Assembly (NCBI GenBank): GCA_905618905.1
Contig: CAJQTH010000020.1
Coordinates: 1 to 45,618, forward strand
Source of the DNA: an uncultured Candidatus Pelagibacter sp.
Lineage (GTDB): Bacteria; Pseudomonadota; Alphaproteobacteria; Pelagibacterales; Pelagibacteraceae
DNA length: 45,618 bases
Direction: 5' to 3'
A program made the position numbers and the translations under genes. The first letter of the stretch is position 1. Each line of letters begins with the position of its first letter. Below are positions 1 through 45,618 of this stretch, one piece after another. The notes under the pieces are model-generated. The model was given only the letters and a program-made list of their open reading frames with translations, was not told the origin of the DNA and searched no databases.

Positions 1-2
1 TC

Positions 3-827
3 ATAGTAACTCTCTTTCTACTATTTAAAATTTTAGGATTAAAATTTTCCTCTTTTATTTCTAGTAAAATTACATCTTTTTTTGGGCCTTTTTTTAGATC
101 CAAAAAACTCATAAGATCAAATATACAAAAAGCACTTCCAAATATAAATAAAAGTGAAATTGAAATGATTTCGATGAGAATGTGGGAAAACTATGGAAAA
201 ATTCTTGCTGAGTACGTTTTTATAAAAGATTTTAGGGGACCAAAATTTAACAATAAAATAAAAGTCAATGGTCAAGATATTTTAGAAAAAATTAGAAAAG
301 ATAATGAGTCTGTAATATTTGTTTCTGGTCACTTTAACAACTTTGAGTTAATGGCCTTACACATCGAAAAATCCAATATTAATTTGGCTACAATTTATAG
401 GCCTCTCAATAATAAATTTCTAAATTTTATAATGGAAAGAATTAGAAAAAAATATATTTGTAAGAATCAAATAAAAAAAGGAATTTCAGGTACTAAGAAA
501 TTACTTACATTTTTTAAAAAAAAAACCTCTATAGCATTAATGATTGACCAGAGAGTTTCTCAAGGAATTAAGTCTAAATTTTTTAATGATGAATGTTTTA
601 CAACAACTATCCCTGCTCAATTTGTCAAAAAATTTAAATGCAAAGTGGTTCCTATCTATATTGAAAGAAAGCATGATACAAATTTTGAACTTACTATTCA
701 TAATCCAATCGAATATTCAAATGATGAAACAATCGAATCAATCACTTTAAGTTTAAATAATTTACTTGAAAAAATGGTTATGAAAAATCCCGATCAATGG
801 ATTTGGTCTCATAATCGTTGGAAATAA
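3..827 (+). CDS. LpxL/HtrB-type lipid A biosynthesis acyltransferase (5' truncated by window edge)
   Basis: Frame 3 is open from the window start through the listed 165..827 ORF; SGHFNNFE..., IDQR and DQWIWSHNRW C-terminus resemble the lysophospholipid acyltransferase (LpxL/HtrB) family. Confidence 0.85.
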   Translation: MVTLFLLFKILGLKFSSFISSKITSFFGPFFRSKKLIRSNIQKALPNINKSEIEMISMRMWENYGKILAEYVFIKDFRGPKFNNKIKVNGQDILEKIRKDNESVIFVSGHFNNFELMALHIEKSNINLATIYRPLNNKFLNFIMERIRKKYICKNQIKKGISGTKKLLTFFKKKTSIALMIDQRVSQGIKSKFFNDECFTTTIPAQFVKKFKCKVVPIYIERKHDTNFELTIHNPIEYSNDETIESITLSLNNLLEKMVMKNPDQWIWSHNRWK

Positions 828-839
828 GTAAACAAAGTT

Positions 840-1028
840 TTATTCATTCTCTCTTTTAACTGAGGCTTCTTTGTATGAATAATAAGGCTCTTGCAAATCA
901 ACGTTCCAGTAATTGAGAAGATTTAAGTCAATTTCTTTACCCGATATAGCACAAATTACATAGTCGCCTTCTTCAATGACTTCAAAATTATTTGGTAAAT
1001 ATTTTATTTTGGCTAATTTTTTATTCAT
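840..1028 (-). CDS. DUF2093-like small protein (start trimmed to MNKKLAKIKYLPN...)
   Basis: IKYLPNNFEVIEEGDYVICAISGKEIDLNLLNYWNVDLQEPYYSYKEA resembles the alphaproteobacterial DUF2093 family; the longer ORF start would overlap purD. Confidence 0.7.
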   Translation of the reverse strand: MNKKLAKIKYLPNNFEVIEEGDYVICAISGKEIDLNLLNYWNVDLQEPYYSYKEASVKRENE

Positions 1029-1049
1029 TTTTAGTTTATATATTAATAT

Positions 1050-2315
1050 ATGAATGTTGGTATAATTGGAAGTGGTGGAAGAGAGCATGCACTATGTAAA
1101 TCTATTAAGAAATCCTCTAAAGTAAAAAAAATATATTGTTTTCCAGGAAATGCAGGTACCTCTGAGCATGCAGAAAATATTCAAATGGATATTTCTGATT
1201 TTAATAGAATTAAAGAATTTTCTCTTTCTAACAAAATTAATCTAATTATAGTTGGGCCTGAAAAGCCATTAGTTGATGGAATAGTTGATTTTTTCAAGGA
1301 TACTAAAATAAGTATTTTTGGTCCTGATAAAATTTCATCTCAACTTGAGGGTTCAAAAATATTTACTAAAAAAATTTGTGAATCATATGAAATTCCAACT
1401 GCTAAATTTGGAGTATTTGAAAACTCTAGTGAAGCGATTGCATTTTTAGATAAGACACCGTTTCCACTTGTAATTAAGGCTGACGGACTTGCGTCTGGCA
1501 AAGGTGTTTATATTTGTGAAAATAAAGATGAGGGAAATATTGCTATAAAAGAAATTTTTAATGGAAAATTTGGTATAGCTAAAAATGTTTTAATTGAGGA
1601 ATTTCTTGTAGGGGAAGAAATGAGTTATTTTATAATTAGCGATGGTAAAGAAATTAAAAATTTTGAAACAGCCCAAGATCATAAAAGAGTCTTAGAGAAT
1701 GATAAAGGGAGCAATACAGGGGGTATGGGTGCTTATTCTCCTTCACGATTAATAAATAAAAAACTTGAACAGAAAATATTAACAAAAATAATAAAACCAA
1801 CAATTAAAGCGCTAGAAGAAATGGGTTCTAATTATAGAGGTTTTTTATATGCTGGACTAATGATAGTAAATGAAGAGCCATTTTTAATAGAATATAATGT
1901 AAGAATGGGAGATCCAGAGTGCCAAACTATTTTACCAAAATTAAAAACAGATTTATTAGAAATTATAGAGGCATGCTGTAACGGAAATTTAAAAAATTTA
2001 AAAATAGAATGGTTTGACCAAAAAAGTTTATGCGTAGTGCTTTGCGCAAAAGGTTATCCCGATGAATATAATAAAGATATATTAATTGAAAATTTAGACA
2101 AACTTAATTTAGATGAAGGTGATTTTGTTTATCACGCCGGAACTAAAAAGAATGATAATAAAATATATTCAAATGGAGGCAGAGTTATTAACTTTGTAAG
2201 CTTATCTTCTAGTTTTAAGGAGAGTAGAAGTAAAATATTTAATCATATTGATATGCTTAATTGGAGTGGTGGATTTTTTAGAAAAGATATTGGGCACAAG
2301 GTGATTAATGAATGA
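1050..2315 (+). CDS. purD: Phosphoribosylamine--glycine ligase
   Basis: MNVGIIGSGGREHAL, GPEKPLVDG, KADGLASGKGV, TGGMGAYSP, RMGDPECQ motifs. Confidence 0.96.
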   Translation: MNVGIIGSGGREHALCKSIKKSSKVKKIYCFPGNAGTSEHAENIQMDISDFNRIKEFSLSNKINLIIVGPEKPLVDGIVDFFKDTKISIFGPDKISSQLEGSKIFTKKICESYEIPTAKFGVFENSSEAIAFLDKTPFPLVIKADGLASGKGVYICENKDEGNIAIKEIFNGKFGIAKNVLIEEFLVGEEMSYFIISDGKEIKNFETAQDHKRVLENDKGSNTGGMGAYSPSRLINKKLEQKILTKIIKPTIKALEEMGSNYRGFLYAGLMIVNEEPFLIEYNVRMGDPECQTILPKLKTDLLEIIEACCNGNLKNLKIEWFDQKSLCVVLCAKGYPDEYNKDILIENLDKLNLDEGDFVYHAGTKKNDNKIYSNGGRVINFVSLSSSFKESRSKIFNHIDMLNWSGGFFRKDIGHKVINE

Positions 2316-2878
2316 GAATTATTTCAGGTGACCTCAAAGGTAAAAAAATTCTTCTCCCTTCAGACAAGTTAACAAGACCCCTTAAAGACTTAACTAAAGA
2401 ATCAATTTTTAACATAATTAACCATTCAAAGTTACTCGATGTAAAAGTTGAGAAAGCTAACGTGCTTGATTTATTTTCTGGTGTCGGTTCATTTGGTCTT
2501 GAATGTCTATCTAGAGGGGCTCTATTTGTTACATTTATAGAAAACTACAAAGAAGCATTAACTATTCTCAAAAAAAATATAAGCAATATGAACCAACAAA
2601 ATTTCTCACAAATCATAGAAGGGGATATTTTCTTAGAAAATACAGTTAAATTATTGAATAGTAGATTTGATATTATTTTTATGGATCCTCCCTATAAAGA
2701 AAAAAAAGTATTAAATATCTTAAATACAATCATTAAATTAAATTTATTAAAAGAAAATGGTGTTATAATAATCCATAGACACAGAAAAGAAGAAGATATA
2801 TTTCCTGAAAAATTTAAAACAATAATAAAAAAAAATTATGGAATTTCAAAAATTATTTTTGGCAATAATTTAGCTTAA
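2312..2878 (+). CDS. rsmD: 16S rRNA (guanine966-N2)-methyltransferase RsmD
   Basis: MRIISGDLKGKKI, RPL.D.TKESIFNI, VLDLFSGVGSFGLECLSRGA, FMDPPY. Confidence 0.93.
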   Translation: MRIISGDLKGKKILLPSDKLTRPLKDLTKESIFNIINHSKLLDVKVEKANVLDLFSGVGSFGLECLSRGALFVTFIENYKEALTILKKNISNMNQQNFSQIIEGDIFLENTVKLLNSRFDIIFMDPPYKEKKVLNILNTIIKLNLLKENGVIIIHRHRKEEDIFPEKFKTIIKKNYGISKIIFGNNLA

Positions 2879-4036
2879 TATTTTTTTTGTTTCTTTCTTA
2901 ATCAATTCAACTGAAGGCTGGTCAAAAGGATTAACATTTAAAGCTCTTCCTAATAAAATAGTTTCCAAGATAAAAAAACAGAAGAGTTCACCTAGTGATT
3001 TTTCATCTCGCTTTAAAACACTAAAGCTTCTAAAGGGAATTTTTTTTGATATAAAAACTTTTTCAGTAGCAAGCATTTGGGATTGTTTAATTTTTTGTAT
3101 TGATTGATTTTTTAAATATTTATGACTTGATGAAATATTATTATTTTGCATTTTTATGTCTCTATTATCTAGAGTGTTAAAGAATGTATAAAAACTTTTC
3201 TTTGGACCATCTAAATAGAGTTGCATCAAACTGTGATTGTCTTTTGGCATTGATGATATAAATGGCAGAAGTCCTTTTGATTTTTTACCTAGACTTTCAG
3301 CTATCAACTGTTGATACCATTTAAATAAGTTTTCTGATTGCTCATCATAGTTCAAAATTATAGATGCAAGCTTACCACTATTAATAAAATTTAAAGTTAC
3401 CGCTACATTATCCACAAGATTATTTACAAAATTTTTATTTTTAATAAGGTTATTAAATTGTTTAAATTTATTTTCATTTAAATTCATCAATTCTGCAGGC
3501 AGCATTCCTACTTCAGATAATACAGAATATCTTCCACCTACATAATTCTTGTGTTCAAAAATTTCAGCTTTAAGTTGACTGGCTAGATTAGTTAGATAAC
3601 TCTCTTTATTTTCTGTAATTATAATATTTTGGTCTTTTTTTTTAATTAATGTATTTGAATTTACTATTGTTTCTAGAGTGTTTCCAGATTTAGATATAAT
3701 CAAATTTAAATTAATATTTTTATTTTGAAAATAATCTTCACTATTATTTAAATTATTTACAAACTTAAAATTTTTTTTAATTTTTTTTTTTAAAAAATCA
3801 TGAATTGCTTCTGATCCAAGTGCAGATCCTCCCATAGCAATTATTCTTATATTGAAAAATTTCCTATATTTGAAAATTATTTTTTTAGAGTAGCTGTATT
3901 TATAATTTGGTTTTAGTGTTTCAAATAATAAAGGTTGGTCTTTTAATAAATTTTCAAAAAGTTTTTTAACTTTTTTAACTTTTTTAAAATTTTTAAAATT
4001 TTTAAAATTTTTAAAATTAATATTCTTAGTGAGCAT
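2870..4036 (-). CDS. pgi: Glucose-6-phosphate isomerase
   Basis: AMGGSALGSEAI, ISKSGNTLETI, GGRYSVLSEVGMLPAEL, NPFDQPSVELIK. Confidence 0.85.
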   Translation of the reverse strand: MLTKNINFKNFKNFKNFKKVKKVKKLFENLLKDQPLLFETLKPNYKYSYSKKIIFKYRKFFNIRIIAMGGSALGSEAIHDFLKKKIKKNFKFVNNLNNSEDYFQNKNINLNLIISKSGNTLETIVNSNTLIKKKDQNIIITENKESYLTNLASQLKAEIFEHKNYVGGRYSVLSEVGMLPAELMNLNENKFKQFNNLIKNKNFVNNLVDNVAVTLNFINSGKLASIILNYDEQSENLFKWYQQLIAESLGKKSKGLLPFISSMPKDNHSLMQLYLDGPKKSFYTFFNTLDNRDIKMQNNNISSSHKYLKNQSIQKIKQSQMLATEKVFISKKIPFRSFSVLKRDEKSLGELFCFFILETILLGRALNVNPFDQPSVELIKKETKKILS

Positions 4037-4365
4037 TAATTGTTTTTAATATTTTTTAATACGAAATCCTCTGCTTTTTTATTTGTTGTAATTGTATCAC
4101 TAGCAGTTTCATTTTTAATGTTTAGCATTTTTTCGATATCAGTCTCTTGCTCTGACAGTATAATATTTTCATCGTCATCTTTATCTTTATCTTTTGGTTG
4201 AGGTAACTCTAAAAATTGAGGGGGTAAAACTAGTGGACTTTTTTTTTGCACTAAAAATTCATCACTATTGTCAGATTTATTTCCACTAAGCCCATCTTTA
4301 ATTGACTGACAAGAAAGTCCTGTTAACGCTATTACTAAAATTAAAATTATATTATTTATTTTCAT
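4036..4365 (-). CDS. DUF3035-like lipoprotein
   Basis: Lipobox-like LTGLSC and SDEFLVQKKSPLVLPPQFLELPQP resemble DUF3035 proteins, here next to lspA. Confidence 0.7.
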   Translation of the reverse strand: MKINNIILILVIALTGLSCQSIKDGLSGNKSDNSDEFLVQKKSPLVLPPQFLELPQPKDKDKDDDENIILSEQETDIEKMLNIKNETASDTITTNKKAEDFVLKNIKNN

Positions 4366-4852
4366 TTACTAAATATTTATCAAAAATTAATTCCACCAAA
4401 ATAAGGCAAATCACTCCAAAAGAAATGAAAATATCTGCTACATTAAAGATAAACCAGTGAAAATTATTTACATGTAAATCAATGAAATCTGGTACAGCAG
4501 TATAATACAACCTGTCAAATAAGTTGCCTATAGCGCCAGCAAAAATAAAAGAGAGAAAATAAACCCTTATATCCTTTGTTTTTATAATCATGAACAAAAC
4601 AGCCAAGGAAATCATCGCAATAATTCCTGTAATTAAATTGTATACTTCCTTTTGCTCAAAATTCAGTAATCCAAATGCAATTCCCTTATTCCAAACTAAA
4701 TATATGTTTAAAAATGATGTTACAAAAATATCAACATGATTGTGTATTTCCACTAAACTTAATACGTATAACTTTGTAAGTCTATCCAGTAAAACAATAG
4801 CAACAATTACTAAGCTACAGAAAATTATTTTTTTTTTTTCCTTAATTTGCAT
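4352..4852 (-). CDS. lspA: Lipoprotein signal peptidase (signal peptidase II)
   Basis: LDRLTK, WNKGIAFG, AGAIGNLFDRL, VPDFIDL, FNVADIFIS motifs. Confidence 0.95.
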   Translation of the reverse strand: MQIKEKKKIIFCSLVIVAIVLLDRLTKLYVLSLVEIHNHVDIFVTSFLNIYLVWNKGIAFGLLNFEQKEVYNLITGIIAMISLAVLFMIIKTKDIRVYFLSFIFAGAIGNLFDRLYYTAVPDFIDLHVNNFHWFIFNVADIFISFGVICLILVELIFDKYLVNENK

Positions 4853-4858
4853 TACTTT

Positions 4859-7576
4859 CTAATTTGGATGTCTTGCACATCCATCTTTGTTAATTTTCCA
4901 ACAAACAGGGCATTTTTCTCCCTCGGCTTTTTTTGTTTGTGCTGAAGTTTCATTGCTCGTAGTTTCAATAATTTCTGCTGCAGATGTTATGCAAAGCTCA
5001 GCCATATCAATATTTTTTATTAATTCTATTAAATTTTTATTTAAACTTATTATAAGATTTGCTTCTAGACTTGAGCCTATTTCTTTACTTGCTCTTTTTA
5101 CTTCGATACTAACATTGCAAATATCTCTTATCTTTTTTAACTCTTTCCATTTTTTATTTAATTGTTCATTTTGAAATGATTTTGGAAATTCCATAAATTC
5201 TTCTAAATGAATACTTTTATTATTTTTATTTATTAAAGTAAAAATTTCCTCTGTTGTAAATGACAATATTGGTGCAAACCATTTGATAAGAGATTCAAGA
5301 ATTATATTTAAGACAACAATACAATTTTTTCTTCTCTCTGCGCTTTTACTATCACAGTATAAAGCATCTTTTCTAATATCAAAATAAAACGCAGATAGGT
5401 CTACGGTGCAAAAGTTTAACAGTTCCTTATAAAGATTATGAAAATCATATAATTTAAAATAGTTTTTAAAATTTTTATTTAATTCAAAAACTCTATGAAG
5501 CATATATTGCTCTAACTCTGGTAATTGATTTAAATCCAGCTTTTTTGTATCTACTTTTTTAAAATCATCATTTAAATTTCCTAGTAAATATCTAAATGTA
5601 TTTCTAATTTTTCTATAAGAGTCCGCATGTTGTTCTAAAATAGAATAATCAATTCTTAAATCCTCAGCATAATTAGATGATGCAACCCATATTCTTAAAA
5701 TATCTGCACCATATTTTTTTAAAATATCCTCAGGTGCAATTACATTTCCTAAAGATTTAGACATTTTAAGTCCTTTTCCATCTACAACAAACCCATGTGA
5801 TAATATTGATTCGTAAGGCGCTCTACCTCTAGTTCCACAAGATTCTAACAGTGACGAATGAAACCAACCTCTATGCTGATCAGAGCCTTCTAAATACATT
5901 GATGCTGGCCATTGAAGATCTTCTCTTTTTTCCAAAACAAATGCATGTGTGCACCCACTATCAAACCAAACTTCAACAATATCACTTATTTTTTCATAAT
6001 CTTCTGCTTTATATTTGTCCCCTAAAAATCTTTGAGGATTATCAGAAAACCAACAATCAGAACCTTCTTTTTCATAAATGCTCGCAATATTTTCATTTAC
6101 ATTATCATCTACTAAAATTTCTTTAGTAGATTTATGAACAAATATTGGAAGTGGAACACCCCAAACCCTTTGTCTTGAAACACACCAATCTGGCCTTGTT
6201 TCAATCATTGCTTTGATTCTTTCTCTACCTTTGTCTGGATAAAATGTAGTGTCATCAAGAGCTTTTAACGCTTTTTTTCTCAAACCATGACTTTCCATTG
6301 AAATAAACCATTGCGGAGTTGCTCTATGAACAAGAGGTGCTTTTGATCTCCATGAATGCGGATATGAATGAACTAGCTCTCCATTAGATAATAACTTTTT
6401 TTGTTCTTTTAATTTTTCAATAATAATTGGATTAGCTTTAAAAATATGAGTTCCCTCAAATAAAGGAAGATTTTTAGTGTATTTACCATCACCATCTACA
6501 GTCTCTATAGCTTTTATCCCATGCTTTAAACAAAGATTAAAATCATCAGGACCATGACTAGGTGCACAATGAACAATACCTGTTCCCTGTTCTGTTGTAA
6601 CAAATCTTGCTTCAAGCATTGGAATATCATAATCATAACCAAGCTCTAAAAAGGGATGACTACAAATTGTATCTTTAAAATCTTTACCCTTAAATTTTTT
6701 TATTTCTTTGTAACTTTTGATTTCGCAATCTTTGATAACAGACTCTAGTAGAGCTTCTGCTACTACTATTCTTTTATTCTTAAAATCTCCTTCATCATTT
6801 AATTCAATTATTAAATAATCTAAAGCCTCATTATAAGCTAATGCTTTATTTGCAGGTATAGTCCATGGAGTAGTTGTCCATATAATAACTTCTGTATTTT
6901 CTAATTCTTTTATATCTGTTTTTTTAACTGGGAAGGCTGTATAAATTGTATCTGATTTATGATCTTGGTACTCAACTTCAGCATCTGCTAAAGCTGTTTT
7001 TTCTACGGTTGACCAAAGAACAGGTTTAAAACCTCTATAAAGACTTCCTTCTTTTAAAAATTTTCCTAACTCTCTAACGATTTGGGCTTCTGCTTCAAAG
7101 CTCATTGTTGCATAATGATTATCCCAATCTCCAACAACACCTAATCTTTTAAATTGTGTTTTATGAACTTCAATCCATTTTTGAGCAAACTCTCTGCACT
7201 CTTTTCTAAATTCTGTTATTGGAACTTCATTTTTATTTTTTTTATTTTTTTTATATTGCTCTTCGATTTTCCACTCAATGGGTAGACCGTGACAATCCCA
7301 TCCTGGAACATATACAGAATCTTTACCATCCATCTGATGGAATTTTACTATTATGTCTTTCAAAATCTTATTCAAGGCTGTACCCATATGAATATTTCCA
7401 TTCGCATATGGTGGACCATCATGAAGTATAAACTTCTCTTTACCTTTATTAGATTTTCTCAGCTCTTTATAAAGATCAATTTTTTTCCAATATTCTAAAA
7501 TTTCAGGTTCTTTATTCTGTAAATTTGCCTTCATGGAGAAAGCTGTTTTAGGTAAATTTATATTTTCTTTACTCAT
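4859..7576 (-). CDS. ileS: Isoleucyl-tRNA synthetase
   Basis: HDGPPYANGNIHMG, PGWDCHGLPIE, GSDQHRGWFHSS, KMSKSLGN, C-terminal CPVCWK...CARHP zinc motif; start trimmed to MSKENINLP. Confidence 0.97.
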   Translation of the reverse strand: MSKENINLPKTAFSMKANLQNKEPEILEYWKKIDLYKELRKSNKGKEKFILHDGPPYANGNIHMGTALNKILKDIIVKFHQMDGKDSVYVPGWDCHGLPIEWKIEEQYKKNKKNKNEVPITEFRKECREFAQKWIEVHKTQFKRLGVVGDWDNHYATMSFEAEAQIVRELGKFLKEGSLYRGFKPVLWSTVEKTALADAEVEYQDHKSDTIYTAFPVKKTDIKELENTEVIIWTTTPWTIPANKALAYNEALDYLIIELNDEGDFKNKRIVVAEALLESVIKDCEIKSYKEIKKFKGKDFKDTICSHPFLELGYDYDIPMLEARFVTTEQGTGIVHCAPSHGPDDFNLCLKHGIKAIETVDGDGKYTKNLPLFEGTHIFKANPIIIEKLKEQKKLLSNGELVHSYPHSWRSKAPLVHRATPQWFISMESHGLRKKALKALDDTTFYPDKGRERIKAMIETRPDWCVSRQRVWGVPLPIFVHKSTKEILVDDNVNENIASIYEKEGSDCWFSDNPQRFLGDKYKAEDYEKISDIVEVWFDSGCTHAFVLEKREDLQWPASMYLEGSDQHRGWFHSSLLESCGTRGRAPYESILSHGFVVDGKGLKMSKSLGNVIAPEDILKKYGADILRIWVASSNYAEDLRIDYSILEQHADSYRKIRNTFRYLLGNLNDDFKKVDTKKLDLNQLPELEQYMLHRVFELNKNFKNYFKLYDFHNLYKELLNFCTVDLSAFYFDIRKDALYCDSKSAERRKNCIVVLNIILESLIKWFAPILSFTTEEIFTLINKNNKSIHLEEFMEFPKSFQNEQLNKKWKELKKIRDICNVSIEVKRASKEIGSSLEANLIISLNKNLIELIKNIDMAELCITSAAEIIETTSNETSAQTKKAEGEKCPVCWKINKDGCARHPN

Positions 7577-7577
7577 A

Positions 7578-8495
7578 TTAACTTTTTTTAGCAACTTTTA
7601 AGTCACTTTGAATTTGTTTTTTTAATTGATCAACGTTTTTGAATTTTTTTTCTTTTCTTATAAACTTTATGAACTCTACTGATAAATACTTATTATAAAG
7701 ATTTCCAGAAAAATTAAAAATATACACTTCTAATAAAATTTTTTTTTGATTAAAAGTTGGTCTATAACCAAGATTAGCAATCGCTTTTAGTGATTTATTG
7801 GAGTTTTTTTGTTTTACTTTAACAGCATAAACACCAGGCATCGCAATCACATAATCCTTAATATCAATATTACAGGTTGGAAAACCAATTTTTTTCCCTT
7901 GCTGCCTTCCCTTTTGAACAATTCCTTCAATTGACCAATTTCGACTTAATAACTTATTGGTTTTTTTTAATTGTCCTTTTTCTAGAAGAGAGCGAATATA
8001 TGTTGAGGAGATAACTTTTTTATTTAAGATTAGTGGCTGCGGTTTTACTATTTTGTAATGATATTTTTTTTCATTTTTTATTAATTGTCTAACATCTCCC
8101 TCTCTTTTATTGCCGAATCTAAAATTATTACTAACAAATATATATTGGGCTTCTAATTTTTTTGATAAAATTTCTTTAATAAAAAAATCAGACTTAATTG
8201 CAGAAAATTTTTTATCAAATTTTTTAGTGATTATAAAGTCAACGCCTAAATCATCTAAAATTATATTTTTCTGTTTTACATTTGAAATTCTAAAGTTTTT
8301 AAAGTTTTTATTAAAAAACATTTTAGGCATTGGCTCAAAAGTTAAAACACCAATCTTTAAATTAAATTTTTTTTTATAAGTATTTGCTAACCTAAATAAT
8401 CTTTGATGACCTAAATGAACTCCATCAAAATTTCCAATCAAGATAATTGATTTTTTATGATTTTTTGAAATATTAAAGTCTTTATACAGCTTCAT
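7578..8495 (-). CDS. ribF: Bifunctional riboflavin kinase / FAD synthetase
   Basis: GNFDGVHLGHQ, STYIRSLLEKG, GIVQKGRQQGKKIGFPTCNI motifs. Confidence 0.95.
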   Translation of the reverse strand: MKLYKDFNISKNHKKSIILIGNFDGVHLGHQRLFRLANTYKKKFNLKIGVLTFEPMPKMFFNKNFKNFRISNVKQKNIILDDLGVDFIITKKFDKKFSAIKSDFFIKEILSKKLEAQYIFVSNNFRFGNKREGDVRQLIKNEKKYHYKIVKPQPLILNKKVISSTYIRSLLEKGQLKKTNKLLSRNWSIEGIVQKGRQQGKKIGFPTCNIDIKDYVIAMPGVYAVKVKQKNSNKSLKAIANLGYRPTFNQKKILLEVYIFNFSGNLYNKYLSVEFIKFIRKEKKFKNVDQLKKQIQSDLKVAKKS

Positions 8496-8498
8496 ATT

Positions 8499-9317
8499 CT
8501 ACCACTTTAATTCTGCTTGAATAAAGTTTACAACAACTTCATATTTCTTTGAAATTACATCTATACCTTCTTTTTTAATTTCATCTCTATGAATACCATT
8601 TGATATAATTAAAGAATTATAATTTAAAAGATTGGCTCCTTTAATATCTGTATTTAAATTATCACCAATAGACAAAACTCTTTTCCCCTTGTTGTTAATT
8701 GCTTGATTATAAACCTCAGGAAATGGTTTTCCAAAATAAATGACCTCTCCCTCCATTTTTTCAAAAACAAGAGCTACAGACCCTGCACACAATTCTCTTT
8801 TTTCACCTCTATCAACAATTAAATCTGGGTTAGTGCATATCATTTTCTTATTAATATGATCTTTGAATAATTCTTTGTAATAATTTAAATCTTCCCCTTG
8901 TTCTTCAAATAAACCTGTGCAGAGTAAATATGAACTTTCTTTAATGTCATTAGTCTTATTTTTTTTTAAATCTAAAAATAAATCAAAATCTCTTGGTGGC
9001 CCTATGTGATAAAATTTTTCTTCCAGAGAATTTTTTCTTAAGTAATTCAGCGCTGCTTCTCCTGAGGAATAAACTTTTTTCCTAATTTCTTTATTCATTC
9101 CCATTTTTTCTAAAAAATTATTTACTACTTTATTAGGTCTTGGCGCATTAGTTAATAGAACGTAGTCTTTGTTTGCTTTGGCGATTTCTTCTAAAACTTC
9201 AATTGCGTTTTTATGAAGAGTTATCCCATTATGAACAACACCCCATAAATCGATATAAAAAATATCATAATCCTCTACAATCGATCTTAATCCACCGTTA
9301 TCTAAATTCTTAGTCAT
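8499..9317 (-). CDS. HAD-superfamily hydrolase, NagD-like class IIA
   Basis: DIFYIDLWGVVHNG, LLTNAPRP, GKPFPEVY, SIGDNLNTDIKGAN. Confidence 0.88.
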   Translation of the reverse strand: MTKNLDNGGLRSIVEDYDIFYIDLWGVVHNGITLHKNAIEVLEEIAKANKDYVLLTNAPRPNKVVNNFLEKMGMNKEIRKKVYSSGEAALNYLRKNSLEEKFYHIGPPRDFDLFLDLKKNKTNDIKESSYLLCTGLFEEQGEDLNYYKELFKDHINKKMICTNPDLIVDRGEKRELCAGSVALVFEKMEGEVIYFGKPFPEVYNQAINNKGKRVLSIGDNLNTDIKGANLLNYNSLIISNGIHRDEIKKEGIDVISKKYEVVVNFIQAELKW

Positions 9318-9387
9318 TATGGGAGGTATAACTTATAAAAAACACAATTTCTCTCGTTTTTTACCTTACATATTTTTTTTAACATCT

Positions 9388-9415
9388 CTTGAAATAGCTA
9401 GCCTAATAGCTATAT
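9388..9415 (+). promoter_or_regulatory. Putative RpoH-type heat-shock promoter of groESL
   Basis: CTTGAAA (9388-9394), then CTATAT at 9410 with an 18-nt gap after CTTG, close to the alphaproteobacterial RpoH pattern CTTG-N17/18-CYTATNT. Confidence 0.6.
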
Positions 9416-9440
9416 GAGTCGCATAATAAAAGGAGAATTT

Positions 9441-9731
9441 ATGAAATTTAAACCGTTACACGATAGAGTTTTAATAGAAGTTTTAAACAGTAGTGAAAAA
9501 ACTGCTGGAGGAATAATTATCCCTGATACAGCCCAAGAAAAACCTCAAGAAGGTAAAGTAATTGCTGTTGGTGGTGGAGCAAAAACTGAAGATGGAAAAC
9601 TAATTCCAATGGATGTGAAAGTTGGAGATAAAGTTCTTTTTGGCAAATGGTCGGGAACTGAAATCAAAATAGACAGCAAAGAATACAGCATAATGAAAGA
9701 GTCTGACATTATGGGTATTTCGAGCAAATAA
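9441..9731 (+). CDS. groES: Co-chaperonin GroES
   Basis: [37 protein letters not shown]. Start at 9441 has AGGAG just upstream; the 9414 start falls in the putative promoter. Confidence 0.97.
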
Positions 9732-9736
9732 TTTAA

Positions 9737-11422
<1,686 letters not shown>

Positions 11423-11450
11423 TCCCGACTATCTAGACTTAAAAATTATA

Positions 11451-11489
11451 AAAACCCCCGCTGTTAAACACTTCGGGGGTTTTTTTTAT
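11451..11489 (+). terminator. Rho-independent terminator after groEL
   Basis: AAAACCCCCG-CTGTTAAACACTT-CGGGGGTTTT followed by a T run. Confidence 0.92.
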
Positions 11490-11497
11490 CTCGGTTA

Positions 11498-11541
11498 CAA
11501 TGTAGTAACAATGTAAATTCAATGTAAATTCAATGTAGTGA
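11498..11541. repeat. Four tandem 11-bp units: CAATGTAGTAA CAATGTAAATT CAATGTAAATT CAATGTAGTGA
   Basis: Read directly from sequence; units at 11498, 11509, 11520, 11531. Confidence 0.95.
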
Positions 11542-11578
11542 TCTTCGCTGTTTTCGTCTAGATTTACAGAAGAAAAAA

Positions 11579-13492
11579 TTAATTTTCATAAGTTTTTATA
11601 TAAAATCTCATAAAATCTTCACTCATTAAAGAAGATCCTTCAATTGTTAGATGTGAGTTATCTCTATGGGTTATTATATTTGTTTTTTTGTCAAAAACCT
11701 TACAAATTCTACTTGGACAAATTAAATTATATGGATCAAAATAATCAAAATTTGGATTATTATTTATTAATTTTTTTATTTTTAAATTTAAAGATTTAAG
11801 ATTTCTTTTATTTAAATCATCAAAAGTATCATATTCACAATTTATATTTTTAATAAAGCATTTTAAAGGTTCAATATTTGAATTTACATATGGAACTGTT
11901 CCCAATATTAAAATTTTAATTTTTTTATTAAGTTTTTTTTGAATTTCAATCAATTTATATAGAGATTTTTCATCCGATATATTTGTAGCGTACACAACTT
12001 CATTATAATTTTTTTGTAAGTTATTAATTAAATCATAATTAAAACTGGCATTTCCAAAAAGATTTGCTTTATGATTATAATAAATGAAGTCATTTATATT
12101 AATTTCATTAAACATAGGAATAAAATTTGCTGTATGACTATTGCCCTCAATGTAGAAAATTCTATTATTCGTTATACCTTTTTTTAAACAATTTATTCTT
12201 AGATTGTATGAATTTAATTTCTTAATCTCTGAGGATTCAGTACAAAAACGATAAATTTCATTTCCATTAATATTAATTTTATAAAATACAACTCTATCTG
12301 TATAATTAATCTTATTTTCTAAATAGTTTAAATTATATATTAGATTTTTAAATTTATATTTTATTGGACTATTATAACTATCCTTAAAAGCAAAAATATT
12401 TATTATCAAAATTATAGATAATACAATTGTACCAAAAATTATATTTCTAAAATTAAAACGAATATTAAATTTTGAATATCTAAACTTATTTTCAATAATC
12501 CAAAAAGAAAGAAAAGATAATGATATAATTATTAAAAATAATAATGGTATTCTAAATAAAGATTGTAAAAAATATAAATCATAAAAATAAATAACTGGTA
12601 AATGCCACAGATAAAATGAGTAAGAAACATTACCTAAAAAAAGCATAGGTTTGTTTTCAATTATATAATTTGATAATTTATTTTCATTTTTCTTGTAAAA
12701 TAAAATAAATATAGATGTTAAAATACAAGTTATAAGAATTGTATTTGGTAGATTAATATTTTTTGGGATTAATATAAAAAAAAATAATACCAATAACGCT
12801 GATAAAGATAGGTGGTTATTTTTAATTTTAATTTTTTTGGTTAAAAAAAAAGTCAATGTTCCAATTAAAAATTCCCAAAATCTAAATAAAGGTGAATAAA
12901 ATATTAATTTTATATTTTCTACAAAAATATTTGAAAAAACTATCCCAATAAAAACCAATAAAGATAATATTAAAATACTTTTTATATATTTTTCATATTT
13001 TAATATAAAAAATAATAGTAATGGAAAAATAATATAAAACTGTTCCTCAACCCCTAATGACCAAGTGTGAGCAAATGGATCATCAAATACTGTATCAAAA
13101 TAATCTTTTTTTAAAAAAAGATAATAAAAATTTGAAACTCCGAATAATGAAAAAAAATAAACCTTTAGATTGTTTAAAAATAAATCTAATGGTTGAAGAA
13201 AAATTATAAGAAAAAGGGAAATAGTAAGAATAAAAAATAATACAGGATAAATTCTTTTAAATCTTCTTGTATAAAAATTATAAAAATCAAATTTTTTTGT
13301 TTTTTCTATTTCTTTAGAAATAATTGAAGTAATAACAAAACCCGAAATTACAAAAAAAATGTCTACTCCTAAAAAACCATAATCAAAATAACTTAAATTT
13401 AGGTGGTAAAAAAAAACTATTATTACCGAAATACCTCTTAAAAATTGAATATGATTTAAGACTTTTTGATTATTTTTTTTGGTAATTTTCAT
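11579..13492 (-). CDS. OafA/YrhL-type membrane acyltransferase with C-terminal SGNH-like domain
   Basis: N-terminal LRGISVIIVFFYHL...GFLGVDIFFVISGFVIT, HTWSLGVEEQFYIIFP, many TM segments; C-terminal EGNSHTANF and DNSHLTIEG fit an SGNH domain. Confidence 0.92.
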   Translation of the reverse strand: MKITKKNNQKVLNHIQFLRGISVIIVFFYHLNLSYFDYGFLGVDIFFVISGFVITSIISKEIEKTKKFDFYNFYTRRFKRIYPVLFFILTISLFLIIFLQPLDLFLNNLKVYFFSLFGVSNFYYLFLKKDYFDTVFDDPFAHTWSLGVEEQFYIIFPLLLFFILKYEKYIKSILILSLLVFIGIVFSNIFVENIKLIFYSPLFRFWEFLIGTLTFFLTKKIKIKNNHLSLSALLVLFFFILIPKNINLPNTILITCILTSIFILFYKKNENKLSNYIIENKPMLFLGNVSYSFYLWHLPVIYFYDLYFLQSLFRIPLLFLIIISLSFLSFWIIENKFRYSKFNIRFNFRNIIFGTIVLSIILIINIFAFKDSYNSPIKYKFKNLIYNLNYLENKINYTDRVVFYKININGNEIYRFCTESSEIKKLNSYNLRINCLKKGITNNRIFYIEGNSHTANFIPMFNEININDFIYYNHKANLFGNASFNYDLINNLQKNYNEVVYATNISDEKSLYKLIEIQKKLNKKIKILILGTVPYVNSNIEPLKCFIKNINCEYDTFDDLNKRNLKSLNLKIKKLINNNPNFDYFDPYNLICPSRICKVFDKKTNIITHRDNSHLTIEGSSLMSEDFMRFYIKTYEN

Positions 13493-13664
13493 TACATATA
13501 ATTATCTAAATTTTTATACACAATAAACTCTAAATATCAGCAATACTATTTTGTAGTTCTACATTACAGATATTGTGTCTAATAACCTTATCATTTGGTG
13601 GAACGGTACTTTCTCTTTTTAAGGAATTAAAAACCCAAGATTGAGGAAATTTCTAACGCAGTTT

Positions 13665-13715
13665 GATAGAGTAGGTAAGCAAAAAGAAGAGGAATAAAGA
13701 TAGAGTACGTAAGCA
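13665..13715. repeat. 17-bp direct repeat GATAGAGTA(G/C)GTAAGCA
   Basis: 13665-13681 and 13699-13715 differ at one position. Confidence 0.9.
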
Positions 13716-13722
13716 TTATAAC

Positions 13723-13753
13723 ACTACATTGAATATCAATTATTCAATGTAGT
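13723..13753. repeat. Perfect 13-bp inverted repeat with 5-nt loop
   Basis: ACTACATTGAATA-TCAAT-TATTCAATGTAGT; arms contain the CAATGTAGT core. Confidence 0.95.
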
Positions 13754-13874
13754 AATCTTCTGAAAGTTGGACGAGTTTGAGGTTAGATTTCTCGTAGTTA
13801 CAATGTAGTGATTTAAAAATTGGTATTTTTTTAAACTTTTCATTTGAGGAATGCAAATTTAATATAAGGACTAA

Positions 13875-13991
13875 TGCGGACGTAACGCAGGTGAAATGGT
13901 TGACAAGATTACTATTGAGTATAATAGCAGTCATCAAGCAGCTATTCCAAAAGAACTAATTGAAATCATATCAGGAGCGGAAAGTTTATAA
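13875..13991 (+). pseudogene. C-terminal remnant of ATP synthase gamma subunit (atpG)
   Basis: Translates as [38 protein letters not shown], matching the expected AtpG C-terminus (...[30 protein letters not shown]) with substitutions; preceded in frame by TAA. Confidence 0.88.
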
Positions 13992-13993
13992 TT

Positions 13994-14176
13994 ATGAGCA
14001 AAGGAAAAATCACACAGATCATTGGAGCAGTAGTAGACGTAAAATTTGATGGAGAATTACCAGAAATTTTATCAGCATTAGAATGTAAAAATGGAGACAA
14101 CAGATTAGTTTTAGAAGTTGCTCAGCACCTTGGTGAATCAAGTGTTAGAACAATTGCAATGGATGCTACGACGTAA
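13994..14176 (+). pseudogene. Truncated ATP synthase beta subunit (first 60 codons of atpD)
   Basis: [60 protein letters not shown] is the AtpD N-terminus, truncated at MDAT. Confidence 0.93.
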
Positions 14177-14187
14177 TTTAAAAATTT

Positions 14188-14940
14188 ATGAATAACTTTA
14201 ATAAAGAAATAGTTGAAATATCAAAAAATCCATTTCGAATATTTAGCATAAATAACTTTTTTGATTATAATTTTTATTTAGATATTAGAAAACTTTTTGA
14301 TAAATTAGGTCCTAAAGAACTTAGTTTGACAAAAAATTTTGGAAAAACTTTTATTACTTCAGATGAGGCTAATTTTGATAATGATAAAGAAAATCAAATA
14401 TTTTCCAAGTTAAATAAAATTATATTTAGTGATGAATTTTTTTATTTTTTTGTTAAAAATTCTTACATTAAAAATGTTATGTCACAGAGTAGTATTTTGA
14501 GAAAAATAAAATATTCAAGGTATCCAATTTTACAAAATAGCAAAGTTTCATTATTAGATTTTTTATTTTCTAAAATTAGTGTTTCATACAATTTTAGCTA
14601 TATAAAAAATAATGGTGGGATTGTCCCACACGTTGATTCACAGAGAAAATACCTATCTTTATTACTTTACTTCCCTGATGATATTGAAAAAGAAACTGAA
14701 TATGGATCATCATTTTGGTCGTCTAAAAGTCCAAATTTTTCTAATACTCACATTTCGGATGTAGCTAAAATAAATGAATTTAAAAATAATAGTAAAGTAT
14801 TGTTTAAAGCACCATTTGTTTCTAACTGTTTATATGGCTTCAACAGAAATGATTTTTCGTGGCACACTGTTGAACCTATAGATGTTAATCCTAATTATGT
14901 AAGAAAATCATTAAACATAAATTTAATATACCAAAATTAA
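14188..14940 (+). CDS. 2OG-Fe(II) oxygenase-like protein
   Basis: HVD (14629-14637), distal SWHTVEP histidine and YVRKSLNIN arginine fit the HxD...H...R pattern of the 2OG-Fe(II) dioxygenase fold. Confidence 0.7.
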   Translation: MNNFNKEIVEISKNPFRIFSINNFFDYNFYLDIRKLFDKLGPKELSLTKNFGKTFITSDEANFDNDKENQIFSKLNKIIFSDEFFYFFVKNSYIKNVMSQSSILRKIKYSRYPILQNSKVSLLDFLFSKISVSYNFSYIKNNGGIVPHVDSQRKYLSLLLYFPDDIEKETEYGSSFWSSKSPNFSNTHISDVAKINEFKNNSKVLFKAPFVSNCLYGFNRNDFSWHTVEPIDVNPNYVRKSLNINLIYQN

Positions 14941-14977
14941 TTATTATGTAATTCCACTCTTTTTAAAAAAGAATTCA

Positions 14978-15010
14978 AAGGCCATCTTTTTAGATGGCCT
15001 TCTTTTTATT
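14978..15010 (+). terminator. Rho-independent terminator after the oxygenase-like gene
   Basis: AAGGCCATC-TTTTTA-GATGGCCTT followed by CTTTTTATT. Confidence 0.9.
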
Positions 15011-15031
15011 AAGCTGTTATAAGTTTAAGAT

Positions 15032-15145
15032 ATGTCAAAAAGATACAGTGGAAAATCATTCAAAGATTCAAGCACTGCAAAAAAACCAAAATTAAGCCTA
15101 AAAGAAAAAAGAAAAAATAAAAAAGAGAAATCTAAAAAATCTTAG
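15032..15145 (+). CDS. Small highly basic protein, 37 aa
   Basis: ATG...TAG encodes MSKRYSGKSFKDSSTAKKPKLSLKEKRKNKKEKSKKS; shares 4 nt with the convergent helicase stop. Too short for the supplied ORF track. Confidence 0.5.
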   Translation: MSKRYSGKSFKDSSTAKKPKLSLKEKRKNKKEKSKKS

Positions 15146-16890
15146 ACTTTAGCTCTTTTTTGACTATGTTTTTTGAAGGTGAAGCTTTTAGGTCTATCAC
15201 TTCTACTTTTGAACTTCTTCTTTCCATCAAAACTAGAGCTTTTTTTTTCTCCACTAATGGATGAACTTTCAGATATTTTTTTTCCAAAGTATTTTGGATT
15301 ATTTGTGAATCCTGTAGGTTTCGAGTTATCTTTTTTTGTAAAACTAGATTTTCCTTTGTAACCAAAACTTTTTTTCTCTCCATCTCTTGATGATGAACTT
15401 GATCTTCCATAACTAGATGATTTTGACTTGTCCCCAAAACTAGATTTTCCTTTGTAACCAAAACTTTTTTTCTCTCCATCTCTTGATGATGAACTTGATC
15501 TTCCATAACTAGATGATTTTGACTTGTCCCCAAAACTAGATTTTCCTTTGTAACCAAAACTTTTTTTCTCTCCATCTCTTGATGATGAACTTGATCTTTC
15601 ATAACTAGATGATTTTGACTTGTCCCCAAAACTAGATTTTCCTTTGTAACCAAAACTTTTTTTCTCTCCATCTCTTGATGATGAACTTGATCTTCCTTTA
15701 CCAAAAGATTTTTTTTCATCTCTGAATTTTCTTTTTTTATTGTAAGGAGCTTTTCCTCTTTTTCCTCCTCCTGAATCTCCTCTTGCGCCACGTGGTGCAG
15801 GTTTAAAATTTGGATCAATTAATTTACTAATTTCATTCCACATCGATCTGTCATCTGGAGTAAGAAAAGTTAAAGCAGAACCTTCTGTCCCAGCTCTAGC
15901 TGTTCTTCCAATTCTGTGAACATAATCTTCTGGAACTTGTGGAAGATCAAAATTAATTACGTGCTGGATTAATGGAATATCCAGTCCTCTCGCAGCAACA
16001 TCAGTTGCTATTAATATTCTTTTAAGGCCTTTTCTAAATGAAGTGATTACACGATCTCTTTTACTTTGACGAAGATCTCCATGAATAGCATCAGCTGAAT
16101 GACCCTCTTCTTTAAGACGCTTAACCATTTTATCAGCACCTCGCTTAGTTTTAACAAAAACTAGTATTGATCCTTTTCTTGCTATAAATTGGTCTACTAG
16201 TTGATCGTATTTATTTTCTTTAAAAACTTGAAGAGTTTCTTGTTTAATTTTTGCGATTGGTACTGATGTTGACCCTGTAGAAATTCTTTGAGGCTTATTT
16301 AGATATCTTTCAGAAATTCTAACAATATTCTGAGGTAGTGTTGCAGAAAATAATAAAGTTTGATGATCTTTTGGAACAAATTTTAAAATTAATTCTATTT
16401 GAGGGGTAAAACCCATATCTAGCATTCTGTCAGTTTCATCTAGTACTAGATATTTAGTAGCTGATAGATTTAAACTTTTTCTTTTTAAGTGGTCATTAAT
16501 TCTTCCAGGAGTTCCAACTATTATTCTTGATCTATTACCTAGTTGTCTAAGCTGTTTTTGCATTGCCTCTCCACCAATAAGCAAAGCAGTTTTAATATTA
16601 ATTTTATCACTAATAATGCTTTTAATTGCAGCCATTACTTGAGTTGCAAGCTCTCTAGTTGGACACATAACTAATGCAAATGCATTTTTATCTAATATTA
16701 ATTTATTAATTAAAGGAACACTAAAAGCTAAAGTTTTTCCTGTTCCTGTTTGTGCTGTTCCTAAAATATCTTTTCCCTCTAAAGCAACTGGTATTGCCAT
16801 TGCTTGAATTGGAGTTGGTTTCGTAAACTTCATTTTTTCCAATGAATTTTTTAACGAATCTTCTATTTTTAATAATTTAAAATTTTCCAT
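15142..16890 (-). CDS. DEAD-box RNA helicase with repetitive RGG/S-K-rich tail
   Basis: GTAQTGTGKT, PTRELA, VLDETDRML (DETD variant of DEAD), SATLP, HRIGRTARAG. Confidence 0.96.
   Translation of the reverse strand: MENFKLLKIEDSLKNSLEKMKFTKPTPIQAMAIPVALEGKDILGTAQTGTGKTLAFSVPLINKLILDKNAFALVMCPTRELATQVMAAIKSIISDKINIKTALLIGGEAMQKQLRQLGNRSRIIVGTPGRINDHLKRKSLNLSATKYLVLDETDRMLDMGFTPQIELILKFVPKDHQTLLFSATLPQNIVRISERYLNKPQRISTGSTSVPIAKIKQETLQVFKENKYDQLVDQFIARKGSILVFVKTKRGADKMVKRLKEEGHSADAIHGDLRQSKRDRVITSFRKGLKRILIATDVAARGLDIPLIQHVINFDLPQVPEDYVHRIGRTARAGTEGSALTFLTPDDRSMWNEISKLIDPNFKPAPRGARGDSGGGKRGKAPYNKKRKFRDEKKSFGKGRSSSSSRDGEKKSFGYKGKSSFGDKSKSSSYERSSSSSRDGEKKSFGYKGKSSFGDKSKSSSYGRSSSSSRDGEKKSFGYKGKSSFGDKSKSSSYGRSSSSSRDGEKKSFGYKGKSSFTKKDNSKPTGFTNNPKYFGKKISESSSISGEKKSSSFDGKKKFKSRSDRPKSFTFKKHSQKRAKV
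15341..15697. repeat. 96-bp tandem repeat, about 3.7 copies, in the helicase C-terminal coding region
   Basis: AAACTAGATTTTCCTTTGTAACC recurs at 15341, 15437, 15533, 15629 (exact 96-bp period); encodes a 32-aa unit SSSSSRDGEKKSFGYKGKSSFGDKSKSSSYGR. Confidence 0.96.
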
Positions 16891-17085
16891 TTAAGTGTTT
16901 AGATTTTTTAAAACTTAAGGAGATATGTTCTTAATTCTTTAATACGTCTAATTTATATAGCGATATTTATACGTTTTTATAACAATCACAAGAAGTGAAT
17001 TTTTAGAATAATTAATTTTAATGAGTAAATATTGATTTTTTTTAAGTTTTCAAATGACTCAATTAATGTATAAGAGCCTCAAATT

Positions 17086-18912
17086 ATGAATAATAATATT
17101 CGAAACATCACAATTATCGCTCACGTCGACCATGGTAAGACAACCATGATTGATAATCTAATGAAACAAAGTGGTTCATTTAGAGAAAATGAGGTTGTAG
17201 ATGAAAGATTGATGGACTCTGGAGAGTTAGAAAAAGAAAGAGGAATCACTATTCTAGCTAAGCCTGCCTCTATTGATTGGCAAGATACAAGAGTTAATAT
17301 TATCGATACACCAGGTCACAGAGATTTTGCAGCTGAAGTAGAGCGTGTTTTAAGTATGGCTGATGGTGCTTTATTATTGATTGACTCTGCTGAAGGTGTA
17401 ATGCCACAAACAAAATTTGTACTAGCAAAAGCCCTTAAGCAAGGGTTAAAACCAATTGTTGTAATTAACAAACTAGATAAAGCTGATCAAAGAGCTAACG
17501 AAGTTTTAGATGAAACATTTGACTTATTTGTAAGTTTAGATGCAAACGAGGAACAATTAGACTTTCCTGTTATGTACGCAAGTGGAAGATCTGGATGGGC
17601 AAGCAAAGAGGTAGATGGTCCAAGAGAAAATTTACACCCGTTATTAGATTTAATTATAGAGCATGTTAAGCCAGCAGAGCTTGATAAGACAAAACCTTTC
17701 GCAATGTTATCTACTTTATTATATGCAGATAGTTTCTTAGGCAGAAGTTTGGTTGGAAAAATATCTCAAGGAACAGCAAAAGCTAACCAGTCTATTAAAG
17801 CAATAAATCTTAAAGGTGAGAAAGTTGACGAAGGTAGATTAACTAAAATTTTTAGATACGAAGGAACAAAGAAAGTGCCAATTGAAGTTGGTGAAGCAGG
17901 AGACATTGTTGTAATTGCAGGCTTAGAAAAAGCTAACGTAGCAGATACAATTTGTGATCTTGAAGTAAATGATCCACTTCCAGCAACTCCAATAGATCCT
18001 CCGACGATGTCTATTACAATAAGTGTAAATAGTTCACCTTTAGCTGGAACAGAAGGTAAAAAATTAACAAGTACTCAAATCAGAGATAGATTGGTTACTG
18101 AGGCACAAAACAATGTTGGAATTTCTTTTTCTCAAAATGCAAATGTGGATGCTTTTGTAATTAGTGGTCGAGGTGAATTAATGCTTGAAATCTTATTAAC
18201 ACAAATGAGACGCGAAGGTTTTGAAATGACAGTAAGTCCTCCAAAAGTTTTATACCAAAAAGATGAAGGTGGAAACAGAATGGAGCCGATTGAAGAAATT
18301 ACTGTTGATGTAGATGAAGAGTTTTCATCAAAAATTATTGATTCAATGAATAGAAGAAAAGGTAAATTACTTGATCTTAAAGATACAGGAAAAGATAAAA
18401 AAAGATTAATCTTTCACGCGCCAACTAGAGGCTTGATGGGTTACACAAGTAGATTTTTAACTTTAACAAAAGGTACTGGTGTAATTAACAGAATCTTCCA
18501 TGGTTATGGAAAATTTGAAGGTGAGATGGATGGCAGAAAAAATGGTGCTTTAATTTCAATGGCAAACGGAAAAGCTGTTGCATTTGCAATATTTAACTTA
18601 CAGGCGAGAGGTGAAATGTTTGTAACTCATAATGATCCTGTTTATGAAGGAATGATTGTTGGATTAGCCCCAAAAGCTGGTGATATGATTATTAACGTTA
18701 TGAAGGGTAAACAGTTAACTAACATGAGAACTCAAGGAACTGACGAAAACGTTGTACTAACTCCAGTAAGACAAATGTCAATTGCAGAACAGCTAAGCAT
18801 GTTAAACACTGATGAGGCATTAGAAATTACCCCTAAATCTCTTAGATTAAGAAAAGCAATTCTTAATCCTAATGATAGAAAAAAGAACGAAAAATCGTCA
18901 ACACCTCTTTAA
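17086..18912 (+). CDS. typA: Ribosome-associated GTPase TypA/BipA
   Basis: NITIIAHVDHGKTT, ERGITILAK, DTPGHRDF, NKLDK, C-terminal THNDPVYEGMIVG. Confidence 0.97.
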   Translation: MNNNIRNITIIAHVDHGKTTMIDNLMKQSGSFRENEVVDERLMDSGELEKERGITILAKPASIDWQDTRVNIIDTPGHRDFAAEVERVLSMADGALLLIDSAEGVMPQTKFVLAKALKQGLKPIVVINKLDKADQRANEVLDETFDLFVSLDANEEQLDFPVMYASGRSGWASKEVDGPRENLHPLLDLIIEHVKPAELDKTKPFAMLSTLLYADSFLGRSLVGKISQGTAKANQSIKAINLKGEKVDEGRLTKIFRYEGTKKVPIEVGEAGDIVVIAGLEKANVADTICDLEVNDPLPATPIDPPTMSITISVNSSPLAGTEGKKLTSTQIRDRLVTEAQNNVGISFSQNANVDAFVISGRGELMLEILLTQMRREGFEMTVSPPKVLYQKDEGGNRMEPIEEITVDVDEEFSSKIIDSMNRRKGKLLDLKDTGKDKKRLIFHAPTRGLMGYTSRFLTLTKGTGVINRIFHGYGKFEGEMDGRKNGALISMANGKAVAFAIFNLQARGEMFVTHNDPVYEGMIVGLAPKAGDMIINVMKGKQLTNMRTQGTDENVVLTPVRQMSIAEQLSMLNTDEALEITPKSLRLRKAILNPNDRKKNEKSSTPL

Positions 18913-19565
18913 TTAAAAGACTTTCCAACAATAAATAAACTAAGAGCAACAGAAGGTCCTATTCCAAAAGCAAATAATAAAGTCCCAACTCCTACAGTTC
19001 CTCCAAGATACCAACCTATGGACATCACTATAATTTCAAGAAAAACTCTAACAGTAGCAATTGGTAAATTTGTTTTTTTTTGTAAGCCCACCATTAGTCC
19101 GTCTCTTGGTCCAGCTCCTAAATTAGCAACTAAATAAATACCTCCCCCAAGTCCTACAGTGAGTACCGCTATAATTGCCAAAAGTATTTGAGAAATATAA
19201 TTTTCAGGAGTTGGCACAAATTTTATACAGACATCAATCATTAATCCAATAATTATCGCATTTAAGATTGTTCCAATTCCAGGTTTTTGTTTTAAGGGTA
19301 ACCACAAGAGTAAAACACCTATACTCACAAATATAGTTATTATTCCTGTAGAAAAATCAACATTCAATGCAATACCTTGTGCAAGAACAGACCAAGGCGA
19401 AGCCCCAGCAAAAGAGACTATCAACAATCCTTCACCCAGACCAAATAAAGTTAATCCAAGACACAAGAAAAAGAAAGTTGAAATTTTTGGTTTAAGATTT
19501 AATGGTTTTTCAGAACTCCAATATACTTTGGGAATATTTTTAATTTTTAAGAACATATTTTTCAA
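18909..19565 (-). CDS. YczE/YitT-like integral membrane protein
   Basis: Multiple TM helices; GLTLFGLGEGLLIVSFAGASPWSVLAQGI and NLGAGPRDGLM resemble YczE-family proteins. Confidence 0.7.
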   Translation of the reverse strand: MKNMFLKIKNIPKVYWSSEKPLNLKPKISTFFFLCLGLTLFGLGEGLLIVSFAGASPWSVLAQGIALNVDFSTGIITIFVSIGVLLLWLPLKQKPGIGTILNAIIIGLMIDVCIKFVPTPENYISQILLAIIAVLTVGLGGGIYLVANLGAGPRDGLMVGLQKKTNLPIATVRVFLEIIVMSIGWYLGGTVGVGTLLFAFGIGPSVALSLFIVGKSFN

Positions 19566-19610
19566 TAAATTACTTCTTTTAAAACTAAAGTCTATTATTG
19601 TTGCTACTTT

Positions 19611-20291
19611 ATGAAAAAATTTTTTATACTAATATTTTTCTTAACATATTCAGTCAATTCTAATGCTCATATAGCGCATTATAATAAATTTAATAAAATT
19701 GAAATGGAGATTTTAAAAGACGGTGAAGTTATTGGTTATAATTATTATTTTTTTAAAAAGGATGGGGATAAGACAACAGTTACAAATCAAATTAAATTTA
19801 CAGTAAAGTTATTTGGTACAACAATTTTTGAAATTGAAGGTTATGGAGAAGAAAAATATATTAAAGATCAATTAATTTCTTTTAACTCTAAAACAATTCA
19901 AAATGATAAAAAAAAATATGTAAATTTAGAATTTAATGAACAAACAAATAAATTTGATATTCAAGGTTCTTCCTATAATGGTATAGCATCAACAAATAAC
20001 GTAGTTGGAAATTGGTGGAGCCACAAAATTTTACAAACTGATAGTCAAATTAGTCCAGTATCAGGTAGTATCAAAGAACAAGTGGTAACCTTTATTGCTA
20101 AAGAAAAGATCGAACTCTACGGTAAAACTTATGATGTGGATCATTTTAAATTAACCTCAAAAGACATGTCTTTACCAAAAGATAAAAGACTTAATTTTGA
20201 CATATGGTTTGATAAAAAAAATTCATTAATTTTAAAAGTTACTTATTCTAGATTAGGAAATTGGGAGTATAAGGTTAAAAAGTTTGAATAA
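19611..20291 (+). CDS. DUF6134-like secreted protein
   Basis: Signal peptide; MEILKDGEVIGYNYYFF, NWWSHKILQ and a conserved-looking C-terminal beta-rich region. Confidence 0.55.
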   Translation: MKKFFILIFFLTYSVNSNAHIAHYNKFNKIEMEILKDGEVIGYNYYFFKKDGDKTTVTNQIKFTVKLFGTTIFEIEGYGEEKYIKDQLISFNSKTIQNDKKKYVNLEFNEQTNKFDIQGSSYNGIASTNNVVGNWWSHKILQTDSQISPVSGSIKEQVVTFIAKEKIELYGKTYDVDHFKLTSKDMSLPKDKRLNFDIWFDKKNSLILKVTYSRLGNWEYKVKKFE

Positions 20292-20293
20292 AA

Positions 20294-21265
20294 CTATCTA
20301 TTTATTTTATTAAAAAGATCTTGAGCACTTATCCATCCCGACTCAAGTCTAGGTCCAACAAACCAATCTGCACAAACTCCAAGGTTTAAAGAAGAATTCC
20401 AATAACTTTTAATTCTCAAAGGTTTTGAGTTAGATGAATATTTCCAGCCATGGTTTAATGAAAATAAAACTTTAGTTTTTTTGATGCCTGTAAGTTTAAA
20501 AAACTGTTCAATCATAATCTTGGTGTTCAATTTTTTATTTTCTCGATTATTATCAATTTTTTTATTTGCCCATAAGTACGCACTTTGCAAGGTCCAAAGA
20601 TCATTTTTACTTTTAAAACGCATTTTACTATTTTCATTTCCAGCCCAACCTAAAATTTTATCATTAAAAAAATAGCTACTAATATTAAGTTTGCTTTTTT
20701 TAATAGTCATCATGACTGTTATATTGGCATCCATTTTTATTCTTTGATTAATAAATGAATGGTTAATATATTTTTTTGAAAGTTTTTTTAATTGAGGAAA
20801 TGGACAGGTTAATATTAATGATTTATATAATTTTTTTGATCCATCGGAAAAATATATTTCCCATACTTTATTTTTATTAAAAATTTTAATAACTTCACTA
20901 TTAAAGTTGCAGTTAATATCTTTTAATAGATATTTACTGATTGCGTTATTACCCTTTTTTCCAATTATCTTAATATGTTTTTTGTCTTCTTTCTTATCAG
21001 TATTTAAAAATAAATGTTTTCCTGGCCATTTTTTAACAATTTTTTTTGAAATTAAATTTTTTATAAATTTTTTAAATTCGTCACTTTTTGGTGAAATATA
21101 TTGAACACCATGATCAAAACTTTCATTCTTATTAAGTTTTTTATTAGCTGATCTTCCTCCGGCTCCTCTTGCTTTATCGTAAACATCTAGTGAAAATTTT
21201 TTGCTGAGCGCTTTAGCTATTGTTGCACCAGAAATACCTGAGCCAATAATACAGAAATCCTTCAT
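20294..21265 (-). CDS. FAD-dependent oxidoreductase (renalase/amine-oxidase-like)
   Basis: N-terminal IIGSGISGATIAKAL Rossmann motif, DKARGAGGRSA, C-terminal LGVCADWFVGPRLESGWISAQDL. Confidence 0.85.
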   Translation of the reverse strand: MKDFCIIGSGISGATIAKALSKKFSLDVYDKARGAGGRSANKKLNKNESFDHGVQYISPKSDEFKKFIKNLISKKIVKKWPGKHLFLNTDKKEDKKHIKIIGKKGNNAISKYLLKDINCNFNSEVIKIFNKNKVWEIYFSDGSKKLYKSLILTCPFPQLKKLSKKYINHSFINQRIKMDANITVMMTIKKSKLNISSYFFNDKILGWAGNENSKMRFKSKNDLWTLQSAYLWANKKIDNNRENKKLNTKIMIEQFFKLTGIKKTKVLFSLNHGWKYSSNSKPLRIKSYWNSSLNLGVCADWFVGPRLESGWISAQDLFNKINR

Positions 21266-22581
21266 TTCCCAGCAACAACCATACCTTCTATTAACATTGT
21301 TGGTGCATTCGTTGAATATTTAAACTCAAGATCATCTGCTAGTGTTATGTTCATAAATATATCTTTAAAATTTCCAGCTATTGTAATTTCACTAACGGGA
21401 TATTTAAATACTCCATCTTCAACCATAAATCCATTAGCACCAACTGAATAATCTCCTGTAACCAGATTACTTCCATGCCCAATTGTTTCTGTAATATAAA
21501 GAGTTCTTGAATTTAGTTTTAAAAGATTTTTATACGAGATAGACCCTTTTTCAAAAAATAAATTACTTGTTCCTCCACTTCTACCGTTTGACTTAAGATT
21601 TAGCTTTTTTCCATTATAGGTATCTACTAAATAATGTTTTAAAACACCTTGATCTACCAATTTTAATTCATCAGTTTTCACTCCTTCAGAATCAAAATAC
21701 CTAGAACCTAATCCTTTAAGTATATCAGGTTTATCAAAAATATTTATTGAAGATGAAAATATTTCTTTATCAATTGTATCCTTTAAAAATGAAGTACCTC
21801 TTGCTATAGAAGATGCAGATATAGCACCTGCAAACGAACTTAATATCCCTTTTGAAATTCTTCTATCAAAGATAATGCTAATTTTTTCACTTTCTATTTT
21901 TCTTGGATCTAATTTTTGTAGTGTTTTTTTTGCTGCCATTTCACCAATTTGGCTGGGTTTTAACATGTCATTTAGATGACAAGTGCTCGTAAATTCATAA
22001 TCTCTTTCCATTTTATTATTAGAATCTTTTGCTACAGCAACACATGATGCTGAAAAAGAAGAGGACTTATAACCGTTTAAAAAACCATCACTGCTTGCTA
22101 ATATAAAATTTGATTTTGACTCAGAGAAACCAGTTTCTGTATTAATAATTTCTTTTTTTTGAAATGCAGCCTCTTCTACTTCTTTTAAATATTCAATTTT
22201 TTCATCATTCTCTATATGGTCATCATCATATAAATTTAGATCATTAATTTTATTAGCCAGTAAGTCTTTATCTGGTAATGAATTATATTCATCTTCTGGA
22301 GTAATTTTTGTTGTCTCAATACATCTTTCTATCAATGTGTTGATATTTTCTTCTGTAAGATTTGAAGAAGAAATACTAGATTTTTTTTTGCCAATATAAG
22401 TTGTAAGACTAACACCTAGGCTATCCGATCTATCAGATTCGTCTAATTTTTTATTTCTGAAATTTACTGTTTCTGAGATGGAGTGCATAACAGCAGCACT
22501 TGAATCTGTTGCTCCAAGTTTTTTTGCTAAATCTACACAAAAGGAAGCTGTCTTTTTTAAATAATCTTGATCTTTAACCAT
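21262..22581 (-). CDS. pmbA: TldD/PmbA family metalloprotease, PmbA (TldE)
   Basis: YLVDTYNGKKLNLKSNGRSGGTSNLFFEKG, VTGDYSVGANGF, LEFKYSTNAPTMLIEGMVVAG. Confidence 0.92.
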   Translation of the reverse strand: MVKDQDYLKKTASFCVDLAKKLGATDSSAAVMHSISETVNFRNKKLDESDRSDSLGVSLTTYIGKKKSSISSSNLTEENINTLIERCIETTKITPEDEYNSLPDKDLLANKINDLNLYDDDHIENDEKIEYLKEVEEAAFQKKEIINTETGFSESKSNFILASSDGFLNGYKSSSFSASCVAVAKDSNNKMERDYEFTSTCHLNDMLKPSQIGEMAAKKTLQKLDPRKIESEKISIIFDRRISKGILSSFAGAISASSIARGTSFLKDTIDKEIFSSSINIFDKPDILKGLGSRYFDSEGVKTDELKLVDQGVLKHYLVDTYNGKKLNLKSNGRSGGTSNLFFEKGSISYKNLLKLNSRTLYITETIGHGSNLVTGDYSVGANGFMVEDGVFKYPVSEITIAGNFKDIFMNITLADDLEFKYSTNAPTMLIEGMVVAGK

Positions 22582-22586
22582 ATGAT

Positions 22587-24008
22587 TTATAATTGAGTTC
22601 CACCAACCGTCATTTTGTCAATTAGGATCGATGGTTGCGCCACACCTACTGGAACACCTTGTCCAGCTTTTCCACAAGTTCCAATACCTGGATCAAGCAT
22701 CATATTATTTCCAACTAATGAAACCTCTTTTAAAATTGAAGGACCATCGCCAATTAATGTTGCCCCCTTAATAGGTGATCCAATTTTACCGTTAATAATT
22801 TCATAAGCCTCCGTGCAGTTAAATACAAATTTTCCCGAAGTAATATCAACTTGTCCACCTCCAAAACTTACAGCAAATATTCCTTTATCAACTGATTTAA
22901 TCATCTCTTCTTGAGAATATTTTCCATTTAACATCATGGTATTTCTCATTCTTGGTAGAACAACATGTTTGTAACTTTCTCGTCTTCCACTACCTGTGGA
23001 TCTTGTATTCATTAATCTTGCATTTAATCGATCCTGCATAAAATTTTTCAATATACCATTTTCTATTAAAACAGTTTTTTCAGTTGGTGTTCCCTCATCA
23101 TCGATTGTTAAGCTTCCTCTTCTGTTGTGAAGAGTTCCATCATCAACAATAGTAACACCTTCACTAGCAACTCTTTGACCCATTAAATTATGAAAGGCAG
23201 ATGTTTTTTTTCTATTAAAGTCACCTTCAAGGCCATGTCCTATAGCTTCATGAATAAGTATTGCTGGCCAACCTGATCCTAAAACAACTTTCATTTCTCC
23301 TGCTGGTGCAGGTTTACTTTCAAGGTTTACAGAAGCAATTCTAAATGCTTCATCACATACTTTTTTCCAATTATCATCTTTGAGATATTCATCGTAGGAT
23401 TGTCTTCCACCAATTCCATAAACTCCTGTTTCTTTTTTTCCATATTTCTCAAGCATGACCGAAACATTAAAACGAATTAAAGGTCTAACATCTGTTAATA
23501 CTTCACCTCCAGATCTTATAATTTCTATTGATTTATGCTCACCTGCAAAACTAGCAGTGACTTGTTGCACCATTCCACCTTTGGCTCTGGTATAATTATT
23601 AACTTCTTTTAAAAGATCTAATTTAGATTGTAATGATTTTTCTTCTATCGGATTAACATCTTTATAAAACTTTTCATTAGATTGTGGAATTTCATGATTG
23701 TAGATACCTTTTTGAGATTTCAATGTTGAACTTAGATTGTTAGCAGATTGATTTAATGATTTTTTTGAAATTTCATTCGAGTGAGAATAAGCTACCACTT
23801 CACCTGATACAGCTCTTAAGCCATATCCTAGATCAGAACTATAACTAGAACTCTTTATTTTATCATCATCAAGTACAATAGATTCACTTTTAGAATTTTC
23901 TAAATAAAGCTCACCATCGTCACAATTATTTAATGTTTCTGATATAATACTTTCAGCATCTTTTCTTGATAAATCTGTTTTGGTAAAAAAATCATTCATA
24001 GATAACAA
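22587..24008 (-). CDS. tldD: Metalloprotease TldD
   Basis: LIHEAIGHGLEGDFNRK metal motif, TIDDEGTPTEKTVLIENGIL, CGKAGQGVPVGVAQPSI. Confidence 0.95.
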   Translation of the reverse strand: MLSMNDFFTKTDLSRKDAESIISETLNNCDDGELYLENSKSESIVLDDDKIKSSSYSSDLGYGLRAVSGEVVAYSHSNEISKKSLNQSANNLSSTLKSQKGIYNHEIPQSNEKFYKDVNPIEEKSLQSKLDLLKEVNNYTRAKGGMVQQVTASFAGEHKSIEIIRSGGEVLTDVRPLIRFNVSVMLEKYGKKETGVYGIGGRQSYDEYLKDDNWKKVCDEAFRIASVNLESKPAPAGEMKVVLGSGWPAILIHEAIGHGLEGDFNRKKTSAFHNLMGQRVASEGVTIVDDGTLHNRRGSLTIDDEGTPTEKTVLIENGILKNFMQDRLNARLMNTRSTGSGRRESYKHVVLPRMRNTMMLNGKYSQEEMIKSVDKGIFAVSFGGGQVDITSGKFVFNCTEAYEIINGKIGSPIKGATLIGDGPSILKEVSLVGNNMMLDPGIGTCGKAGQGVPVGVAQPSILIDKMTVGGTQL

Positions 24009-24109
24009 GTAATAGTTATAATTATTTTTTCAATTGTCGTATTTCGCACATATACAATCTATCGGATTCTATATAATTTTAGAAATAAATTAAAAAAAAG
24101 GACAATATA

Positions 24110-24472
24110 ATGAAAAAATTTGATGAATTAATGAACGTTTCTAACGAGATAAAAAATATTTCGGTTGATGAAGCTAAAGAAAAACTAAATGACCCAAATG
24201 TTCAATTTATAGACGTAAGAGATAAAAATAGCTTTGAATCAGAGACTATTGGTAATGCTATAAATTTAGAAAGAGGCTTATTAGAATTTTATCTAGCTGA
24301 TGGTAGTCCTTTAGAAAATGAAATGTTTAAAAAAAATCCTGACAAAGAATATATAGTTTTTTGTGGTCTTGGAGGTCAAAGCACACTTGCAACAAAAACT
24401 ATGCAGGAAATGGGAATAAAAAATGTGAAAAATATGACTGGTGGAATGACAGCTTGGAAAGATAAAAAATAG
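24110..24472 (+). CDS. Rhodanese-like domain protein
   Basis: VQFIDVRDKNSFE, VFCGLGGQSTLAT active-site cysteine loop, MTGGMTAWK. Confidence 0.92.
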   Translation: MKKFDELMNVSNEIKNISVDEAKEKLNDPNVQFIDVRDKNSFESETIGNAINLERGLLEFYLADGSPLENEMFKKNPDKEYIVFCGLGGQSTLATKTMQEMGIKNVKNMTGGMTAWKDKK

Positions 24473-24475
24473 ATT

Positions 24476-24823
24476 ATGAAAGTTTATTTTAATAATTCCT
24501 GTAAAATTTGTCGTGCTGAAATAAATTTATATAAAAAGCAAAACATTAAAGACATAGAATGGATTGATATTACAAATAATAAATCAGCAGAAATAGAAAC
24601 TCAAAGGAATGCCAAGAACCTTTTACGTAGACTTCATATTAAAGATGGGGAGAAGGTAATTGGAGGAGCAGAAGCTTTTTTACTAGTGTGGAAAAAAATC
24701 CCTAAATATAAGTTTCTTTATAGTTTTTTTAAAACTCCTATAATTTTTACTTTATTTTCATTTTTTTATGAGATTACTGCTTTCTTTTTATTTTTAAAAA
24801 ACAAAAAACAACTTTTAAAATAA
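24476..24823 (+). CDS. DCC-family thiol-disulfide oxidoreductase (DUF393-like)
   Basis: N-terminal VYFNNSCKICRAEI (CxxC), RLHIKDGEKVIGGAEAFLLVWKKIP. Confidence 0.8.
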   Translation: MKVYFNNSCKICRAEINLYKKQNIKDIEWIDITNNKSAEIETQRNAKNLLRRLHIKDGEKVIGGAEAFLLVWKKIPKYKFLYSFFKTPIIFTLFSFFYEITAFFLFLKNKKQLLK

Positions 24824-24867
24824 GTTTTAATGTTGAGATGAGGTGCTGAATAAAATATATTTTAGTT

Positions 24868-25410
24868 ATGAAGATTTTTTTACTATTCTTATTTATATTT
24901 AGTTTTGTTTCTTCTGCTCAGTCCTCTCAAAAAGTTATTTTAGATGATCTTTTTGACCAACTTCAAATTATTAATAATTCAAAAAGTGCTACTCTATTAG
25001 AACAAAAAATTTGGTCTATCTGGAATGAACATCCTAGTGATTTTAAATTAACTGAAAAATTAGAGTTTGGAACAGAGCTGATGCAGTATGGTGATTATAA
25101 TTATGCATTAAAAGTTTTTAGTAATATATTGGAGGATGACCCTAAATGGTCTGAAGCTTGGAATAAAAGAGCTACTGTCTATTTTTTAATGAGCCAGTTT
25201 ACAAATTCATTAAATGATATTGATAAAGTTTTAGATATAGAGCCTAGACACTTTGGGGCTTTATCAGGACAAGCAAGAATTTTTATAAAACTTCAAGAAT
25301 ATGAAAAAGCAATTAAGAGTATTGAGAGCGCATTAAAATTCTACCCTTCATTTAAAAGTCGTGAATTGATACCTGAAATTGAAAGATTAATTAAAGAAGA
25401 TAGCATCTAA
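24868..25410 (+). CDS. TPR-repeat protein with signal peptide
   Basis: Signal sequence and TPR-like units: DDPKWSEAWNKRATVYFLMSQFTNSLNDIDKVLDIEPRHFGALSGQARIF. Confidence 0.85.
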   Translation: MKIFLLFLFIFSFVSSAQSSQKVILDDLFDQLQIINNSKSATLLEQKIWSIWNEHPSDFKLTEKLEFGTELMQYGDYNYALKVFSNILEDDPKWSEAWNKRATVYFLMSQFTNSLNDIDKVLDIEPRHFGALSGQARIFIKLQEYEKAIKSIESALKFYPSFKSRELIPEIERLIKEDSI

Positions 25411-25411
25411 T

Positions 25412-26587
25412 TTAATCTTTTTTAGCTCTTTTTCTTGAAATTAACTGCGTTAGTGAGTCGACCATTAGATCGGAGGCTTTAAATATTTCATTTGATTTAA
25501 ATTCATGAGAAGAATTTCTCTCAAGGTCTGTCTTATCCTCAATAACTATTCCTTCATCAGGTGAATTATTTTTTATATAAATTAACAACAGCCACTCTTC
25601 ATCAGGTGCCTCATCCCATTTAATGAAGATTTCACCAGTTTCAAATCTTTGGTCAATACATCTAAAAATAGACATGTGTCTAGTGATATGCCGTTTGTTT
25701 AGTTGAAAAACTAAACTACTGGCACTTCTGTAAAAACTTTCAAGAGAAAGTTCAATTTTCTGTCTTGCAATTTTATAATCCTTCTCTTTTTGAAGTAAAG
25801 TTTCTCTATCCTCATTACCTTGAATTTTTACTCCTAGAGCTTCTACTCTCTCTCTAATTTTTTGATCTCTTATAACTCTATATTTATCTTTTAATTTCTC
25901 TATCCTTGCTTGAAGGCCAGCATAATCATCTCTTTTTTCTTTTAATGAAATCTTTTCAAGTTTTTCTAATTCTTTAATCTCTCTTATTCTAAATTTTTCT
26001 ATCTGCTTTTCTAACTGTAATTGTTTTAGAAATTGTCTTTGTCTTTCAGCATGTTCAATTCTGAGTAATGCTTGTTCCTTACGTAAAAATGATTTTATGT
26101 CTCTTGCTCTTTCTTTTTCAAGTTTAATTTCATCTTTTAATGCTTTTTCTTTTAGTTTGGTTTGCTCCTCTTCTTCTTTTACTTTTTGTTTTTGAATCTG
26201 TAATCTTTCTTTTTCTTTTTTTTCAATTTCCTCAAGTTGTCTTCTTCTTTTTTCTTCAGCTTTTAAGGTTTTATATTCAGATATTCTATTGGCGATACCA
26301 TCAAAAAAAGCTTGAATATATTTTTCCAAACTAAAATTAATTTTAAAGTTAAATTCTGGTTTTAAAGAATTCTGAAGTGTAACTACTCTGGATATTAAGG
26401 TTGCTTTTTTTTTAGTGTTAACTTTTTGTTTTTTCGTATTTTTTTTTATATTTTTGCTTATCTTTTTTTTATTATTAATATTTTTTTTTACTTTTAAATT
26501 TTTTTTTCGTTTTTTATTTGTAATTTTTTTAACTTTTTTTTTTGCTAAAGATTTTTTTTTAACAAGATTTTTTTTTATTTTTTTCAT
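25412..26587 (-). CDS. Lysine-rich / coiled-coil protein
   Basis: First ~65 residues dominated by K/N, then a long E/K/R/Q coiled coil, then a globular-looking C-terminus (HITRHMSIFRCIDQRFETGEIFIKWDEAPDEEWLLLIYI). Confidence 0.75.
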   Translation of the reverse strand: MKKIKKNLVKKKSLAKKKVKKITNKKRKKNLKVKKNINNKKKISKNIKKNTKKQKVNTKKKATLISRVVTLQNSLKPEFNFKINFSLEKYIQAFFDGIANRISEYKTLKAEEKRRRQLEEIEKKEKERLQIQKQKVKEEEEQTKLKEKALKDEIKLEKERARDIKSFLRKEQALLRIEHAERQRQFLKQLQLEKQIEKFRIREIKELEKLEKISLKEKRDDYAGLQARIEKLKDKYRVIRDQKIRERVEALGVKIQGNEDRETLLQKEKDYKIARQKIELSLESFYRSASSLVFQLNKRHITRHMSIFRCIDQRFETGEIFIKWDEAPDEEWLLLIYIKNNSPDEGIVIEDKTDLERNSSHEFKSNEIFKASDLMVDSLTQLISRKRAKKD

Positions 26588-26674
26588 GATTTAAGAAAAT
26601 TAGATTTATCAATTAATTAGTAATAAATATAGTCTCTTGTTTAAATATATTGTGGAAAATCTTATTAAATCTAC

Positions 26675-27559
26675 TTATGCTGTCCTTAGAGATTCTAATG
26701 TAAAATTAAGCTTACGAAGGTCTTCTAGTAGTTGTTTTTTATCTTTTTCACTTAAAAGACTGACGGGTGGTATAACATTTTTGTAATTGTCATCTTGATC
26801 TGACATAAAAGAATGTAACCCTGATATTAAATTATATTGATCAAATGTACTTCTAACCTTGCACAGAATCTCATTTTCTTTTTGTTGTTTTTTTTCATTA
26901 AAATCATCATAAACTTTTCTAGACAAATTTGCTGTTACATTGCAAGTTGCCGTAATAATACCATCACATCCGATTTCAAGACCTTTTAGGAGTTTTAACT
27001 CTGATCCTGGCATTACTGAGAAATTATCAATCTTTAAATTTTCATATAGGTTATACGAGCTGTCTTTAACACCAACTATTTGTTTTGGAAACTTCCTAGT
27101 AAGCTCTTCAATGCATTCAATACTAAACTTATAACCACATAACTTTTCAAAGTTGTATAAAATAATCTTACTTTCCGGCACAGCCTCAACCACCCTTGAA
27201 TAAAACTCTATTACCTCTTTATCACCATACTTATAATAAGCAGGTGGCATTATTAAAAAATCACTAAAATTTAAAGAGCTTGCAACCTTCATTAAATTTA
27301 TAGTTTCATTTAAAGAATTAAGCCCAGTTCCAATTAAATATTTTTCTCTATATTTGCTTTTTGACAATTCATTTAATAGACCAATTTTTTCACTTATAGA
27401 TATAAGTTGCGCTTGTCCTGTGCTTCCAAAAATAGCAACACCATGGCAACCCATATCTATTATTTTTTCAGCATGGTTAACAGTCTTTTCAATGTTTAGA
27501 CTTAAATCGCTATTAAATACTGACATTGATGCCGCATAAATGCCTTTAATTTTACTCAT
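26675..27559 (-). CDS. Dihydrodipicolinate synthase / N-acetylneuraminate lyase family protein
   Basis: GCHGVAIFGSTGQ, VGVKDSS lysine motif, GCDGIITATCNV. Confidence 0.88.
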   Translation of the reverse strand: MSKIKGIYAASMSVFNSDLSLNIEKTVNHAEKIIDMGCHGVAIFGSTGQAQLISISEKIGLLNELSKSKYREKYLIGTGLNSLNETINLMKVASSLNFSDFLIMPPAYYKYGDKEVIEFYSRVVEAVPESKIILYNFEKLCGYKFSIECIEELTRKFPKQIVGVKDSSYNLYENLKIDNFSVMPGSELKLLKGLEIGCDGIITATCNVTANLSRKVYDDFNEKKQQKENEILCKVRSTFDQYNLISGLHSFMSDQDDNYKNVIPPVSLLSEKDKKQLLEDLRKLNFTLESLRTA

Positions 27560-27609
27560 ATGTTAAACTTATATAAAATAAAAATTTAGTAAAGATGATA
27601 AAGTATTAA

Positions 27610-28575
27610 ATGAAAATTTTAGTGGTACAAAATAAAATGGGGATTGGGGATATGATAATCTATCTTCCATTTATAGATGCTATTTCTAAAAAGTTTAATA
27701 CACCAGTAAGTATTCTTGCTAAACAAAGTTCAAAAGCTGAACAATTTTTGAAAGATCATAAAAATATTGAAAAAATAATTATTCTTGAGCAAAGCAATAA
27801 ACAAAAGAGGGCTAAACACCAGGGTTTTAGTGGATTTATAAATTTATTAAAAGATCTTAGGAAGCATAACTTTGATAAAGTTTTTATTTTTAACTCATCA
27901 CTTAGGTTTTATTTAATTGCAAAATTTGCTGGTATTAAAAACATTCATCAATACCCATTATTCATAAAAAAAAACCAACATATAGTCAATGCTGCAAAAA
28001 AATTTATAAATCAAAATTTAAATTTAATTGTAGAAAGTGATCCAAAAATTCTTATCAATGACAAATCAGTACAAGATGTGAAATCCAAATTTAGAATTAG
28101 CAATGATCAAAAAAATATTTTTCTTGGTATAGGCGGATCAGGTCCAACTAAAAGAATTCCAGCCACAACATTTATAAAGCTTATTCGCCTGACTTCTAAT
28201 ATTTACAAATCTAGATTTTTTTTGGCCACTGGTAAAAATAAAGAAGAACAAGAAATTTTAAAAGAAATACTTAATACGGAATTTAAGGACAAATGTGTTC
28301 CCTTAGATGATTTAAGTATAAATGAAACTCTACCAATAATTAAAAATTGTGACGTTTCTATTTGCAATGACTCAAGTTTTAGTCACCTATCGTCAGGTCT
28401 TGGCATTAATACAATTGTTTTAATGGCAGACACACCACTAGTATATGGAAATTACAGTCCAAGAATGTATCCAATTATCCCAGATGGAGAAAGTACGGTA
28501 ACACATAATACTCTAGGTAAAGATAAAATTAATCCAGATAAAATTTTTATTCAGTTAAAAAAAATTCTTAACTAA
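27610..28575 (+). CDS. Glycosyltransferase family 9 (heptosyltransferase-like)
   Basis: MKILVVQNKMGIGDMIIYLPFIDAI, FLGIGGSGPTKRIP, CNDSSFSHLSSGLGINTIVLM. Confidence 0.85.
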   Translation: MKILVVQNKMGIGDMIIYLPFIDAISKKFNTPVSILAKQSSKAEQFLKDHKNIEKIIILEQSNKQKRAKHQGFSGFINLLKDLRKHNFDKVFIFNSSLRFYLIAKFAGIKNIHQYPLFIKKNQHIVNAAKKFINQNLNLIVESDPKILINDKSVQDVKSKFRISNDQKNIFLGIGGSGPTKRIPATTFIKLIRLTSNIYKSRFFLATGKNKEEQEILKEILNTEFKDKCVPLDDLSINETLPIIKNCDVSICNDSSFSHLSSGLGINTIVLMADTPLVYGNYSPRMYPIIPDGESTVTHNTLGKDKINPDKIFIQLKKILN

Positions 28576-29078
28576 GAAATATCCCTTAATACAATTTCTT
28601 TAGCTTCATTTACAATCATTGATAATCTTGCAGTCTCTGGTGAGATATCTGGATGTATTTTCTTCTGAATTTTTATATATGCATTTTTAACATCATCTTT
28701 AGTAATATTTTTTTTTATATCTAAATTTAAAATTTTGTAAGCTTCCTCTCTAGATATTTTAGAGGAATTTTTAATATTTTGATTTTGGTTAAATGAAAAT
28801 CTTCCAGAGCTTCTGAGTGTTTGTATAAGTCTAAATAATCCAATTAATTGAAATATTGAAAACCCCTTAAGCTTAACTAAAGCCAAACTAAGCAACGTAA
28901 GTGGTATACTTAATAAAAACTTACCTGCAACCACAAGTAATATTGCCAAAATTATTAAGCCTAAAAAAATTAATTTTCTTAAATGTTTTGATATTTTTTT
29001 TGACGAAGCGTTGGCTACTAATTTAAGTAAAAAATAAACAATTCCCAAAAAAACTAGTGTATAAATGATTATATTCAT
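28572..29078 (-). CDS. Membrane-anchored J-domain (DnaJ-like) protein
   Basis: N-terminal TM segments; SREEAYKILNL...VKNAYIKIQKKIHPDISPET with HPD motif. Start trimmed to MNIIIYTLVFLG. Confidence 0.85.
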   Translation of the reverse strand: MNIIIYTLVFLGIVYFLLKLVANASSKKISKHLRKLIFLGLIILAILLVVAGKFLLSIPLTLLSLALVKLKGFSIFQLIGLFRLIQTLRSSGRFSFNQNQNIKNSSKISREEAYKILNLDIKKNITKDDVKNAYIKIQKKIHPDISPETARLSMIVNEAKEIVLRDIS

Positions 29079-29095
29079 ATATTTAATTTGTTTCC

Positions 29096-31171
29096 ATGAA
29101 AATACCACACCTTAAAAAAAAATCAGAAATAAAAACGTGTCATAATATTAGTTGGGAAGATGATTATAGCTGGATACACCAAAATGACATCTTGGAGGTT
29201 TTAAAGGATAGTAAAAAATTAAACCCCGAAGTCAGAAAATATCTTGAAGAAGAAAACTCTTATACTGATTTTCACTTATTAGACACCAAGACCATTCAAA
29301 AAAAATTATTTGATGAGATCAAAGGAAGAATAAAATTAGACGATGAATCTCTACCCTTTAAAGATTTTGATTATGAGTATTGGTCAAAAACAACTGCTAA
29401 AGGAAATTATTCTATAAAATTAAGGAAAAAAATTGGAACCAATGATATTGAAGAAATTTGGAATGGAGATGAGGAAAAAGAAAAACTAAAAGTTGAATAC
29501 TTTGGTGTTGGCGATTTAGAGGTTAGTTTTAATGATAAATATTTAGGATACTCTTTAGATACAAAAGGTTCTGAATATTACACAATATATATTAGAGATA
29601 TTAATACAAAAAAATTAGTTACTGAGAAGATAGAGGAGACATCAGGTGGCATAACTTTTAGTTTAGATGACCAGTATGTTTTTTATTCAAAACTTGATGA
29701 AAATCATAGACCAAGAAAAATTTATAGACACAAATTAGGAACTAGAGTTAGCAAAGATCAATTAATTTTTGAAGAAAAAAGTGAAGCTTTCACAGTTGGA
29801 ATTGGTTTAAGCTCAGATGATAAATACTTCTTTATCAACTCTTCAGACCATAATACCTCTGAACAATATTACTTTGATGTTAATGAAAAAGATCCTAAAC
29901 CTAAATTAATAAAAAAAAGACAAAGAGGAATTCTTTATTCGGTTAATTCTTGGGATGGTAAATTTTACAATCATACTAATAAAAATGCTGAAGATTTTAA
30001 AATAGACATTAGTGATAACTTGGAAAAACCAGACTGGAAAACCTTTATTACTTCAAAAGATGAAGTTCTAATTGGAGGGTTAACATTTTTAAAAAATTGG
30101 ATCATAAGATCTGAAACTTCAGATGCTTTAGATAAATTATTTGTAAAAAATATCACAACTGGAATAGAAGAAGAGCTAATTTTTTCTGATGAAACTGTAT
30201 ATGTTCCTGGTGCCTCTTTAATGCAAAGAGATAAAGATACAGAAGAGATATACATAAGTTATTCTTCACCTAAAACACAGTCTAGAGTTTATTCTTATAA
30301 CTTAAGCACAAAAGAAAAAAAATTAGTTAAAGAACAAGAGATCCCCTCTGGTCATAATCCTGAAGACTACATTGTTGAAAGGGTTGATTGCAAATCATAC
30401 GACGGAAGATTGGTGCCTCTTACAATTACAAGACATAAAAATACTAAACTGGATGGAAGTGCTAAATTGTTGCTTTATGGTTATGGTTCATACGGAAGTT
30501 CTATGAACCCTAGCTTTTCTACTACTAGATTAAGTTTAATTAATAGAGATATCATCTGGGTTACAGCCCATATTAGAGGAGGTATGGAAAGAGGTATGAA
30601 GTGGTGGAAAGAAGGAAAACTGCTTAATAAAAAAAATACTTTTGAAGATTATATTGCTTCTGCAAAATACTTAATTGAAAATAAATATACTTCAAAAAAT
30701 AAGATAATAGGCATGGGTGGCTCTGCGGGTGGTCTTCTTATGGGTGCTGTAGTTAATCAAGCCCCTGAGTTATTTCTAGGAATCATAATGGCAGTACCAT
30801 TTGTAGATTCTTTGACAACTAATTTGGATCACTCTTTACCTTTAACAGTTGGGGAATTTGATGAGTTTGGAAATGCAAAAGATAAAAAAGATCACTTTGA
30901 TTATATTTATTCTTATGCTCCCTATAACAATATAAAAAAAATGGATTATCCTCATATGCTGATCACAACAAGTTTAAGTGACAACAGAGTATTATTTGAT
31001 GAGCCAGCAAAATTTACTGCTAAACTTAGAGAATATAAAACTGATAATAATTTATTACTTTTAAAAACTGAAATGAACGCAGGTCATGGTGGTAAATCTG
31101 GTAGAGATGGAGCTATAGAGGAAATTGCACTTGATTATGCATTTGCATTAAAAATTGCTGGAAAAATTTAG
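29096..31171 (+). CDS. Oligopeptidase B / prolyl oligopeptidase family (S9)
   Basis: DDYSWIHQND, LLYGYGSYGSSMNPSFS, AHIRGGMERGMKWW, GGSAGGLLMGAVVNQAPELF (GxSxGG), AGHGGKSGR. Confidence 0.93.
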   Translation: MKIPHLKKKSEIKTCHNISWEDDYSWIHQNDILEVLKDSKKLNPEVRKYLEEENSYTDFHLLDTKTIQKKLFDEIKGRIKLDDESLPFKDFDYEYWSKTTAKGNYSIKLRKKIGTNDIEEIWNGDEEKEKLKVEYFGVGDLEVSFNDKYLGYSLDTKGSEYYTIYIRDINTKKLVTEKIEETSGGITFSLDDQYVFYSKLDENHRPRKIYRHKLGTRVSKDQLIFEEKSEAFTVGIGLSSDDKYFFINSSDHNTSEQYYFDVNEKDPKPKLIKKRQRGILYSVNSWDGKFYNHTNKNAEDFKIDISDNLEKPDWKTFITSKDEVLIGGLTFLKNWIIRSETSDALDKLFVKNITTGIEEELIFSDETVYVPGASLMQRDKDTEEIYISYSSPKTQSRVYSYNLSTKEKKLVKEQEIPSGHNPEDYIVERVDCKSYDGRLVPLTITRHKNTKLDGSAKLLLYGYGSYGSSMNPSFSTTRLSLINRDIIWVTAHIRGGMERGMKWWKEGKLLNKKNTFEDYIASAKYLIENKYTSKNKIIGMGGSAGGLLMGAVVNQAPELFLGIIMAVPFVDSLTTNLDHSLPLTVGEFDEFGNAKDKKDHFDYIYSYAPYNNIKKMDYPHMLITTSLSDNRVLFDEPAKFTAKLREYKTDNNLLLLKTEMNAGHGGKSGRDGAIEEIALDYAFALKIAGKI

Positions 31172-31181
31172 TCTCTAATTT

Positions 31182-31487
31182 TTAGAAACAACCATTTGAA
31201 ACAAAACCAATCACTATAGAATTAGAATCTAGTTCAAATCTTCTCTCACATAGTATTCCATATTTTTTAGAATTATAAACAAACTCTAGATTACCCTTAT
31301 CATTTTTAAAATCTTCATCAGGTTTACCTAATTCAATTTGTAAATTGCTTGAACTTTTTCCAATAAATTGACTTAACTTTGTATTTTCTTTTTCAACAAT
31401 TTTGTCTGTTTTGTCTTTAATTGTTTGGCAACCGGAAAATAAACTTATAAAAAACAAACTTATAAAAAAACATTTTAATTTTTGCAC
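31182..31487 (-). CDS. Small lipoprotein
   Basis: Lipobox FSGC; SQFIGKSSSNLQIELGKPDEDF resembles SmpA/OmlA-like folds. Confidence 0.6.
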   Translation of the reverse strand: MQKLKCFFISLFFISLFSGCQTIKDKTDKIVEKENTKLSQFIGKSSSNLQIELGKPDEDFKNDKGNLEFVYNSKKYGILCERRFELDSNSIVIGFVSNGCF

Positions 31488-31618
31488 GATTCAATGATAG
31501 CACTCTAAATATTGCATAAATATAAACTTATAAGTTGAATTATGTTAATAAACTTAGGTTTTTAAGAGTATTCACTTCAAAATTCGAATAATAATCGAAT
31601 CTAATATTAGGAGGATCA

Positions 31619-32929
31619 ATGTTAGAAAAATATTTTAACTATAAAAAACATAAGACTGATTTTAAAACAGAAGTAACTGCTGGTGTAACAACATTTTTAA
31701 CAATGGCTTACATTATGTTTTTAAATCCATTTATTTTATCAGGTGAATTTGCAGGACCCGAAAAAGGTTTTTTTGATTTTGGAGCAGTATTCACTGCAAC
31801 AATTGTTGCAACTGCACTTGCTTGTTTTATTATGGCATTTTATGGAAAAACATGGCCAATAGGTTTGGCTCCAGGTATGGGGATTAATGCTTTTGTTGCA
31901 TTTGGAGTAGTTGCTGGAATGGGTTATACACCTCAAGCAGCACTTGGTGCGGTATTGGTTGCTGGCATTTTATTTTTAATCATTTCATTAACACCAATTA
32001 GAGCTTGGCTGATTAATTCTATTCCAAAAAGTTTAAAACTTGGAATTGGTGCGGGAATTGGACTATTTTTAGCTATCATTGGTCTAGAAATTATGGGTGT
32101 AGTTGCTGATCACCCTGTAACACTTGTCACAATAGGTGATATGAAAAATCCTTTAATTTTGCTTGCATGCCTGGCATTTGTTTCAATGATTGTGATGGAA
32201 AAATTAAATATTAAAGGAAATATTATTATTGGAATTATTGGTTTTAGTATTATTGCTTGGGTCTCAGGACTTGCAAAGTTTAACGGTGTAGTTGGAAGTA
32301 TTCCCCCAATGACTTATCTATTTGATTTTGATCTTAACGCTGCTCTTACAGCTGGGATGTCCACGGTAATATTTACATTATTATTTATAGATTTTTTTGA
32401 TACTACAGGAACCCTAACATCTGTGGCAAACGTTGCTGGTAAAGTGGATAGCAAAGGTAAAATTCAGGATATAGATAAAGCAATGATGGCGGACAGCGTT
32501 GGAACTGTAGCAGGCGCATTAATGGGCACAACTACAGTAACAAGTTATGTTGAGTCTGGCGCTGGTGTAAAAGCAGGTGGAAGAACTGGAATGACCTCTT
32601 TAACTATTGGAGTTTTATTTTTAGCTTGTCTATTCCTTTCACCATTAGCAACAAGCTTGCCAAAAGAAATTGATGGGGCTGCACTCTTATATGTGTCAGT
32701 TTTATTTGTTAGAAATATCACTGATATTGAGTGGGATGATATTGGAGAGTCTGCACCTGCAGTTCTTGCTATGATCGCTATGCCTTTAACTTATAGTATT
32801 AGTAATGGTATTGCTTTGGCATTTATATCTTATGCTTTAATCAGACTATTTACTGGCAAATTTTCTTCAACTTCGCCAGCAATATGGGTTATTGCGATAC
32901 TTAGTGTTGCAAGTTTTGTTGTTGCTTAA
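31619..32929 (+). CDS. NCS2/AzgA-type purine permease
   Basis: TEVTAGVTTFLTMAYIMFLNP, GLAPGMGINAFVAF, FFDTTGTLTSVANVAG, SYVESGAGVKAGGRTGMTSL. Confidence 0.92.
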   Translation: MLEKYFNYKKHKTDFKTEVTAGVTTFLTMAYIMFLNPFILSGEFAGPEKGFFDFGAVFTATIVATALACFIMAFYGKTWPIGLAPGMGINAFVAFGVVAGMGYTPQAALGAVLVAGILFLIISLTPIRAWLINSIPKSLKLGIGAGIGLFLAIIGLEIMGVVADHPVTLVTIGDMKNPLILLACLAFVSMIVMEKLNIKGNIIIGIIGFSIIAWVSGLAKFNGVVGSIPPMTYLFDFDLNAALTAGMSTVIFTLLFIDFFDTTGTLTSVANVAGKVDSKGKIQDIDKAMMADSVGTVAGALMGTTTVTSYVESGAGVKAGGRTGMTSLTIGVLFLACLFLSPLATSLPKEIDGAALLYVSVLFVRNITDIEWDDIGESAPAVLAMIAMPLTYSISNGIALAFISYALIRLFTGKFSSTSPAIWVIAILSVASFVVA

Positions 32930-32940
32930 AAATTAATTTT

Positions 32941-32972
32941 TAGGGCTGGATTAATTCCAGCCCTATTTATTT
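32941..32972. terminator. Bidirectional rho-independent terminator
   Basis: TAGGGCTGGA-TTAAT-TCCAGCCCTA, perfect 10-bp stem; T/A tracts on both sides. Confidence 0.88.
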
Positions 32973-33484
32973 CTTTTAACTATTTCCTCCATAGATAACT
33001 CTTCATAATGTTCCGTTGGCTGAACAATCCATGGGTCTGAATCAAGCTTTACTGGGCAAAAATCTGGTTCAAATGTAGATGATTTTTTTTTCCATAAACA
33101 TGCTGTTTTAACAGCATTTATATAATCTTTAGTTGGCTCATAATTTTTTAACCACTCAATACTTTTATTTAAAGTTAACCCAGTGTCAGATAAATCGTCT
33201 ACTAATAAAACTTTATCAAAATCTTTATTTTCAGCTAAAGAGCTAATTTCTCTTGCAAACATTAATTGACCTTGCTTATCTTGCATTCCTTTTCCTGAGT
33301 AACTTTGAATAACTATATAGGCTATGGGTAACTTTAGAATTCTAGAAAGGATGTCTAATATAGGAGCTGCTCCTCTCATAATACCCACTAATACTGTTGG
33401 CTTATAATTATTGTGAATTTCTATTGCTAGTTTTTCTACAATTTTTGTATACTGATCAAAAGTGATAATTAATTTCTCTGCCAT
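32963..33484 (-). CDS. Purine phosphoribosyltransferase (xanthine/hypoxanthine-type)
   Basis: VLVGIMRGAAPILDILSRIL, VLLVDDLSDTGLTL PRPP loop, DPWIVQPTEHYEE. Confidence 0.85.
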   Translation of the reverse strand: MAEKLIITFDQYTKIVEKLAIEIHNNYKPTVLVGIMRGAAPILDILSRILKLPIAYIVIQSYSGKGMQDKQGQLMFAREISSLAENKDFDKVLLVDDLSDTGLTLNKSIEWLKNYEPTKDYINAVKTACLWKKKSSTFEPDFCPVKLDSDPWIVQPTEHYEELSMEEIVKRNK

Positions 33485-33527
33485 AAAATTTATTATCATA
33501 TAAAAAATTATTTAAAAAGGAGTAATA

Positions 33528-33824
33528 ATGAAAGCCTACTGGATTGCTTTGTACAAAAGAATAGATAGCCAAGAGAATATAAAAAAATATGGTTCAAAAG
33601 TTACTGAAATAATAAAAAGTTATGGAGGTAAACCTTTGGTGAGAGGTGGAAAATTTGAAACTTTAGAGGGCGAAACTTACCCAAGAACTGTAATATGGGA
33701 ATTTCCAAGTCATGAACAAGCTATAAAATGCCACGATTCTAAAGAATATCAAGATGGTTGGGCTATAGCAAAAGATACTACTGAACGAAACCTACAAATC
33801 GTAGAAGGTTTTAGTACTGAATAG
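33528..33824 (+). CDS. DUF1330 domain protein
   Basis: KAYWIALYKRI...YGGKPLVRGGKFETLEGETYPRTVIWEFPSHEQAIKCHDSKEYQ. Confidence 0.88.
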   Translation: MKAYWIALYKRIDSQENIKKYGSKVTEIIKSYGGKPLVRGGKFETLEGETYPRTVIWEFPSHEQAIKCHDSKEYQDGWAIAKDTTERNLQIVEGFSTE

Positions 33825-34446
33825 GTTCTGGATCTATACTTCTCCATAGATACCAAGTTGCAACTGAGCAGTATGGACTAAATCTTTTGTTTAGTAACTT
33901 CACATAAGTTTCTGGTGGCAGATATTTTTTTTTATAATTTTTTGAAATTCCTCTTAAAAGACCGATATCTTGTATGGGCCAAATATTTGAACGATTATAA
34001 GTAAATAATAAGATCATTTCAGCTGACCATCTGCCAATTTGTCTTAACTGGGATAAATAGATAATCGCTTCTTCATCTGACATCTTAGGGATTAATCTAG
34101 GGTTAAATGATTTGTCTAATATTTGTTTAGCTAAACTTTTTATTCCCCTAACCTTTTGTCCACTTAATCCACAGCTTTTAAGTTGAGCAGAAGAAAGTTG
34201 AGAAATTGTTTTTGCATTAATCTTATTTTTACACTTCTTTTTAAATTTCAAAAAGACAGAGTTGGCTGCTGCAACACTAATTTGCTGTCCAATAATGCTC
34301 TTACATAATGAAAAAAATATGTCTTTTCTAGAAGTAAGCACGGCTTCTGAGGGGGATTTATACTTGCTAATTAATAAAGACATCACTCTATCTTTATTAG
34401 ATAAATATTTTTTTGCAGTGTTCCAATATTTTGGTTTTTTATTCAT
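33811..34446 (-). CDS. DNA-3-methyladenine glycosylase II-like (HhH-GPD)
   Basis: SIIGQQISVAAANSVFLKF, LSQLRQIGRWSAEMILLF, WPIQDIGLLRGI. Confidence 0.9.
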   Translation of the reverse strand: MNKKPKYWNTAKKYLSNKDRVMSLLISKYKSPSEAVLTSRKDIFFSLCKSIIGQQISVAAANSVFLKFKKKCKNKINAKTISQLSSAQLKSCGLSGQKVRGIKSLAKQILDKSFNPRLIPKMSDEEAIIYLSQLRQIGRWSAEMILLFTYNRSNIWPIQDIGLLRGISKNYKKKYLPPETYVKLLNKRFSPYCSVATWYLWRSIDPEPIQY

Positions 34447-35323
34447 GTCTATTAGTAGATGGTATTTTTTGTTTATGATAAATTTCTCTTCTAAAAATTA
34501 TTAAAGATGCAAGAACTACAAGTGATGCACCAATTAGTGTTTTTATAGTTGGTATCTCATTCCAAATAAAATAACCAAAAAATATAGCGAACACCAAAGC
34601 CAAATATTTTAAAGGTGCTACTAAAGATACTTCAGAAAGTTTATATGATTGAGTTAAAAATAAATTTGCAGAACCTCCTGTTACTCCAATTAAAGCTAAA
34701 AGAATAAAGTCTTGAAAATTTGGCATTATCCATCCCATTGGAATTGTGGCTAAGCCAGCAATTGAAATAGTAATTGTAAAAAAAATTGAGATAAGCCAAA
34801 TAGGCTCTGTTGTGGACAGCTTTCTAATTGTAATAGTTACAAAGGCCATACCAACACAAAATATTAGTGGAAGAAAATAGAGATAATTCATGCCCTTAAA
34901 GCCAGGCTCAGCAATTATAATAACTCCTACAAATCCTATTAAGACCGCCAACCATCTAAAAATACCTACTTTTTCACTTAGTAAAAAAATTGATAATACG
35001 GTAATAAATAATGGTGCTGCATATGACAAGCTAACAACGACAGCTAAAGGAAGTTCTCTCAACGCAACAACAATTGCTATCAAAGCCATTAAACCCATAA
35101 GACATCTAAATATATGTTCTTTTGATCTATCAGTTGTATAAAATTTTTTTAACTTACTTTTTGGTATTAAAAAATATGTAGGCAACAGACCAAAAAAGCC
35201 CCTAAAAAACAAAACCTCCCCAGTTGGGTAGTCACCTGACCATTTTACAAGCAAATCCATAACGGAAAAGGTACATACAGATAGAAACATGTACAAAAAA
35301 CCTAATTGATTTTTAGTTAGCAT
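34439..35323 (-). CDS. EamA/DMT-family transporter
   Basis: About 10 TM segments; FFRGFFGLLP, ALRELPLAVVVSLSYAAPLFITVLSIFLLSEKVG. Confidence 0.92.
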   Translation of the reverse strand: MLTKNQLGFLYMFLSVCTFSVMDLLVKWSGDYPTGEVLFFRGFFGLLPTYFLIPKSKLKKFYTTDRSKEHIFRCLMGLMALIAIVVALRELPLAVVVSLSYAAPLFITVLSIFLLSEKVGIFRWLAVLIGFVGVIIIAEPGFKGMNYLYFLPLIFCVGMAFVTITIRKLSTTEPIWLISIFFTITISIAGLATIPMGWIMPNFQDFILLALIGVTGGSANLFLTQSYKLSEVSLVAPLKYLALVFAIFFGYFIWNEIPTIKTLIGASLVVLASLIIFRREIYHKQKIPSTNRHE

Positions 35324-35358
35324 AGCAATAATTTGTAAATCAAATTAAAGTATAATCA

Positions 35359-35802
35359 ATGGAAATAGCAGTATTAGGATTAGGATGTTTTTGGGGACCA
35401 GAAATTAAGTTTAGCAAACTTAAGGGGGTTATTAAAACTGAAGTTGGCTATTGTGGTGGTGACAGCAAAACAGTCACTTACAAAGAGGTATGTACTGGCA
35501 ATACAAATCATGCAGAAGTTGTTAAATTAGATTTTGATCCTAAAATTGTCTCTTATGAAAAGATTTTAGATTTCTTTTTCGAAATACATAACCCCACAAC
35601 CTTAAATTCACAAGGACCTGATTTTGGGACACAATATAGAAGTGAAATATTTTATCTAAGTGACAGACAAAAAGAAATTGCTGAAAATGTTATAAAAAAA
35701 GTAAATTTAAAATTATCTGGAAATGTCGTAACAAAATCTTCTTTATTAAAAAATTATTGTCCAGCAGAAGAATACCACCAGAGATATTTGGAAAAAAGAT
35801 AA
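35359..35802 (+). CDS. msrA: Peptide-methionine (S)-S-oxide reductase
   Basis: GLGCFWGPEI, GYCGGDSKTVTYKEVCTGNTNHAEVV, FFEIHNPTTLNSQGPDFGTQYRS, AEEYHQRYL. Confidence 0.95.
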   Translation: MEIAVLGLGCFWGPEIKFSKLKGVIKTEVGYCGGDSKTVTYKEVCTGNTNHAEVVKLDFDPKIVSYEKILDFFFEIHNPTTLNSQGPDFGTQYRSEIFYLSDRQKEIAENVIKKVNLKLSGNVVTKSSLLKNYCPAEEYHQRYLEKR

Positions 35803-35803
35803 T

Positions 35804-36616
35804 ATGTCTTTAGTTGATACAAATTGGCTAAAAAAAAATTTAGATAAAGTAAAAATTATTGATTGTTCATGGCATATGCCTCAAACACAACGCAATGGTT
35901 TTAATGAATACAAATATAAACATATTAAAAATGCAATTTTTTTTAATTTAGACAAGAATTCTAAAAAAGATACTGACCTACCTCATATGTTGCCAGATGC
36001 TAAGTCGTGGGAAAGTATTGTGTCCAACATGGGAATTAAAAATGATGATCAGATAATTATCTATGATAATTCAGATGTAATCAGTTCATGTAGATGTTGG
36101 TATAATTTTATCTATTTTGGTCATAATCCAAAATTAGTTCATGTATTAGATGGTGGATTAAAAGAATGGATTAAGGAAGATAGACCAACTACCAGTAATA
36201 TAATTAAGAATATTCCATCTAACTATACTGTGCATGAAAAAAAAGAGTTAGTAAAAAGTATAAACCAAATTAATAAAAATATTTTAGAAAATAAATTTAA
36301 TGTTATTGATGCAAGAAGTTTAGAAAGATTTAAAGGTAGTGTTCCTGAACCAAGAAAAGGATTGAGAAGTGGCTCTATTAAAAACTCTTTTTGTCTACCT
36401 TTCTCTGAACTTATAAATAAAGATCATACATTTATTAGCAAAGAAAAAATTTTTGAAAAGTTTAAATCAACTGGATATGAGGTGGACAAAAATATTACAT
36501 TTACCTGCGGTTCTGGAGTTACCGCTTCAGTTTTGGGTCTTGCTTATTCTTTAATAGATAATAAATATATGCCTACTATTTACGACGGATCATGGAGTGA
36601 ATATGGAAAGAATTAA
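35804..36616 (+). CDS. sseA: 3-mercaptopyruvate/thiosulfate sulfurtransferase
   Basis: Two rhodanese domains; DCSWHMP, LPHMLPDAKSWE, active site TFTCGSGVTASVLGLA. Confidence 0.92.
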   Translation: MSLVDTNWLKKNLDKVKIIDCSWHMPQTQRNGFNEYKYKHIKNAIFFNLDKNSKKDTDLPHMLPDAKSWESIVSNMGIKNDDQIIIYDNSDVISSCRCWYNFIYFGHNPKLVHVLDGGLKEWIKEDRPTTSNIIKNIPSNYTVHEKKELVKSINQINKNILENKFNVIDARSLERFKGSVPEPRKGLRSGSIKNSFCLPFSELINKDHTFISKEKIFEKFKSTGYEVDKNITFTCGSGVTASVLGLAYSLIDNKYMPTIYDGSWSEYGKN

Positions 36617-36619
36617 AAT

Positions 36620-37489
36620 ATGAAAAGATCAACAAAAATCAGTACAGCAATCCTTGTCTTTTTTTTAATTATTACAATAGTAATCGTTGGAAGAACAATG
36701 ATAGGAAATCATTTTAAAAAAAAATTTAGCAAAAGGCCTCCTCCTGGAGTAATTGTTAAAGAAGTAATTTACAAAAGCTTTTCGGAAAATATTGAAAGCT
36801 TTGGTACGGCAGTATCAAAGAGAGGAGAATCTTTTAGAATTAAAAGAGATAATTTAATATCTGAACTAATCCTTAAGGATTATGTAAAAAAAGGTGATCT
36901 AATTGTTAAGCTTAAAGATAGAAACATTGTAGCACCTTTTAGTGGTGTTCTTGGGTACAGAGGTATTACTGGTGACATTCTTGGTTCGGATAACTCAATT
37001 ATTATAACTTTAGATGATAACTCGATTATATATTCTGACCTAAAAATTCCTGAAACTTTTGCATTATTCATCAAAAAAGGTTTGCCTATTAAGGCAAAAT
37101 TTTCAGGTAACAAAAATAAAACATACAGTGGAAAAGTCTATGCTGTTTCAAGCAGGATTAATGCTGAAACAAGAAGCTTGCTTACAAGGGTTATAATTGA
37201 AAATGAAAACTCTGAATTAATTCCAGGCTCTCTTCTAGAGGTTATTATTAATTATAATGAACGAAATTCTCTTGCAATACCTGATACTAGTATGATGATA
37301 GAGGGAAGCAAAACTTATGTCTATAAAGTTTCAAAAGACAATATTACAAATAAAACTGAAATAGAAATTGGAATAAGAGTTGGTGGATTTATTGAGATAA
37401 TTTCCGGTCTTAATGAAGGAGAAACCATAGTTGCCGAAGGACTAAAAAAAGTTAGACCTCGAGGCAAGATAAAACCTATTAAAAAATAA
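36620..37489 (+). CDS. RND efflux periplasmic adaptor (membrane fusion protein)
   Basis: N-terminal TM, APFSGVLGYRGITGDIL, VYAVSSRINAETRSLLTRVIIEN, VEAGL-like EGLKKVRPRGKI. Confidence 0.92.
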   Translation: MKRSTKISTAILVFFLIITIVIVGRTMIGNHFKKKFSKRPPPGVIVKEVIYKSFSENIESFGTAVSKRGESFRIKRDNLISELILKDYVKKGDLIVKLKDRNIVAPFSGVLGYRGITGDILGSDNSIIITLDDNSIIYSDLKIPETFALFIKKGLPIKAKFSGNKNKTYSGKVYAVSSRINAETRSLLTRVIIENENSELIPGSLLEVIINYNERNSLAIPDTSMMIEGSKTYVYKVSKDNITNKTEIEIGIRVGGFIEIISGLNEGETIVAEGLKKVRPRGKIKPIKK

Positions 37490-40400
37490 TGTTTATAACT
37501 GATATAAGTATAAGAAGACCAGTTGTTGCGTGGGTAATGTCTCTTATATTAATCGTTTTTGGTATATTTGTTTTTTCACAGTTGCCTGTAAGAGAATTGC
37601 CTGAAGGCTTACAACCTCCTGTAGTTCAAATTAAAGTAGACTATAAGTCTGCTTCAGCTCCTATAATTGATCAAGAGGTAACTCAAGTAATTGAAGATGT
37701 AATTGGTGGGGTAGAAGGAGTAAAAAATATTAACTCAACATCAGAAAATGGAAGTAGTTCAATTAATGTTGAATTTAATACTGACATTAACCTAGATAAT
37801 GCAGCCAATGATATTAGAGAAAGAGTAGCTAGAATCGTTGATAGATTACCAAGTGAAGCTGATGCCCCTCAAATACTCAAACAATCAGCAGGTTTTTCAA
37901 CCACTATGTGGCTAGCTGTATCTTCTGCAACTTGGAGTGACCTAGAACTTGGAGATTATGTTGAGAGATATTTAGTAGATCAATTTTCGAGCGTTAAGAA
38001 CGTAGGGACTATTAGAACTGGTGGTTTAAGAGATTTAAGTGTTAGGGTTTGGATAGATCCAATTAAACTTGCAGCTTACAATTTGACCATTCAAGAAGTT
38101 GAGATAGCAATAAGAAAAGAAAATGTAAGTCTACCAGCAGGTACTCTTGAGGCTAACAATATAGATTTAATTTTAAATTTAGATAAATCATATGATGATA
38201 TAGAAAAATTAAAAGCACTACCTATAAAAAAAAACAAAAATAGTATTGTAAGACTTTCAGATATTGCCAATATTGAGTTTGGTCCAGTTTCAGAAAAAAA
38301 TCTTTTCAAAGCACAAAGTAAGGATGCTTTAAACCTAAAAACTGTAGGAATTGGTATTTATGCAAAAAGTGGTGCCTCGACAGTAGAACTTTCTAAAGAA
38401 ATAAGTAAAAAAATAGGTGAAGTTAAGAAAACATTACCAGATGATCTCAATATAGAAATAGCCTTTAACAGAGCAACATATGTGGGCACTGCTATTGATG
38501 AAGTATACAAAACTTTGATCATCGCTTTTATACTTGTAGTTATTATTATTTATTTATTCCTTGGAAATATAAAGGCAGTAATTGTTCCTGCAGTTGCATT
38601 GCCTGTAAGTTTGGTAGCATCTTTCTTGGGACTTTATTTATTTGGTTTATCAATAAATATTTTTGTTTTGTTAAGTTTTATTTTAGCAATTGGAATAATA
38701 ACAGATGACTCAGTTATAATGACAGATGCAATTTATAGAAGAATTGAAAATGGAGAAAGCCCTTTAGTTGCAGCATACAAAGGATCAAAACAAATTAGTT
38801 TTGCAATCATTGCTACAACATTAATTCTAGTTGCGGTATTTATTCCTTTAATTTTTATTGATGGAATTGCAGGAACATTATTCAGAGAGACTGCTATAGC
38901 ACTGTCATTTTCAGTTGTGGTATCTTCTTTTGTTGCACTTACATTGTCACCCATGTTAGCAAGTAAGTTTTTAAAGAAAGAACCTAAGCAAAATTTTATA
39001 GTTACTAAATTTGACAAGTTTTTTAAATCATTATCAAAATTTTATGAAGAAACATTGAGCTATTGGCTAAATAAGAAAAAAATTATTATTTCATTTATTG
39101 TCTTCACTATTATTGTCTCTAGTGTTTTATTTCATTTTACAAAAAAAGAATTGTTACCTATGGAAGATCGAGGTGTATATCTTGTTCTTGGATTTACAGA
39201 TGAGGGGAGTTCTTTTGAATATACTGAAAAAAGAGCAGAAGATGTTGAAAAAAGATTAATTCCACTTCTTCAGGCTGAGGATAGTCCATACAAAAGATTT
39301 ATAATGAGAGTGCCAGGCTTTGGCAGCAACAAAAATTCTTTTAACAGCTTTATAATAATTGCATTATTGGATGAGTGGGCTGAAAGAGATAAAAGTTCAC
39401 TAACAATAATGAGGGAGGCAATTGGAAAAATTGTGACAGTGCCAGAAACTGTGGCTTTTCCAATTTCACCACAATCAATTAGAGTTTCTAGCTACAATAA
39501 ACCAGTTCAAATGGTTATATTGGGCAGTACTTATGAAGAGTTAGAGGAAATACAATCCAAAGTTATTAGCAAGTTAAGACAAAATAAAAATTTATCAAGG
39601 ATAGAGTCTGACTATTCTAGAGACAAACCAGAAATCAAACTGGTAATTAATAAAAACAAAGCTAAAGATTTAGATATATCTACTGACTCAATTGGGAAAA
39701 CTTTAGAAACTCTTTATGGTGGAAAAACTGTAACAAAATTTAATAAACTTGGCAAAGAATATCCAATTATACTTCAGCAGTACTTAGCTGATAGAAGATC
39801 CCAGGAAGGACTTTCGAAAATATTTGTTAGATCAGAAAGTACTGGTAAACTTATTTCTTTAGCAAATTTAGTTGAATTCAGTGAGAAAGGGTCTGCAAAA
39901 AAATTAGCAAGATATAACAGACAGAGAGCTGTAACAATATCTGCAAATATATCTGAATCTTATACTCTTACAGAAGCAATTGCATATTTAGAGGAAACAA
40001 TGGAAGAAATTGGCTCGTCCAATCAGATTGCATGGAAGGGTAAATCAGAAGAAATAAAAGAAACTAGCAATGAACTGTTTATTATTTTTGGATTAGCATT
40101 TCTAACTGCTTACCTGGTAATGGCTGCAACCTTTAATTCATTTATTCATCCATTCATTATTATGTTAACTGTTCCACTGGCATTGTTTGGAGGTTTGGTC
40201 TTTATTTTATTCTTGAACAGTTCAATTAATATCTTTTCACAAATAGCACTTGTCATACTAATTGGAATATCCACTAAAAATAGTATTCTAATCGTTGATT
40301 ATGCCAATCAATTAAGGACGGCTGGAAAAAACATAGAATCATCTGTTAAGGAAGCCTGCCAATTAAGATTTAGGCCAATAATGATGACATCAATAAGCAC

Positions 40401-40611
40401 AATGATAGCAATGATGCCTTTAGTTATAGGAAATATTGGACCGGGTGCTGGAGAGGCTTCAAGACTAGCTGTGGGTGCTACTATTCTAGGTGGAATGATT
40501 ATATCAACATTCTTTACATTATATATAACTCCAACCATGTATTTGGTATTAGCAAAAAATACAAAACGAATAGACGCTGTTGATATTGAGCTAAAAAAAC
40601 AACTTCGTTAA
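37489..40611 (+). CDS. RND efflux permease (AcrB/MexB-type)
   Basis: ISIRRPVVAWVMSLILIVFGIFVFSQLPVRELP, GIITDDSVIMTDAIYR, FRPIMMTSISTMIAMMPLVIG. Confidence 0.95.
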   Translation: MFITDISIRRPVVAWVMSLILIVFGIFVFSQLPVRELPEGLQPPVVQIKVDYKSASAPIIDQEVTQVIEDVIGGVEGVKNINSTSENGSSSINVEFNTDINLDNAANDIRERVARIVDRLPSEADAPQILKQSAGFSTTMWLAVSSATWSDLELGDYVERYLVDQFSSVKNVGTIRTGGLRDLSVRVWIDPIKLAAYNLTIQEVEIAIRKENVSLPAGTLEANNIDLILNLDKSYDDIEKLKALPIKKNKNSIVRLSDIANIEFGPVSEKNLFKAQSKDALNLKTVGIGIYAKSGASTVELSKEISKKIGEVKKTLPDDLNIEIAFNRATYVGTAIDEVYKTLIIAFILVVIIIYLFLGNIKAVIVPAVALPVSLVASFLGLYLFGLSINIFVLLSFILAIGIITDDSVIMTDAIYRRIENGESPLVAAYKGSKQISFAIIATTLILVAVFIPLIFIDGIAGTLFRETAIALSFSVVVSSFVALTLSPMLASKFLKKEPKQNFIVTKFDKFFKSLSKFYEETLSYWLNKKKIIISFIVFTIIVSSVLFHFTKKELLPMEDRGVYLVLGFTDEGSSFEYTEKRAEDVEKRLIPLLQAEDSPYKRFIMRVPGFGSNKNSFNSFIIIALLDEWAERDKSSLTIMREAIGKIVTVPETVAFPISPQSIRVSSYNKPVQMVILGSTYEELEEIQSKVISKLRQNKNLSRIESDYSRDKPEIKLVINKNKAKDLDISTDSIGKTLETLYGGKTVTKFNKLGKEYPIILQQYLADRRSQEGLSKIFVRSESTGKLISLANLVEFSEKGSAKKLARYNRQRAVTISANISESYTLTEAIAYLEETMEEIGSSNQIAWKGKSEEIKETSNELFIIFGLAFLTAYLVMAATFNSFIHPFIIMLTVPLALFGGLVFILFLNSSINIFSQIALVILIGISTKNSILIVDYANQLRTAGKNIESSVKEACQLRFRPIMMTSISTMIAMMPLVIGNIGPGAGEASRLAVGATILGGMIISTFFTLYITPTMYLVLAKNTKRIDAVDIELKKQLR

Positions 40612-41207
40612 AATATAATATATTTATTTTTATTTAATCTTTTCTGACAATCCAGTAATTGAGACTTATATTTGTTAGATTGTTTTTCTACTTTTTTAGC
40701 TAAGCCTATAACTTTCTGATTATTCTTATAATTTTTATAACCACCCCACCCTTCATGATACGCAAGGTATTGTCTAAAAGCATCTTTCTTGGAAATTTTT
40801 AAAAGAGACTCCGTTTTATCGGTGTACCAACCAATAAAGTCCACACTATCTTTAAACCTTGTTCTTGTTGCTAACTTATTTCCAGTTTCATTTTTATATT
40901 GCTCCCAAGTTCCCTTTACTGCTTGTGAATATCCAAATGAACTAGATGGTCTCTTAAATGGTATAATCTTAAATAATTTTTGTCTTGGAGGTTTAGCTAA
41001 CCAATCAAAGTCAGATTCCATCTTAATTATAGCTAGCTGAATATAAATTGGGGTTCCCCATTTTTTTTCTGTTTTTTTTGCATGTTTATACCAAAGATAT
41101 CTTTCATTAAAAATTGAACAACTATTTGAGGTATTTTGAGGTATTGAGGAGCAGCCAGTAATAAAGATAATCAATAAAATTAAAAAATAATTTCTAAATT
41201 TTGACAT
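40608..41207 (-). CDS. Lytic transglycosylase-like lipoprotein
   Basis: Lipobox ITGC; IKMESDFDW...SSFGYSQAVKGTWEQYKNETGN fits an SLT-like fold. Confidence 0.8.
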   Translation of the reverse strand: MSKFRNYFLILLIIFITGCSSIPQNTSNSCSIFNERYLWYKHAKKTEKKWGTPIYIQLAIIKMESDFDWLAKPPRQKLFKIIPFKRPSSSFGYSQAVKGTWEQYKNETGNKLATRTRFKDSVDFIGWYTDKTESLLKISKKDAFRQYLAYHEGWGGYKNYKNNQKVIGLAKKVEKQSNKYKSQLLDCQKRLNKNKYIIF

Positions 41208-41598
41208 ACCTGATCACAATCTTATAGATAAATATTACCAATATAACACCCACTATATTTCCAAATAAATCACTCATTTCAAATCCACGAACTGGAATAA
41301 TAATGTGAAATAATTCTAAAATAATTGATAGTAAAAATAAATAAACAATTAAAAAATTGATTTTTTTAGTATTATGAAAAGAAAATATTCCCAAACTTGT
41401 AAGTAGAACAAAAGCATAAATATGATTTGATGAAATTATAAAGTCTCCTGTAATAAGATCCTTAGTAATTTGGGGCTGTTTATAACAATTATCATATAAA
41501 AAGCAGCCGAAAATACTGCCTGGAAACAAATATAAAAGTATCAACATGATATTTGCAGAATAAAAACTTATTTTAAAAAAATTTTTAATTTTTTTCAT
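41194..41598 (-). CDS. VanZ-like membrane protein
   Basis: Four TM segments, LFHIIIPVRGFEMSDLFGNIVGVILVI. Confidence 0.7.
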   Translation of the reverse strand: MKKIKNFFKISFYSANIMLILLYLFPGSIFGCFLYDNCYKQPQITKDLITGDFIISSNHIYAFVLLTSLGIFSFHNTKKINFLIVYLFLLSIILELFHIIIPVRGFEMSDLFGNIVGVILVIFIYKIVIRYVKI

Positions 41599-41647
41599 AA
41601 TAATCTTATTTATTTTATTTCTTTTATCAGTTATCAGAATATATCAA

Positions 41648-42364
41648 ATGGCTCATTTAATTTTAGTAAGACATGGTCAAAGTGAATGGAATCTAGAAAA
41701 AAGATTTACAGGCTGGGTTGATGTTGATCTCACTGGACAAGGAAAATTAGAAGCTTGCAAAGCTGGTGAATATATTAAAGAAATTAAGATTAATATTAAT
41801 CATTTTTATTCATCATTTCAGCTAAGAGCTATTAACACCCTAAAATTTATTCAGGATACATTAAGAGATAAAAGAGAACCAGTTAGAGCCTGGCAATTAA
41901 ATGAAAGACATTATGGAGCTTTAACAGGACTAAATAAAGATGAAATGAAAGAAAAGCTTGGTGAGGATAAAATCTATGCTTTTAGAAGATCTTGGGATAT
42001 TAAGCCAGATCCGTTAAGTAGAAATAATCCATATCACCCATTAAATATAGAAGTTTATAAAAGCATTCCAAAAGAAAATATTCCTGACACTGAGTCGCTT
42101 AAAGATACCTATGAAAGAGTAATGAGATTTTATGTTGATGAAATTCAAGAGAAACTAAAAAAAGATGAAAATATTTTAATTTCAGCTCATGGAAACTCTA
42201 TAAGAGCACTATGCAAATTTTTATTCAAATTAGATAATCAAAAAATAACATTACTTGAAATACCGACAGGCAATCCACTTTTGATAAGTTTAGATTCAAA
42301 GCAAAATATTAAAAAATGCTCTTACCTAGATCAAGCTAGAGCTAAGGACTTATTGGTTTTCTAA
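41648..42364 (+). CDS. gpmA: 2,3-bisphosphoglycerate-dependent phosphoglycerate mutase
   Basis: LVRHGQSEWNLEKRFTGWVDVDLT, LNERHYGALTGLNK, SAHGNSIRALCKFL. Confidence 0.96.
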   Translation: MAHLILVRHGQSEWNLEKRFTGWVDVDLTGQGKLEACKAGEYIKEIKININHFYSSFQLRAINTLKFIQDTLRDKREPVRAWQLNERHYGALTGLNKDEMKEKLGEDKIYAFRRSWDIKPDPLSRNNPYHPLNIEVYKSIPKENIPDTESLKDTYERVMRFYVDEIQEKLKKDENILISAHGNSIRALCKFLFKLDNQKITLLEIPTGNPLLISLDSKQNIKKCSYLDQARAKDLLVF

Positions 42365-43042
42365 TAATTGGTTATAAACATTAAGATCTGTTAAATGTCT
42401 AAAGTCTTCTAAACTCTCAAAACCATATAACTCATCTTTATTAATTAACTTATTCCAAATATTTAAAATTGAAAAATTACTAACCTCATATGAGTCAAAT
42501 AATCTCTTATTCAATATCTGGCACCCTGTATAAATTAAACGATTAAGTTCATCTTTTTTTATTGTGTTTTTTTTAAGATTGAAATCACCCCTCAAATTTT
42601 TGTCAAAACTCAATTTTTCATTGACTAATAAAAGTATATTTTTAACTTTATTTAAAAAATAAAACTTCTCCATATCCTCAATGTATTTCTTATAATTTTC
42701 ATTCCATACAGTGTCTGGATTGAATGTAATAAAATCTGTTTCATTGGATGAATTTATCATATTCAAAATTCCACCACCTGTATTTAAAATATCTGAACCA
42801 TCATTAATTATCTTAATTTCTAAATTAAATTTTTTATCTTTAAGAAATTGTTCAATTTTTTCACTAAGATAAAATGTGTTGATTAAAATGTTATTAATTC
42901 CCAAAGAATGTATTAAATTAATACAATTTTCTAATAAAGTTATTTCGTTTATCTTTAGAAGAGGCTTCGGGGTTGTTAGTGTTATTGGATTTAAGCGCTT
43001 ACCATATCCAGCACATAAAATTAATGCAGTTTTAATTTTCAT
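42350..43042 (-). CDS. Nucleotidyltransferase, MurNAc-1-phosphate uridylyltransferase (MurU)-like
   Basis: ALILCAGYGKRLNPITLTTPKPLLKI; NDGSDILNTGGGILNM; adjacent to AmgK-like kinase. Confidence 0.82.
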   Translation of the reverse strand: MKIKTALILCAGYGKRLNPITLTTPKPLLKINEITLLENCINLIHSLGINNILINTFYLSEKIEQFLKDKKFNLEIKIINDGSDILNTGGGILNMINSSNETDFITFNPDTVWNENYKKYIEDMEKFYFLNKVKNILLLVNEKLSFDKNLRGDFNLKKNTIKKDELNRLIYTGCQILNKRLFDSYEVSNFSILNIWNKLINKDELYGFESLEDFRHLTDLNVYNQLLENQ

Positions 43043-44004
43043 TTCTGATTTCGTATTTTTTTTGAAAAATTAAGTTCTAGCAAGCTTTTCAGCTGAGAAA
43101 ATTTATTATCATTAGAAATTCTTAATTCAATTAATTTCCAAGCATAAGGAATTAATTTCAAATATTGCTTTTTCTTATCTCTCATAGCTAATCTTGTAAA
43201 TATTCCAATGATTTTCATGTTTCTTAGAATGGATAATATTTCAAAATCACTTAATAATGTAGCCTCATTAACTATTTTTTTATTCAATTTCAGATAATAG
43301 CGATAAATTTTATCTTTAAATATCTTATCTGTCTTAAATCTAACATCGTCAATTAAGGAAGCTAAATCATAAGCGCTGTTACCAATTAAAGCATCCTGCG
43401 AATCGATAACACCTATTTTATTTTTAAACTTCATTAAATTTGACACATGAAAGTCCCTATGAACAAAAACTTTTTCTTTTGACTGAAGGTGCATTAGTAA
43501 AAACTTAATTTGTTTTTTTATATCAATTTTAAATTTGGTTAATTTATCTTTTTTTACAAATTGTTTTGCATACCATTCACAAAATAAATTTGCCTCATTG
43601 AATAACTTAACATTATCATAAATTGGAATTTTATAAGCTTTACCCTTAAAGTTTTTAGATTGGTTTTGTTTAATTTTTTGAATCACAGCAAGCAAATCAA
43701 CAGATTTTTTGTAGAGAGTTTCTCGTTGGTTTTTATTTTTTTTTAATAGACTAAAAACTGAATCGTCTCCAAAATCTTCAATTTCTATATAATTTTTTTT
43801 ATAACTTTCGCTATAAAGCTTAGGTGCTAAAACTTTATTTTTAATTAGAAGACTATTTATTGCATCATATATTAGCAAATTTTTCTCTTTTTCCTTAGAA
43901 GCATACACTATGATTGAATTTTTGTTTGATGACAACTTTCTATAAAAAGATCTAAATGATGCATCACCTTTAATTTTTTTTAATTTATTAGTAGTTTGGA
44001 GCAT
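43039..44004 (-). CDS. Aminoglycoside-phosphotransferase-fold sugar kinase (AmgK-like)
   Basis: DASFRSFYR, VFVHRDFHVSNLM, GVIDSQDALIGNSAYDLASLIDD. Confidence 0.82.
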   Translation of the reverse strand: MLQTTNKLKKIKGDASFRSFYRKLSSNKNSIIVYASKEKEKNLLIYDAINSLLIKNKVLAPKLYSESYKKNYIEIEDFGDDSVFSLLKKNKNQRETLYKKSVDLLAVIQKIKQNQSKNFKGKAYKIPIYDNVKLFNEANLFCEWYAKQFVKKDKLTKFKIDIKKQIKFLLMHLQSKEKVFVHRDFHVSNLMKFKNKIGVIDSQDALIGNSAYDLASLIDDVRFKTDKIFKDKIYRYYLKLNKKIVNEATLLSDFEILSILRNMKIIGIFTRLAMRDKKKQYLKLIPYAWKLIELRISNDNKFSQLKSLLELNFSKKIRNQK

Positions 44005-44466
44005 TTATTTTTTATTTTTAACTCTCTTAATTGTTAAACACCTTTTGCTTAAATCATCATTATATTCAAAAAATAAATCAATTTTGTTATCAATAGTTTC
44101 TTTTATTTTCTCAGGCCATTCAATTAATGTCACAATTTCTTCTCTATTTTCAAATAAACCAATATTTTTTATCTCACTATACTCAGTTAACCTGTACAAG
44201 TCATAATGCTGTATTATAAAATTTCCAACGTCATATTCATTTACCAAATTAAATGTTGGGCTAGTAACTTCGGTTAAATTTATTTTGTTTAATTGTTGAA
44301 GGTTATTAATGAGGTGTCTTATAAATGTTGTTTTCCCCACTCCTATTTCCCCATGAAAATAAGCTACATCTCCTTTATTTAGTGTTTTTGAAAATTTTTT
44401 AGCTAACTCAGATGTTTTATCTTCTAAGGAGATATCTATTTTTTCGCTATTAGTAGCGATAAGCAT
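44005..44466 (-). CDS. tsaE: tRNA threonylcarbamoyladenosine biosynthesis ATPase TsaE
   Basis: [15 protein letters not shown] Walker [21 protein letters not shown]. Confidence 0.93.
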
Positions 44467-45618
44467 CTGGCTTGAATGGACCTTCTGTTTCAACACTTAT
44501 ATAGTCAGCTTGGTCTTTTGATAGTTTTGTAAGTTTTGCTCCTACTTTCTTTAAGTGAAGCATAGCTACTTTTTCATCTAATGATTTTGGTAACACATAA
44601 ACTTTATTTTCGTAATTTTTGTGATTATCCCAAAGCTCAATTTGTGCCATTACTTGGTTTGTAAATGATGCACTCATTACAAAACTTGGATGTCCAGTTG
44701 CACAACCTAAATTAACCAATCTACCTTTGGCTAAAAGAATAATTCTCTTTCCATCAACTAATTCTATTTCATCAACTTCTGGTTTTACTTCTGTCCATTT
44801 ATAATTTTTTAAGGCTTCTACTTGAATCTCATTATCAAAGTGACCAATATTACATAGTATTGCTCTATCTTTCATGTTTCTCATATGATCTGCTGTAACA
44901 ATGTCTATATTACCTGTAGCTGTAACAACGATATCTGCTTTGCTTATTGCTTCATCCATTAAAACTACCTCATAGCCTTCCATTGCTGCTTGGAGTGCAC
45001 AAATTGGATCCGCTTCTGTAACCATAACTCTTGCTCCACTTTGTCTTAAAGATGCAGCGCTGCCTTTTCCAACATCACCAAAGCCTGCAACAATTGCAAC
45101 TTTACCAGACATCATAACATCTGTGGCTCTTCTAATTCCATCTACTAAACTTTCTCTACAACCATACAGGTTATCAAATTTTGATTTTGTAACTGAGTCG
45201 TTAACATTAATTGCTGGAATCATTAATGTTCCATCTTTTTCCATTTTATTTAATGCTTTAATTCCAGTTGTTGTTTCTTCTGAAACACCTTTTACTTCCT
45301 TTAACAAATCTTTGTAATCACTATGCATCATTGCAGTTAAATCACCGCCATCATCTAATAGCATATTAGCTTTCCAGTCTTTTTTACCTTCTATTGTTTG
45401 TCTTATGCACCATACAGCCTCCTCTTCAGTTTCACCTTTCCAAGCAAAAACTGGTATTCCTGCTTTAGCTATTGCTGCAGCAGCATGATCCTGTGTTGAA
45501 AAAATATTACAAGAAGACCATCTAACTTCTGCTCCAAGCTCTACTAAAGTTTCAATTAAAACTGCTGTTTGAATTGTCATGTGAAGACATCCTAATATTC
45601 TTGCTCCTTTTAAAGGTG
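44450..45618 (-). CDS. ahcY: Adenosylhomocysteinase (5' end beyond window)
   Basis: Frame continues upstream of listed start as ...[39 protein letters not shown]-terminal [10 protein letters not shown]. Confidence 0.97.

Follow-up and report, generated by a model that had tools for sequence, protein, structure and literature searches.

A truncated copy of the atpG-atpD junction within a cargo islet of a Pelagibacter-like genome, at the 3' end of groEL

The groEL islet and its contents

The window, the whole stretch of 45,618 nucleotides that was analyzed, is contig C20 of a draft assembly of 791 kb (47 contigs, 58% complete). Between groEL and a downstream neighbor, DEAD-box helicase/typA, it carries an islet in which an acyltransferase gene, a recombinase relic, a conserved right end, an atp fragment and an oxygenase-like gene follow one another. 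In three relatives (G001, G012 and G024), the groEL end is joined directly to sequence homologous to window position 14946, indicating that the window has an insertion of approximately 3.5 kb; the islet is also an insertion relative to G028. The features of the locus are given below.

9755-11422, plus strand: groEL (PF00118, E 1.4e-82); from spacer and motif analysis, insertion appears to take place at its 3' end (GGCATGGGAATGTAATCCC)
11427-14945, no strand: islet between groEL and the displaced downstream spacer, from comparison with relatives
11493-11572, plus strand: left end of the first islet unit, with CAATGTAGT-type repeats, resembling the left end of the G357 islet
11579-13492, minus strand: cargo gene encoding an acyltransferase (AT3) fused to an SGNH domain (PF01757, PF19040)
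13533-13658, minus strand: relic of a serine recombinase C-terminus (tblastn, 69% over 42 aa to G315 L130:4749-5489), catalytic domain missing
13739-13863, plus strand: right end of the first islet unit, conserved in G022, G298, G357 and, in part, G382
13848-13863, plus strand: degenerate copy of the groEL 3' end (GGAATGCAAATTTAAT) closing the first unit on the right, from alignment and below the motif-scan threshold
13875-13991, plus strand: open frame, AtpG tail, with private changes L to I, R to S, R to H and T to P
13879-13885, plus strand: left copy of the 7-bp direct repeat GACGTAA
13886-14169, plus strand: duplicated atpG-atpD junction fragment, 284 bp, DNA match to the operon of relatives
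13994-14176, plus strand: truncated AtpD frame, 60 codons to TAA, beginning MSKGKITQ, without private substitutions
14170-14176, plus strand: right copy of GACGTAA
14188-14940, plus strand: cargo gene for a protein resembling 2-oxoglutarate/Fe(II) oxygenases (HxD...H...R), judged complete from its distant homologues
14946-14955, plus strand: remainder of the groEL 3' end (ATGTAATTCC); here the displaced downstream spacer begins, with a terminator-like hairpin of its own

G022, G298 and G357, and in part G382, share the conserved right end of approximately 125 bp with the window and differ in cargo; a search of this right end for known RNAs gave only sub-threshold Rfam matches. A phage origin was considered and rejected, as the region and the oxygenase had no match in phage records; the atpG-atpD junction pattern and the oxygenase were likewise not matched in viral contigs.

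The oxygenase-like gene starts at its own ATG, 11 nt past the TAA of the truncated AtpD frame and on the same strand, with no clear SD of its own. Its product had no match in Pfam; homologues in four congeners are distant (up to 38%) and have the PHxD, WH and R positions in common. A structural model of low confidence (pLDDT 61) gave a Foldseek match to 2-oxoglutarate oxygenases (E 2.5e-6), and the protein encoded at 14188-14940 may, at low confidence, resemble these enzymes. Further downstream, the DEAD-box helicase gene contains repeated 96-bp units toward its 3' end (window positions 15340-15720), the copy number of which may vary among relatives, judging from self-overlapping matches.

The atp fragment and its native counterpart

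A sequence-only reading of this DNA had described a truncated copy of the atpG-atpD junction outside the ATP synthase operon, and this description was confirmed by DNA identity, by Pfam matches to both parts and by a separate native atpD; the 3.5-kb islet around the copy was not part of that description. Positions 13881-14169 (289 bp) are 83-95% identical at the DNA level to the atpG-atpD junction of congeners (83-96% for 13886-14169), which excludes a chance match and makes the observation real. The AtpG-tail frame of 38 codons matches PF00231 (E 1.4e-10), is preceded by the in-frame TAA that had been pointed out (13872-13874) and contains, as had also been noted, an SD-like AGGAGCG (13973-13979). 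After a gap of 2 nt follows the AtpD frame, residues 6-60 of which match the beta-subunit N-terminal barrel (PF02874, E 8.2e-15). All 60 codons had been assigned to AtpD, an assignment that holds for residues 1-59 and not for residue 60, since the matched DNA stops at 14169 and the last 7 bases of the open reading frame are therefore not atpD. Neither part represents a functional gene, as only 38 and 60 codons are present and the R, R, T of the gamma C-terminal motif are replaced. The changes reported at these positions (NSSHQAAIP) are indeed private; in a codon-by-codon comparison, 27 of 27 relatives keep R, R, T.

The native counterpart lies on contig C21, which enters atpD near codon 49 and runs into the beginning of atpC. 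The first 30 bases of C21 are identical to 14140-14169, after which C21 diverges into the native atpD-atpC sequence; this overlap followed by divergence fixes the right edge of the fragment at 14169 and means that two copies are present in the same genome. A general overlap signature of the assembler was rejected as an explanation, because the 30-bp overlap of C21 is the sole one among the unmasked contig ends. The expectation that a complete atp operon would be found elsewhere in the genome was borne out for the downstream half, on C21; the upstream genes were not found among the genome's own contigs, an absence that means little given that nine contigs of less than 3 kb were masked. A search for the decayed atpG string in genome_contigs returned no match.

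Both edges of the copy are clear breakpoints relative to native sequence. While the right edge is exact from comparison with C21, the left edge is at 13886 or as much as 20 bp before it, as the 20 bp to the left of 13886 resemble atpG weakly (p of about 0.03, or 0.12 when compared against sites ending in GTAA). The two GACGTAA copies directly flank 13886-14169; random pairs of places share at least 7 bases with a frequency of 0.0012, taken here as the chance of such a repeat. These flanks fit an insertion at a staggered break; if the similarity to atpG does extend approximately 20 bp further left, the left GACGTAA would lie inside the copy. The two junctions (AATATAAGGACTAATGCGGACGTAACGCAGG and GGATGCTACGACGTAATTTAAAAATTTATG) are known from the assembly alone.

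Compared with eleven relatives, the fragment has four private substitutions (at 13908, 13928, 13933 and 13947), all of which change amino acids in the atpG tail at residues conserved in relatives, suggesting that this part is not under selection as AtpG. These four substitutions are confined to the first 62 bases; 13948-14169 (222 bases, including the atpD part) has none. Under neutral decay alone they would be expected to lie more evenly, and this clustering speaks against the explanation favored below; it may reflect a young copy that was changed on its left when it was joined, gene conversion from the native copy, or an assembler that merged both copies. The atpD part is itself a mosaic, G134-like up to 14121 and like its own lineage from 14137, so the donor may have been another lineage or, following recombination, the genome itself. 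An age estimate from distance was rejected, because this recombination blurs it.

Origin of the fragment

Of 399 genomes of the genus, 331 matched the atpG-atpD segment, nearly all of them once, as expected for the operon; this survey scored the two best candidates per genome, and weak further copies could escape it. In the genomes that were searched again, second matches were short and weak, with the exception of G552, in which a second copy (L225:13135-13906, 772 bp, 99.6% identical) lies approximately 11 kb from the operon copy and adjoins a frame read as a cut-off HisC. The G552 copy is probably a chimera. Apart from it, the recurrence in related genomes that had been suggested was found in none of the 399 congeners; the fragment is also absent from the other surveyed groEL islets, and no relative was found to have its pre-insertion site.

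The best explanation, to which we assign a probability of about 0.7, is that a duplicate of the atpG-atpD junction, inert and by now decayed in part, was taken up through recombination into the groEL 3' cargo islet of a Pelagibacter-like genome. An element with a serine recombinase would have inserted at groEL and lost its recombinase afterwards, and a second insertion carrying the oxygenase gene could have landed at that element's right end, where the atp fragment may have been joined through staggered-break repair or together with incoming DNA. The short AtpD frame is probably a by-product of this capture. The earlier proposal of a recombination scar outside the operon thus gains support from the native atpD on C21, the absence of the insertion in relatives, the insertion hotspot, the relic recombinase and the 7-bp flanking repeat; that the scar is recent is only partly supported, since the atpG part is already without conserved residues.

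Rather unlikely, although the most probable of the alternatives, is a chimera of amplification or assembly, in which a piece of the atp operon was joined in vitro into the contig of the groEL islet. The assembly is a draft with the fragmentation and incompleteness given above, and multiple displacement amplification is known to be prone to chimeras (PMC1855051). Two matching relatives bear apparent single-cell isolate names, so amplification chimeras are possible in such data and G552, whose second copy looks like one, stands as a warning for the window. However, a chimera would require two junctions in direct orientation, whereas more than 85% of the chimeras from this method are inversions (PMC1855051), and four private changes at conserved atpG residues are unlikely in a fresh copy. 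The atpD part also differs from G706 at 11 positions where the genome's own atpD would predict approximately 3, an excess that recombination inside the native gene could explain.

The sequence-only reading had also considered a captured translation-initiation module. In such a module the atpG end, AGGAGCG and the atpD start would form a 5' leader that couples translation to the oxygenase gene. The shared strand, the short distance from the AtpD stop to an ATG without a clear SD and the unchanged atpD part would all suit such a leader. Nevertheless, promoter-like sites are at chance level (5 found, 5.0 expected), no recurrence was seen in the 399 congeners or in other islets, and the oxygenase gene has its own start codon; moreover, an intact atpD part is equally expected from a young copy or from assembler merging with the native copy, and AT-rich frames terminate soon by chance. 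This use of the fragment is consequently unsupported and appears improbable. Promoter capture was rejected as well, given that sites are not in excess and that a TTGACA-N14-TATAAT arrangement (13900-13925) has a spacer below consensus length and also occurs in the native atpG of relatives. Least probable is that the 60-residue AtpD peptide is made and disturbs F1 assembly; even though it spans most of the N-terminal barrel of the beta subunit, it would presumably be a costly product for a streamlined genome, and it occurs only once. A short atpG-atpD match need not mean an operon; as a fragment this one is ordinary, and as a recombination footprint it is in itself of little weight.

The groEL 3' end and known systems

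A better lead than the atp fragment is the site in which it lies. Across 39 loci, the groEL-typA spacer ranges from 134 bp to more than 5 kb, and a motif scan found 11 copies of the groEL 3' end within spacers versus 0.45 expected, several of which are followed by a terminator-like hairpin. Right ends of islets often bear such a copy; in the window, the copies are degenerate. Cargo occupies this site in the window (11423-14955) and in L077, L128, L129, L133 and L226, and recombinase relics are present in several islets. In G315, an intact serine recombinase (PF00239, E 6.3e-29) is encoded at L130:4749-5489, with a thyX-like gene a few kb away; C-terminal relics of this recombinase were also seen near genes identified by eye as thyX-like in G010, G155 and G114.

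Other core-gene scraps in groEL islets were sought and rejected: three islets match unmasked contigs of the genome itself (L081 and L091 match C22, and L239 matches C17), and these matches are taken to be complete genes, either cargo or downstream ones, instead of scraps. In a groEL islet of G134 (L226:1984-3898), small genes are separated and flanked by four repeats around CCTAACCCAACTCTAAAACGAAGTCATC, an array reminiscent of gene cassettes; no integrase gene was recognized among the open reading frames listed there, and the core of the repeat was not found in viral contigs.

Tentatively, and with some doubt, the groEL 3' end could be the attachment site of an undescribed family of small cargo elements of Pelagibacteraceae. 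Such elements would rely on a serine recombinase, bear a groEL-end copy, accumulate in tandem and take along scraps of core genes when they move. No description of a groEL hotspot was found in the accessible parts of the open-access literature on SAR11, groEL and islands, which is not proof of novelty. If used repeatedly, this site would offer a defined place to study the gain and loss of surface-modifying genes in streamlined SAR11.

Three known systems can be compared with the locus. Like the SAR11 HVR1-4 in the available passages of PMC2217521, the groEL spacer holds variable genes within a conserved core, with cell-surface genes among the cargo, but it is much smaller; HVR2 is placed there between the 23S and 5S rRNA, and GroEL is mentioned in those passages only for sequence identity among syntenic fragments. 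Serine-recombinase integrative elements are resembled in the intact PF00239 gene of the related G315 locus, the C-terminal relics in groEL islets, the variable cargo and, at the junctions, recurrent right ends that include a target copy. The window islet differs from these elements in having no intact recombinase, with approximately 42 C-terminal codons left, and both crossover and activity are putative. With partial duplicates and pseudogene fragments at genomic islands, the fragment has in common a truncated core-gene copy with ends cut within genes, decay, and an adjacent recombinase relic and cargo; it differs from them in spanning an intergenic junction, in its unchanged AtpD part and in its 7-bp flanking repeat.
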